Assembly (NCBI GenBank): GCA_020437545.1
Contig: JAGQWH010000009.1
Coordinates: forward strand, 1-48,223
DNA from: Ignavibacteriota bacterium
GTDB lineage: Bacteria > Bacteroidota > Ignavibacteria > Tepidaquicellales > Tepidaquicellaceae
DNA: 48,223 nt
Direction: 5' to 3'
Positions 1 to 48,223 of this stretch are shown piece after piece. Every line of letters begins with the position of its first letter. Within the stretch, counting starts at the first letter, position 1. The notes beneath the pieces are model-generated. The model had not been told where the DNA came from. It saw nothing but the letters and a program-made list of their open reading frames with translations, and did not search any database. Made by a program: the position numbers and the translations under genes.

Positions 1-1362
1 GAACGGATTCGGATAATTCTGAGCCAATGAAAACTCAATTGGTGTTTCTGTAATGGATTGAGAAATCCCTGTTAATGTTTGAGAATATTTTATCGTTAAT
101 GAATTTGCAATATTGTTTAATCGAGTAACTCCAGTAACATATACATCATTATATTTATCTACAGCTATAAATCTAGCTTCATTATCATATTCATTAGAAT
201 AATTATATCTTGTAATCCATTGTTGTATACCTGTACTATCATACTTCACAGTTGCATAGTCGAATCGAGATCCACTTCCATCACTATTGCCAGTAACATA
301 AACATTCCCAAAATCATCTAGAGTTAGAGAAGTTGCAATATCGTTTAGTCCATTATTATAATTTGCTATCCAAATTTCATCCCCATTTGTATTATATTTA
401 ATTGTCGTAAAATCGTATCCACTACCAGTTTGAGTACCATTTCCAGTGACATAAACATTTCCATAAACATCAATTGCCATATCGTTTAATTGATCCATAA
501 AATTTGCGGAGCCATTATTTCTTCTCGACCACAAGTATTCCCCTAATTGATTGTATTTTATAGTTATGTAATCCCAGTATCCTCCAGATCCTGTAATAAC
601 TCCCGAAACATATATATTTAGTGCGTCATCAATTCTCAAGCTATGCGGTGAAGCTTCACCATTGTATGAAGATACCCACAACTGATCTCCTAAAGTATTA
701 TATTTAATTACAAAAATGCCGCCTAAACTTTTTCCAGCAACAATAGCATTTCCCAAGCCATCAATTTCTATTTCATAACCCCATGTATTGCCTCTTTGAT
801 AACTAGATATCCATTGTCGGTTTCCTAATGAATCATACTTTATTGTTAAGCAATTTCTATAGTGACTAATTTCATTATAGCTCTCCCCTGTTACAAAAAT
901 ATTTCCCTGTTTATCGGAAGCAATATCATATGAAGCATCCCTTTGATTTCCAGTACCTGTAAAATTATCAGTCCAAATTCGTTCTCCACTAGAATCGTAT
1001 TTAATTGTAACATAATCTACTCCGGTGTTTTCACCTAAACAGTTTCCAGTAATATAAATATTTTCATTCTTATCCAGTATTATACCACCTGGTATATCAT
1101 TTCCTGAACCCAAACCATTATATCTTTGAAGCCAAATTATTTGACCACTTAAATTGTATTTAATTAAGGCTATGTCACTGGAATTTGTACCTAATAGATA
1201 TAAGTATTTTGAATCATGCAATTCTATAAAGGAAGATGAATTATAGTTTGTTTGACTGCTATCATAAACACTAACCCATTGCTGATTTACCTGTGGATAG
1301 CCAAATTCTATTATCGTAAGACTCAGAATAATGACTGCTATTTTAAAAATTCTTAATGTCAT
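1..1362 (-). CDS. Secreted SBBP beta-propeller protein with T9SS signal (C-terminus cut by window edge)
   Basis: The reading frame starts at ATG 1362 and stays open for 454 codons to the window edge, so the 3' end is missing. Residues 1-23 form a signal peptide (MTLRIFKIAVIILSLTIIEF). The body repeats a blade-like pattern of about 50-60 residues (YVTG or YITG, then D-Y-x-T-I-K-Y, then G-x-x-x-W), which is the SBBP-type beta-propeller signature; I count about seven blades. The last visible residues, LAQNYPNPF, are the start of a type IX secretion C-terminal sorting domain. The protein is therefore probably exported through T9SS to the surface or medium. Its ATG overlaps the stop of the upstream gene (ATGA), which indicates translational coupling. 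Substrate or ligand is unknown. Confidence 0.85.
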   Translation of the reverse strand, partial: MTLRIFKIAVIILSLTIIEFGYPQVNQQWVSVYDSSQTNYNSSSFIELHDSKYLYLLGTNSSDIALIKYNLSGQIIWLQRYNGLGSGNDIPGGIILDKNENIYITGNCLGENTGVDYVTIKYDSSGERIWTDNFTGTGNQRDASYDIASDKQGNIFVTGESYNEISHYRNCLTIKYDSLGNRQWISSYQRGNTWGYEIEIDGLGNAIVAGKSLGGIFVIKYNTLGDQLWVSSYNGEASPHSLRIDDALNIYVSGVITGSGGYWDYITIKYNQLGEYLWSRRNNGSANFMDQLNDMAIDVYGNVYVTGNGTQTGSGYDFTTIKYNTNGDEIWIANYNNGLNDIATSLTLDDFGNVYVTGNSDGSGSRFDYATVKYDSTGIQQWITRYNYSNEYDNEARFIAVDKYNDVYVTGVTRLNNIANSLTIKYSQTLTGISQSITETPIEFSLAQNYPNPF

Positions 1363-2675
1363 TGTATAGTTGAATCTTCAATATATTTAAAATTATTTAT
1401 ATCGCCTATGAGCAAAGTTATGTTATCTGAAATTCCTGCTCTAACAAATAGAAGAAGATTTTTGATATTAATATTGTTTTCCCCATCTCTATAAATACTG
1501 TAGTCTTGGTTTTCGGCAATACCTGTTACTATTATTAAATTTTCAATTTCTATATTTTGATCATTTATATCTCCATCGACAATATATATTCCAATTGAAG
1601 GAGAAGAAGTCGTTGTATTCTTAATCTTAGCATTCCTCAATACATAATTCGACAAACTTACAGATTTAATCACTCCACCATTTCCTGAACTCCCCTCAAT
1701 ATAATTAGCTTCAATCACAATCGGTTCATTCCTATTTGCAATATTTATTCCCTCTGTCAAACTAATAATTTCATCACATTGAATATAAGCGCTGACAATA
1801 GGATGAGTAAGATCGAGAGATTTACCATTAGTACAGTATATACTTCTTCCGATAAGAGAAGCTTTGCCTTCATCTATCTTTACAGTATCACCGCCTGTAG
1901 AATTAAAGTTCTTTATTTCATCGAAGTATAATACAAGATCCTGATCGCCTGTGCCGGCATCAAGTAGTAAAGTAGGAGCAGTGGTGGAAGGAGTTTCGCC
2001 GGCAGGAAGCAGCGTGAGTAGTTTATTTATCGTTGCGCCAATTACTCCGTCTTTATGATCTAAGCAGGATCCGTATCCGGTACATAATAATTCATTTATA
2101 TAAACCGAACCTGTTCTTTCTAATGATAAAACCGGCGAGTCCGCATTTGGGCTTGCAGCAGTTCCTGATTCTACTGTCCTGATATTTAGGAATATATCAT
2201 CACAGCCGGAGATTCTTATTGCCGTGTTATATTTATTATAAACTTTGTTACAGATCAATCTGAATTTGGCAGCGGCTGACACATCCACACTACTGCCTTC
2301 AAGTGTAGAATTATTTTCACCTAAACCGTCTATTTTATAACATTCTATATTAACCTCAGAAGAAGAGTTAGATATTTTTATGCACTCTCTTTTAGTTGAT
2401 CCGGAGTAAGAATTCTTAATGATCCCTCCTCCTGTGATATTACATTTGCATGTTACATTGTTATCAGTAATGGTCGTACCATCTCCGGAATGGTTTAATT
2501 CTGTTCCGGGGTCTAAATAAACATCTACCCCGTCTAGTAATGTTATTTGTTCGGTAAGATTTGCATAAATGCTGATGACATCACCGGCTCCGGCAGCACT
2601 CCTTGCAGCGCTATAAGTGGAATAAAACACTGGGATTCCTGTGTCTATATCTCGAAGGGAAACTTCGGTAGCCAT
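1359..2675 (-). CDS. Parallel beta-helix-like protein, unknown function
   Basis: A 438-residue protein with no recognised enzyme motif. The sequence is rich in short beta-strand-like turns with regularly placed I/V, N and G residues (for example around residues 70-330), as in right-handed beta-helix proteins of the pectate-lyase-like or tail-spike fold. The N-terminus (MATEVSLRDIDTGIPVFYS) has no signal peptide, and the sequence before the ATG does not supply one, although the fold would normally be extracellular. No T9SS signal is present at the end (IEDSTIQ). The stop codon overlaps the start of the downstream SBBP protein by four bases, so the two are co-translated and may work together on the surface. 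It could also be a phage- or tailocin-like spike domain, but no phage genes are nearby. Fold assignment is an inference from composition. Confidence 0.7.
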   Translation of the reverse strand: MATEVSLRDIDTGIPVFYSTYSAARSAAGAGDVISIYANLTEQITLLDGVDVYLDPGTELNHSGDGTTITDNNVTCKCNITGGGIIKNSYSGSTKRECIKISNSSSEVNIECYKIDGLGENNSTLEGSSVDVSAAAKFRLICNKVYNKYNTAIRISGCDDIFLNIRTVESGTAASPNADSPVLSLERTGSVYINELLCTGYGSCLDHKDGVIGATINKLLTLLPAGETPSTTAPTLLLDAGTGDQDLVLYFDEIKNFNSTGGDTVKIDEGKASLIGRSIYCTNGKSLDLTHPIVSAYIQCDEIISLTEGINIANRNEPIVIEANYIEGSSGNGGVIKSVSLSNYVLRNAKIKNTTTSSPSIGIYIVDGDINDQNIEIENLIIVTGIAENQDYSIYRDGENNINIKNLLLFVRAGISDNITLLIGDINNFKYIEDSTIQ

Positions 2676-2969
2676 AAAATTGTATTTTAAGATTTTGTAA
2701 ATGTAAATAATGGAAGCGGAAGAATTAGAATATTGCTCTCATATTTACCGCCTTAATTTGATTTAAAGTTCAGCTTATTGATTTTAAATGTCAAGCAAGT
2801 TTTTTATATGTGATAAGATTTTTGTTGTATATCGAATTTATCTATTTGGAAGACACTTCGAATAAATTAATAAGAAGTATATGTAATGTTTTTTCAAAAG
2901 GATTCTTAAGAAACTAAAGGGCTGCAACTCATATTCCTGCCATTTCCCTGATTCCTGAACCTTTTTCTG

Positions 2970-3221
2970 CTTTTGCTCAGAGTACTTCCGCTTTTGCACA
3001 GAGCACATCCGCTTTTGCACAGAGCATATTCCCTTTTGCTCTGAGCATATTCCCTTTTGCTCTGAGCATATTCCCTTTTGCTCCGGGCATATTCCCTTTT
3101 GCTCTGAGCATATTCCCTTTTGCTCCGGGCATATTCCCTTTTGCTCCGGGCATATTCCCTTTTGCTCCGGGCATATTCCCTTTTGCTCTGAGTATATTTA
3201 CATTTGCTCGGGGTACACAAC
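2970..3221. repeat. 21-bp tandem repeat array, 12 units
   Basis: Units begin at 2970 and recur every 21 bases (2991, 3012, 3033, 3054, 3075, 3096, 3117, 3138, 3159, 3180, 3201). The core unit reads cttttgctctgagcatattc (first 20 of 21 bases), with two main alleles, ctctgag and ctccggg; the outer units are more diverged. On the minus strand it would encode 7-residue repeats (SKREYAR, MPGAKGN or the third frame) depending on frame. A minisatellite is the simplest reading; a repetitive small protein on the minus strand (2906-3223, rich in K/R/E/Y/A) is possible but has no clear homology or start signal. Confidence 0.85.
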
Positions 3222-3706
3222 AATAGGGAATTTTAACTAAATTATTTTTTGCTCCAATATTTCTATCTGATTTTTATATTATTGCTGTAGAAATTGCTTG
3301 TTTTAATTACATAAGTTGACCATTACAGATTGTAAAAAAAAGCTTGCCACAAATTTTCACTAATTTTTGCGAATTTTAAATGAGCTTAAATTAAAAAATT
3401 AACATTAATTCTTCATTTTTCGCCAAATTAAAGAAAGTAAAGTTCTTTCAATTATTAAATCATTATCAATTGATAAAATTCGTTATAATTCGTGAAACCA
3501 GTGATTAAAAAGCTCTTCTAAACTGAAAGGGGATGACATTTTTTATTGATGCGCTTCTTTGTATAAGAGCGTTTGATGTTGGTGACCAAAAAATTTGCCT
3601 GGAAGGTTTACAGTATAAAAATTTAATCTTGCAATTTTTTTGGAAACACCACCATCGGCTCGAATTTATTAAAGGGTGAGTGAAAGTCCAATCGATCTTA
3701 AAAACT

Positions 3707-3752
3707 ACACAATACTCAAAACTCAATACCCAATACACAATACCCAATACCC
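3707..3752. repeat. Heptamer array, CAATACY family
   Basis: Tandem 7-bp units of the form caataNc/caatact, about six copies with small imperfections. It lies just downstream of the terminator of the VCBS protein gene. The same family recurs at 29328-29351 in this orientation and at 31684-31742 in reverse complement. Confidence 0.75.
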
Positions 3753-3753
3753 G

Positions 3754-3787
3754 AAAAAAAAACCGGCGTTTAAAAATTAAACACCGG
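3754..3787 (-). terminator. Rho-independent terminator for the VCBS protein gene
   Basis: On the minus strand an 11-bp stem (CCGGTGTTTAA with TTAAACGCCGG, one G-U pair) with a 3-base loop is followed by nine T residues. It sits about 70 bases after the stop codon at 3860. Confidence 0.8.
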
Positions 3788-3859
3788 AAATTTAAAAAGG
3801 TACTTCGTGACTTAAATTGTTCATATCCTCTAACGTGTGATCAAATAACTAACTTGGTT

Positions 3860-5650
3860 CTATTTTACGAGAAACATTTTTTTTGTTTCAAAAAAAATGC
3901 CTGTTTCTAATTTATAATAATAAACTCCCGAAGGAAGATCGTTTCCATTAAAGCTTACTTCGTAACTTCCTTCTCTCTGAACTCCATCAACTAGCGTCCT
4001 AACTTCATTACCCAAAGCGTCATAAATCTTTAATCTCACATTATTTCCGGAATTAGCTAATTCATATTTTATCACTGTTTCCGGATTAAATGGATTCGGG
4101 TAGTTCTGATAGAGATTAAAAGTTTTTTTTTGAATGGAATTGTTTTCATAGATGGAAATGATTGTTCCATTCTCAGTAATATTAACATTCTGATTTACCG
4201 GAACATTTGTGAAAACCTGATCCGTACCTGATTGCCATTCGACTTTGATCGAATCGATAACAGCAGCATTCCCAAAACCAAAATGCAGTATCAGATTCTG
4301 ACCGCAGTATCCCGACTGACCGTCTATCTCCTGCATCTGCCAGACATCGTTTCCGTTTATGTTTGCTTTGACTCTGACCTTTGTGCCGATCGCCGAACTG
4401 TTGGTAACAGTACCTTTGCATTTTATGTTTATCCATTTATTTCCATTAGAGAGTTCGTTTTTGTATAAACCATTTCTTTGATTTTCACCAAAAGTATTTG
4501 CAGTTGCAATATCGAGATCTCCGTCATTATCATAATCACCCCAGGCGAAACCGTATGTATATCCGGAATCATTGACAAGAATTCCATCAGTAACTTTTAC
4601 AAAAGATGCAGAACCTGTTTCTATAAGCATGTTCTTAAACAGTTTGTTTACAAGCTTCTGTGTAAAACCGGGAGGTACATAAGCCTGTGATATAAAGAGA
4701 TCAAGATCACCGTCATTGTCATAATCTCCCCAGCCGGTAACTGCATTATACCCTGATTCATTTGCAACCGGTCCGTCTGTGATCTTTGTGAAAGTAAAGT
4801 TTCCGTCATTGCGGTACAGAAAATTTTTCTGATTACCGTAATTAGATACGACTACATCAAGATCACCGTCATTATCATAGTCACCCCAGCTGCTGCTCCA
4901 GGATTCGCCGCCATTGGAAGTTAGAGGAGTATTAGTGATCTTTGTGAAAACTCCCGCGCCGTCATTTCTGTAAAGAAAATTGTTATTGTTGGATTCACGG
5001 CATACAAATAAGTCAAGGTCTCTGTCATTATCAATATCAACCCAGTTAGCGCCTCTTGAGAATCCTGTTTCAGATATCACAACTCCCGTATCCATTTTTT
5101 GAAAATCACCATTGCCAGTGTTTCTGTAAAGAAAATTTCTGTGATTGCTTCCTGCACTATTTGTCACAAATAGATCCAGCAATCCGTCGTTATCATAATC
5201 TCCCCAGCTGCATGTCTCAGAATAGCTTGGATCATTGCTCATTACTGCATCAGGCTGGAATGAAAAAGTACCGTTACCGGTATTCAGATAAAGTAACTTG
5301 ATCTTGTTATACCAGTTCACGACACATAGATCAGGAAGTCCGTCGTTATTATAATCACCCCAGCTTGCTCCGTCAGAAGGCAGGTTATCCTGAACTATTG
5401 CCTGACCTGTTATCTTTACAAACGTACCGTTATCATTTCTGTACAGATAATTATTCTGTCCGGTATTCAATCCGTTTGAAATGAAAAGATCAAGATCGTT
5501 GTCATTGTCAAAATCGATCCAGTTGACTGAGCGTGATGCACCGCTGTCGAGTCCTACTATGCTGTCAGTAATTTTAATAAAATCCTGACCCATTACAAGC
5601 GTTGAAACAAAAAAGAGGTTTAAAAGAAAAATTGTGATAATTGGTTTCAT
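3860..5650 (-). CDS. Secreted VCBS/FG-GAP repeat protein with UnbV-type domain and T9SS signal
   Basis: A 596-residue exported protein. Residues 1-22 are a signal peptide ending in VMGQ. Residues about 25-390 contain some seven repeats centred on WGDYDNDGDLDLFI, a calcium-binding D-x-D-x-D-G motif of the VCBS/FG-GAP beta-propeller. Residues about 400-490 (from NKWINIKCKG, with GTKVRV, GYCGQN and HFGFG) match the ASPIC/UnbV domain found after such propellers in CRTAC-type proteins. Residues about 515-596 (NLYQNYPNPFNPETVIKYEL to the KMFLVK end) are a type A T9SS sorting domain. The role is probably surface adhesion or carbohydrate/protein binding, but the ligand is unknown. It stands alone with its own terminator and diverges from the next gene across 158 bases. 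Confidence 0.9.
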   Translation of the reverse strand: MKPIITIFLLNLFFVSTLVMGQDFIKITDSIVGLDSGASRSVNWIDFDNDNDLDLFISNGLNTGQNNYLYRNDNGTFVKITGQAIVQDNLPSDGASWGDYNNDGLPDLCVVNWYNKIKLLYLNTGNGTFSFQPDAVMSNDPSYSETCSWGDYDNDGLLDLFVTNSAGSNHRNFLYRNTGNGDFQKMDTGVVISETGFSRGANWVDIDNDRDLDLFVCRESNNNNFLYRNDGAGVFTKITNTPLTSNGGESWSSSWGDYDNDGDLDVVVSNYGNQKNFLYRNDGNFTFTKITDGPVANESGYNAVTGWGDYDNDGDLDLFISQAYVPPGFTQKLVNKLFKNMLIETGSASFVKVTDGILVNDSGYTYGFAWGDYDNDGDLDIATANTFGENQRNGLYKNELSNGNKWINIKCKGTVTNSSAIGTKVRVKANINGNDVWQMQEIDGQSGYCGQNLILHFGFGNAAVIDSIKVEWQSGTDQVFTNVPVNQNVNITENGTIISIYENNSIQKKTFNLYQNYPNPFNPETVIKYELANSGNNVRLKIYDALGNEVRTLVDGVQREGSYEVSFNGNDLPSGVYYYKLETGIFFETKKMFLVK

Positions 5651-5808
5651 AATTTTATGTTAATGTTTTGCAAAATTTATTTTTGTTAATTTATGAATTA
5701 AGTAAACGGATTAAAACCATTTAGTTGCAGTGAAAACGGGTATAAAAAACATTCATTATTAGAATCCTGAATTCAGATAATTAACATTATAATTGTATAT
5801 CTTGTAAT

Positions 5809-7284
5809 ATGAAACCATCGAGAGAATTATTTGATCTGATAAAGTCCATGAGCGGAAGCGAGAAGAGATATTTTAAACTTAATGTATCGCTTCAGAAAGG
5901 CAGCAAGAATTATCTGACATTGTTCAGCGCAATAGAAAGACAAAACACATTTGATGAAATTGAATTAAGAAAATTAATAAAAGATGAAAAAATAATTAAG
6001 AACCTCACCATTACAAAGAACTATCTTTACAAGCTTATCATAAAATCATTAACCCAGTTCAGAAATGACAGAAGCATAGATCTAAAATTGAACTTTATTT
6101 TAAGCCGGTGTAAGCTGATGTATGAAAAAGGATTGTTCCCTGAATATTTTAAGACCATAAAGACCGGTAAAGATGCTGCTCTGAAACATGAAAAGTTCAC
6201 AATACTTCTGGATTTTCTCGAGCTCGAAAAAAATCTGATAAAGAAAGATGAGATCGGTAAAAAAGACATGAATCAGATTTATGAGTATGAGGCTGAAGTT
6301 TTAGACCGGATCAAAGAGATAAGTTATTATAAGAAGATCGTTACCGGCTTGTTCATAGAATTGAGAATTACCGGTATCATAAGAGATGAAAATTCAGATA
6401 ACAGAATTAAGAAACTGTGTTCTGGGCTTTCTTCCAGGGAAAGTAAGATCCCATTGCCGGTAAGAGCGCAGAATATACTTCTTCTTGCAAAATATCTTGA
6501 GTGCCGTTTGAAAGGTGATTTCAGAAAGTCCATTGATTACTGTAAACAAAGATATTCGCTGATTCTGAAAAACCCAGAGGTATTCAAAGATTATTTACAG
6601 GATCCGAAATATGACGCTCTGGAATTTCATATAACTTCAGCTTTGAGAATGAATGATTTCAAAGAAGCTAAAAAAGTTTTATCCGGGCTTAAGAAATTAT
6701 CCGATAATTCTGCTGAGATAGATATAACCCTTACGGATATTGACATCAGGCTCTGTGAATGCATTGAAAATGAGGACAGGATAACCGGAGATAATTTAAT
6801 TTCTGAACTTGAAGATTATCTGGAAAAGTATAAAGGTAAATTACTGATAAATTCAGAAAATTATTTCAGATTCAGTATCATAAAATATTATTTCAAGACA
6901 GGGAATTTTACCAATGCGCTTAAGTCAGTTAATGATTTTCTTAACCGCCGTCAGACGAAACTGACACCGGAGTTTGAATCATACTCAAGGATTCTGAATG
7001 TGCTTATTCATTTTGAACTTGGAAATTATAAACTGCTTGCTCATTTAATCCCTACTACGAAAAAATATTTAATGAATAAGAAGAAGTATTTCAGATTTGA
7101 ATCCGAAATACTGAGATATGTTAAAAAGATCATTTCGCTTAAAAATGATACTTCAGTTAATAAATGCTTTAATGAACTTTTCAAAAAAATATTGATATTA
7201 AAAAAAGAAAAGTTTGAAAAGAATGCATTCGTATATTTTGACCCTGAAAGATGGGTGGAGATGAAGATATTAAAAGTCAATTAA
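5809..7284 (+). CDS. Conserved helical protein of unknown function
   Basis: A 491-residue cytoplasmic protein without signal peptide or membrane segment. It is dominated by charged amphipathic helices (K, E and L rich) that could pack as TPR-like pairs, for example around residues 100-130, 225-290 and 350-400. The N-terminal motif SGSEKRYFKL and the following KNYLTLFSAIERQ resemble a family I remember as widespread but uncharacterised in Bacteroidota. No catalytic motif is visible. It is followed after 18 bases by an SDR oxidoreductase on the same strand, so the two may be co-transcribed, although a functional link is not evident. Confidence 0.75.
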   Translation: MKPSRELFDLIKSMSGSEKRYFKLNVSLQKGSKNYLTLFSAIERQNTFDEIELRKLIKDEKIIKNLTITKNYLYKLIIKSLTQFRNDRSIDLKLNFILSRCKLMYEKGLFPEYFKTIKTGKDAALKHEKFTILLDFLELEKNLIKKDEIGKKDMNQIYEYEAEVLDRIKEISYYKKIVTGLFIELRITGIIRDENSDNRIKKLCSGLSSRESKIPLPVRAQNILLLAKYLECRLKGDFRKSIDYCKQRYSLILKNPEVFKDYLQDPKYDALEFHITSALRMNDFKEAKKVLSGLKKLSDNSAEIDITLTDIDIRLCECIENEDRITGDNLISELEDYLEKYKGKLLINSENYFRFSIIKYYFKTGNFTNALKSVNDFLNRRQTKLTPEFESYSRILNVLIHFELGNYKLLAHLIPTTKKYLMNKKKYFRFESEILRYVKKIISLKNDTSVNKCFNELFKKILILKKEKFEKNAFVYFDPERWVEMKILKVN

Positions 7285-7302
7285 AAATTTAAAATCAAAA
7301 TT

Positions 7303-8070
7303 ATGAAAAACCGGTGGACATTAAAGAATAAAAAAGCTCTCGTAACCGGAGCTACCCGTGGAATCGGCAGAGCCATTACGGAAGAATTTCTTGAGCTCGG
7401 AGCTGAAGTTTTTATTGTATCAAGAAGTCAGAGAGATGTTGATAATCTCATCAGAAAATTTAAAAAGAAAAATTATGGTATCTCAGGAATCAAATGTGAC
7501 GTGTCAGATAAAGAAGAAAGAGAATTACTTTTTAAAAAGATTAAAAAAGACTGGGGCAGACTTGATATACTTGTAAACAATGCCGGAACGAATACGAGAA
7601 AGAAAACACTTGAAAATTCTGAAGAAGATTTTGACAAACTGATGAATCTTAACATGGATTCAGTATTTGATCTTTGTAAAAAATTTCATCCGCTGCTTAA
7701 GAGATCAGGAAAGGGATCGATAGTAAACATAACTTCTGTAGCAGGAATAACAAGTGTCGGTACGGGATCTCCTTATGCCATGACAAAAGCTGCGATAAAC
7801 CATCTGACAGGATATCTGGCAGTGGAATGGGCGGAAGATAAAATCAGAGTAAATGCAGTTGCGCCCTGGTATATAAAGACTTCACTTACAATGCCGGTTT
7901 TGAAAGATCCAATAAAGCTCAAAGCAATACTTGACAGGACGCCGATGAAGAGGGCAGGGGAGCCGGAGGAGGTTGCTGCAGTTGCTGCGTTTCTTTCGAT
8001 GGATGCAGCTTCATTTGTTACGGGTGAAGTCATAGCAGCTGACGGAGGGTTTTTGAAATACGGGCTTTGA
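7303..8070 (+). CDS. SDR-family NAD(P)-dependent oxidoreductase
   Basis: A 255-residue classical short-chain dehydrogenase/reductase. The Rossmann nucleotide-binding motif TGATRGIG is at residues 15-22, NNAG at 92-95, and the catalytic triad is Ser145, Tyr158 and Lys162 (YAMTK). The C-terminal VTGEVIAADGGFLKYG is typical of the family. Overall it is closest in style to tropinone-reductase-like or 3-oxoacyl-reductase-like members, but substrate cannot be read from sequence. Arg38-Ser-Arg41-type residues after beta-2 (VSRSQRD) favour NADPH over NADH. It follows the helical protein gene by 18 bases. Confidence 0.9.
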   Translation: MKNRWTLKNKKALVTGATRGIGRAITEEFLELGAEVFIVSRSQRDVDNLIRKFKKKNYGISGIKCDVSDKEERELLFKKIKKDWGRLDILVNNAGTNTRKKTLENSEEDFDKLMNLNMDSVFDLCKKFHPLLKRSGKGSIVNITSVAGITSVGTGSPYAMTKAAINHLTGYLAVEWAEDKIRVNAVAPWYIKTSLTMPVLKDPIKLKAILDRTPMKRAGEPEEVAAVAAFLSMDAASFVTGEVIAADGGFLKYGL

Positions 8071-8341
8071 TGCTTTACCTCGAAGTCTCTATGGCACAAA
8101 GGAAAAATTTTAAAGCAAATTACATTTACACTTTTCCAAACCGGAAGATTGTTCAAAGATCTTTTATAGCTTTTAACTTAATGATTCGTCTTTTAAAAGA
8201 TTCCGCCGGCTAATTCTTCTGTGGTGAACATCGGATATCAGAGAAAATTAAAACCCTGTAACTGAAAGTCTTTACAGTTAATTAGTAAAGAGATAATTAA
8301 AAAATCTTTGAGTATTGGAGACTTTGAGGCAAAAATGTAGC
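8071..8341. other. Spacer between convergent genes
   Basis: No gene seen. It contains fragments of a degenerate repeat at about 8075-8102 and 8304-8335 (tctttgagtattggagac then tttgaggcaaaa) that resembles sequence at 32571-32604 and 32721-32763. Confidence 0.5.
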
Positions 8342-8366
8342 AAAAAAAAATCCGCCGGAGCGGATT
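8342..8366 (-). terminator. Rho-independent terminator after nuoF
   Basis: Minus-strand hairpin AATCCGC/GCGGATT (7 bp) with a 4-base loop, followed by nine T residues. It is 30 bases after the nuoF stop, so the local nuo transcript ends here and nuoG does not follow. Confidence 0.85.
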
Positions 8367-8396
8367 CTTAAAAATACTTTGTATAAAATAAAAATT

Positions 8397-9800
8397 TTAC
8401 GAACTGAATCTTTTAACATCCTCACTCTGAGTCAGCTCCTGAACATTACCCATAAGTTCTTTTACAACTTCCTGTTCGCTTTGCAAGGTGATTGTATCAT
8501 ATTCATCAGGTGATTTCATCAGCCCGTGAACTTTATTCAGCACCGGAAGTTCGATAGTCTTATCGGTTATCTTAGCTTCAAAATCTTTTCTGAATTTTCT
8601 AACTGCCCATTTGACCGGCCATGCAGCAGCATCACCAAGAGCACAGATAGTGTTGCCTTCAATATTTTCTGCAATTGAGATAAGCAGATCAAGATCACTC
8701 ATTCTTCCTTTGCCGTCCATTATTCTGTTCAGTACTTTCAGCATCCATCCGCAACCTTCACGGCAAGGGGTACATTGTCCGCAGGATTCGTGATAATAGA
8801 ATTTAGTTACTCTTCTTATAACGTTTACAACGTCCGTTCCTTCAGCCATGACTATTACGCCTGCTGTACCAATATACGAACCGATTTCTTTCAGACTTTC
8901 ATTATCCATTCTGACTGTGAGAGCTTCTTCCCTGTTGAGAGGAGGCATAGACGAACCGCCGGGAATTACCATTTTAATTTCTTTCCCGCCTATTACTCCG
9001 CCGCAATGATCATTTATAAGTTCGATAAGAGGAATGCCGGTTGGTAATTCATATACACCAGGTTTATTCACATCTCCGCTGACACCGAAAAGAAGTGTAC
9101 CCGGCTGACGCGGATCACCGATCTTACTGAACCATTCTCCGCCTTTGTTAATTATCTCCGGTACATTTGCAAGTGTTTCAATATTGTTGATAGTTGTAGG
9201 ATTTCCCCAGACACCGTTTACAGCTGGGAACGGAGGTTTGAATCTCGGATATCCTCTTTTACCTTCAAGAGAATTCATTAAGGAAGTTTCCTCTCCGCAG
9301 ATGTAAGCACCCGCGCCCATATGAACATACATCTCACATGAAAAATCTGTTCCCATAATGTTCTTTCCGATCATACCTTTTTTATATGCTTCAGCTACAG
9401 CCTCTTCCATTATGTTTATCCATTTCCAGTATTCACCTCTGATGTAAACATAGATCGCTCCGATTCCCATAGCATAAGCTGCGATCAGTGAACCTTCGAT
9501 AAACTGCTGCGGATTTTTTTCAAAAATTTCCCTGTCCTTAAAACTTCCCGGTTCGCTTTCATCACCATTACAGCAAAGGATTTTTGGTTTCTCGTTACCC
9601 TTAGGCATAAAAGACCATTTCATTCCTGTCGAAAAACAAGCACCGCCTCTTCCCTTCAGACCTGATTTTTTGACTTCATCAATTACCTGATCAGGAGTCA
9701 TTCCGGTCAATGCTTTTTTCAATCCGGTATATCCACCGTTAGCAATGTAAACGTCGATCTTGTCTAAATCCGGTATGTCTTTTAAAATTATTTTTTCCAT
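8397..9800 (-). CDS. nuoF: NADH-quinone oxidoreductase subunit F
   Basis: A 467-residue subunit of respiratory complex I that carries FMN, the NADH site and one [4Fe-4S] cluster (N3) in the peripheral arm. The NADH/FMN-binding glycine loop [10 protein letters not shown] is at residues 50-59, [13 protein letters not shown] at 162-174, and the cluster ligands are Cys340, Cys343, Cys346 (CGQCTPC) and Cys386. Length and motif order fit the family. It is the last gene of the local nuo block, 57 bases after nuoE, and is followed by a terminator. About 60 residues of C-terminal extension (from about 405) vary in this family. Confidence 0.97.
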
Positions 9801-9857
9801 TAAAAACTTTTTATTATTTATTTTGTAATAAAAATCTGCTCAGATCAGAATTTGCAA

Positions 9858-10355
9858 TTATTTATTTCGCAAGTCTTCAAGCAGTTTATCTACAGACTCA
9901 ATAGTCAGGTTTTCATAATATTCGCGGTTGCTTACCTGAAGCATCGGAGCTGTACCGCAGCTGCCTAGACATTCGACTTCTTCTATTGAAAACATTCTGT
10001 CATCAGTAACTTCTTTGTTCTTAATTCCCAGTTTTCCGGAAACATGATCATAAATCTCATAACCTCCCCGAAGCATGCATGATACATTTGTGCAGATCTG
10101 AAGATGATGCTTTCCCATCGGTCTCTTGAAATACATTGTGTAAAATGTAGCAACTCCGAGTACGTGATCATGCGGAAGTCCAAGAAGATCACCGACATAT
10201 TTCATCGCATCAGTTGAGATCCATCCGTATTTATTCTGAATCATCCAAAGCACCGGCATTACTGCTGCCATTGGTTTGGGATATTTTGAAATGTGATACT
10301 GAACAGTCTTTAACTCATTTTCATCAAAGACAGGTTCATAATTTTCGTTACTCAT
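9858..10355 (-). CDS. nuoE: NADH-quinone oxidoreductase subunit E
   Basis: A 165-residue thioredoxin-fold [2Fe-2S] subunit of complex I. Ligands are Cys88 and Cys93 (CTNVSC) and Cys129 and Cys133 (CLGSC), the usual 2Fe-2S pattern (cluster N1a). It passes electrons near the FMN of NuoF, which is encoded next. Upstream, towards nuoD, lies a 387-base spacer filled by a 9-bp repeat array and a GC palindrome, so the distance from nuoD is unusual for a nuo operon. Confidence 0.96.
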   Translation of the reverse strand: MSNENYEPVFDENELKTVQYHISKYPKPMAAVMPVLWMIQNKYGWISTDAMKYVGDLLGLPHDHVLGVATFYTMYFKRPMGKHHLQICTNVSCMLRGGYEIYDHVSGKLGIKNKEVTDDRMFSIEEVECLGSCGTAPMLQVSNREYYENLTIESVDKLLEDLRNK

Positions 10356-10376
10356 TATTTTAATTTTTGATTTTTG

Positions 10377-10390
10377 TCCGCCGCGGCGGA
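10377..10390. repeat. GC-rich perfect palindrome in AT-rich spacer
   Basis: The 14-base sequence TCCGCCGCGGCGGA is a perfect palindrome, flanked on both sides by gatttttgat-like sequence. A degenerate copy in the same gatttttgat context is at 30192-30206. It could be a dispersed palindromic repeat or a structured RNA/DNA element; it lacks the T-run of a terminator. Confidence 0.6.
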
Positions 10391-10434
10391 TTGGATCTTT
10401 GATTTTTGATTTTAACTATTGTGCAATCCTTAAT

Positions 10435-10740
10435 CCACACACTCCACACACTTCATACACTCCATACACTCCACACACTCTATACACTCCATACACTCCA
10501 TACACTCCATACACTCCATACACTCCATACACTCCATACACTCCATACACTCCATACACTCTATACACTCCATACACTTCATTCACTCCATACACTCCAC
10601 ACACTCTATACACTCCATACACTCTATACACTCCATACACTCCATACACTCCATACACTCCATACACTCCATACACTTCATTCACTCCACACACTCCATA
10701 CACTCTACACACTCCATACACTCCACACACTCTACACTCT
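10435..10740. repeat. 9-bp tandem repeat array between nuoD and nuoE
   Basis: About 34 copies of a 9-bp unit (tacactcca) with variants tacactcta, cacactcca and tacacttca-ttcactcca. Because the unit is a multiple of three and has no stop in any frame, all six frames are open; the nuo-strand frame would encode GVY repeats from a GTG at 10730. I read it as a microsatellite inside the operon and not a gene. Array length differences could affect nuoEF expression. Confidence 0.9.
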
Positions 10741-10742
10741 TA

Positions 10743-12023
10743 CTACTTATCCGCTTCCCCCATCACCGGATCCACACTTCCGATAATAACAACCGTATCA
10801 GAGATCATACAATTTTTCATCATGGGAGCAAGTCCCTGAAGATTCGAAAAACTCGGTGAACGGATTTTTAATCTCCACGGATGACCGCTTCCGTCACTTA
10901 TAAAATAGAATCCGAGTTCACCTTTTGATGCTTCAATGGCAGAGTATGATTCCCGTTTATTTGGTGGATTGACTCCGAAATTAATTATCATAAAATCGTG
11001 TATAAGCTCTTCCATTTTTGTATAGACTCTTTCCTTTTTTGGCAATACTTTTTTTGTCTGAAGAGCATTATGAGAACCCTGAGGGATCTTTTCCAGACAC
11101 TGTTTAAGGATCTTGACTGATTCAACAAGCTCTTCAACTCTCACATAGTATCTTGAAAGACAATCGCTGTCGGTATAAGTAGGTATATCAAAATCCAGCT
11201 TATCATATACAAGATAAGGCTCCTGTTTTCTAAGATCTCTTTCAATTCCGCAAGCTCTGAGCAACGGTCCGGTCAGACCAAGATCTATACAATCCTGTTT
11301 GGGTAAATGTCCTACGCCTTCACATCGTTCAATAAAAATTTTATTTCTTTCTACAAGATCCCTGATCTCCTGTAATTTTGCAGAGAACTCTTCAATGAAA
11401 ATTTTAATACCGTTTAATGCGCTGTCAGGAATATCCTGAGCCACGCCTCCGATCCGGGTATAAGAAGTTGTAAATCTAGCCCCGCATATGACATCATATA
11501 GATCCAGAATTTTCTCTCTTTCTCTGATAGCCCATAGAAACGGGGTAACAGCCCCAATGTCCATGACAAGCGCACCTATTGCAAGTAAATGCGATTGTAT
11601 TCTTGCAAGTTCGGCTATGATAACTCTTATATATTTTCCTCTTTCAGGAATCTCCAGATCAATGAGTTTTTCTACGGCAAGCGCGTAAGCAACATTATTT
11701 GCCATCGGTGATAAATAATCCAGACGGTCAGTGTGCGGAATGAATTCATGATAGGTAGAAGATTCAGCAAGTTTTTCATAACCTCTGTGCAGGTATCCGA
11801 GTTCGGGTACGCATTTCATAACGGTCTCTCCATCCAGACTTATAAGTAGTCTTAAAACTCCGTGTGTGGCAGGATGCTGTGGTCCCATATTCAAAACCAT
11901 CTCATTGTCGAGAGCATCGCTGAAAGATACGCTCAGATCTTCGGTCTCAAGTGCTTCGAGGATCTTTGATTTTTTAATTTCAGGTTTCTTTTCTTCAAGA
12001 TCTTTATAAATTGTATGAGGCAT
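10743..12023 (-). CDS. nuoD: NADH-quinone oxidoreductase subunit D
   Basis: A 426-residue 49-kDa-type subunit of complex I that helps form the quinone-binding site next to NuoB. MGPQHPATHGVLR (residues about 46-58) is the family signature, followed by ELGYLHRGYEK and the conserved HTDRLDYLSP segment. The C-terminus has the family-typical PPNKRESYSAIEASKGELG region. An extra N-terminal segment of about 45 residues (KKPEIKKSKILEALETED) precedes the conserved core. It follows nuoC by 66 bases, a gap that holds a heptamer repeat, and is followed by the 9-bp array. Confidence 0.97.
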   Translation of the reverse strand: MPHTIYKDLEEKKPEIKKSKILEALETEDLSVSFSDALDNEMVLNMGPQHPATHGVLRLLISLDGETVMKCVPELGYLHRGYEKLAESSTYHEFIPHTDRLDYLSPMANNVAYALAVEKLIDLEIPERGKYIRVIIAELARIQSHLLAIGALVMDIGAVTPFLWAIREREKILDLYDVICGARFTTSYTRIGGVAQDIPDSALNGIKIFIEEFSAKLQEIRDLVERNKIFIERCEGVGHLPKQDCIDLGLTGPLLRACGIERDLRKQEPYLVYDKLDFDIPTYTDSDCLSRYYVRVEELVESVKILKQCLEKIPQGSHNALQTKKVLPKKERVYTKMEELIHDFMIINFGVNPPNKRESYSAIEASKGELGFYFISDGSGHPWRLKIRSPSFSNLQGLAPMMKNCMISDTVVIIGSVDPVMGEADK

Positions 12024-12025
12024 AC

Positions 12026-12058
12026 TTTACAGTTAGTAGTTAATAGTTAGTAGTTAAT
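12026..12058. repeat. Heptamer array between nuoC and nuoD
   Basis: Four to five 7-bp units alternating agttagt and agttaat. Located immediately upstream of the nuoD start (12023 on the minus strand), so it covers the leader/ribosome-entry region of nuoD. Confidence 0.7.
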
Positions 12059-12089
12059 AATATTCTATATTTTAACTATATAATCAAAA

Positions 12090-12572
12090 TTATTTATTCG
12101 GTAAAGGGATTGAGTCCGGAATTCCCATTAAAGGGAAATCTTTTCTGAGCGGATGATATTCAAACTCATCAGGCATATACATTCTCCTGAGATCCGGATG
12201 ATTCAGAAAATTAATTCCCATCATATCATACGCTTCTCTTTCATACCAGTCTGCAGATTTCCATACGGGAATCAGGCTTTCCATTTCTGGCTTTTTACTG
12301 TCGAGTCTGATCTTAATAAAGACCCTCTCGTTATTTTCCAGAGATAACAGATTATATATCATTTCAAATCTGTCTTTCTTTACAAATCTGTCAACGCTTA
12401 CAGCATCGACGCATGAATCAAATTTTAGTGATTCATCATTTTTAAGAATATTGCAGACACTCAGTACATCGTCTTTCAATATGTAAAAAGCCGGTGTTCC
12501 GTTTACGTCGGTATATTCTATGTTGAAATTCTGTAGTTTTGTTTTTAGAAGGTCTAGTCTGTCGCCGGTCAT
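12090..12572 (-). CDS. nuoC: NADH-quinone oxidoreductase subunit C
   Basis: A 160-residue 30-kDa-type subunit of complex I. The signature ADWYEREAYDMMGI followed by HPDLRRMYMPDEF and HPLRKDFPLMG identifies it clearly (residues about 106-150). It is separate from nuoD and not fused as in enterobacteria. Its start lies only about 45 bases after an intrinsic terminator that ends the preceding T9SS protein gene, so either readthrough or a promoter in that short gap must supply its transcription. Confidence 0.96.
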   Translation of the reverse strand: MTGDRLDLLKTKLQNFNIEYTDVNGTPAFYILKDDVLSVCNILKNDESLKFDSCVDAVSVDRFVKKDRFEMIYNLLSLENNERVFIKIRLDSKKPEMESLIPVWKSADWYEREAYDMMGINFLNHPDLRRMYMPDEFEYHPLRKDFPLMGIPDSIPLPNK

Positions 12573-12618
12573 AATTTATTTTGGGTAAACTTACTTAATA
12601 TAATATTTATTTTAAACA

Positions 12619-12649
12619 ACAAAAAACCCGCTTAAAAAATAAGCGGGTT
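12619..12649 (-). terminator. Rho-independent terminator inside the nuo block
   Basis: Minus-strand hairpin with a perfect 10-bp stem (AACCCGCTTA/TAAGCGGGTT), 5-base loop and a run of six T residues. It follows the T9SS protein gene (stop at 12677) and precedes nuoC, separating nuoAB from nuoCDEF. Confidence 0.88.
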
Positions 12650-12676
12650 AATTTTATAAAAATGTTTCTAACTGAT

Positions 12677-13597
12677 TTATTTGATAAGCTGCATCTTTTT
12701 GGTCTGTGTAAAGAAATCAGTTTCAAGTCTGTAAAAATATGTACCACTTGCAAGTGAATTACCGTTAAATTCAGCTTGATAGGAACCTGCAGGTTTCTTA
12801 CCGTTAAACAGATTCATAACTACCTGCCCCATGGAATTGTAAACAGTTAATTTTACATTTGATGCTTTTGCAAGATCAAAATTAATTTTTGTAGTCGGAT
12901 TAAAAGGATTCGGATAATTTTGATTTAAAGCAAACTTATCGGGGATGTTTGTTCCGTTCTGGGTAATTCCGACGGAAGATCTGTTCCCGATAAAAACATT
13001 ATCAATATAGCACAACAAACCATCAACAGTTGTGTTCATATAATATCTGAAAGCAAGACATACTGATTGTCCTGCATAATCGCTCAGATCAAAACTGTAT
13101 TGTTCCCATCCGTTTAAAGAATCCTGGCTTCTGATAGTAGCTAATTTCTGAATGGAAAATGCCGGATCCTGATCGGTACATACATGCACCTGCATTGTAT
13201 CAATGTAAACTGTTTCAGAATTACTTCCAAGTGTCATCATAAATATTAAACTGTCACCTGCTTCTATATTCAGAACATTGGTAAAAACCCAGTCATCAGC
13301 AACCGGATCACCTGCTCTCCATCCGATTGTGAGGCTTCTCAGGCTTTCAAAAGCACGTGTAGCGTAAATTGGATTTGTACCGGCAGGGAATGCTAATCCG
13401 GAATCCCTGACTGCCCAGACTACACCGGCAAGACCGGAACCGTCGACATCTGTCTGATACCAGCCTGTTGGTAAACTATCCTGACTGAATCCGGCATTTT
13501 CAAAATCCTGATCGATAAGAACTCTTTGTGAAAAAGATAAATCCGGTGTCATACTGTAAACAAATAAAACAAGTAAAATGTAATAAATTTTTTTCAT
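12677..13597 (-). CDS. T9SS-exported choice-of-anchor-J/cleaved-adhesin-like protein inserted in nuo block
   Basis: A 306-residue exported protein. Residues 1-24 form a signal peptide (LLVLFVYSM hydrophobic core, ending LSFSQ). Residues about 27-205 resemble the choice-of-anchor J / cleaved-adhesin jelly-roll domain (DQDFENAGF, LPTGW, WYQTDVDGSG, WAVRDS, ending with IDNVFIG). Residues about 220-306 (FALNQNYPNPFNPTTKINF to KMQLIK) are a type A T9SS sorting domain. It lies 29 bases after nuoB and carries its own terminator. There is no known role for such a protein in complex I, so I infer an insertion of an unrelated surface-protein gene, or a gene riding on the nuoAB transcript. Confidence 0.88.
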   Translation of the reverse strand: MKKIYYILLVLFVYSMTPDLSFSQRVLIDQDFENAGFSQDSLPTGWYQTDVDGSGLAGVVWAVRDSGLAFPAGTNPIYATRAFESLRSLTIGWRAGDPVADDWVFTNVLNIEAGDSLIFMMTLGSNSETVYIDTMQVHVCTDQDPAFSIQKLATIRSQDSLNGWEQYSFDLSDYAGQSVCLAFRYYMNTTVDGLLCYIDNVFIGNRSSVGITQNGTNIPDKFALNQNYPNPFNPTTKINFDLAKASNVKLTVYNSMGQVVMNLFNGKKPAGSYQAEFNGNSLASGTYFYRLETDFFTQTKKMQLIK

Positions 13598-13626
13598 GAT
13601 TTTATTAGTTAAGTTAAAAAAAAATT

Positions 13627-14115
13627 TTAATTTACTGAAAAACTTCCTTCCTGCCCCGTCTGGATTTTTTCCTGAAGCAATATAAGCGCATTTAATAAAT
13701 TATCAGGTCTCGGCGGACATCCTGCTACATATACATCAACAGGAAGGAACTGATCAATACCCTGAACCACAGAATATGTTCTGTACATTCCGCCGCTTGA
13801 TGTGCAGGCTCCCATTGCAATTACCCATTTAGGGTCAGGCATCTGGTCATAGATCTTTCTGACAATCTGTGCCATTTTGTAAGTAGTTGTCCCTGCAACA
13901 ATCATTACGTCTGATTGCCTTGGCGAAAATCTGAAAACTTCACTTCCGAATCTTGAAATATCAAATCTCGGACCTGCGGCTGCCATCATTTCTATAGCGC
14001 AACAGGAAATACCCATCGGCATCGGCCACAATGCATTTTTTCTTGACCATTTTATAAGATCATCTATCTTGGAAGTTACAAATCCATCTTTGGATAATTT
14101 ATCTTCTAATCCCAA
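13627..14115 (-). CDS. nuoB: NADH-quinone oxidoreductase subunit B
   Basis: A 162-residue PSST-type subunit of complex I that holds the terminal [4Fe-4S] cluster N2, which reduces quinone. Ligands are the tandem Cys38-Cys39 (ISCCAIEMM), Cys104 (MGACTSSGG) and Cys133 (AGCPPRP). Its first codons overlap the end of nuoA by 10 bases, so the two are translationally linked. The next gene downstream is a surface protein and not nuoC. Confidence 0.97.
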
Positions 14116-14474
14116 TTTAAAGCTCCTTTTCTTATTACGTAGATATATCCTACGAGTAAAATTATTATAAATACGGAAACACTTATGAAAGAATACATCA
14201 TTTTTAACTGATCGAGTCCAATAAATGAAACCGCCCAGGGATATAAAAATACAACTTCTATATCAAATAATATAAAAAGAACTGCAACCATATAGAACTT
14301 GACCGAAAATCTTTCGTGCGCGGTTCCAACAGGTTCTATTCCGCTTTCATAAGTTGAAAGTTTTTCTTTGTTAGGTCTTGACGGACCTAATAAAGAAGAA
14401 AGGTTTACATTTACAACTGCAAACAATACTGAAATGATCAGTATTATAATTATTGGTATATATGACTCTAGCAT
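14106..14474 (-). CDS. nuoA: NADH-quinone oxidoreductase subunit A
   Basis: A 122-residue membrane subunit of complex I with three predicted transmembrane helices (residues about 6-26, 60-82 and 90-112). The conserved YESGIEPVG and the acidic [13 protein letters not shown] segment in helix 2 are diagnostic. It lies 80 bases after the acyl-CoA ligase gene on the same strand and overlaps nuoB by 10 bases. Confidence 0.96.
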
Positions 14475-14554
14475 GGGACAATATAAAAGATTTTATAATA
14501 AAGATTAATGAAAAAATTTTCCGTATTAAAAAAAGTTAAGTTTAAAGATAAAAT

Positions 14555-16333
14555 TTAAATTTTTGGATACATTGATTCAATTTCATCCTTATAAAGATCA
14601 GAGATGAATTTCCTTTTGATCTTCATTGTAGGCGTTAACTCTCCGCCTTCAATAGTAAAAGGTTTTTTGATCAAAGTGAATCTTTTAATACGTTCATGAT
14701 GCGCGAGATCCTTCTGAAGTTCGTCAATATCTTTTTGAATTATTCTGATAAGTTTTTTATCGGTTATCAGTTCTTCGGGAGAATTAAAACTAATGTTATT
14801 TTTTCCGGCTAACTTTTCCAGTTCTGTAAATTCCGGTACGATCAATGCCGTAATAAACATTCTTTCATTTCCTATTATCATGATATTCTCAACATATTTC
14901 AACCCTGAAACTGATTCTTCTATCTGAGTCGGTGAAACATATTTTCCCCCTGAAGTTTTCATCATGGCTTTTTTCCGGTCAGTTATTTTAAGATATCCGT
15001 CGCTGTCTAACTCGCCTATGTCGCCTGTATGAAGCCAGCCGTCTTTGATCATTTCAGCTGTATTTTTTTCGTCTTTATAATATCCTTTCATTACAAGATC
15101 ACCCTTTACCAGTATTTCATTATCTTCAGCTATTCTGACTGTTACACCATTAAGTGGAGGCCCTACAGTACCATATTTGTTTTTTTTCGGAAGGTTTACT
15201 GAGATAACGGGTGATGACTCTGTCAAACCATATCCTTCAAGAACCTGTATCCCGATATTGTCAAAAAATTTTCCGACAGTTGAATTCAAAGCGCCACCAC
15301 CGGAAATAAAATGTCTTACCCTGCTTCCTGTTTTCATCCGTATTTTTTTATAAACAAGTAAATCTGCAATTTTATATTTAATGCTATTTTTAGACAGGTT
15401 ATTTCCATTTGCAAGATTCACAGCCCAGAGAAAAAGTTTTTTCTTGATTCCCGGCTCCATATCTTCGCCACTGTTCTGCAGTTTGTAATATATTTTATCC
15501 AGCAGTCTTGGCACTGTTATAACGATAGTGGGTTTTGCTTCAGGTAACTGTGCTGCTATGGTTTCAATATTCTGAGCATAATATATTTTTGCACCGCAGA
15601 ACAAAGCAAGATAGTAACCTGTCGTTCTTTCATATGCATGAGAGTATGGTAGGTATGAAAGAAATGTATCATTTTCATTTATGGTGAGCACTTTCTGACA
15701 TGCTTCTACATTGGAATAAAAATTTTTATGTGTAAGCATAACTCCTTTCGGAATTCCTGTAGTACCTGAAGTATAAATAATAGTAATAAGATCTTCCTCT
15801 TCTATCCTTTCGGAAAGTTCTTTCAGGTAATCAATTATTTCTTTATCGGTTACATCCGGATCATCAACACATATTTCAGAGAACAGATTATCATAACCTG
15901 AATTTTTAATATGACTTAAGTCTTTATATGGAATTACTTTTTTCAGTCCCGGTAAATTTTTCCGGATCGAGTTTACTTTGTCAAGCTGAAATGAATTTGA
16001 TATAAAGCATATTCCCGAACCGGAGTTATCAAGAATATATTCGACCTGCGCCGGTGATAATGAAGTGTATATTGGAATTGAAATGAGTTTAAGAAACATA
16101 CATGCAAAATCAGTTATTACCCATTCGGTACAGTTATCAGAAATGATCGCTATCTTATCGTTTTCTTTGAAACCGTTTTTTTCAAGATATTTTATTAAGA
16201 AATAAATTTTCCGGAATAACTGTCCGCTGTTCAGACTATGGTATGTATCGTCTTCTTTTGTAAAGAAAATTTCCTTATCTGAACCTCTTTTGAGATGATT
16301 ATCAATTAATAACCCTGTTAATGTTTTTTTCAT
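14555..16333 (-). CDS. AMP-forming long-chain acyl-CoA ligase (FadD-like)
   Basis: A 592-residue member of the ANL adenylating superfamily. The P-loop YTSGTTGIPKGV is at residues 187-198; GYGLTESSPV, HTGDIGELDSDGYL and DRKKAMMKTSGGKYVSP follow, in the order typical of bacterial long-chain-fatty-acid-CoA ligases of about 600 residues. It activates fatty acids with ATP and CoA. The protein is cytosolic or peripherally membrane-bound; no signal peptide is seen. It is 80 bases upstream of nuoA on the same strand, so the nuo genes may share its transcript. A TAAATTTG element just before the ATG may be its promoter. Confidence 0.92.
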   Translation of the reverse strand: MKKTLTGLLIDNHLKRGSDKEIFFTKEDDTYHSLNSGQLFRKIYFLIKYLEKNGFKENDKIAIISDNCTEWVITDFACMFLKLISIPIYTSLSPAQVEYILDNSGSGICFISNSFQLDKVNSIRKNLPGLKKVIPYKDLSHIKNSGYDNLFSEICVDDPDVTDKEIIDYLKELSERIEEEDLITIIYTSGTTGIPKGVMLTHKNFYSNVEACQKVLTINENDTFLSYLPYSHAYERTTGYYLALFCGAKIYYAQNIETIAAQLPEAKPTIVITVPRLLDKIYYKLQNSGEDMEPGIKKKLFLWAVNLANGNNLSKNSIKYKIADLLVYKKIRMKTGSRVRHFISGGGALNSTVGKFFDNIGIQVLEGYGLTESSPVISVNLPKKNKYGTVGPPLNGVTVRIAEDNEILVKGDLVMKGYYKDEKNTAEMIKDGWLHTGDIGELDSDGYLKITDRKKAMMKTSGGKYVSPTQIEESVSGLKYVENIMIIGNERMFITALIVPEFTELEKLAGKNNISFNSPEELITDKKLIRIIQKDIDELQKDLAHHERIKRFTLIKKPFTIEGGELTPTMKIKRKFISDLYKDEIESMYPKI

Positions 16334-16349
16334 TTAATATAAATTTTTA

Positions 16350-16357
16350 CAAATTTA
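16350..16357 (-). promoter_or_regulatory. Possible -7 element (TAAATTTG)
   Basis: Matches the Bacteroidota-type TAnnTTTG element 17 bases before the acyl-CoA ligase start; no clear -33 TTTG was found at the expected distance. Confidence 0.3.
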
Positions 16358-16454
16358 ATAATTTTTATTAATATATACTTGATTGTTTTATACCAAAATA
16401 CTAATTTGACTTCAAAATAAATCAGTAATAATTCATATTTTGAAAGGGAAATTC

Positions 16455-17258
16455 ATGAAAAGAACGCTATACACTTTAATTATTTTAACGGTCATTACAT
16501 TATGTACCTTGTCTTCAGCTGATAAACTGAATGCTCAGACAAAAACAACATATACTTACACAAGACCTTCATGGACAGTTTCCGTAGGTCCTGTATGGAA
16601 TCTTGCAACCAATGATTCTTATGGAAGAGCAAACTATACCTTCCAGGAACAGGTATTAAAAGATAATTACGGAATGAGATGGGGTTGGGGTGGATATCTT
16701 GTCGGAAAGTACAGCCCCGGAAAAACTAAAGTCGACAGAATTTTCCTTGGAGTTGATTTTAAAGGAATGACAAATTCTGACTTTGACGGAGGTAACGAAG
16801 GTGCCAATGAAACACAATTCAACATTGTAACCGTTGATGCCGGATATGAATATTTGTTCTATGGAACCAGATATTTCAGAAGCTATTACGGTGCAGGTCT
16901 GACCGGTAACTTTATTTCAGGAGAATATACTCCTGCAGCAAATAACACAAGTCTGACAAATGTTGCAAAAAGTTTTGATTCACAGTTCAGATTCGGAATG
17001 GAATTAAAAGCCGGTCTGGAATTCATCTTCAACAGTTCAAAAAGAAATTTAGGTCTTAATGTCGGAGCAAAATATAATTTAATGAATTTATTTACTGATG
17101 ATAATGCTCAGCCTACTGCAGGTCAGACAACGAATCTGAATCTTAATGACGGAGACGGAACAGGTGGTCCCGGATTTAAAAGATATTTGGGAATGCTGAG
17201 TATCGATATCGGTATCTCAATTTATCCTGATGTTAAAAAAGTTGCAAGAACTTATTAA
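16455..17258 (+). CDS. Outer-membrane beta-barrel protein
   Basis: The likely start is ATG 16455, giving 267 residues; an in-frame TTG at 16440 would add five residues ahead of the signal peptide. The signal peptide (MKRTLYTLIILTVITLCTL, ending KLNAQ) is followed by strand-like alternation with aromatic girdles (WTVSVGPVW, YLFYGTRYF, FIFNSSK, GLNVGAKYNL, YLGMLSIDIGISIYP) typical of small eight-stranded barrels. Family not identified further. It is the first of five envelope-protein genes on the plus strand. Confidence 0.8.
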   Translation: MKRTLYTLIILTVITLCTLSSADKLNAQTKTTYTYTRPSWTVSVGPVWNLATNDSYGRANYTFQEQVLKDNYGMRWGWGGYLVGKYSPGKTKVDRIFLGVDFKGMTNSDFDGGNEGANETQFNIVTVDAGYEYLFYGTRYFRSYYGAGLTGNFISGEYTPAANNTSLTNVAKSFDSQFRFGMELKAGLEFIFNSSKRNLGLNVGAKYNLMNLFTDDNAQPTAGQTTNLNLNDGDGTGGPGFKRYLGMLSIDIGISIYPDVKKVARTY

Positions 17259-17369
17259 TCTCAACTAACCAAAAATAATATATAAGGATATTCTACGCTT
17301 TTATAATTTATATTTCAGACAATTAGCATACTCAGTAAATTTCGATTCTATAATGCAGTAATTATAATT

Positions 17370-18140
17370 ATGATTACTGCATTATTTATTTCCTCTTGTG
17401 AAGAAAATAATGATGCTGTCATAGACACATCGATCTCAGCACCTGTAATGCTGGATCCTTACATTTCAAGCGACACTGTATTTACTACTTCCGCAAATCC
17501 CGTAATAAATTTTAATACATCGGTTTCGGTAAACATTAACGGCGGTTCTTCAATAAAGAGTGTTAAATGCACAGTCAAAGATCCTGACAGAAATATTATC
17601 GGTCAGTATAATCTTTTAGATAATGGCATAAGTCCTGATTCAATTGCCAATGACGGCGTTTATTCAGCCGCTGTTAACATTACGGGAATTAATTGCCTGC
17701 TTGTCGGAACTTACGGACTCGAATATGTCGCAGAAAATAATTCCGGATTATTCAGCAATTTGCTGACAGATGATATTAAAGTTGTAAATACTGCTGCTGC
17801 TCCTCCGGTCATAGTTTCTACAAATCTGCCGGACAGTGTTGTGAGACCTTTACCCGGTGATTCAACCTTACTTACCATTACCGTTGACGTAAATGATCCT
17901 GACGGTCTCTGTGATCTTAAAGATGTAAGCTTTGTAACTGTGAGACCTAACGGGGTGACATTCCCTCCGATCCCAATGTTCAATAATGGTAACGGGCAGT
18001 TTGTTTTTGCAAACTATGTCAGTTACAGCACTGACCCGACTTCGTACGGATATTTTAAATATACTTTCACAGCTAGAGACAGGGAAAATCTGATGAGCGC
18101 ACCGGTTACCGACAGTATAAAATTTGTAAGCCCTTTTTAA
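17370..18140 (+). CDS. Lipoprotein with Ig-like domains; start codon uncertain
   Basis: A 256-residue protein from ATG 17370, with a lipobox ISSC near residue 10, so it is probably lipid-anchored after export. The body (VSVNINGGSSIKSV, TVKDPDRNI, NDGVYSAAVNI, TVDVNDPDGLCDL) resembles tandem Ig-like sandwich domains found in Bacteroidota surface lipoproteins. The signal peptide is too short for ATG 17370: the same frame is open back to 17307 and encodes SKFRFYNAVII just before, which has the charged n-region and hydrophobic core expected. No ATG, GTG or TTG lies in that stretch, so a non-standard start (ATT/ATA) or an unusual signal is implied. It ends 3 bases before the next gene. Confidence 0.75.
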   Translation: MITALFISSCEENNDAVIDTSISAPVMLDPYISSDTVFTTSANPVINFNTSVSVNINGGSSIKSVKCTVKDPDRNIIGQYNLLDNGISPDSIANDGVYSAAVNITGINCLLVGTYGLEYVAENNSGLFSNLLTDDIKVVNTAAAPPVIVSTNLPDSVVRPLPGDSTLLTITVDVNDPDGLCDLKDVSFVTVRPNGVTFPPIPMFNNGNGQFVFANYVSYSTDPTSYGYFKYTFTARDRENLMSAPVTDSIKFVSPF

Positions 18141-18143
18141 ATT

Positions 18144-19808
18144 ATGAGAAATAAATTGGCAATGAAAATATTAATAGTTTCAATAATACTTTTGATCTCA
18201 GATCTTTCTCCGGCTCAGTATATTTTCAAAGCTGAAGATTTTAATTTATCATTATTTAAAAAACTGAATAATTTCACCGGTAATACAAACAATTACAGAA
18301 ACGGTCAGAATTCAGTCAGTTCGACAACCGTTACTCCGGTAAATGTAAGTACTGTGATAAGTAATTTTATAACGGATATTGTACTAAACGGTGATACCGT
18401 TTGGTTTGCAACAGGTAACGGGATAATGAGAACTGTAAATCACTTTAACTCTTTTCAGTCATTCGAAGGAATTGCTCCATTTGGTAATGATGATATTTCA
18501 GGATTTAATTTAAACAGGAATATCATTGCAGCTGCTACAGCAATTGGTCAGGAGATAAACGGGGAGTCGGTTCCTACCGGCACAGGTATAAAAGTATCAA
18601 CAGATAACGGACTTAACTGGAGTGCATATCCGCAGCCGGTAGACGGGCGTGGAGATTCAACGGTAACTTACGGATCAAACACTTTATATGCTTTGCCTGT
18701 AGTAGTAACTCAACAGAATCTTGCGTATGACATAGCAATTACGAAAACACAGAATGATCCTTCCAATTATACTATTTGGATCTGTTCATTTGCAGGAGGT
18801 CTGAGAAAATCAACAGATTACGGAAATACATGGACAAGAGTGGTTCTTCCGCCGGATAATCTTGACAGTATTAATGTCAATGTCACAGGATATACTTTCC
18901 AGTTAAATCCGAGAGATAATCTAAACCAAAGAGTGTTCTCAATTACAACACCCAATGATTCGACTTTGTATGTAGGCACGGCAAACGGTATTAATAAGTC
19001 TACAAGCTGGGGTGTGAACTGGAGAAAATACAATTTTCAAAATACAGATTCTTTAGGTACAGGAAACGGTATCTCGGGAAATTTTGTAGTGAATCTTGAT
19101 GTACAGAAATATAACGGCAATGAAATTATCTGGGGCGCTACAAGGCAGGCTGAAAGTGTTGCTGAATACAATGCACTGAGTTATACTTCCAACGGAGGCA
19201 CCAACTGGCGCAGTACTCTTGATAATTTCAAATCAAACGGAATGTCTTTTAAGGATTCGATAGTTTACGGATTTACAGATCAGGGATTGTGGAGAAGTAA
19301 TTTCGGTGTTTTCAACTGGGCAAAGGCTGGCGTTATCTATGATGAAAGAACCAAGGATCAGCTCAGGACATCTTTGTTCTATTCAGGTAATAATGTTTTT
19401 GACACGCTGTATTTCGGCAGTGCTGACGGAATGGTCAGTACAATTGAATACGGACAGCCGTGGATAGGGCAGTGGTTAATATACAGGGAGATCTCTGATA
19501 TTGATCTTTCATCGGATATTAAAACTTATGCCGCCCCAAATCCTTTTTCTCCGGATGATGAAGTAACGAGAATTTATTATAAGACAACAAAGTCTCCGGC
19601 AAAGATCACTATCAATATCTATGACTTTGGTATGAATCCGGTCAGAACGGTAATTCAGAATGCTACCAGAAGCGGAACAGACGTGCTGTTTACATCTTGG
19701 GACGGCCTCAATGACAATGGGGTTCAGCCGGCTAACGGTGTTTACTTCTACAGAGTAGAATTTGATGATGATGATCCTGTCTGGGGAAAAATCATTTTAT
19801 TACAATAA
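18144..19808 (+). CDS. Secreted sialidase-like propeller protein with FlgD-like C-terminus
   Basis: A 554-residue exported protein. Residues 1-24 form a signal peptide (LIVSIILLISDLSPAQ). Residues about 60-440 contain beta-propeller-like blades with STDNGLNW, STDYGNTW and STSWGVNW motifs, the Asp-box/BNR turn seen in sialidases and photosynthesis-type propellers. Residues about 450-554 (YAAPNPFSPDDE, INIYDFGMNPV, WDGLNDNGVQPANGVYFYRV) are a FlgD-Ig-like domain that often serves as the T9SS C-terminal domain in this phylum. Catalytic sialidase residues are not evident. It is co-directional with the lipoprotein and the PorV pair. Confidence 0.85.
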   Translation: MRNKLAMKILIVSIILLISDLSPAQYIFKAEDFNLSLFKKLNNFTGNTNNYRNGQNSVSSTTVTPVNVSTVISNFITDIVLNGDTVWFATGNGIMRTVNHFNSFQSFEGIAPFGNDDISGFNLNRNIIAAATAIGQEINGESVPTGTGIKVSTDNGLNWSAYPQPVDGRGDSTVTYGSNTLYALPVVVTQQNLAYDIAITKTQNDPSNYTIWICSFAGGLRKSTDYGNTWTRVVLPPDNLDSINVNVTGYTFQLNPRDNLNQRVFSITTPNDSTLYVGTANGINKSTSWGVNWRKYNFQNTDSLGTGNGISGNFVVNLDVQKYNGNEIIWGATRQAESVAEYNALSYTSNGGTNWRSTLDNFKSNGMSFKDSIVYGFTDQGLWRSNFGVFNWAKAGVIYDERTKDQLRTSLFYSGNNVFDTLYFGSADGMVSTIEYGQPWIGQWLIYREISDIDLSSDIKTYAAPNPFSPDDEVTRIYYKTTKSPAKITINIYDFGMNPVRTVIQNATRSGTDVLFTSWDGLNDNGVQPANGVYFYRVEFDDDDPVWGKIILLQ

Positions 19809-19907
19809 AAAATTCCGTTAATAAATAATTCTGGTAAATTTCAGAACAGGCTTAGATAAAAAATGAAAAACAAAATTGCTTTTTAAAAGAAATCACAAAA
19901 TTCAGAT

Positions 19908-20939
19908 TTGAAAAAATTTCTTATAATAATATTATTCTTTACAGGTATACTCAGTACCGGTTATGCGCAGGTAGGAAGTTTTGCAGGTGCATTCTCAAGA
20001 CTGGGATTCAGTGCACGCGGAATGGCTATGAGTAATGCCATGGTTTCTGATGTATACGGCGATATCAATGGTATCTATAATCCGGCACTGGCAACTTTTC
20101 AGGAAGAGGGTCTTGTAAACTTAGGATATTCATTTTTAAGTCTCGACAGAAAATTAAACTTTCTTGGATTTACAAAAAAAATAAAACTGCCTCAGCAGGA
20201 ATCAGGTGGCGCAGGTATAACCGTTGCATGGATAAATGCAGGTGTTACGGACATTGACGGAAGAGATAACGGTACAAGACAGATAGGAACTTTCTCAACT
20301 TTTGAAAATTTATTTTATCTCGGAACTGCTTTTATAATTGATGAAAAAATTTCAGCAGGAGTCGGTTTTAAACTTTACTATGCAAGTCTTTTTGAAGATA
20401 TAACAGCAACATCTTTTGCTCTGGATTTTGGAGGAGTTTATAAGGCAAGCGATAAACTTGCATTCGGAATTGCACTGAAAGATCTCGGTGCTAAATATGA
20501 ATGGCAGACTTCGGATCTTTACGGCAGTCTTGGAAATTCAACATCGGATAAGTTTCCTTTTTTACTTGACATAGGTGGAACTTATCTGCTGCCTGATAAT
20601 CTCGGAATAGCTTCACTTGTTTTAAGGGAGATATTTAATCCCGAACCTGCATCAACACCGGCAAACGACACAGTATCCTCAGGTGATGTAAACAATAATA
20701 CATTACTTAGATTTGGATTTGAAATAAATGTAGTAAATCAGGTGAAATTCAGAGCAGGTCTTGACAGGATAGATTTTGCATCAGATGATTTTACCGGTAA
20801 TCTTGAACCATCATTTGGTCTGGGATTGAATAAGAATCTTTCTGAAAAAATTAATCTCGGAATAGATTATTCATTTCAGTTAGAACCTTTTACACATGAT
20901 CCTGTTCAGAACATCGGAATAGTATTTAAATTTAAATAA
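19908..20939 (+). CDS. PorV/PorQ-family outer-membrane protein (first of pair)
   Basis: A 343-residue outer-membrane protein. The start is TTG 19908, because a good signal peptide (MKKFLIIILFFTGIL, ending GYAQ) begins there and no ATG is in frame upstream. The motif FSRLGFSARGMAMSNAM followed by NGIYNPA is the hallmark of the PorV/PorQ (UPF0164) barrel family, which in T9SS organisms shuttles substrates from the translocon. About 14 strand-like segments follow. It is one base before a paralogous gene, so the pair is probably co-expressed. PorV proper acts as a shuttle; which role these paralogues take is unknown. Confidence 0.85.
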   Translation: MKKFLIIILFFTGILSTGYAQVGSFAGAFSRLGFSARGMAMSNAMVSDVYGDINGIYNPALATFQEEGLVNLGYSFLSLDRKLNFLGFTKKIKLPQQESGGAGITVAWINAGVTDIDGRDNGTRQIGTFSTFENLFYLGTAFIIDEKISAGVGFKLYYASLFEDITATSFALDFGGVYKASDKLAFGIALKDLGAKYEWQTSDLYGSLGNSTSDKFPFLLDIGGTYLLPDNLGIASLVLREIFNPEPASTPANDTVSSGDVNNNTLLRFGFEINVVNQVKFRAGLDRIDFASDDFTGNLEPSFGLGLNKNLSEKINLGIDYSFQLEPFTHDPVQNIGIVFKFK

Positions 20940-20940
20940 A

Positions 20941-21855
20941 ATGAAATTTAAGAATAAAATAATAACATTAATAATTTTTGCATCAGGCTTGTTATCAGCT
21001 GATTCATATTCCCAGAATGACGGCTCGGGAAACACAGGGTTGTCATTTCTTAAATTAGGTGTCAGTGCACGAGCCATAGCCATGGGAGATGCTTTTTCCT
21101 CGGTTGCTGAAGATGCTACTGCTTATATTTACAATCCTGCCAGACTTAACTTTGGTGTAAAGAGTAATGTTATTTTAATGCATAACGGAACTTCTCAGGA
21201 TCTTTACACGGATTATATTGCAGTGAAATTTCCTTTGGGTGAAGATGTATCCATGGGGATTGGATTCTTTACAACGAGTGTATCGGATATTGAAATAAGA
21301 CAGATTCCCGGAGCATCTATCGGGACTTTTGATTCCAGAAATCTTTCCACAGGATTGTCTTTCGGATATAAAGTTACTCCGAATTTTTCTCTTGGCGTGA
21401 CAGGAAAATATCTTTATGAAAAGATATATGTAGATGAAGCAAACGGGTTAGCTTTTGATTTTGGTTCGAATTATGTAAAGGACAATCTGAGCATATCGCT
21501 TGTCTTTGCTAATTTAGGATCAATGGATGATCTTAAAAATACCCCTTCTACACTTCCTTCTCTCGTAAGATTAGGCGGAAGTTATAAAGAGAAAAAAGAT
21601 CAGTTCAGCTATGACATAGCGCTTGAAGGATTTACGGTTCTTGACGGAGGTACATTTCATTTAAATACCGGAGGTGAACTCGGTTACAAAGACTTTGCAT
21701 TTCTAAGATTAGGATATCAGACTTCTTACGAAAACAAAGGCTTTACAACCGGTGTTGGTTTTAAATACAAAGCTGTTTATCTCGATTATGCATTTGTTCC
21801 ATTTAACAATAATTTCGGAACCGGTAATTCGATCTCCCTGGGGATAAATTTCTGA
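20941..21855 (+). CDS. PorV/PorQ-family outer-membrane protein (second of pair)
   Basis: A 304-residue protein with a signal peptide (MKFKNKIITLIIFASGLLSA) and the family motif FLKLGVSARAIAMGDAFSS then ATAYIYNPARL, followed by strand-rich beta-barrel sequence to the C-terminal SISLGINF. It follows its paralogue after one base. Typical role: outer-membrane component of T9SS or related export, inferred from family. The two may form a substrate-specific set with the neighbouring FlgD-domain protein. Confidence 0.88.
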   Translation: MKFKNKIITLIIFASGLLSADSYSQNDGSGNTGLSFLKLGVSARAIAMGDAFSSVAEDATAYIYNPARLNFGVKSNVILMHNGTSQDLYTDYIAVKFPLGEDVSMGIGFFTTSVSDIEIRQIPGASIGTFDSRNLSTGLSFGYKVTPNFSLGVTGKYLYEKIYVDEANGLAFDFGSNYVKDNLSISLVFANLGSMDDLKNTPSTLPSLVRLGGSYKEKKDQFSYDIALEGFTVLDGGTFHLNTGGELGYKDFAFLRLGYQTSYENKGFTTGVGFKYKAVYLDYAFVPFNNNFGTGNSISLGINF

Positions 21856-21874
21856 TAATATTTTATCTGAAATT

Positions 21875-23551
21875 ATGTCAGATCAATTCTTTAAACTTGA
21901 AAAATTCTTAAACAACGGGAAAAATTTTTATAAAATATTCTTTTTTCTCGTTGTTTTTTTATGTGCAGTAAAACTACCTTCCATACTTACATCAGATATA
22001 CAGCCATGGGATGAAGGAATGTATGCTACAAGAGTCCTGTCTGTTCATACCAACGGAGATTTTATTGAACAAAGCAGACATTCAGTAGGTGGTTTTTATT
22101 CTGCATCTCACCCTCCTCTTTTAATATGGATCGGATATTTTGTCACGCTCATCACCGGAGTAAATTCAGTCTCTCTTAAATTAATAATTTTTGTTTTTTC
22201 CCTTCTTTGTGTACTGCTGATCATGCTCATTGGGCGAAATCTGTTTACGACCTCTGTTGGATTCTATGCCTCCCTTATTTTTTGCAGTAATATAATATTT
22301 ACAGTATTTTCTCAGAGGTTTCAGTTTGATTATCCTTATACATTTTTTATTCTTCTTTCCTTTTATTTTATATTCCTATTTAATGAAAAGAAAGAATATA
22401 AATATCTGATCTTCAGCGGCATATCATTCGGGTTTTGTCTTATGATAAAAATACTTGTTGGATTTTACATACCCCTTGTTTTATTCATCAGCTATTTTCT
22501 GATCAAAGATAAAGTCAGTTACAGATTCAAAGATCTTGTGATCCTTACATCAATTGGTATATTAATCGCTTTGCCCTGGCATGTATATATGATAATAAAT
22601 TTCGGAAATGCATTTATAGATTATTTTCTGAAATTCCATATTTATCAGAGAATAGTGGAAGGAGTGGAGTTTAATGAAAAAAGTTCAGGGGTATTGTATC
22701 ACATTAATTATCTGTTCTCAATTATTCCATACAGCATCCTGATGTTTCCGGGCATAATATACGACCTCAAAAATTATAAAAATCTGGACTGGAAAAAAAT
22801 ATTTCTGCTTGTCTGGTTTATTTCAGGGCTGGTTATAATTACACTTTTGAAAACAAAACTCGAAGTATATGTGCTAATGATCCTTGTACCTGGATGTTTT
22901 CTGATCCCATTGTATATCAGGCAGATCTCCGGAAAAAATATTTTTCACAATACTATACTGCTCTTTTTCACTTTTCTGAATATATTCTGGTACTTATCAG
23001 AATCATACAGACCTCAGATAAAAAATTTTTTATTCAGAGAAAATATATTGATTGATGGTTTAGTGGTCGTATCAATTTCTTTTGTCCTGTTTTATGCAGG
23101 CAAATATTTAGCAAATAAAATTGAACTAAAAAAAAGCTACTATATATTTATATTGGTTTTCTTTTTCACTGTAAATATATATTATTTGTTTTTTGTACCC
23201 CACTGGGTTAATATTTTCAAACTGTCGGAAATAAGCGAATACATTAAGGAAAATCCTCTTGAGGAAATTGTTTATATTGGATCCAATTACAGACACAATC
23301 CTCAGTTCAGTTTTTATTTCAAAGGTCTGAATCTGAACTGGGAAAACCCGGAATATAATTATGTTATGTTTGATACAAAAAAAGATAATGATATTCTGAG
23401 CTCATTGGATAAAATTTCAGATAAGGATTATTATTTAATATTAGAAAAAGATTACATAAACCGGGCAGTGTATCCGCCTTCGGATTCTATCGTTCCAGCG
23501 AATATGAACCTGATCATCAAAAACGGGGGTTATGAATTATATGGGAAATAA
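21875..23551 (+). CDS. GT-C glycosyltransferase (GT39/ArnT-like)
   Basis: A 558-residue polytopic membrane protein with about 10-12 transmembrane segments, starting at residues 20-36. The periplasmic-loop motif QPWDEGMYATR with Asp46-Glu47 matches the catalytic D-E of dolichyl/undecaprenyl-phosphate-mannose-type transferases (PMT_2/ArnT). It likely moves a sugar from a lipid-linked donor onto a glycan, lipid or protein in the periplasm. It begins 20 bases after the barrel gene and is 3 bases before the GNAT gene, starting the surface-glycan cluster. The acceptor cannot be inferred. Confidence 0.85.
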   Translation: MSDQFFKLEKFLNNGKNFYKIFFFLVVFLCAVKLPSILTSDIQPWDEGMYATRVLSVHTNGDFIEQSRHSVGGFYSASHPPLLIWIGYFVTLITGVNSVSLKLIIFVFSLLCVLLIMLIGRNLFTTSVGFYASLIFCSNIIFTVFSQRFQFDYPYTFFILLSFYFIFLFNEKKEYKYLIFSGISFGFCLMIKILVGFYIPLVLFISYFLIKDKVSYRFKDLVILTSIGILIALPWHVYMIINFGNAFIDYFLKFHIYQRIVEGVEFNEKSSGVLYHINYLFSIIPYSILMFPGIIYDLKNYKNLDWKKIFLLVWFISGLVIITLLKTKLEVYVLMILVPGCFLIPLYIRQISGKNIFHNTILLFFTFLNIFWYLSESYRPQIKNFLFRENILIDGLVVVSISFVLFYAGKYLANKIELKKSYYIFILVFFFTVNIYYLFFVPHWVNIFKLSEISEYIKENPLEEIVYIGSNYRHNPQFSFYFKGLNLNWENPEYNYVMFDTKKDNDILSSLDKISDKDYYLILEKDYINRAVYPPSDSIVPANMNLIIKNGGYELYGK

Positions 23552-23554
23552 ATT

Positions 23555-24538
23555 ATGATAAATGTAATCAGAGTCGCAAACATAGAAAAAGATCTTGAAT
23601 GGAAGGAGTTTTTAAGAAATCAGTATAATCTGTTTTTTGATTTTAATTTCAATTCTTATAATGATCTTTTTAACAAAGGGATAAAATGGCATCATCTGAA
23701 ATTCCGCGAATCCGGATCAAATAAGATCCTCGCTGTAATGATAGGATGTGAAAAATATTCCGAAGGAATTAATTCTTTTATATCCTGTGACGGAGTAAGC
23801 AGTGGCGGATTTTTGTGGAAGAAAAATACAGACCTGTTAAATTATTTTGAAATAATAAAAAGTTTTAAACTATATCTCAGGGATAATAATTTTTCACATT
23901 GTCTTCTGAAAAATCCTCCTTTCTTATATAACTTTGACAGAAATGAGGAAACCGAATATGCATTGCTGAAATCCGGATTCAAAGCAAATTCCATTTCGAT
24001 TACGAATATTATAGATCTTAAAGAATTTGAATTTAAAAAAATATCCGGTCCTAAAAAACGATCGATAAATAAGTCTGATAAAAATATAAATGTCGAGATC
24101 ATTAATGATAAACTTGACGAAATAAAATTCAAAGAATATTACAGTATACTTTTTGAAAACAGGAAACTTAAAAATGTAACTCCTACGCATACCTGTGATG
24201 AGCTTTTTTATCTGATAAATAAACTGAATAAGGATATTATTTTTTTTGTCGCTTATTCTGATTCATATCCTGCTGCAATATGCGTACTCTTCAGAATAAA
24301 CAAAGAGATCATCCTGAATTTTTATCTGGCAGGGGATGAGAAATTTAAAATGAAGCGTGTATCTGAGATACTTTTGTTTAAATCAATCGAATGGTCAAAG
24401 GAAAATGGTTATAAATATTATGATATCGGAACTTCAGATGCTAACGGAGTTCTTATTGAAGGTCTCTTTGGATTCAAGAAAAAATTTCTTGCTGATGGAT
24501 TTCTCAGAAAAACTTATGAACTGAATTTGCTAATCTAA
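23555..24538 (+). CDS. GNAT/FemAB-like acyl- or aminoacyl-transferase
   Basis: A 327-residue protein. The C-terminal part (ILNFYLAGDE, SEILLFKSIEWSKENGY, YYDIGTSDANGVLIEG, LFGFKKKFLADGF) matches the FemAB/Acetyltransf_6-type GNAT fold, found in cell-wall bridge enzymes and in sugar N-acyltransferases of polysaccharide clusters. No signal peptide, so it acts in the cytoplasm. The neighbouring epimerase and glycosyltransferases suggest acylation of a nucleotide-linked amino sugar or glycan precursor. The first 100 residues are less conserved. Confidence 0.75.
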   Translation: MINVIRVANIEKDLEWKEFLRNQYNLFFDFNFNSYNDLFNKGIKWHHLKFRESGSNKILAVMIGCEKYSEGINSFISCDGVSSGGFLWKKNTDLLNYFEIIKSFKLYLRDNNFSHCLLKNPPFLYNFDRNEETEYALLKSGFKANSISITNIIDLKEFEFKKISGPKKRSINKSDKNINVEIINDKLDEIKFKEYYSILFENRKLKNVTPTHTCDELFYLINKLNKDIIFFVAYSDSYPAAICVLFRINKEIILNFYLAGDEKFKMKRVSEILLFKSIEWSKENGYKYYDIGTSDANGVLIEGLFGFKKKFLADGFLRKTYELNLLI

Positions 24539-24549
24539 ATGAAATACTA

Positions 24550-25518
24550 TTGAAAATAAAAAATAAAAGAATACTTTTAACAGGCGGAGCCGGATTCATA
24601 GGAAGTACGCTGGCAAAAAAACTTGTTAGGGAAAATGAGATAGTTGTCTACGATAACTTTGCAAGAGATTCTATCAGTGATAAAAAGATCAATTCGGAAA
24701 ATCTCAGAATTGTAAAAGATGATATACTTAATCTCGAATCTTTAAGAAAAACCTGCGAAGAGTTTAAACCGCAGATAGTCGTTCATATGGCCGCAATTGC
24801 CGGCATAGATACCGTGATCATTAATCCGGTAAAAACGCTAGATGTAAATATAAACGGGACCCTGAATCTGCTTAAAGCTCTTGAAAAGTATTCCGGTAAA
24901 CTCGAAAGAGTTCTGGATTTTTCTACCAGCGAAGTACTTGGAGCTTATGCTTATAAATCCACTGAAAAGTCTTCCACTAATTTTGCTCCCGTAGGTGAAG
25001 CAAGATGGACTTATTCGATCAGTAAAGTTGCTGGAGAACATATTCTGCACAGTTACTATAAACAGTTTGGATACCCTGTCGTGACCATCAGACCTTTTAA
25101 TATTTATGGTCCCGGGCAGGTGGGAGAAGGAGCTATTCAGATTTTCATAAAGAATGTCGTAAAAAATAAAAATATTCAGATCCACGGTGACGGTGATCAG
25201 ATCCGCTCCTGGTGTTACATTGATGATATGATAAACGGTGTGGAACTTTGCCTGACAAATAAAAAAGCAATTGGGGAAGTTATCAATATTGGAAATCCGA
25301 AAGGTACAATTACTATATCCTCTCTTGCCGAAAAAATTGTTACTCTGACCAAATCAAAATCTAAAATTATATATATACCAAAAAATTATGTAGATGTGGA
25401 GTTAAGAATTCCAAGCATAGAAAAAGCAAAAGAACTTCTCGGGTTCTACCCGAAGGTGGATCTGAATGAAGGCATATTGAAAACATATCAATGGTATAAA
25501 AAAAATATGAATAAATAA
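24550..25518 (+). CDS. NAD-dependent nucleotide-sugar epimerase/dehydratase
   Basis: A 322-residue extended SDR. The N-terminal TGGAGFIGST (residues 10-19) binds NAD(H), HMAAIAG is at about 82-88, and the catalytic Tyr-Lys pair is YSISK (about 157-161) after the S/T-bearing DFSTSEVLG. These enzymes change the stereochemistry or oxidation of UDP- or dTDP-sugars such as GalE, RfbB or related ones; the exact reaction is not readable. The start is TTG 24550; the only nearby ATG (24539) gives a four-codon reading frame. It lies 11 bases after the GNAT gene. Confidence 0.88.
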   Translation: MKIKNKRILLTGGAGFIGSTLAKKLVRENEIVVYDNFARDSISDKKINSENLRIVKDDILNLESLRKTCEEFKPQIVVHMAAIAGIDTVIINPVKTLDVNINGTLNLLKALEKYSGKLERVLDFSTSEVLGAYAYKSTEKSSTNFAPVGEARWTYSISKVAGEHILHSYYKQFGYPVVTIRPFNIYGPGQVGEGAIQIFIKNVVKNKNIQIHGDGDQIRSWCYIDDMINGVELCLTNKKAIGEVINIGNPKGTITISSLAEKIVTLTKSKSKIIYIPKNYVDVELRIPSIEKAKELLGFYPKVDLNEGILKTYQWYKKNMNK

Positions 25519-25527
25519 TCTTATTAA

Positions 25528-26259
25528 ATGATAATAGATTCTCACATACATGTAGGTAAATGGAGCAGTATATTTTATAATTATGAATCTACTGTTGAAG
25601 ACGCTGTAAAAGTAATGAGATCCTCAGGTGTCGATGCGGCTGTCTGTATGCCGACTGATCTGACTGGTAACAGATATTTAATGGATAAGACAATTAATAA
25701 TAAGAACTTTAAATTTTATTATAACGCCTGGATAAATCCTGAAGACAAAGATCTGGATAAGTTTTTGGAAGATGATATTGACAGGGTCTCACTTTTTAAA
25801 GTACACCCGTCGATTCAGAGAAAAAGGATAACTGATGAATCATATGATAAATATATGAAGATCGCAGCAGAGAATAAAAAGCCTGTTGTCGTGCATTGCG
25901 GCAGATGGCAGGAGATTGCAAGTTATAAATTTCCACTTGAGCTCGCTGAAAAATATCCTGATCTTATTCTGATACTTGCTCATCTTGGAGGAGATCAGCC
26001 GTCACTTTATCTTGAATGCGCTGAAACAATTAAAAACGGTAAATATAAAAATGTGTATCTGGGGACAGAGTCAGTAAGGGAGTTTTATTTTGTAAATAAA
26101 GTCGTGCATACAGTTGGAGCGGAAAAAGTAATTTTCGGAAGTGATTACAATCTTGGTCTTCCTTTAACTTACATTCCAATAGTTGAAAGTCTTGATATTC
26201 CGGCATCGGATAAGGAGCTGATATTTTCCGGAAACATCCTCAGATTAATAAACGGCTAA
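25528..26259 (+). CDS. Amidohydrolase-2 family metal-dependent hydrolase
   Basis: A 243-residue TIM-barrel hydrolase. The N-terminal MIIDSHIHVGKW has the metal-binding H-x-H; FKVHPSIQ, VVHCGRW, LAHLGGDQP and FGSDYNLGLP follow in the order seen in the amidohydrolase-2 (decarboxylase/lactonase-like) family. Substrate unknown. The gene sits 9 bases after the epimerase, in a polysaccharide context, so a sugar-lactone or nucleotide-sugar-linked substrate is plausible but speculative. Its stop codon shares bases (CTAA) with the stop of the convergent DUF952 gene. Confidence 0.85.
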   Translation: MIIDSHIHVGKWSSIFYNYESTVEDAVKVMRSSGVDAAVCMPTDLTGNRYLMDKTINNKNFKFYYNAWINPEDKDLDKFLEDDIDRVSLFKVHPSIQRKRITDESYDKYMKIAAENKKPVVVHCGRWQEIASYKFPLELAEKYPDLILILAHLGGDQPSLYLECAETIKNGKYKNVYLGTESVREFYFVNKVVHTVGAEKVIFGSDYNLGLPLTYIPIVESLDIPASDKELIFSGNILRLING

Positions 26260-26591
26260 ATTTTATCGGGTAAAACATATGATCCATTCTCACCTCTCTT
26301 AAAATCACTGATCTTAATGACAGCATCAAGATTCAACTCACCATAAATATGCGGGAATTCAAATCCGTGACCGTAAAGATCTTCTCTTATAATTTTACTT
26401 TTTACTTTTGATTCATCAATGCTGAGTATCAGCAAGTCCGTATGTTCTTTATAAAAACTATTTGCAACCTTCAGTAACTTATCTACTGGTGAGCAGTGAA
26501 TGAATCCCTCAGTATCCAGTGATTCCGCTTTGAAATTTTTGCTGCCGGATGCTTTAAGCCAGGTGGCTTTATCTGTTATGTGATAGATCAT
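26256..26591 (-). CDS. DUF952 family protein
   Basis: A small protein of about 111 residues from the ATG at 26591 (MIYHITDKATW), which matches the family N-terminus; an upstream in-frame ATG at 26636 would add 15 residues (MSKKFLKNPFVKN). Conserved features are YHIT, a GFIHCS motif, VANSFY, LSIDESKV, and GFEFPHIYGELN. The family is of unknown function, with structures resembling ADP-ribosyltransferase-like folds reported for members. It faces the glycan genes and shares its stop region (CTAA) with the amidohydrolase gene. Confidence 0.85.
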   Translation of the reverse strand: MIYHITDKATWLKASGSKNFKAESLDTEGFIHCSPVDKLLKVANSFYKEHTDLLILSIDESKVKSKIIREDLYGHGFEFPHIYGELNLDAVIKISDFKRGENGSYVLPDKI

Positions 26592-26768
26592 AGTAATATT
26601 TTTCACGAATGGATTTTTCAGAAATTTTTTACTCAATCTAATTTATTATGAAAAATAAATATATGAAACAATTCATCCGAAACAGACAGTATGGTTAGCC
26701 GGAAACAAATACTCTTTTATGTTTTATCTCTCAAACAATTTAAATAATTTATACCTCAAATTATAAGA

Positions 26769-27833
26769 TTGTCTAAAAAAATCCTGCACATAGCACCACA
26801 GAACTTTGCCGGTATGCCTCTTGACTTTGTGAGAATGCACAGAGCTGCAGGCGACATATCCAATCTTGTCACTATTTATAAAAACACACTAAACTTTGAT
26901 GAAGATATAACACTTGGCTTTGAACTACCTCAGGGCAAAGGCGCTAAACTTTGGCGGGATGCAAAGATAAGCAAGTCGGGAAAGCCCGAATTAAAATATG
27001 TTAAGCCAAAAAATGTTTTGGAGAAGATCTATTTTGATTTAAGGGATCTGAAAAACAAAAATAAAATTGAATCTCTGATAAAAGACAAAGGTCTTTATGA
27101 CTTTGATATATATCATTTTGACGGGGGTATGGATTTTTTCAGAGATCTCAGATTTGCAAAAGAACTGAAGCGGAGAGGAAAGAAAATAGTTTGCTGCTAT
27201 TTCGGAAGTGACCTGAGGACGAGGGGGATTTTCCGGGAGCTTGATGAAATGAGTGACCTTAATCTTACAGTTGAGTTTGATCATCTTGAAATGCATGATA
27301 AGATAAATTATCTGTACTTTCCTTTTGATGTCTTTGGATATGAGATCAAAAAAAGGAATAATAAAAAGTTAAAAATAATACATTCACCTACTAACAGATT
27401 GTTTAAAGGGACTGATAAAATTATAAAAGTTATAAACGAAATAGAATCTGAACGTCAGATCGAGTTTGTACTTCTTGAAAATATGGACAGGGATAAAGTT
27501 CTCGAAATTAAAAGTGAATGTGATCTTGCAATTGATCAGGTGGGAGGTGAACTGGGCGGTACAGGTTATGGCAAGAATTCACTCGAAAGCCTGTCTATGG
27601 GAATTCCTACCTTCACTGAATTTTCAGCTGATTATCTGTACTTCATAAAGGATAATCCTTTTATTCATTCTACAATTGATACACTCAAAGAAAACATGAT
27701 ACAGCTGATCGATAATGAGATCCTCAGAAATGAAGTTTCGCTTAAAGGCAGGATTTGGGCTGAAAAATATCATTCATTCAGATCAGTAAATGAAAGACTA
27801 ACTGAATATTATAAATCAAGCGAGTTGATCTGA
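26769..27833 (+). CDS. GT-B glycosyltransferase (GT4-like)
   Basis: A 354-residue protein starting at TTG 26769; upstream the frame meets a stop within 25 bases and no ATG is available. The N-terminal MSKKILHIAPQNFAGMPLDF resembles the Rossmann start of GT-B enzymes; the C-terminal half has SPTNRLFKGTDKI, the acidic QVGGELGGTGYGKNSLES segment and LSMGIPTF, corresponding to the donor-binding E-x7-E region of GT4-type transferases. It likely adds a sugar during surface polysaccharide assembly. It overlaps the flippase start (TGATG), indicating coupling. Confidence 0.8.
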   Translation: MSKKILHIAPQNFAGMPLDFVRMHRAAGDISNLVTIYKNTLNFDEDITLGFELPQGKGAKLWRDAKISKSGKPELKYVKPKNVLEKIYFDLRDLKNKNKIESLIKDKGLYDFDIYHFDGGMDFFRDLRFAKELKRRGKKIVCCYFGSDLRTRGIFRELDEMSDLNLTVEFDHLEMHDKINYLYFPFDVFGYEIKKRNNKKLKIIHSPTNRLFKGTDKIIKVINEIESERQIEFVLLENMDRDKVLEIKSECDLAIDQVGGELGGTGYGKNSLESLSMGIPTFTEFSADYLYFIKDNPFIHSTIDTLKENMIQLIDNEILRNEVSLKGRIWAEKYHSFRSVNERLTEYYKSSELI

Positions 27834-29305
27834 TGAAATCCAAATCACATGTTTCGGAATTATTCAGACAGACCGTGATTTACGGACTGGGCATAATGCT
27901 TAATAAATCAGTCGGATTTATACTCATACCGTTATATACAAAATACTTCCCTCCCGAGCAGATAGGATTATTTACACTTGTACAGTCCTTGTCATTATTT
28001 TTTGGTGTAGTGTATATGTTCGGAATGGAAACTTCATTTATGAAATTTTTTATAGACGGGAAGAATGAAAAGGAAAGAGCTGAAGTCTATTCTTCAACTC
28101 TTATTTTTTTACTGGTAATAGCCGCAGTGCTTTCATCGGTCATATATTTTAACTCAGGAAGTATAACGGAATTGTTCAGGTTCTCGCCGGAAGAAGAAAG
28201 CATGTTCCTTGTACAGATCCTCAGCATAATGATGCTGATCGATACACTTTACAGATTTCCGCTGCTACTGTTCCGGGCAAAACTTGAATCAAAAACCTAT
28301 GCGCTCATAAATCTTTTTACTTTCTTTATAAACATTATCAGCAATGTTGTCTTCATTGTAATACTGAAATACGGAGTCGAGTCAATTTTTTACAGTTACA
28401 TACTTTCTTCCGGTATCACTCTTCTTGCCGGACTGGTGCTCACAAAAAAATATCTGACAATCAAAATATCAACAGCTAAGATCAAAGAAATGCTCGGATT
28501 CGGAAGCAAGTTTATATTTATAGGTTTTTTTGTATTGTTTATAGACGTTTCAGACAGATTTTTTCTTAAATATTATTTTGATGAATTTACTGTCGGTGTA
28601 TATTCAGCTAATTACAGACTGGCATCTGTAATGAGTTTTCTGATAGCTTCTTTTAAATTTTCATGGACACCGTATTTTCTCAATCTGAAAACCAATCCGG
28701 AAAACAAAAAAATTATTTCGTCGATTTTCACAAATTTTATTTTAGCGGGGTTGTCTTTGTTTTTGCTTTTCTCTCTTTTCACAGAACTGCTTGTAAAGAT
28801 CCCTTTCTTCGGAATAGAATTTCTTAACTTCAATTACTGGGACGGTTTGAAGATCATCCCGGTAATTCTGCTTGCCTACTTCTTTTCAGGTGCTTATTCA
28901 ACACTTAATGCAGCGCCGTTCTTCACTGATAATACGGGAGCAATATTTTTCATAACCCTTTCGGGTGTGATCGTAAATGTTCTGTTTAACTTTTTATTAA
29001 TACCTCTTTTGAATATAACCGGAGCAGCACTTGCAACGCTTTTCACATATCTCATTATGTTTGTTATTGTATATTATTATTCTCAGAAAATTTACAGAGT
29101 GGATCATGATATCTCGAGGATACTGAAGATAGGTCTGATCACTGGAGTATTCTTTGTAACAGGATATTACTTTGTAAATGAACTGAATATTCTTACCGGA
29201 TGGAAAATTTTATTGAATGTGATTCTTATGGGTATTTTTATTTTTGTTTTGAAGGTTATGAATATTCTGGATTTTAATAAATTGAAAGTGCTGTGGAAGA
29301 ATTAA
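27833..29305 (+). CDS. Wzx-type oligosaccharide flippase
   Basis: A 490-residue membrane protein with 12-14 predicted transmembrane segments and the polysaccharide-synthesis/MOP-superfamily pattern (TVIYGLGIMLNKSVGFILIP, YFPPEQIGLFTL, FSWTPYFLNL). Such proteins move lipid-linked oligosaccharides across the inner membrane in Wzy-dependent O-antigen or capsule assembly. No Wzy polymerase is seen in the cluster. It overlaps the upstream glycosyltransferase by one base (TGATG) and is followed by a heptamer repeat. Confidence 0.88.
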   Translation: MKSKSHVSELFRQTVIYGLGIMLNKSVGFILIPLYTKYFPPEQIGLFTLVQSLSLFFGVVYMFGMETSFMKFFIDGKNEKERAEVYSSTLIFLLVIAAVLSSVIYFNSGSITELFRFSPEEESMFLVQILSIMMLIDTLYRFPLLLFRAKLESKTYALINLFTFFINIISNVVFIVILKYGVESIFYSYILSSGITLLAGLVLTKKYLTIKISTAKIKEMLGFGSKFIFIGFFVLFIDVSDRFFLKYYFDEFTVGVYSANYRLASVMSFLIASFKFSWTPYFLNLKTNPENKKIISSIFTNFILAGLSLFLLFSLFTELLVKIPFFGIEFLNFNYWDGLKIIPVILLAYFFSGAYSTLNAAPFFTDNTGAIFFITLSGVIVNVLFNFLLIPLLNITGAALATLFTYLIMFVIVYYYSQKIYRVDHDISRILKIGLITGVFFVTGYYFVNELNILTGWKILLNVILMGIFIFVLKVMNILDFNKLKVLWKN

Positions 29306-29327
29306 TTTTAACGAATATGAATAATTT

Positions 29328-29351
29328 ACTCAATACTCAATACTCAATACC
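29328..29351. repeat. Short heptamer array (caatact)
   Basis: Three to four copies of actcaat/caatact in the 50-base gap between the convergent flippase and TauE/SafE genes; same family as 3707-3752 and, inverted, 31684-31742. Confidence 0.65.
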
Positions 29352-29355
29352 AATC

Positions 29356-30093
29356 TCAAAAAATCAGCAATTTTACCGCAGCAAATAATATAACAAACGC
29401 CAGTACATTTTTAAGTATCCGGTTGTTGGCAAACGAACTTCCCCAGACCGAACCAATTACTCCTCCAATGAAAGCTGCTGCGATCCACCAGATGAAATCT
29501 GTGCTGAAGTTAATATTTCCGGATCCCAGTCCTGTTAATCCCGATAATGAATTTACAAAAATAAATAATGCTGAAACTGCAGCTGTCTGTTTCACATTTC
29601 CCCAGCCGAATATCAATATGATGGGGCTGAGTATGATACCGCCGCCAATACCGATCATTCCTGAAAATAAACCGAGTACTCCGCCTGTAATTATTCCGGA
29701 TAAAAGAGTTAGCTCCTTCTCAGGAGTTTCCGAATATTTGTTGAATATTCCTGAAATGCGGAGCGCCGCAAATATAAGAAATAATCCGAGTATCCTGTTG
29801 TACCAGACGGGCTCAAGCGTAATGCCTGCTCCTATGAATGCCATGGGAACGGATGCTATTGCAAAGGGATAGAATAATCTCCATCTGAAAAATCCATTTC
29901 TGTAAAACAGATAAAATGAAATTGCCGATACAAGAATGTTAAGTATAAGAGCCGAGCTTCTCATATAGATTGTACTGACTCCGAGCAAACTCATGAGCGC
30001 AAGATATCCGCTCGCCCCGCCGTGTCCTACTGATGAGTAAAGCATTGCGACAATCAAAATCAATGGGAGAATCTTCCATAATTCAAGTTCCAC
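29356..30093 (-). CDS. TauE/SafE family sulfite/anion exporter
   Basis: A 245-residue polytopic membrane protein with about eight predicted transmembrane helices. The family features are the N-terminal SVGHGGASGYLALMSLLG and the internal GMIGIGGGIILSPILIL glycine-rich repeat. Family members export sulfite, sulfoacetate or related organosulfur anions; the actual substrate cannot be told and no sulfur-metabolism genes flank it. It is a single-gene unit on the minus strand, divergent from dinB. Confidence 0.88.
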   Translation of the reverse strand: MELELWKILPLILIVAMLYSSVGHGGASGYLALMSLLGVSTIYMRSSALILNILVSAISFYLFYRNGFFRWRLFYPFAIASVPMAFIGAGITLEPVWYNRILGLFLIFAALRISGIFNKYSETPEKELTLLSGIITGGVLGLFSGMIGIGGGIILSPIILIFGWGNVKQTAAVSALFIFVNSLSGLTGLGSGNINFSTDFIWWIAAAFIGGVIGSVWGSSFANNRILKNVLAFVILFAAVKLLIF

Positions 30094-30191
30094 TGTCTCT
30101 GATTCCCCCTATGCTTAATTTAATAATGTGATCCACTACCGGAATGATTTTTGATTTCAGATATTTGATTTTTGATGGGTTTTTAATTCCT

Positions 30192-30206
30192 GTCCCCGCG
30201 ACGGAC
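30192..30206. repeat. Degenerate copy of GC palindrome
   Basis: GTCCCCGCGACGGAC resembles the flanked palindrome at 10376-10391 with one deletion and one substitution. Flanks are again gatttttgat-like, suggesting a dispersed element. Confidence 0.4.
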
Positions 30207-30259
30207 TGATTTCTGATTCCTAAAATACTATAATTAATTTTCAAAAACAGTTTCCTTCC

Positions 30260-30342
30260 CAACTTTCAACTTTCAACTTTCAACTTTTAACTTTTAACTT
30301 TTAACTTTTAACTTTTAACTTTTAACTTTTAACTTTTAACTT
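30260..30342. repeat. Heptamer array upstream of dinB
   Basis: About 12 copies of a 7-bp unit that shifts from caacttt (four copies) to taacttt (eight copies). It ends about 30 bases before the first possible dinB start. Confidence 0.8.
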
Positions 30343-30374
30343 AAATTTTTATATTTACCATAAATAATTAGGGT

Positions 30375-31673
30375 ATGCAGTTAATCAGTTCATCATATTT
30401 CATTCCGCGTGAGGGTACGGACTTCGACAGTCTCTACAAACGCGTCCGCATAATGCCTCTGTACTCCTTTCCTCATATAAAAGATATGAACATTCATATT
30501 GTCTCTCACCAAAAACGATTTTTTGTTCATATAGATTTTGATGCTTTCTATGCACAGGTAGAGCAGAGGGATAATATAAAGCTCAGAGGAAAGCCTGTAT
30601 CAGTCGGCGGTACCGAAGGCGGGAAGGGGATAGTGATGACGGCTTCTTATGAAGCGAGAGCAATGGGAGTCGATACCGGAATGTCTGTGCTGGAAGCGAA
30701 GAGGATCTGCCCCGAACTTATCTCCGTTCCGTGTTACGGTCCGAAGTATGAAAGCATCATGCTGAACCTTCTCAGCGCTCTGAAAGAATATGTTCCTGAC
30801 GACTGCATCGAGCAGTACAGCATTGACGAATGTTTCGCGGATCTCTCGGGTGTAGTGAAGAACTTCTATGAAGCAACGAAGGTCTCGAATGCAATTAAAA
30901 GAAAGATCCTCGAACTGGAAAGTCTCACTGCTTCGATGGGTATTTCATATAACAAGACTTTCGCAAAACTTGCAACCAAACTGCAGAAACCAAACGGACT
31001 ATCAGTTGTGACGCAGGAGAATAAAGAGAAGATCTATTCAATGCCCGCAAACAAGCTCTGGGGCATAGGCAGAAGAATTGAAGTCCGGTTATATACTCTC
31101 GGCATAAAGACGATCGGCGAACTTGCCGTTGCTAACGAGCGCATGCTGAAAAAAGAATTCGGCATAAACGGCGTGATCTTCCGTAAACTTGCGCGCGGTG
31201 AAGACACTTCCGAGATTATTAAAAAAGAAAAAAAAGAAAAATCCCTCAATCATTATCACACTATGGCAAAGCCGATATATAAGACTGAAGATGTAAGAAA
31301 AGAAATAAGAAGGATAGGCGAGTATATCTGCCGGAAGCTCCGGTCAAAGCAACTTACTGCAGGATGCATGCATCTTTCCATCAGATTTGAGAATCTGACA
31401 TATACTTCGCATCTTGTCCGGCTGCAAGAGTACACAAACGATGACAGGGAAATATTCAATGCAGCGGCTGTTATATACAATAACAAACTCCATAAGCCCT
31501 GCAAAGAAATGAAAGCACGGCAGTTCGGTATGGGAGTGTATGATCTTCATACAGACACACGTGAAAGGAATCTGCACCTCTTCGAAAAGAAAGTCTTCCT
31601 GCCGTATTATGCGCTTGATAAGATCAAGACGAAATACGGGGAAGGAATAATCAGGGTGGGACTTGAGTCGTGA
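30375..31673 (+). CDS. dinB: DNA polymerase IV (Y-family)
   Basis: A 432-residue translesion polymerase. HIDFDAFYAQVE (Asp54, Asp56) and YSIDECFAD (Asp151, Glu152) hold the catalytic acids; SVGGTEGGKGIVMTASYEAR is the finger region, and the helix-hairpin-helix segment with little-finger domain follows to the C-terminus. The conserved core starts near residue 50; an alternative ATG at 30486 would give 395 residues and a more usual N-terminus, so the first 37 residues are uncertain. Codon use looks GC-richer than its neighbours (runs of gcg, ccg, ctc, gag), and both flanks carry heptamer arrays, so horizontal acquisition is possible. No sliding-clamp motif was confidently read at the C-terminus. 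Confidence 0.95.
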   Translation: MQLISSSYFIPREGTDFDSLYKRVRIMPLYSFPHIKDMNIHIVSHQKRFFVHIDFDAFYAQVEQRDNIKLRGKPVSVGGTEGGKGIVMTASYEARAMGVDTGMSVLEAKRICPELISVPCYGPKYESIMLNLLSALKEYVPDDCIEQYSIDECFADLSGVVKNFYEATKVSNAIKRKILELESLTASMGISYNKTFAKLATKLQKPNGLSVVTQENKEKIYSMPANKLWGIGRRIEVRLYTLGIKTIGELAVANERMLKKEFGINGVIFRKLARGEDTSEIIKKEKKEKSLNHYHTMAKPIYKTEDVRKEIRRIGEYICRKLRSKQLTAGCMHLSIRFENLTYTSHLVRLQEYTNDDREIFNAAAVIYNNKLHKPCKEMKARQFGMGVYDLHTDTRERNLHLFEKKVFLPYYALDKIKTKYGEGIIRVGLES

Positions 31674-31683
31674 AGTGTACTTA

Positions 31684-31742
31684 GCATTGAGCATTGAGTA
31701 TTGAGTATTGTGTATTGTGTATTGTGTATTGAGTATTGTGTA
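31684..31742. repeat. Heptamer array downstream of dinB
   Basis: Eight or so copies of attgagt/attgtgt, the reverse complement of the actcaat/acacaat family at 3707-3752 and 29328-29351. Begins 11 bases after the dinB stop. Confidence 0.8.
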
Positions 31743-31784
31743 TAAAAGATACTTAGTACCTAAGACTTATAATCAGCCTGAGAA

Positions 31785-31836
31785 ACTATCAACTATCAAC
31801 TATCAATTGTCAACTATCAACTATCAATTGTCAATC
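31785..31836. repeat. Heptamer array overlapping a gene end
   Basis: Seven copies of caactat/caattgt. Its right end runs into the last codons and stop of the minus-strand gene ending at 31824, so the C-terminus LIDN and stop are written in repeat sequence. Confidence 0.75.
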
Positions 31837-32144
31837 AACTCAGTTTTTACTTTCCTCAGGAATCCGGCAAGATCATCGTCATCATCTGCACCGTAAGCAT
31901 CAATGATAATTCCTTTAATACCGTTTGATGCTCTTACACCGTATAAAACAGCCTCATCATCCGGATTGGAATTTCCTTCGAATCTGAATACTCTTTCAAT
32001 AATGAGTTCATCCGGCTGAAAAGCTTCATTGGTCTGTTTGGCAAGCATTCCGCCTTCGATCATTTCAAAATCATTTGTGTATCCCATTTCCCGTAATTTC
32101 GGGATCATCTGGGAAAGGGTGGTCATGTAGTTTTTTTCAGACAT
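31824..32144 (-). CDS. Small conserved Bacteroidota-type protein, unknown function
   Basis: A 106-residue soluble acidic protein (MTTLSQMIPKLREMGYTNDF, ERVFRFEGNSNPDDEAVLYG, IKGIIIDAYGADDDDD). From memory it resembles a small family seen in Bacteroidota genomes that is often misnamed phosphoribosylpyrophosphate synthetase; it has no PRPP-synthetase motif, so that name should not be trusted. The final residues lie in a heptamer array. No operon partner with a clear role; the YCII-family gene lies 87 bases upstream on the same strand. Confidence 0.75.
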   Translation of the reverse strand: MSEKNYMTTLSQMIPKLREMGYTNDFEMIEGGMLAKQTNEAFQPDELIIERVFRFEGNSNPDDEAVLYGVRASNGIKGIIIDAYGADDDDDLAGFLRKVKTELIDN

Positions 32145-32149
32145 ATTTT

Positions 32150-32183
32150 GTTAATTATGTTAATTATGTTAATTATGTTAATT
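32150..32183. repeat. 9-bp tandem repeat (gttaattat)
   Basis: Nearly four copies directly upstream of the 106-residue protein start (32144, minus strand), in the position where its promoter/leader should lie. Confidence 0.75.
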
Positions 32184-32192
32184 GGTCTCCTA

Positions 32193-32202
32193 CTCCGCGG
32201 AG
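32193..32202. repeat. GC-rich palindrome CTCCGCGGAG
   Basis: Perfect 10-base palindrome between two minus-strand genes, next to the 9-bp array. Third example in this window of a GC palindrome next to a short tandem array. Confidence 0.4.
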
Positions 32203-32231
32203 GATAAATTCTTATTAATCAAATTCTGAGT

Positions 32232-32543
32232 TCAGTCCCGGAATAGTGCCAAAGAAAATTCAAACAATTCGCCTGTCATGATTCCGCCTTTGATTGCCGG
32301 ATCATTTTCCATTATGGTGCGGGCTTCTTCAATTGTATCAACTTCAAGTATAGCTATACCGAAATCTTTATCCGACATTGGCTCATGAACAGTTCTTCCT
32401 GCAAGAAACAGAATTTTCTTTGCAAGAAGATCTTTCAGATAATTAAAATGTATGCTGACTGTTTCGATATCATTCTCCGTCCAGTCTTCGTTTCTGTATA
32501 ACCTGGGGTTGAGACTTAATTTGTAACAAAAGTGTTTTTTCAT
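32232..32543 (-). CDS. YCII-family protein
   Basis: A 103-residue protein with the YCII-like ferredoxin-fold pattern: N-terminal KLSLNPRLY, central HFNYLKDLLAKKILFLAGRT, and the conserved FGIAILEVDTIEEARTIMENDPAIKGGIM (Asp of the D-P pair being the family-conserved acid; last Gly-Gly for the pocket). The family is of unknown or varied enzymatic role. It starts at 32543 and is followed by a short-repeat-filled spacer on the minus strand. Confidence 0.85.
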   Translation of the reverse strand: MKKHFCYKLSLNPRLYRNEDWTENDIETVSIHFNYLKDLLAKKILFLAGRTVHEPMSDKDFGIAILEVDTIEEARTIMENDPAIKGGIMTGELFEFSLALFRD

Positions 32544-32570
32544 CTTTTATAAAAGTTTAAGAAATATTCG

Positions 32571-32763
32571 TTACCTCAAAGATTCTAAGGCTCAAAGAAA
32601 ATCGTTTTAATAAAAATGCTTTGATAGAATAATCCGGTTTTCCAATTCCACTTATGATTATGATCTGCGATATTAATTATTAATATTCCAATAAAATAAA
32701 AAAACATATCAATTGTTAAGATCCTTAGAGTTTTACTTAGAGTCTTTGAGTCTTACAGGCAAA
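32571..32763. repeat. Inverted, degenerate repeats around the spacer upstream of the YCII gene
   Basis: The left end (ttacctcaaagattctaagg) and right end (ttagagtctttgagtctta) are loose inverted copies of the same motif, which also has degenerate relatives at 8304-8335. No ORF lies between. This could be a decayed mobile element or a dispersed repeat. Confidence 0.4.
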
Positions 32764-32764
32764 A

Positions 32765-34060
32765 TTATTTTTTCAGGCTATACAGCATACTTTCCAATTC
32801 CTCTTTTCCCGGAGTATCCTGTATCAGCCTTGCGCTGGCTCCAAAAGTTAAATAACTCCACATCCAGGTAATAAGTATCGAGACCTTATTTTTAAATCCG
32901 ACCTGATAAAACAGATGCAGACCCAGCCACATCAGCCAGCCGATAAATCCCGTAAACTTAATTCCGAAAATATCAGCAACGGCATCTTTTCTTCCTATGG
33001 TTGCCATGCTTCCTTTGTCAGTATACTTAAATGGCTTTAATTCTTTTCCTTTAATAAGATCTCTTATAGCAGAAGCAGCATATCTTCCCTGCTGCATTGC
33101 AACTGCCGAGACACCTGGTAATGATTTGCCGTCCTCATCCCTGAAATTCACCGAATCACCGATAGCATAAATCTCAGGATATTCATCAAACGAACAGTAT
33201 CTGTTTACAATTAATCTTTTCTGTTTATCTTCAGGGAGACCAAAAGTATTATTCAGATTAACGGCTTCGACACCTGCCGCCCATATGATTATATTAGCGG
33301 TAAGTGTTTTTTCTCCTTCGGAAGTTTTTAAAAAGACTTTGTTATCTTCAATGTTCATGACCCTTGAATTAAGCATTACCCTGACATTTCTTTTTTCAAG
33401 TTTCTTCTTTGCATATATTGAAAGCTCCCGGTTAAAAGAGGGGATAAGATCAGCGCCGCCTTCAATTAGAATAATTTCCGATTTTCTTGTATCAATATTT
33501 CTGAAATCATTATTGATTATGCTGTGTGAGAGTTCGGCTAACGAACCTGCAAGTTCAACTCCGGTAGGACCGCCACCTATAATTATATATTTCATCAGCT
33601 CCTTTGCACTTTCAGGATGATTTTCAGCTTTTTCAAAAGACTTTAATATCAGGTTTCTTATCCTCAAAGCATCAAAAAGGGTTTTTAATCCGAGAGTATA
33701 TTTCATCCAGTCATTATGTCCGAAATAACCTGTTTTGGCTCCGGCTGCAAGTATAAGATAATCATAGGATATCCTTTTATCGTCCAGTATGATCTGTTTA
33801 TTTTCTTTGTCGATCTCTGTAACGGTATCCATAAGAACAGTGACATTCTTTTTTTTATGCATCAGCGATCTTATTGGAATCGCAATATCAGCAGGACTCA
33901 AAACTGCGCTCGCTACCTGATAAAGCAGCGGCTGAAACAAATGATGATTCGATCTGTCAATTAATGTGATCCTGATCGATTTATCTTTTGCAAGTTTCTT
34001 AACAGCCTGAAGTCCGCCAAATCCGGCGCCTATAATAACTACGTGTTTTGTTTCTTTCAT
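32765..34060 (-). CDS. ndh: Type II NADH dehydrogenase (NDH-2), single-polypeptide
   Basis: A 431-residue flavoprotein that oxidises NADH and reduces quinone without pumping protons. The FAD-binding GAGFGG (residues 11-16), then NHHLFQPLLYQVASAVLSP, IIGGGPTGVELAG (second Rossmann, NADH), IIWAAGV and YAIGDSVNF are the family motifs in order. The C-terminal segment with a hydrophobic helix (FIGWLMWLGLHLF) suits membrane association. It gives the cell an alternative to complex I, subunits of which are also encoded here. A TAAATTTG element lies 14 bases upstream. Confidence 0.92.
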   Translation of the reverse strand: MKETKHVVIIGAGFGGLQAVKKLAKDKSIRITLIDRSNHHLFQPLLYQVASAVLSPADIAIPIRSLMHKKKNVTVLMDTVTEIDKENKQIILDDKRISYDYLILAAGAKTGYFGHNDWMKYTLGLKTLFDALRIRNLILKSFEKAENHPESAKELMKYIIIGGGPTGVELAGSLAELSHSIINNDFRNIDTRKSEIILIEGGADLIPSFNRELSIYAKKKLEKRNVRVMLNSRVMNIEDNKVFLKTSEGEKTLTANIIIWAAGVEAVNLNNTFGLPEDKQKRLIVNRYCSFDEYPEIYAIGDSVNFRDEDGKSLPGVSAVAMQQGRYAASAIRDLIKGKELKPFKYTDKGSMATIGRKDAVADIFGIKFTGFIGWLMWLGLHLFYQVGFKNKVSILITWMWSYLTFGASARLIQDTPGKEELESMLYSLKK

Positions 34061-34073
34061 TCTCTTGTTTGTG

Positions 34074-34081
34074 CAAATTTA
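34074..34081 (-). promoter_or_regulatory. Possible -7 element (TAAATTTG) of ndh
   Basis: Matches the TAnnTTTG element 14 bases before the ndh start; no matching TTG at -33. Confidence 0.3.
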
Positions 34082-34209
34082 ATTTATATAATTTTCTCTT
34101 AAAACTTAAATTTAAATACTCTCCGAATTTAAGGTAAAGAAAAATTGGATTTATAACTACACTAATTATTCATAATTTAGCCTGATAAAACAATTAAATT
34201 TAAGTTATC

Positions 34210-35055
34210 ATGTCAGCAAAAATTGGAATAGGAATTATACACGGTATGGGAACACAGAATAAAAACTTTGCCCATACTCTCATTAACGATCTTAAGAGTT
34301 ATTACGGAGAAAAAAATGACACGAAAGATCTTTATTTCAGATCAATATACTGGGCTGATATTCTTGAAAAATCCGAAAATGCATTATGGAAAAATTTAAA
34401 GATGGAAAAACTGAGTTTTGATAAACTCAGACATTTTGTTGTTCATTATTTAGCTGATACAATTGCTTATCAGAAAATGTATGAAGAAAAAAAAGCCGAA
34501 TCTAAAAATGACAGAACGGTCTATTTCAGAGTTCAGGAAAGAATTTCAGATGCTTTAAAGGATATTCAGGAAAATACAGAACCCGGCGCTCCGCTTATAC
34601 TGATTGGGCATTCACTCGGAACGGTCATGCTGCTCAACTATATTCATGATTCACAAAAGTCCCCCGCCAATAAGAAGACAATCTACTGGAATGGAAAAAC
34701 CGAAACCGGAAATCTTGCAGGTCTTTTTCTTTGCGGAAGTCCGTTTGCATTATGGACTTTAAGAAAGGAAGGATTCGGTAAAGCTATCAATTTTCCGGGT
34801 GAAAAAATCAAAGGAAATCTGAAAACTATATCGAAATGGGTGAATTTTTATGACAAAGATGATGTACTTGGTTTTCCAATAAAAAATATTAACAGTTCAT
34901 ATAAAAGGAATAAGCAACTTATAGACATACCTGTGGAAGTTGATAACCCTGTACTCGGGTGGACACCTTTAAGTCATGATGATTATTTCACGACCATAAG
35001 CATTATTAAAAGTATATCAGGATATCTTCAGTCAGTAAGAAATGTAATAAGATAA
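34210..35055 (+). CDS. Alpha/beta-hydrolase-fold, lipase-like protein
   Basis: A 281-residue cytoplasmic protein. GHSLG at residues 133-137 is the nucleophile elbow (Ser135), with GIIHGMGTQ at 8-16 as the oxyanion-strand region. A candidate acid (Asp) and His lie in the C-terminal half (FYDKDDVLG at about 212-220; LSHDDYF at about 257-263). No signal peptide. The helix-rich insert at about 55-125 is not typical of simple esterases, so substrate is unknown. Confidence 0.8.
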   Translation: MSAKIGIGIIHGMGTQNKNFAHTLINDLKSYYGEKNDTKDLYFRSIYWADILEKSENALWKNLKMEKLSFDKLRHFVVHYLADTIAYQKMYEEKKAESKNDRTVYFRVQERISDALKDIQENTEPGAPLILIGHSLGTVMLLNYIHDSQKSPANKKTIYWNGKTETGNLAGLFLCGSPFALWTLRKEGFGKAINFPGEKIKGNLKTISKWVNFYDKDDVLGFPIKNINSSYKRNKQLIDIPVEVDNPVLGWTPLSHDDYFTTISIIKSISGYLQSVRNVIR

Positions 35056-35090
35056 AGGATTTTTATTTTTTGTTTTTTTCTAAATCTAAA

Positions 35091-35128
35091 TTTAACCAAT
35101 TAACCAATTAACCAATTAACCAATTAAC
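35091..35128. repeat. 8-bp tandem repeat (ttaaccaa)
   Basis: Four to five copies between the hydrolase stop and the YbjQ-like protein start. Confidence 0.75.
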
Positions 35129-35151
35129 ATTATTAACAAATCAACTAACAG

Positions 35152-35484
35152 ATGGATAAAAGTTTTATTACTACTGCATTCGACTTTGAAGGATGCAAGA
35201 TCACAAAGAATCTCGGTATTGTAAGAGGGATCATAGTGAGATCAAGAAATATTTTTGCAAATATAGGAGCGGGGTTTCAAACTCTAGTTGGAGGAGACAT
35301 TACACTTTATACCGAGCTCTGTGAAAAGACCAGGGCTGATGCTTTTGATCAGATGGTCTCTCACGCTGAAGAAATTGGAGCTAATGCCATCATTGGAATG
35401 CGATATGATGCAAATGAAGTGACATCCGGAGTGACTGAAGTGCTTGCATACGGTACTGCTGTCGTTGTAGAAAGAAAAACCTGA
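35152..35484 (+). CDS. YbjQ/UPF0145 family protein
   Basis: A 110-residue protein of the YbjQ (heavy-metal-binding-domain annotated) family: GCKITKNLGIVRGIIVRSRN, the GAGFQTLVGGDITLYTELC motif, REDAFDQM-like ADAFDQMVSHAEEIGANAIIG and the C-terminal VLAYGTAVVVE. Members form beta-rich homopentamers; function is poorly understood. It follows the hydrolase gene by 96 bases that include the 8-bp array. Confidence 0.93.
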   Translation: MDKSFITTAFDFEGCKITKNLGIVRGIIVRSRNIFANIGAGFQTLVGGDITLYTELCEKTRADAFDQMVSHAEEIGANAIIGMRYDANEVTSGVTEVLAYGTAVVVERKT

Positions 35485-35559
35485 TATTTATAATAAACCT
35501 TAAAAATTATTCAGATTAAAATTTATTATAACTATCTTTTATAACTTTTCTTTAATTAC

Positions 35560-35567
35560 TATATTTG
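35560..35567 (+). promoter_or_regulatory. Possible -7 element (TATATTTG)
   Basis: Matches TAnnTTTG 48 bases upstream of the BNR-protein TTG start; the -33 region is T-rich but not a clear TTTG. Confidence 0.3.
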
Positions 35568-35614
35568 CCTTCTCTGATCGTAAGTAATTTAAAGTTTGTT
35601 AAAGAGTTTTAAAA

Positions 35615-37045
35615 TTGTATAAAAAACTAACAAAAATACTGCCACCGGTTATATCAATAGTGCTGTTTGCATCGGTATTTATATATTATACCTTAAACTC
35701 TTCTGACAATGAAAAAAGCTTACAACTTTCCCCTGAAAAAATATATTATTCCGAACGATTCAAAGAAAACACTTCTTATGAGAACAATGATATTACAGAG
35801 GCTGAAAATATACTGAATGTCAGAATAAATGATAATACGGGTGTATCCGAACCAACAATAATCTGCAGTCCCGCAGATGATAACATTCTTGCGGTGGCTG
35901 CTAATAATTTTTCCGGAAAGGAAAATTTTGCGACTATTTTTATATCAACTGATAGAGGTATAAACTGGGATGAAAAACAAATTCCTCTTTCAGCTAAGTT
36001 CGAAAGTTCAACTTATTCAGACCCATTTATAGAATTTGATCCTGAAGGCAATATTGTTTTTATTGCTGTGCAAAGGGATCTCAGAAACAGCAACAAAGAA
36101 GGTTTGTGCTATGCAAAATCTTCAAACAATGGGAACAACTGGATCACGAACAGGGAGTTTGTTGATTATAATGCAAAAGAGATCATTCATATTGATAAAC
36201 CCAAACTTGTTAGTTGTAAAAATTCAAAAGGTCAGAATCAGGTATTTATTACATGGACTGAATTCAAGGGATTGAATTCACTTATATTTTTTGCCGGAAG
36301 TACGGACGGTGGATCAACTTTTTCTTCACCCAAAACAATAGATCAGAACAGGGTAAAGTTCAGCTCAATTGTAACAAATAGTAATAATGAATTATTTGCA
36401 GTCTACTTAAAAAACGATAATGAGATAAGAATTAAGAAATCATCAGATAATGGAATTAATTGGAAAGAAATAAACTCCAAAATTTCTATCAATCCTTCAG
36501 GTACATTTTCTAACGGTCAGTATCTGATAAAGAATAATTCAGAAAAAGGCATCAGAATAAATTCTGAACCGAATGTTATATTAAGCGGAAATTCGGATCT
36601 TTCAATTACATACTCATCCGGGTCAGAAAATAATGATCTTTCAGATATTTATTACTGTAAATTTATTTATAGTTCTTCAGAATTTTCACAGCCTGTAAAA
36701 GTTAACTCGGATAATACAAACACTGATCAGTTTCTGCCGGCAATATCTGAAGATAAGTCCGGAAATATTTTTATAGTATATCAGGATTCAAGAGATGACG
36801 ATTCAAATATTTTAACCAACACATATTTGTCTTACTCCACTAACGGAGGTGTTACATTTGCGGATAAAAAAATATCATTAAAAAGTTTTGACCCCGGAAA
36901 TATATCAGTGCGGAATTATATTAGTGATCATAATTCATGTGTGTTTTCGGGAAATAAGCTGATCGCTGTATGGACAGACGGAAGAAACAACAATTTTGAT
37001 CTTTATGCAGGAATCATTGATCTTGATGAATCAGCAAACCATTAA
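35615..37045 (+). CDS. BNR/Asp-box repeat exported protein
   Basis: A 476-residue protein from TTG 35615 with an N-terminal membrane anchor or signal (LPPVISIVLFASVFIYY). It has five Asp-box turns (STDRGINWD, SSNNGNNWI, STDGGSTFS, SSDNGINWKE, STNGGVTFAD) spaced as blades of a six-bladed sialidase-like propeller. The catalytic triad of sialidases is not evident, so hydrolase activity cannot be claimed. It has no T9SS signal or lipobox. Its stop overlaps the rdgB stop by four bases (TTAA). Confidence 0.82.
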   Translation: MYKKLTKILPPVISIVLFASVFIYYTLNSSDNEKSLQLSPEKIYYSERFKENTSYENNDITEAENILNVRINDNTGVSEPTIICSPADDNILAVAANNFSGKENFATIFISTDRGINWDEKQIPLSAKFESSTYSDPFIEFDPEGNIVFIAVQRDLRNSNKEGLCYAKSSNNGNNWITNREFVDYNAKEIIHIDKPKLVSCKNSKGQNQVFITWTEFKGLNSLIFFAGSTDGGSTFSSPKTIDQNRVKFSSIVTNSNNELFAVYLKNDNEIRIKKSSDNGINWKEINSKISINPSGTFSNGQYLIKNNSEKGIRINSEPNVILSGNSDLSITYSSGSENNDLSDIYYCKFIYSSSEFSQPVKVNSDNTNTDQFLPAISEDKSGNIFIVYQDSRDDDSNILTNTYLSYSTNGGVTFADKKISLKSFDPGNISVRNYISDHNSCVFSGNKLIAVWTDGRNNNFDLYAGIIDLDESANH

Positions 37046-37665
37046 ATATTTTTTTCAATAAAATTTCTGAAAGAGTTTAAAGCCAGTGCTCTGTGAGAGA
37101 TTTTATTTTTTTCCTGATCTGTTAATTCAGCAAAAGTTTTTGATGATCCATCCGGCACAAAAACCGGATCGTAACCGAAACCGTTACTGCCTCTTTCACT
37201 TTCTATGATCTTTCCCCGGCATACGCCCTTAAAAAATTTATATTCACCTTTTCCTGTGTAAAAGCATATAACAGACTCAAATCTTGCTTTCCTGTCTTCC
37301 GGTTTTACATTTTTTAATTTTGATAACAGCTTAATGCAATTGTCTCTGTATGTTGCATTTTCACCTGCATAACGGGCAGAGTAAATACCGGGTTCGCCAT
37401 TCAGAGCATCAACAAACAATCCTGTATCATCAGAAATAGACGGAATATTAAGTAATCTGAAGACATACTCAGCTTTTAAAAGAGCATTATCTTCAAGTGT
37501 TTTTCCGTCCTCTGTTACTTCAGCCGTAATTCCAAAATCATTAAGTGAAAAGACTGAAATGGAATTAACCGGAGAAAGGACAGATCTTATTTCCTTTATT
37601 TTATTTTTATTGTTTGTAGCCATTAAAATTTTTCCGGCTGGCAGATAATTTTTATGTGTCATCAT
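37042..37665 (-). CDS. rdgB: Non-canonical purine NTP pyrophosphatase
   Basis: A 207-residue RdgB/HAM1-type enzyme that hydrolyses ITP, dITP and XTP to monophosphates, keeping them out of nucleic acids. ATNNKNKIKEI is the substrate-binding N-terminal loop, and TLEDNALLKAE, SDDTGLFVDALNGEPG, YSARYAG and GFGYDPVFVPDG are the family motifs. The conserved start is at residue 15 (MATNNKNK); the first 14 residues (MMTHKNYLPAGKIL) may be an annotation of an upstream Met. It converges with the BNR protein gene, sharing a TTAA stop. Confidence 0.93.
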   Translation of the reverse strand: MMTHKNYLPAGKILMATNNKNKIKEIRSVLSPVNSISVFSLNDFGITAEVTEDGKTLEDNALLKAEYVFRLLNIPSISDDTGLFVDALNGEPGIYSARYAGENATYRDNCIKLLSKLKNVKPEDRKARFESVICFYTGKGEYKFFKGVCRGKIIESERGSNGFGYDPVFVPDGSSKTFAELTDQEKNKISHRALALNSFRNFIEKNI

Positions 37666-37830
37666 TAAGTATGTTTATAAACTAATTTGATATTAAAATT
37701 AAATTTTGTAATTTGCTGAATTAAAAAAGCCGGAATTATCAGGATAATAAAATGTAATCAGATATTACCGGAGAGTCCAAATAGATAAATATAAAGTTAA
37801 ATATCAATTTAAAAATTAATTTTAAAACTC

Positions 37831-38823
37831 ATGAATAAATTTTTTAAGTATTTTATTTACTTTTTTATTTCAATAATGGTAATAGCAGCAGCAGGATATT
37901 TCTATATAAAAACGCAATATCCCAAAGTCAGCGCTGCTCCGGATATGAAGATAGTACCCACTGCTGAGATGGTGAACAGAGGTAAGTATCTTGCTTATGG
38001 ATTTGCATCGTGTATGGATTGTCATTCTGAAAGGGATTACAGTAAATTAAATGGTCCTCTGGTAGAAGGTACTGAAGGTAAAGGAGGTCAGGATTTTGGT
38101 GAAGGTGCTGGCTTTATTCCTGCAAGAAATATAACTCCGGATATGGAAACCGGCATCGGCGGATGGACGGACGGTGAAATTTTCAGAGCTATTACCATGG
38201 GTGTTGATAAAGACGGCGAACCACTAGGACCTATGATGCCTTATACATTTTTCGCCAATATGGATGAAGATGACATCAAGTCTATAATAGCGTATATCAG
38301 GACTTTGCCCCCGGTAAAGAACAAGATCCCTAAACATGAATTTAACTTTCCGGTAAATCTTATATTCCGGACAATTCCATCCGATCCCCATTTTAAAGAA
38401 TTGCCGGATTCTGCTGATATCCTCGCAAGAGGAGATTATTATTCTGTCGGATGTAAAGCCTGTCACTCACCTATGGAGAAAGGTGAATTTATAAAAGAGA
38501 AATTATTTTCTGGCGGTGTAGAATATCCTGCTCCTAAAGGAGGCATAGTCCGTGCAGCAAACTTAACTCCTGACCTGGAAACCGGTATTGGCAAATGGAC
38601 AAAGGAACAGTTTATTCAAAAATTCAGATCTTCCGCCTCTCCTGAAGTTACATCAATTGTCGTAAAAGACGGAGAGTTTAATACTGTAATGCCATGGACA
38701 TTTTACGGAGAAGTGTGTACGGATGAAGATCTTGGCGCGGTATATGAATTTTTAATGTCTCAGAAACCAATAAATAATCATGTAGAAAAATATTCACCGC
38801 CGGATAAATATTCAGCCAAATAG
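37831..38823 (+). CDS. Membrane-anchored diheme cytochrome c
   Basis: A 330-residue exported electron carrier. A single N-terminal helix (residues 5-26) anchors it to the membrane. It has two covalent heme sites, Cys61-x-x-Cys64-His65 (CMDCH) and Cys208-x-x-Cys211-His212 (CKACH). Candidate axial Met ligands are in GPMMPYTFF (about 135) and NTVMPWTFYG (about 290). The repeated motif TPDMETGIGGWTD / TPDLETGIGKWTK shows an internal duplication of one heme domain. The domain order resembles the cytochrome subunit of alcohol or gluconate dehydrogenases, but no such partner lies nearby. Confidence 0.88.
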   Translation: MNKFFKYFIYFFISIMVIAAAGYFYIKTQYPKVSAAPDMKIVPTAEMVNRGKYLAYGFASCMDCHSERDYSKLNGPLVEGTEGKGGQDFGEGAGFIPARNITPDMETGIGGWTDGEIFRAITMGVDKDGEPLGPMMPYTFFANMDEDDIKSIIAYIRTLPPVKNKIPKHEFNFPVNLIFRTIPSDPHFKELPDSADILARGDYYSVGCKACHSPMEKGEFIKEKLFSGGVEYPAPKGGIVRAANLTPDLETGIGKWTKEQFIQKFRSSASPEVTSIVVKDGEFNTVMPWTFYGEVCTDEDLGAVYEFLMSQKPINNHVEKYSPPDKYSAK

Positions 38824-38841
38824 AATGCCGGTAAAATTACC

Positions 38842-40119
38842 TTAGATCAATGTAATCTTTGTAATTTCCGGCGGGCAGTTAAATCTTATCGGAAGAGCAA
38901 CACTTCCGATACCTCTTGAAATATACATTTGTGAATTTCCGGATCTGTAAAGTCCGCTTATGTATTTACTCACAGCTCCTGCAAACGAAATATTCAGATC
39001 TCCGAAACTGGCTAAAACAACCTGTCCGCCGTGCGTATGACCGCTGAATATCAGATCAGGTTTTCTTTCTGTCATCTCTTCAAAAAAATAAGGTTTGTGA
39101 AATAAAAGCAGTTTAGGAACTTCCTCATAAACAAGACCGCTTTTTTCGATCTGATCTTTTGCAAGATCCATTGAAGACTGATAATAACTCATAAGCGTAT
39201 TATCTGAATCAGAACCGCTTTTTCGTGTGTCATCACATCCGATAATAGAAATATTCTTTCCGTTAATATTTATAAGCTCGGAACTATTCCTTAGCATTTT
39301 TACCGGAGATTCATTCGAAATAACCTTGGCTACATATTCCGGATCCGAGAAATAGTCATGATTTCCGAGAGTTCCGTAAATGCCTTTATTTGCTTTGAGA
39401 TTACTGATGGCTTTGACCAAAGGATGGACTTCCAGTTTGTTTGAATTTGTAAAATCCCCCGGAATAAAAATAAAATCAGATTTAAGATCATTGATCACAT
39501 CCGTGTATTCTTTAATCATATTTTCTTTCATATATGGACCTGAATGTATGTCACTGATAAGCGTAATTGTTGTACCGGCAAGTTCTTTAGGCAGGTTATC
39601 TATCTTTATATCTTTATTTACGATCTCATAATCGTGACTGCTCAATACACCAAGCGTAGCTCCGGTAAACGCATATCCGGAAACCAAAGCAGTTGTGCCT
39701 CTGATAAATTTTCTTCTCGAGTTATCTATCTTTTTTACTTCCGGTTTATTAAAAAACTTGTTAATTGACTCAAATTTGTTCAGGATCCAGTATGAAATAG
39801 AAAACGGAGCTTTGAGGATTTTTCCTATAAGCAGGAAAAGTCCGATAAAGATCACTGCACCCTGAAAAATATAGAAAGGGAGGAATACATAGGTGTAGAT
39901 AGTCTCAGGAATATTTGCCGAACTGAATCCGTTTGCGATAATGTAAATAAACGGAAGATTGAATATTATAAAAGGATAGACCGATAAATATTTTATGAAT
40001 TTAGATTCGGGGTATTTTGATCTTGCAAATTTTCTGAAGGTCCTGTAGACCAGATACTGCAGTCCGAAAAATATACCAAATACTATTGTGAAAAAAATTA
40101 TTCTGTTCCAGATTGTCAT
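38842..40119 (-). CDS. Membrane-anchored calcineurin-like metallophosphoesterase
   Basis: A 425-residue protein with four predicted transmembrane helices in residues 1-130, then a calcineurin-like phosphoesterase domain. LISDIHSGPY, FIPGDFTN, GNHDYFSD, LFHKPYFFE and FSGHTHGGQVVL contain the D-x-H, GD, GNHD, H and GHTH metal ligands in the usual order. YkuE-like and TMEM62-like families have the same layout. The active site likely faces the periplasm; substrate unknown. It is 18 bases from the convergent cytochrome gene. Confidence 0.9.
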   Translation of the reverse strand: MTIWNRIIFFTIVFGIFFGLQYLVYRTFRKFARSKYPESKFIKYLSVYPFIIFNLPFIYIIANGFSSANIPETIYTYVFLPFYIFQGAVIFIGLFLLIGKILKAPFSISYWILNKFESINKFFNKPEVKKIDNSRRKFIRGTTALVSGYAFTGATLGVLSSHDYEIVNKDIKIDNLPKELAGTTITLISDIHSGPYMKENMIKEYTDVINDLKSDFIFIPGDFTNSNKLEVHPLVKAISNLKANKGIYGTLGNHDYFSDPEYVAKVISNESPVKMLRNSSELININGKNISIIGCDDTRKSGSDSDNTLMSYYQSSMDLAKDQIEKSGLVYEEVPKLLLFHKPYFFEEMTERKPDLIFSGHTHGGQVVLASFGDLNISFAGAVSKYISGLYRSGNSQMYISRGIGSVALPIRFNCPPEITKITLI

Positions 40120-40221
40120 ATGAATTAGCTAACGAAAGTGAGGAGAAATTCGTTTCAAAATAATAATTTATATTACGTTAATAAATGATTTAATTACTGC
40201 TTCTCAAGAAGTTATTAGGAC

Positions 40222-40252
40222 TTGATAAAAAAATTAAGTATGCTTAAATTTG
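40222..40252 (+). promoter_or_regulatory. Promoter of the metal-uptake operon (TTG ... TAAATTTG)
   Basis: TTG at 40222-40224 and TAAATTTG at 40245-40252, spaced by 20 bases, as in Bacteroidota promoters (-33 TTG, -7 TAnnTTTG). It is 29 bases before the TTG start of the regulator gene and covers a candidate operator. Confidence 0.5.
40234..40247. promoter_or_regulatory. Candidate MntR-type operator
   Basis: Inverted repeat TTAAG-TATG-CTTAA (14 bases) lying between the -33 and -7 elements and overlapping the -7. A metal-loaded DtxR/MntR dimer bound here would block transcription. It is an AT-rich half-site and may be chance; no second copy with the same arms was found. Confidence 0.35.
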
Positions 40253-40281
40253 CAATGTTGTAAACTTAAAAATATAATTAA

Positions 40282-40932
40282 TTGAACAAAAGTTTAGAGG
40301 ACTATCTTAAGAATATTTATTCGATCAGAAATTCTGACGGAAAGGTTACTACAAGCATTCTTGCAGAAAGGCTTAAAATCTCACCCGCAGCCGTTAGTGA
40401 TATGATCTCCAAATTATCAAAATCAGGATACATTAAAAATATACCATATAAAGGATTCGAGCTCACAAAAAAAGGTTCGGCAATTGCCATTAATTTAGTA
40501 AGAAAGCACAGGATATGGGAGGTTTTTCTTGTTGAACAACTGAATTATACATGGGAAAATGTACATAATGAAGCTGAAAATCTTGAACATGCATCTTCAG
40601 ACGAATTGATTTCAAAACTCGAGAAGTTTCTTGAATATCCTAAATTCGATCCTCACGGTCACCCGATCCCTGATACGGAAGGCAGGATGCAGGAAATGAA
40701 GACCATTCCAGCATCAAATCTTAATACCGGAGATTCTGCAGTTATCAAACAGGTTTCTGACGAGAGCTCAGAAGTGCTTGTATATTTGTCAAAAGTCGGT
40801 TTAAAGCTTAATGATGAAATAAAGGTCATAGATAAAATCAATTTTGATAATTCTATTCAGATCCATTTCAGGTCAGGAAATATATTTTTAAGTGAAAAAC
40901 TAGCCGATAATATTTTTGTAAAATTATTGTAG
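40282..40932 (+). CDS. DtxR/MntR-family metal-dependent transcriptional regulator
   Basis: A 216-residue repressor-like protein starting at TTG 40282. A winged helix-turn-helix (residues about 15-65; RLKISPAAVSDMISKLSKSGY) is followed by a metal-binding and dimerisation domain. Candidate ligands by alignment with MntR/DtxR are Asp7, His76, Glu80, His95, Glu99, Glu102 and His103; Glu99 in place of the DtxR cysteine favours manganese over iron. Lys10 replaces the MntR Glu11. The C-terminal third (about 145-216; NLNTGDSAVIKQVSD to KLL) is an SH3-like FeoA domain. It heads the operon, with a promoter and a putative operator directly upstream, and is 7 bases from the binding-protein gene. Confidence 0.9.
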   Translation: MNKSLEDYLKNIYSIRNSDGKVTTSILAERLKISPAAVSDMISKLSKSGYIKNIPYKGFELTKKGSAIAINLVRKHRIWEVFLVEQLNYTWENVHNEAENLEHASSDELISKLEKFLEYPKFDPHGHPIPDTEGRMQEMKTIPASNLNTGDSAVIKQVSDESSEVLVYLSKVGLKLNDEIKVIDKINFDNSIQIHFRSGNIFLSEKLADNIFVKLL

Positions 40933-40939
40933 ACTCAAT

Positions 40940-41848
40940 ATGCCAAAACATATAATATTTTTATTAATATTTTCTTTGTCTGTATTGCCAGGTTGCGGAG
41001 ATAAAACTTCTGAGGATAGTACAAAAACTAAAAGCGATAAGATAGTTGCTGTATCTACTATTACTATAATAAATGATATAGTAAAGAATATAGGTAAAGA
41101 TAAAGTTGAAGCTTACAGTATCTGCGGAGTCGGAATCGATCCTCATACATATCATCCTAAACCCTCAGATCCCAGAATGGTGGTTAATAGTGATATTGTT
41201 TTCATAAATGGATTTGCGCTGGAACACTGGATAGAAGAAATGATAAGAGGAGCCGGCGGAAGTAAAACTGAAGTGGTAGTTACCGAAGGTTTAACTCCTA
41301 TGACTGACGAAAAAGGATTTGGAGATCCGGACCCTCATGCATGGTTTGATGTGACAAACGTAAAAAAGTATGCTGATAATGTTGCTAAAGGACTTATAGA
41401 AATTGATCCCGGGAATAAAGAATATTATGAAACTAATCTTAAAGAGTACCGGCTTAAACTGGATTCACTTGATGCCTGGATAAAAGAACAGATCAATACA
41501 ATTCCTGAATCACAGCGGGTATTGATAACTTCACATGATGCATTCAGATATTTCGGAAGAGCTTATAATATTGAGGTCAAAGGTCTTCAGGGAATTTCAA
41601 CTGAAGCAAAGATCAGAACGGAAGATCTCAAGAATCTTATCGATTATGTAAAACAGAAAGATCTCAAATCAGTGTTTATTGAAACAAGTGTCAATCCTAA
41701 ACTGCTTGAGCAGATATCATCAGAAACGAATGCAAAGATCGGCGGAACGCTATATTCGGATTCGATAGGAAATGAAGGAACTCCTGAGGGAACTTACATA
41801 GGAGCTGTAAAGCATAATGTTAATACTGTAGTTAATGCATTAAAATAA
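40940..41848 (+). CDS. Metal-binding lipoprotein of a Mn/Zn/Fe ABC importer (TroA-like)
   Basis: A 302-residue cluster-A solute-binding protein. A lipobox (LPGC, Cys19) anchors it outside the inner membrane. Metal ligands by family alignment are His69 (DPHTYHP), His133 (DPHAWFD), His199 (SHDAF) and Asp274 (YSDSIG), the His3-Asp set of TroA/ZnuA-like proteins. There is no His-rich loop, which is common in zinc-specific ZnuA, and neighbouring MntR and MntH genes argue for manganese; specificity is not proven. It delivers metal to the following ATPase and permease. Confidence 0.92.
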   Translation: MPKHIIFLLIFSLSVLPGCGDKTSEDSTKTKSDKIVAVSTITIINDIVKNIGKDKVEAYSICGVGIDPHTYHPKPSDPRMVVNSDIVFINGFALEHWIEEMIRGAGGSKTEVVVTEGLTPMTDEKGFGDPDPHAWFDVTNVKKYADNVAKGLIEIDPGNKEYYETNLKEYRLKLDSLDAWIKEQINTIPESQRVLITSHDAFRYFGRAYNIEVKGLQGISTEAKIRTEDLKNLIDYVKQKDLKSVFIETSVNPKLLEQISSETNAKIGGTLYSDSIGNEGTPEGTYIGAVKHNVNTVVNALK

Positions 41849-41851
41849 ATC

Positions 41852-42598
41852 ATGAATGTAATTAATGTAAAAAACTTAACTGTAACTTATAATAAAAAAC
41901 CTGCCATCAAAGGAATTAATCTTGATATAAGTGAAGGCAGTATAATTGGTATTGTCGGACCAAACGGCGCCGGTAAGTCAACTTTGTTAAAGGCTATTTT
42001 AGGACTTCTTCCTATTGACACAGGTGAAGTAAAGATCTTTGGAAAGGAAGTTAAAAGTTCATTGAAAAGAGTTGCCTATATTCCGCAGAAAGAACAGTTC
42101 GACTGGGATTTCCCCATCAATGTATCTGAAGTAGTAATGATGGGAAGATATCCATACATAAGCTTCTTTGGAAGACCGGATGCAAATGATAAAGAGATCG
42201 TTAATAAAGTATTAAAGAAAGTAGAGATGGATAAATATTCGCAGACTCAGATCAGAAATCTTTCAGGCGGTCAGCAGCAGAGGATATTTCTTGCAAGAGC
42301 GCTGGCACAGGAAAGTGATATATATTTTCTTGATGAACCCTTTGTCGGAGTCGATGCGAAAACGGAAGTTGCTATATTCAATCTTATCAAAGAGCTAAAG
42401 GCGGAAGGGAAGACGATCATGATAGTTCATCATGATCTTAGTAAAGTTGAAGATTATTTTGATAAACTTATTCTGATCAATCAGATTCTGATAGCTTTTG
42501 GGGAGACTAAGAAAGTATTTACCCCGGAACTTCTGCACAGAACATATGGTGGTCAGCTGACCATTCTTCAGAAAGCAGAACAGTTAATTGTAAATTAA
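41852..42598 (+). CDS. Metal ABC transporter ATP-binding protein
   Basis: A 248-residue ABC ATPase. Walker A GPNGAGKST is at 36-44, Q-loop region IPQKEQFDW at 77-85, signature LSGGQ at 137-141 and Walker B IYFLDEP at 157-163, followed by the H-loop in VHHDLSKVE. It powers the binding protein/permease system encoded around it. It begins 3 bases after the lipoprotein stop and overlaps the permease start by one base (TAATG). Confidence 0.95.
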   Translation: MNVINVKNLTVTYNKKPAIKGINLDISEGSIIGIVGPNGAGKSTLLKAILGLLPIDTGEVKIFGKEVKSSLKRVAYIPQKEQFDWDFPINVSEVVMMGRYPYISFFGRPDANDKEIVNKVLKKVEMDKYSQTQIRNLSGGQQQRIFLARALAQESDIYFLDEPFVGVDAKTEVAIFNLIKELKAEGKTIMIVHHDLSKVEDYFDKLILINQILIAFGETKKVFTPELLHRTYGGQLTILQKAEQLIVN

Positions 42599-43866
42599 TG
42601 GATATTCTTACAAAATATATTACAGAACCATTACAGTATGAATTCATACAGCGGGCACTGATAGCTTCCATAATGGTTGGAGTGAGCTGCGGACTCATCG
42701 GAACGTATATAATGCTCAGAAGACTGTCTCTTATAGGTGATGCTCTTGCGCATGCTGTCTTGCCCGGAGTAGTGATCGGATTCATGATAGCCGGAAAAGG
42801 AGCTTTAAGTTTGTTCATCGGAGCATTGACGGCGGGAATACTAACTTCAGTTCTGATAAGTTATGTTGAGCGGAATTCGAAGATTAAAGAAGACACTTCG
42901 ATCGGGATAATTTTTACCGGTGCATTTGCATTGGGTATTTTACTTGTGTCACAACTCAAACAGGTCCATATAGATCTTTCATCATATCTTTTCGGTGATG
43001 TCCTTGGTGTATCTGACTCGGATCTTATTCTTTCGTCAGTTATAACTGTTGTAATAATAATTTCAGTAATACTTTTTTACAGACAACTTTTAGTCACATC
43101 TTTTGATCCGACCATGGCTCACATTATCGGGATCTCAACAGCGGTTGTTCATTATTTTTTAATGACCTTACTTTCTATGTCAATAGTAGCCGGGTTGCAA
43201 TCTGTAGGTGTGATACTGATAATCGCTATGCTCATAACTCCTCCGGCTACGGCATTTTTGATTACAGATAAATTAATGAAGTTACTGTTACTTTCATGTA
43301 TGTTTGGCGTATTGTCAGCTGTAATAGGTCTGTATTTATCTTATCATATGAACTTCGCTTCAGGTGCTTCAATTGTTCTTGTATCGGTTTTCTTTTTTGG
43401 ACTGGCATTTTTATTTTCTCCAAAGGAAGGTGTGTTCATCAGGATGTTAAGAAGAAAAAAGAATTCTAAAATAAATCTGACCGAAGATATCATCAAGCTT
43501 ATCAGTAAAGAAGAGTATTCAGATAATTCAGGACTAATTGAATCCATTTCCGAAAAGCTCGGGATCCCAAAAAATAAGATATTCACTTCTTTAAGCAGAT
43601 TAAAAAAAATGGAACTTATTGATCAGCCAAACGGGAAATATGAACTTACTGAGAAGGGAAGGAAAGTTGCTGAGAGACTAGTACGTTCTCATAGATTATG
43701 GGAAACTTACATTGCCGAAAAAAATATCGTCAACATTGAAGATATTCATCAGGAGGCTGAAAAGTTTGAACACATTTTGTCAGATGATCTACTGTCTGAG
43801 ATTGATGAAGAGCTTGGTCATCCGCTGAAGGATCCCCACGGATCACCGATACCCAAAAAACATTAA
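42598..43866 (+). CDS. Metal ABC permease fused to a DtxR/MntR-like regulatory domain
   Basis: A 422-residue protein, about 140 longer than a usual ABC-3 permease. Residues 1-275 have the family's eight or so transmembrane helices, with ARAIASIMVG-like start (LIASIMVGVSCGLIGTY) and GDALAHAVLPG, the conserved permease motif. Residues about 292-422 form a complete DtxR/MntR-like module: a winged helix (about 293-350) with Asp297, and a metal/dimerisation domain with His365, Glu369, His384, Glu388, Glu391 and His392, ending in DPHGSPIP as in iron-dependent repressors. The SH3-like FeoA domain is missing. The tail would face the cytoplasm and may sense metal to gate transport, or bind DNA at the membrane. 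Glu388 at the Cys102 site points to Mn. Confidence 0.93.
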   Translation: MDILTKYITEPLQYEFIQRALIASIMVGVSCGLIGTYIMLRRLSLIGDALAHAVLPGVVIGFMIAGKGALSLFIGALTAGILTSVLISYVERNSKIKEDTSIGIIFTGAFALGILLVSQLKQVHIDLSSYLFGDVLGVSDSDLILSSVITVVIIISVILFYRQLLVTSFDPTMAHIIGISTAVVHYFLMTLLSMSIVAGLQSVGVILIIAMLITPPATAFLITDKLMKLLLLSCMFGVLSAVIGLYLSYHMNFASGASIVLVSVFFFGLAFLFSPKEGVFIRMLRRKKNSKINLTEDIIKLISKEEYSDNSGLIESISEKLGIPKNKIFTSLSRLKKMELIDQPNGKYELTEKGRKVAERLVRSHRLWETYIAEKNIVNIEDIHQEAEKFEHILSDDLLSEIDEELGHPLKDPHGSPIPKKH

Positions 43867-43897
43867 TATGTTTCCAAGCGAAAGCCGGCTGAAAATA

Positions 43898-43915
43898 TCT
43901 TTATTATTATAAAGA
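43898..43915. promoter_or_regulatory. Perfect inverted repeat upstream of mntH
   Basis: TCTTTAT-TATT-ATAAAGA (7-bp arms, 4-base spacer) starts 25 bases before the mntH start. The spacing equals that of the TTAAG-TATG-CTTAA site upstream of the regulator. It is a candidate operator for the same regulator, but AT-richness makes chance plausible. Confidence 0.35.
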
Positions 43916-43922
43916 ATAAATT

Positions 43923-45320
43923 TTGAAAATCAGTAACAGTGATATTGAAGAAATTAAATCTGATTCATTAAACTCAGATGAAAACACGGAACCACTTAAC
44001 GGCTGGAAGAAACATGTAACATCATATTCACTTCCGGAGGTTTATTCTACTATCAATGTTCCTTCACAGGGTTCATTCTGGAAAAAACTGCTTGCATACA
44101 CAGGTCCGGGTTTAATGGTGGCCGTTGGTTACATGGATCCGGGCAACTGGGCTACGGATATTGCAGGTGGCGCCAGATTCGGATATATACTCATCAGTGT
44201 AATACTTATCTCAAATATCTTTGCTATCTTTTTACAGCATCTTTCTCTGAAGCTCGGTATAGTTACAGGCAGAGATCTTGCTCAGGCATGCAGGGATCAT
44301 TATTCAAAACCGGTAGCTTTTACTTTATGGGTACTGTGTGAAATTGCAATAGCTGCCTGTGATCTTGCGGAAGTGATCGGAACTGCAATTGCTTTGAATT
44401 TACTTTTCGGTATTCCGCTCATAGTTGGAGTAACTATTACTGTTATTGATGTGCTCGTAATTCTTATGTTTCAGTATAAAGGATTCAGATATCTTGAAAG
44501 CATCGTTGCCGGATTAATGGCAGTAATAATTTCATGTTTTACTTATGAGATCTTTGTGTCGAACCCGGATTTTATTCCCATACTTTCAGGTCTTTTGCCA
44601 TCTTCTCAGATAGTTTATAATCCTGATATGCTTTATATAGCAATTGGTATTCTCGGAGCAACCGTTATGCCTCATAATTTATACCTTCATTCGAGTATTG
44701 TTCAGACAAGAAAATATGAAAGAAATAAAACCGGAAAAAAAATGGCGGTTAAATTTGCTACAATAGATTCAACGGTTTCTTTATTTCTTGCATTCTTTAT
44801 TAATGCTGCAATTTTAATTGTAGCAGCCGCTACATTTCATTCAACGGGATATCAGGATGTCGCTGATATAGCTGATGCCTATCAGCTTTTAACTCCGATT
44901 CTTGGAGCAGGGATGGCAAGTACGGTGTTTGCAATTGCATTACTGGCATCAGGACAGAATTCGACTCTGACCGGTACACTCGCAGGGCAGATCGTCATGG
45001 AAGGATTTCTGAACATAAGATTAAAACCATGGCTGAGAAGATTGATCACAAGATTGATTGCGATAATACCGGCATTCATTGTAACTTTAATATACGGCGA
45101 AAAGGGTACGACAAGTCTTTTGATATTGAGTCAGGTCATTTTATCAATGCAGTTGAGTTTTGCAGTTGTACCTCTGATCCATTTTACAGGTGATAAAATA
45201 AAAATGGGTGAATTTGTTAATAAACCATGGCTGAAAATTACCGTTTATGTAATCTCAGTAATATTAATAATCTTTAATGTTTATCTGTTAATTGAAACCT
45301 TCAGGGAATGGTTTATATGA
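43923..45320 (+). CDS. mntH: NRAMP-family divalent metal transporter
   Basis: A 465-residue proton-coupled Mn(II)/Fe(II) importer. The metal-binding DPGNWATD (residues 72-79) in helix 1 and the TVMPHNLYLHSSIVQTR segment in helix 6 (Met/His metal ligands) are diagnostic; about 11-12 transmembrane helices. The start is TTG 43923: the frame meets a stop just upstream and the next Met is deep inside helix 1. The first 45 residues are a hydrophilic extension. It lies 56 bases after the permease-regulator gene, so it may share regulation or be driven from its own promoter. Confidence 0.95.
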   Translation: MKISNSDIEEIKSDSLNSDENTEPLNGWKKHVTSYSLPEVYSTINVPSQGSFWKKLLAYTGPGLMVAVGYMDPGNWATDIAGGARFGYILISVILISNIFAIFLQHLSLKLGIVTGRDLAQACRDHYSKPVAFTLWVLCEIAIAACDLAEVIGTAIALNLLFGIPLIVGVTITVIDVLVILMFQYKGFRYLESIVAGLMAVIISCFTYEIFVSNPDFIPILSGLLPSSQIVYNPDMLYIAIGILGATVMPHNLYLHSSIVQTRKYERNKTGKKMAVKFATIDSTVSLFLAFFINAAILIVAAATFHSTGYQDVADIADAYQLLTPILGAGMASTVFAIALLASGQNSTLTGTLAGQIVMEGFLNIRLKPWLRRLITRLIAIIPAFIVTLIYGEKGTTSLLILSQVILSMQLSFAVVPLIHFTGDKIKMGEFVNKPWLKITVYVISVILIIFNVYLLIETFREWFI

Positions 45321-45327
45321 TAGTACA

Positions 45328-45774
45328 TTATTTTTTGTAAATCTTTAAATCCCTGAATTTAAAAAAAGATGGTGCTGTTGAACCAACCGAAATTTTGTAT
45401 TTGAAAAAACTGTCTACATTTGGCGAAGCAAAAGTTGTATCTACAAACTGATCCGTCGCATCATTAATCAGATTTCCTGAATACATAACAATAGAATCAT
45501 TGTACAATATACTGAAAGGAACTGCAGTGTTTGAAGTACCAGACGAATAGAAAAAACTTATCCTTGCATTACTCCTGTCGGTAAAATTCAATTGTCCGGA
45601 TGTGATGCTTGAGCTTTTTGAAGAAATTCCTGATGAAACACCAACTGAATCGCCTGAAACAGTTGCAAGCAATACCTCTCCTGTTGAAGTTGTGTTTACG
45701 TTATTATCATCGCTGCTGCATCCTGAACAAAAGATAATAATTAAAAATACTAAAGAGCTGAATATTTTTTTCAT
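45328..45774 (-). CDS. Small lipoprotein, unknown function
   Basis: A 148-residue protein with a lipobox (FCSGC, Cys about 19) and a Ser/Asn-rich linker (SSDDNNVNTTSTG). The rest (TISSGQLNFTDRSNARISFFYSS, ILYNDSIVMYSGN, FKFRDLKIYKK) is beta-rich and resembles no domain I recognise. It converges with mntH (7 bases apart) and diverges from the ferritin/VIT fusion, so a link to metal homeostasis is positional only. Confidence 0.7.
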   Translation of the reverse strand: MKKIFSSLVFLIIIFCSGCSSDDNNVNTTSTGEVLLATVSGDSVGVSSGISSKSSSITSGQLNFTDRSNARISFFYSSGTSNTAVPFSILYNDSIVMYSGNLINDATDQFVDTTFASPNVDSFFKYKISVGSTAPSFFKFRDLKIYKK

Positions 45775-45856
45775 ATTTTGCTTTATTTAAATTTGGTTCA
45801 AAAGTAAACAATAAAAATCCTAAATTAAACTTAAAGTATAATATTTAATATACATC

Positions 45857-46966
45857 ATGATAGACAAAGATACACTTGAGGTTTGGAATCATCACCTGCA
45901 GGACGAAGCCGATGCAGCTTACCTATACAGGATACTCGGCAGACTTGAAAAGAATGAAAACAAAAGTAAGATATATATTCAGCTTGCTGTAGTAGAGGAC
46001 AAACATAAAGATGTATGGCTTGATCTGTTTTCCAAAAATAATATAAATAAAAAATCACCGGCGCCATCTTCAAGAGCAAAGTTTTTCGGATGGATCGCAA
46101 ATAAATTCGGGACAGGTTTACTTTCTAAAATGATGCTTCGTGAAGAAGGGCTGGAAGTTAAATCATATCTGGGCTTGTATAAATCAAGCAATTCAAAACA
46201 GACAAAAGACATTGCGCTGCAGCTTGCAAAGGATTCGGCGGAGCATTCGGATAAACTTACTACATTACTGGATTCGGAAGGTGAGTCATGGCATCAGACT
46301 GAGTCAGGCGGCATGCTGAGGAATGTGATCTATGGATTCAATGACGGACTGACAGCCAATTTCGGTCTTATTGCAGGAGTGATTGGAGCAAATGTTCAGC
46401 CGCATATAATTCTTCTGACAGGAATCTCGGGAATGTTTGCCGATGCTTTATCAATGGCGTCATCAGGCTATCTTGCAGCGAAAAGTCAGAATGAAGTTTA
46501 TGAATATGAAAAAAGAATGGAAGCCGATGAGATAAGGTTCATGCCCGAACTCGAAGCCGAGGAACTCTCACTTATCTACCAGGCAAAAGGCATGACCGAA
46601 ACTGATGCAAAAAATCTTGCTGATGATATCATGAAAGATCCCGAACTGGCTTTGAAAGAAAGTGTCAGAGAAGAACTCGGCATAAGTGAAAATGATTCTA
46701 CACCTTTCCGCGAAGCATGGATAACCGGACTTGCAACAGCTATTGGAGCATTGATCCCGGTCGCACCGTTTTTCTTTCTTGAAGGAGTGGTAGCTATATG
46801 GACATCTTTTATAATTTCAATGATAGCTCACTTTTTAGTCGGCGCAGCGAGAAGCGCATTTACGGGAAGGAGTATATTCAGAAGCGGGTTTGATATGTTT
46901 ATTGTGGGTATGGGAATAGCAGTGGTTGGATATTTTATCGGGGAGCTGATATCGAAGTATTTTTAA
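45857..46966 (+). CDS. Ferritin-like / VIT1-CCC1 fusion (MbfA-type)
   Basis: A 369-residue protein. Residues about 1-140 form a rubrerythrin-like ferritin domain with Glu17, Glu47 and His50 (VVEDKHKDVW) of a di-iron site and a second E-x-x-H (DSAEHSD) near 128-131. Residues about 150-369 are a VIT1/CCC1-type membrane domain with four to five helices (GFNDGLTANFGLIAGVIGA, then GMFADALSMASSGYLAAKSQ, which is the classic VIT motif). The same order is known from MbfA of rhizobia, an iron exporter. So this protein probably senses or oxidises cytoplasmic Fe/Mn and exports it, opposing the importers encoded upstream. It lies in divergent orientation to the lipoprotein. Confidence 0.92.
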   Translation: MIDKDTLEVWNHHLQDEADAAYLYRILGRLEKNENKSKIYIQLAVVEDKHKDVWLDLFSKNNINKKSPAPSSRAKFFGWIANKFGTGLLSKMMLREEGLEVKSYLGLYKSSNSKQTKDIALQLAKDSAEHSDKLTTLLDSEGESWHQTESGGMLRNVIYGFNDGLTANFGLIAGVIGANVQPHIILLTGISGMFADALSMASSGYLAAKSQNEVYEYEKRMEADEIRFMPELEAEELSLIYQAKGMTETDAKNLADDIMKDPELALKESVREELGISENDSTPFREAWITGLATAIGALIPVAPFFFLEGVVAIWTSFIISMIAHFLVGAARSAFTGRSIFRSGFDMFIVGMGIAVVGYFIGELISKYF

Positions 46967-46992
46967 TAATAATAAAAACTAGAAATTAACTT

Positions 46993-47190
46993 ATGGATTA
47001 TTTAGCAATAATTAAAAAATCCGGAAATGGTTACAGTGCATACATACCGGACATACCGGGATGTATTGCTGCTGCAAAAACCAAAAAGGAAACTTTGAAA
47101 TTACTGGAAGAAGCTCTTGAAATTCATTTGGAGGATTTTTCTAAAATGCCCAAACAAAAAACCGAGGCAGCAATAATTAAAGTAGAATAA
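46993..47190 (+). CDS. HicB-like antitoxin-family protein, partner not seen
   Basis: A 65-residue protein with the HicB/RNase-H-like N-terminal pattern (YLAIIKKSGNGYSAYIPDIPGCIAA, then a helix with LLEEALEIHLEDF). It lacks the C-terminal HTH of full HicB antitoxins. No HicA toxin of about 60 residues was seen on either side (46966-46993 is 26 bases, and a terminator follows). It may be an orphan HicB-like protein or a non-TA paralogue. It is 26 bases after the ferritin/VIT fusion. Confidence 0.85.
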   Translation: MDYLAIIKKSGNGYSAYIPDIPGCIAAAKTKKETLKLLEEALEIHLEDFSKMPKQKTEAAIIKVE

Positions 47191-47223
47191 ATCACATATT
47201 CGTTTAAATCGGACTTTATTCAA

Positions 47224-47259
47224 AAAAAGGTTTGGCAATTAAATTACCAAACCTTTTTT
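47224..47259 (+). terminator. Rho-independent terminator after the HicB-like gene
   Basis: 12-bp perfect stem (AAAAAGGTTTGG/CCAAACCTTTTT), 11-base loop, T-run; symmetric A/T runs make it potentially bidirectional. Confidence 0.85.
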
Positions 47260-47369
47260 GTTTAAAGTTTTATTTTGAGTTTAACGAAAGCTTGTTTCAG
47301 AATTACTTCATATAAAAATAATCCTGGGGATCTCCGGAGAAGCTAAGACTTTTCTTTCCCTTTTGCAAC

Positions 47370-48223
47370 CTAAGGATTAAGAGGTGTCTTTTTCGATACA
47401 AAATTAAGTGAATTATTGTAAGCAATTAAAACGTCATCGAGTCCTACAATTGAATTACCGTTAGCATCGGACACCTGATATCCTGTTTTGAATGCGTTTG
47501 CATCATTATTAATCTGAACCACATCAGTAAGATCTATAAAACCATTTTGCGTTACATCACCGCTGTATATGCAATATTTAGTTCCCTTCAGAATTTCATT
47601 GTTTCCGAAAGCCTGAGTCGCAGCAAATGTGAAGTCATAATTTAAAGTTGTATCCTGAAAATAAATTACCGGATTCTTACTCCAGGTTTCAAGAGAGTTT
47701 CTGTGTTTTAACTGTAAATAGTATGATCCCGAAGGTGCATTTGGAAATTGGTATGCAGACTTGAACGTAAGAGAGTCAATTATACCAATTGATGAGTCAA
47801 CGATTGCATAAGGTGTTGCAGAATTTCTTAAGTAAACTCTAACTGTATCGCTCATATTTAGATTGCTTGTAGGAATATTATAAAACCCTTCCATGATTAA
47901 AGTAATTGCAGCCGATACTCCGGAAGAATCTGCCGACCATCTTGAAAATGATGTAATTCCGTTCAATGTGATCTCATTTGAGGCAATGTTCACATTGCCA
48001 CCCATGAAAAGCCATGAGCTTCCGGAATTGGTTGATTTAAATAATTTCAAAGAAGGTTCGGGCTTTCCGTTTAATTCTGAATCATCATACTTGAATACCA
48101 GGCTTGCATTAAGACCGGTATTGTTTGCAGGAGTAATATCATAATATCTTTTAATACTTGTTCCGCCGTTTAATCCGTTCTGAACTGTATGACCTCTTTT
48201 TATTTCAGTACTGCCAAGACTTG
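47370..48223 (-). CDS. C-terminal part of a large secreted protein with dockerin-like end
   Basis: The frame is open from the window edge to the stop at 47370, at least 284 codons; no real start lies inside the window. Visible parts are beta-rich surface-protein domains (GTSIKRYYDITPANNTGLNA, FSRWSADSSGV, VRVYLRNSATPYAIVDSS). The end (residues from about GDVTQNGFIDLTDVVQIN to the SLNFVSKKTP tail) has two EF-hand-like repeats with TGYQVSDANG between them, as in dockerin-type domains common in Ignavibacteria secreted proteins. No T9SS NYPNPFNP signal is present, so retention may use the dockerin-like end. Confidence 0.85.
   Translation of the reverse strand, partial: SLGSTEIKRGHTVQNGLNGGTSIKRYYDITPANNTGLNASLVFKYDDSELNGKPEPSLKLFKSTNSGSSWLFMGGNVNIASNEITLNGITSFSRWSADSSGVSAAITLIMEGFYNIPTSNLNMSDTVRVYLRNSATPYAIVDSSIGIIDSLTFKSAYQFPNAPSGSYYLQLKHRNSLETWSKNPVIYFQDTTLNYDFTFAATQAFGNNEILKGTKYCIYSGDVTQNGFIDLTDVVQINNDANAFKTGYQVSDANGNSIVGLDDVLIAYNNSLNFVSKKTPLNP

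Follow-up and report, generated by a model that had tools for sequence, protein, structure and literature searches.

We propose that the protein encoded at 42598..43866 on the forward strand of the window, i.e., of the whole 48,223-nt stretch of DNA analysed here, is a fusion in which the permease of an Mn/Fe ABC importer would carry an on-board cytosolic metal sensor, derived from a DtxR-type repressor, that slows the import when cytosolic Mn/Fe is high. We consider this gating role, which we infer from sequence comparison and from a structure model, to be reasonably probable. The sensor reading is favoured because the metal ligands of the fused module are kept, its DNA-reading face is lost, the operon has a separate repressor and the linker between the permease and the sensor is fixed and rigid. 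If the fusion does gate the import, it would be a fast post-translational brake on Mn/Fe uptake that is built from a gene regulator.

The fusion has 422 residues, starts with an ATG codon and is open throughout, with the junction between permease and sensor in frame. Residues 1-278 (42598..43431) make up the permease part, where Pfam places an ABC-3 domain at residues 13-273 (E 3e-81) and where the model matches PsaC (7kyp_D: Z 36.9, rmsd 2.1 over 270, 42% identity). Then follow, all on the forward strand, a lever helix of residues 279-305 (43432..43512), which in the AlphaFold2 model links the membrane part with the first helix of the sensor and which carries D297; a winged helix of residues 291-350 (43468..43647), assigned by a DtxR-family fold match and having lost the DNA-contact residues; and the metal-binding/dimerisation domain Fe_dep_repr_C of residues 351-420 (43648..43857), with the ligands H365, E369, H384, E388, E391 and H392, for which the Pfam match (E 2e-25) is far above the cut-off. 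In the Pfam scan of the fusion protein the Fe_dep_repress model gave no match on the winged helix. The first-pass annotation had described an ABC-3 permease running without a stop into a winged helix and a DtxR/MntR domain, and with this description both the ORF and Pfam agree. An assembly error, frameshift or chimera at 43440-43480 is excluded, because the fusion recurs with the same uninterrupted junction in relatives that are 90% identical within the genus, 61-76% within the family and order, and 31-54% at greater distance. The permease part has, by sequence position, the residues D48, H52 and D99 of the Mn path, which are homologous to the essential residues D47, H51 and D94 of MntBC (PMC8487065), and D48 and H52 are nearly invariant among 45 fusions. 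It is also noted that a AAGGAAGG stretch lies 12 bases before the codon for Met283, where an internal start would free the tail, but since Met283 is not conserved in the homologue alignment, such a start is rejected as a conserved mechanism.

The earlier claim that all key ligands are kept is right for D297, H365, E369, H384, E388, E391, H392 and the DPHGSPIP motif, which were found where they had been placed; it goes too far in that the position of Glu11 in B. subtilis MntR is occupied here by Lys300 and that the C-terminal SH3 domain is absent. A Lys at this MntR Glu11 position is common to the fused tail and the standalone DtxRs of the compared genomes. To see what the fused module has kept and lost, the fused and standalone copies can be set against each other in the 27 operons that carry both, with the DNA-contact positions taken from the MntR and IdeR DNA complexes (PMC11275975, PMC8464063). 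The mean pairwise identity in the metal domain is 0.61 for the standalone copies vs 0.54 for the fused ones, and in the recognition-helix segment it is 0.59 vs 0.22. At the DNA-contact positions the fused copies mostly differ from the residues kept in the standalones, and the wing Tyr, present in 27/27 standalones, occurs in 0/27 fused copies (deleted in 23). His365, Glu369, Glu391 and His392 are each kept in all 27 fused copies, His384 in 26 and Glu388 in 25 of them (93-100% for these and the preceding four), while Asp297 is retained as D in 17/27 (63%), with N or H replacing it in many relatives having two permeases. Between the window and its congener, where dS is near saturation and hence dN alone was used, dN amounts to 0.176 for the fused winged helix, 0.057 for the fused metal domain and 0.023 for the permease, and to 0.003 for the first 131 residues of the standalone DtxR. 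As judged by these alignments and the model, the fused tail has kept its metal ligands and lost its DNA-contact face; by this comparison, the fused copy of most sampled lineages cannot read DNA in the conserved way, and its metal site is under strong selection.

The regulation of transcription can be assigned to another gene of the same operon. The standalone DtxR/MntR-type regulator (40282..40932, forward strand, TTG start), which has an HTH, a metal/dimerisation and a FeoA/SH3 domain, with Fe_dep_repress, Fe_dep_repr_C and FeoA all exceeding the Pfam cut-off, is preceded just upstream by the palindrome TTAAGTATGCTTAA (40234..40247, forward strand), its predicted operator. The pattern TTARG-N4-CYTAA has its single match in the whole 48,223-nt window at this place, and it is present upstream of the standalone DtxR in 22/31 operons, where 0.09 is expected from resampled sequence; upstream of the fused gene it was found in 0/37. 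Since a conserved palindrome stands before the standalone DtxR and none before the fused gene, the standalone DtxR is likely the transcriptional regulator of the operon.

Downstream of this regulator, and likewise on the forward strand, come a metal-binding lipoprotein of the ZnuA/EfaA type of substrate-binding protein (40940..41848, Pfam ZnuA), the importer ABC ATPase (41852..42598, Pfam ABC_tran), the fusion as the fourth gene, an MntH/Nramp divalent metal transporter (43923..45320, TTG start, NCBIfam MntH above cut-off) and a VIT-family metal transporter (45857..46966, Pfam VIT1). The order of the first four genes recurs in relatives, nearly all of which have the standalone DtxR in the same operon; MntH adjoins the fusion in several of them and a VIT-family gene adjoins it in two loci (L063 and L003). 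The VIT-family transporter beside the Mn/Fe import genes is possibly an exporter; its protein shows a weak N-terminal rubrerythrin-like match, below the cut-off. The ATG of the fusion overlaps the TAA stop of the ATPase gene by one base, and with this shared base the two genes are probably translationally coupled. The ATPase has 248 residues and only ATPase-type Pfam models match it above cut-off; the sensor sits on the permease. As for the imported metal, the lipoprotein is matched best by the NCBIfam models for Mn/Fe EfaA and Zn AztC, and the ATPase by that for the manganese/iron ABC ATP-binding protein; all these matches are below the curated cut-offs, and the family models of the two proteins point to Mn/Fe. 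The genome holds no second ABC-3 permease, and because the fusion is thus the sole one, two copies of it should make up the permease dimer of the importer, each with its tail. The genome has two Fe_dep_repr_C domains, that of the fusion and that of the standalone regulator.

The linker between the two parts of the fusion has an exact length. The segment that runs from Pro275 to Asp297 is exactly 23 residues long in 107 of 109 alignment rows, which cover several phyla (36/37 and 71/72 fused rows of two alignments, with a few rows in both), unlike the stretch from residue 297 to residue 365, containing the winged helix, which varies from 66 to 82. In the AlphaFold2 model, which is of the monomer (mean pLDDT 91.6, pTM 0.84), residues 279-305 form one continuous helix that leaves the membrane part and continues into the first helix of the sensor, and the tail matches DR2539 best among the DtxR-family structures (Z 19.1, rmsd 2.0 over 132). 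Such a predicted helix of fixed length is what fits a mechanical link, and it is not needed by a cleavable or floppy tether.

Based on these features, our model is as follows. In the homodimeric permease of the Mn/Fe ABC importer, the DtxR-derived sensor would be a firmly attached regulatory domain on the cytosolic side. At high cytosolic Mn/Fe, the metal would bind between the lever helix, through D297, and the metal domain, through H365, E388, E391 and H392. The bound metal would then hold both lever helices of the dimeric permease in a single arrangement, in the way in which metal pins the winged helices in DtxR/MntR, and with the levers pinned the transport cycle would be slowed or stopped. 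The labour would be split between the two copies, with the standalone DtxR controlling transcription and the fused copy controlling transport activity. It is noted that one clamp mechanism may not hold for all fusions, because many relatives with two permeases have a single tail per transporter, with N or H at the position of D297.

Fusions are present in about 23 of the 296 sampled genomes of the phylum. Among the best 80 loci of the genome scan they occur in Bacteroidota, Latescibacterota, Omnitrophota, Planctomycetota, Verrucomicrobiota/Kiritimatiellae and Bdellovibrionales, with a divergent fusion in Thermomicrobiales, and the chlamydial YtgCR is absent from these 80 loci. Four forms can be distinguished: one permease with a tail, as in the window (form A); two permeases of which the first has a tail (form B); two permeases that each have a winged helix and no metal domain (form C); and two permeases that both have full tails (form D, 13 loci). 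The model of form C has a continuous helix, residues 284-311, as in the fusion of the window, plus the winged helix, and its tails are covered by no Pfam model in the members scanned. Loci of form C (L053-L061, L146, L149, L162, L167, L168, L171, L173, L175, L177, L179, L180 and L181) were seen in genomes of Flavobacteriia, Anaerolineae, Rhodothermaceae, Sulfomarinibacter and Tissierellia. In the pairs where both permeases are tailed (L130, L132, L136, L142, L144, L148, L151, L154-L157, L160, L163 and L176), the first tail typically has D for the H384 ligand and lacks the DPHG end while the second tail retains H and DPHG, a difference in sequence that suggests an asymmetric sensor pair. The forms in which both permeases have full tails and those with winged helices only both accord with a domain acting within the transporter dimer.

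Fused modules and standalone DtxRs split on one branch in three trees (full module, metal domain alone and a mixture-model subset), which have 75-144 columns and long branches, and by this single split a single origin of the fused modules is not proven. With the fused permease tails, and not with the standalones, seven membrane-anchored modules (L203-L209) group in the tree. These proteins of relatives have about 330-390 residues, with one predicted N-terminal membrane helix, a winged helix without a conserved recognition helix, and Fe_dep_repr_C and FeoA domains; examples are the ORF 4659-5694 on the minus strand of L209 (reversed coordinates) and 985-2010 on the minus strand of L029. Two of the membrane-anchored modules adjoin a FeoB G-domain gene, several adjoin a standalone DtxR, and two share the 23-residue spacing.

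The sensor reading has to be weighed against a precedent. According to PMC5599777 and PMC7755916, YtgCR (CT069) of Chlamydia trachomatis is a permease whose DtxR tail is cleaved off to give an iron-dependent repressor, and 11 phyla were reported in 2012 to have fusions of a permease with a repressor. The suggestion of the first-pass annotation that the fusion may not be new was therefore correct, and for this one member its view that such fusions have no described function is wrong. A published characterisation exists for the architecture, and the mechanism in the lineage of the window is not part of it. The YtgR product is reported there to be 28-30 kDa, far above a DtxR module of about 130-140 residues, and therefore would still include part of the permease. 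It speaks against the sensor reading that the homologous chlamydial tail, after cleavage, is reported in PMC5599777 to bind DNA.

On that precedent the tail in the window would likewise be cleaved from the permease and would repress the operon as a soluble, metal-dependent regulator, a reading for which the same order of domains as in YtgCR can be adduced together with two complete small genomes, G253 and G269 (L094, L095), where the fused module is the only Fe_dep_repr_C domain. In these two genomes, however, the recognition helix is not canonical and differs between the two, and in the window the operon is headed by a full standalone DtxR with its own predicted operator, the fused copy lacks the DNA-contact residues and the wing tip, and the linker is a continuous predicted helix of fixed length rather than a loop. 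We thus think a YtgCR-type role unlikely here; judged by sequence and model, the published YtgCR mechanism does not fit the lineage of the window.

It appears similarly improbable that the tail forms a heterodimer with the standalone DtxR, which it would poison or keep trapped at the membrane, thereby reporting the state of the transporter to transcription. The two copies do have the dimerisation domain in common and are encoded in one operon, and in many relatives with two permeases each transporter has a single, unpaired tail; yet two tails are available for pairing with one another in the importer of the window and in the forms with both permeases tailed, the tails that have a winged helix only would be left unexplained, and the copies fall into separate lineages across all phyla sampled, so that a kept interface would need proof.

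A passive structural role, in which the tail would serve to stabilise the dimeric permease or to dock the ATPase and the metal site would be structural only, would suit the winged-helix-only tails, and the exact linker length suits any rigid docking role; against it, the near-perfect ligand retention in the class of the window suggests that the tails have been selected to bind metal reversibly, in the manner of DtxR/MntR, and we give such a role a low probability. That the tail binds DNA while attached to the permease, for which there are the presence of a winged helix and the mention of repression by the full-length chlamydial protein as a possibility in PMC5599777, is very improbable given the loss of the DNA-contact positions and the wing Tyr and the lack of a conserved operator before the fused gene. 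Of the two functions that had been put forward at first, a sensor on board the transporter is hence the favoured one, by the ligands, the lost DNA face, the separate repressor and the linker, and a DNA tether at the membrane is disfavoured because the recognition helix and the wing are not conserved.

The sensor reading may be extended tentatively, with slightly less than an even chance in our estimate, to a broad class of importers comprising ABC-3 permeases of several phyla and the FeoB-adjacent, membrane-anchored sister clade, in which DtxR-derived modules would have given up DNA binding and would sense cytosolic metal for the transporter via a fixed helical lever. YtgCR would then be an exception or need re-examination.

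Finally, we compare the fusion with known systems. With YtgCR, known to us from its published description, it shares an ABC-3 permease and a C-terminal DtxR module in one reading frame within the operon of a metal ABC importer. In YtgCR, however, the tail is itself the DtxR-type regulator and is reportedly cleaved and represses, whereas the operon of the window has a standalone DtxR with a predicted operator, and its tail no longer has the DNA-contact residues; moreover, Chlamydia has a second permease, YtgD, whereas the genome of the window has one ABC-3 permease and the relatives of form B have two. The fusion architecture was known already; the case of the window differs in having a separate repressor preceded by an operator of its own, in the loss of the DNA-contact face and in the rigid linker. 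The literature found describes permease-DtxR fusions for Chlamydia only, where they serve to produce a repressor, and in the literature searched no gating or trans-inhibition role is described for a DtxR domain on a permease. With PsaBC of S. pneumoniae and MntBC of B. anthracis the fusion has in common the permease fold, the homodimeric permease and the essential residues of the Mn path, but their permeases end after the last helix, without a sensor domain. With the repressors of the DtxR/MntR family (DR2539, IdeR, SloR and MntR) the tail shares the fold and the metal ligands, but it is attached to the membrane and lacks a conserved recognition helix, the wing tip and the SH3 domain. In the trans-inhibited importers MetNI and ModBC, a cytosolic substrate-sensing domain on the importer slows the import when the substrate is plentiful. 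The fusion would resemble them in having an importer-attached cytosolic sensing domain that slows the import, but their domain is on the ATPase and has an unrelated fold, whereas here it is on the permease and is DtxR-derived; if the proposed gating is true, the fusion would be the transition-metal counterpart to the trans-inhibition of the methionine and molybdate importers.
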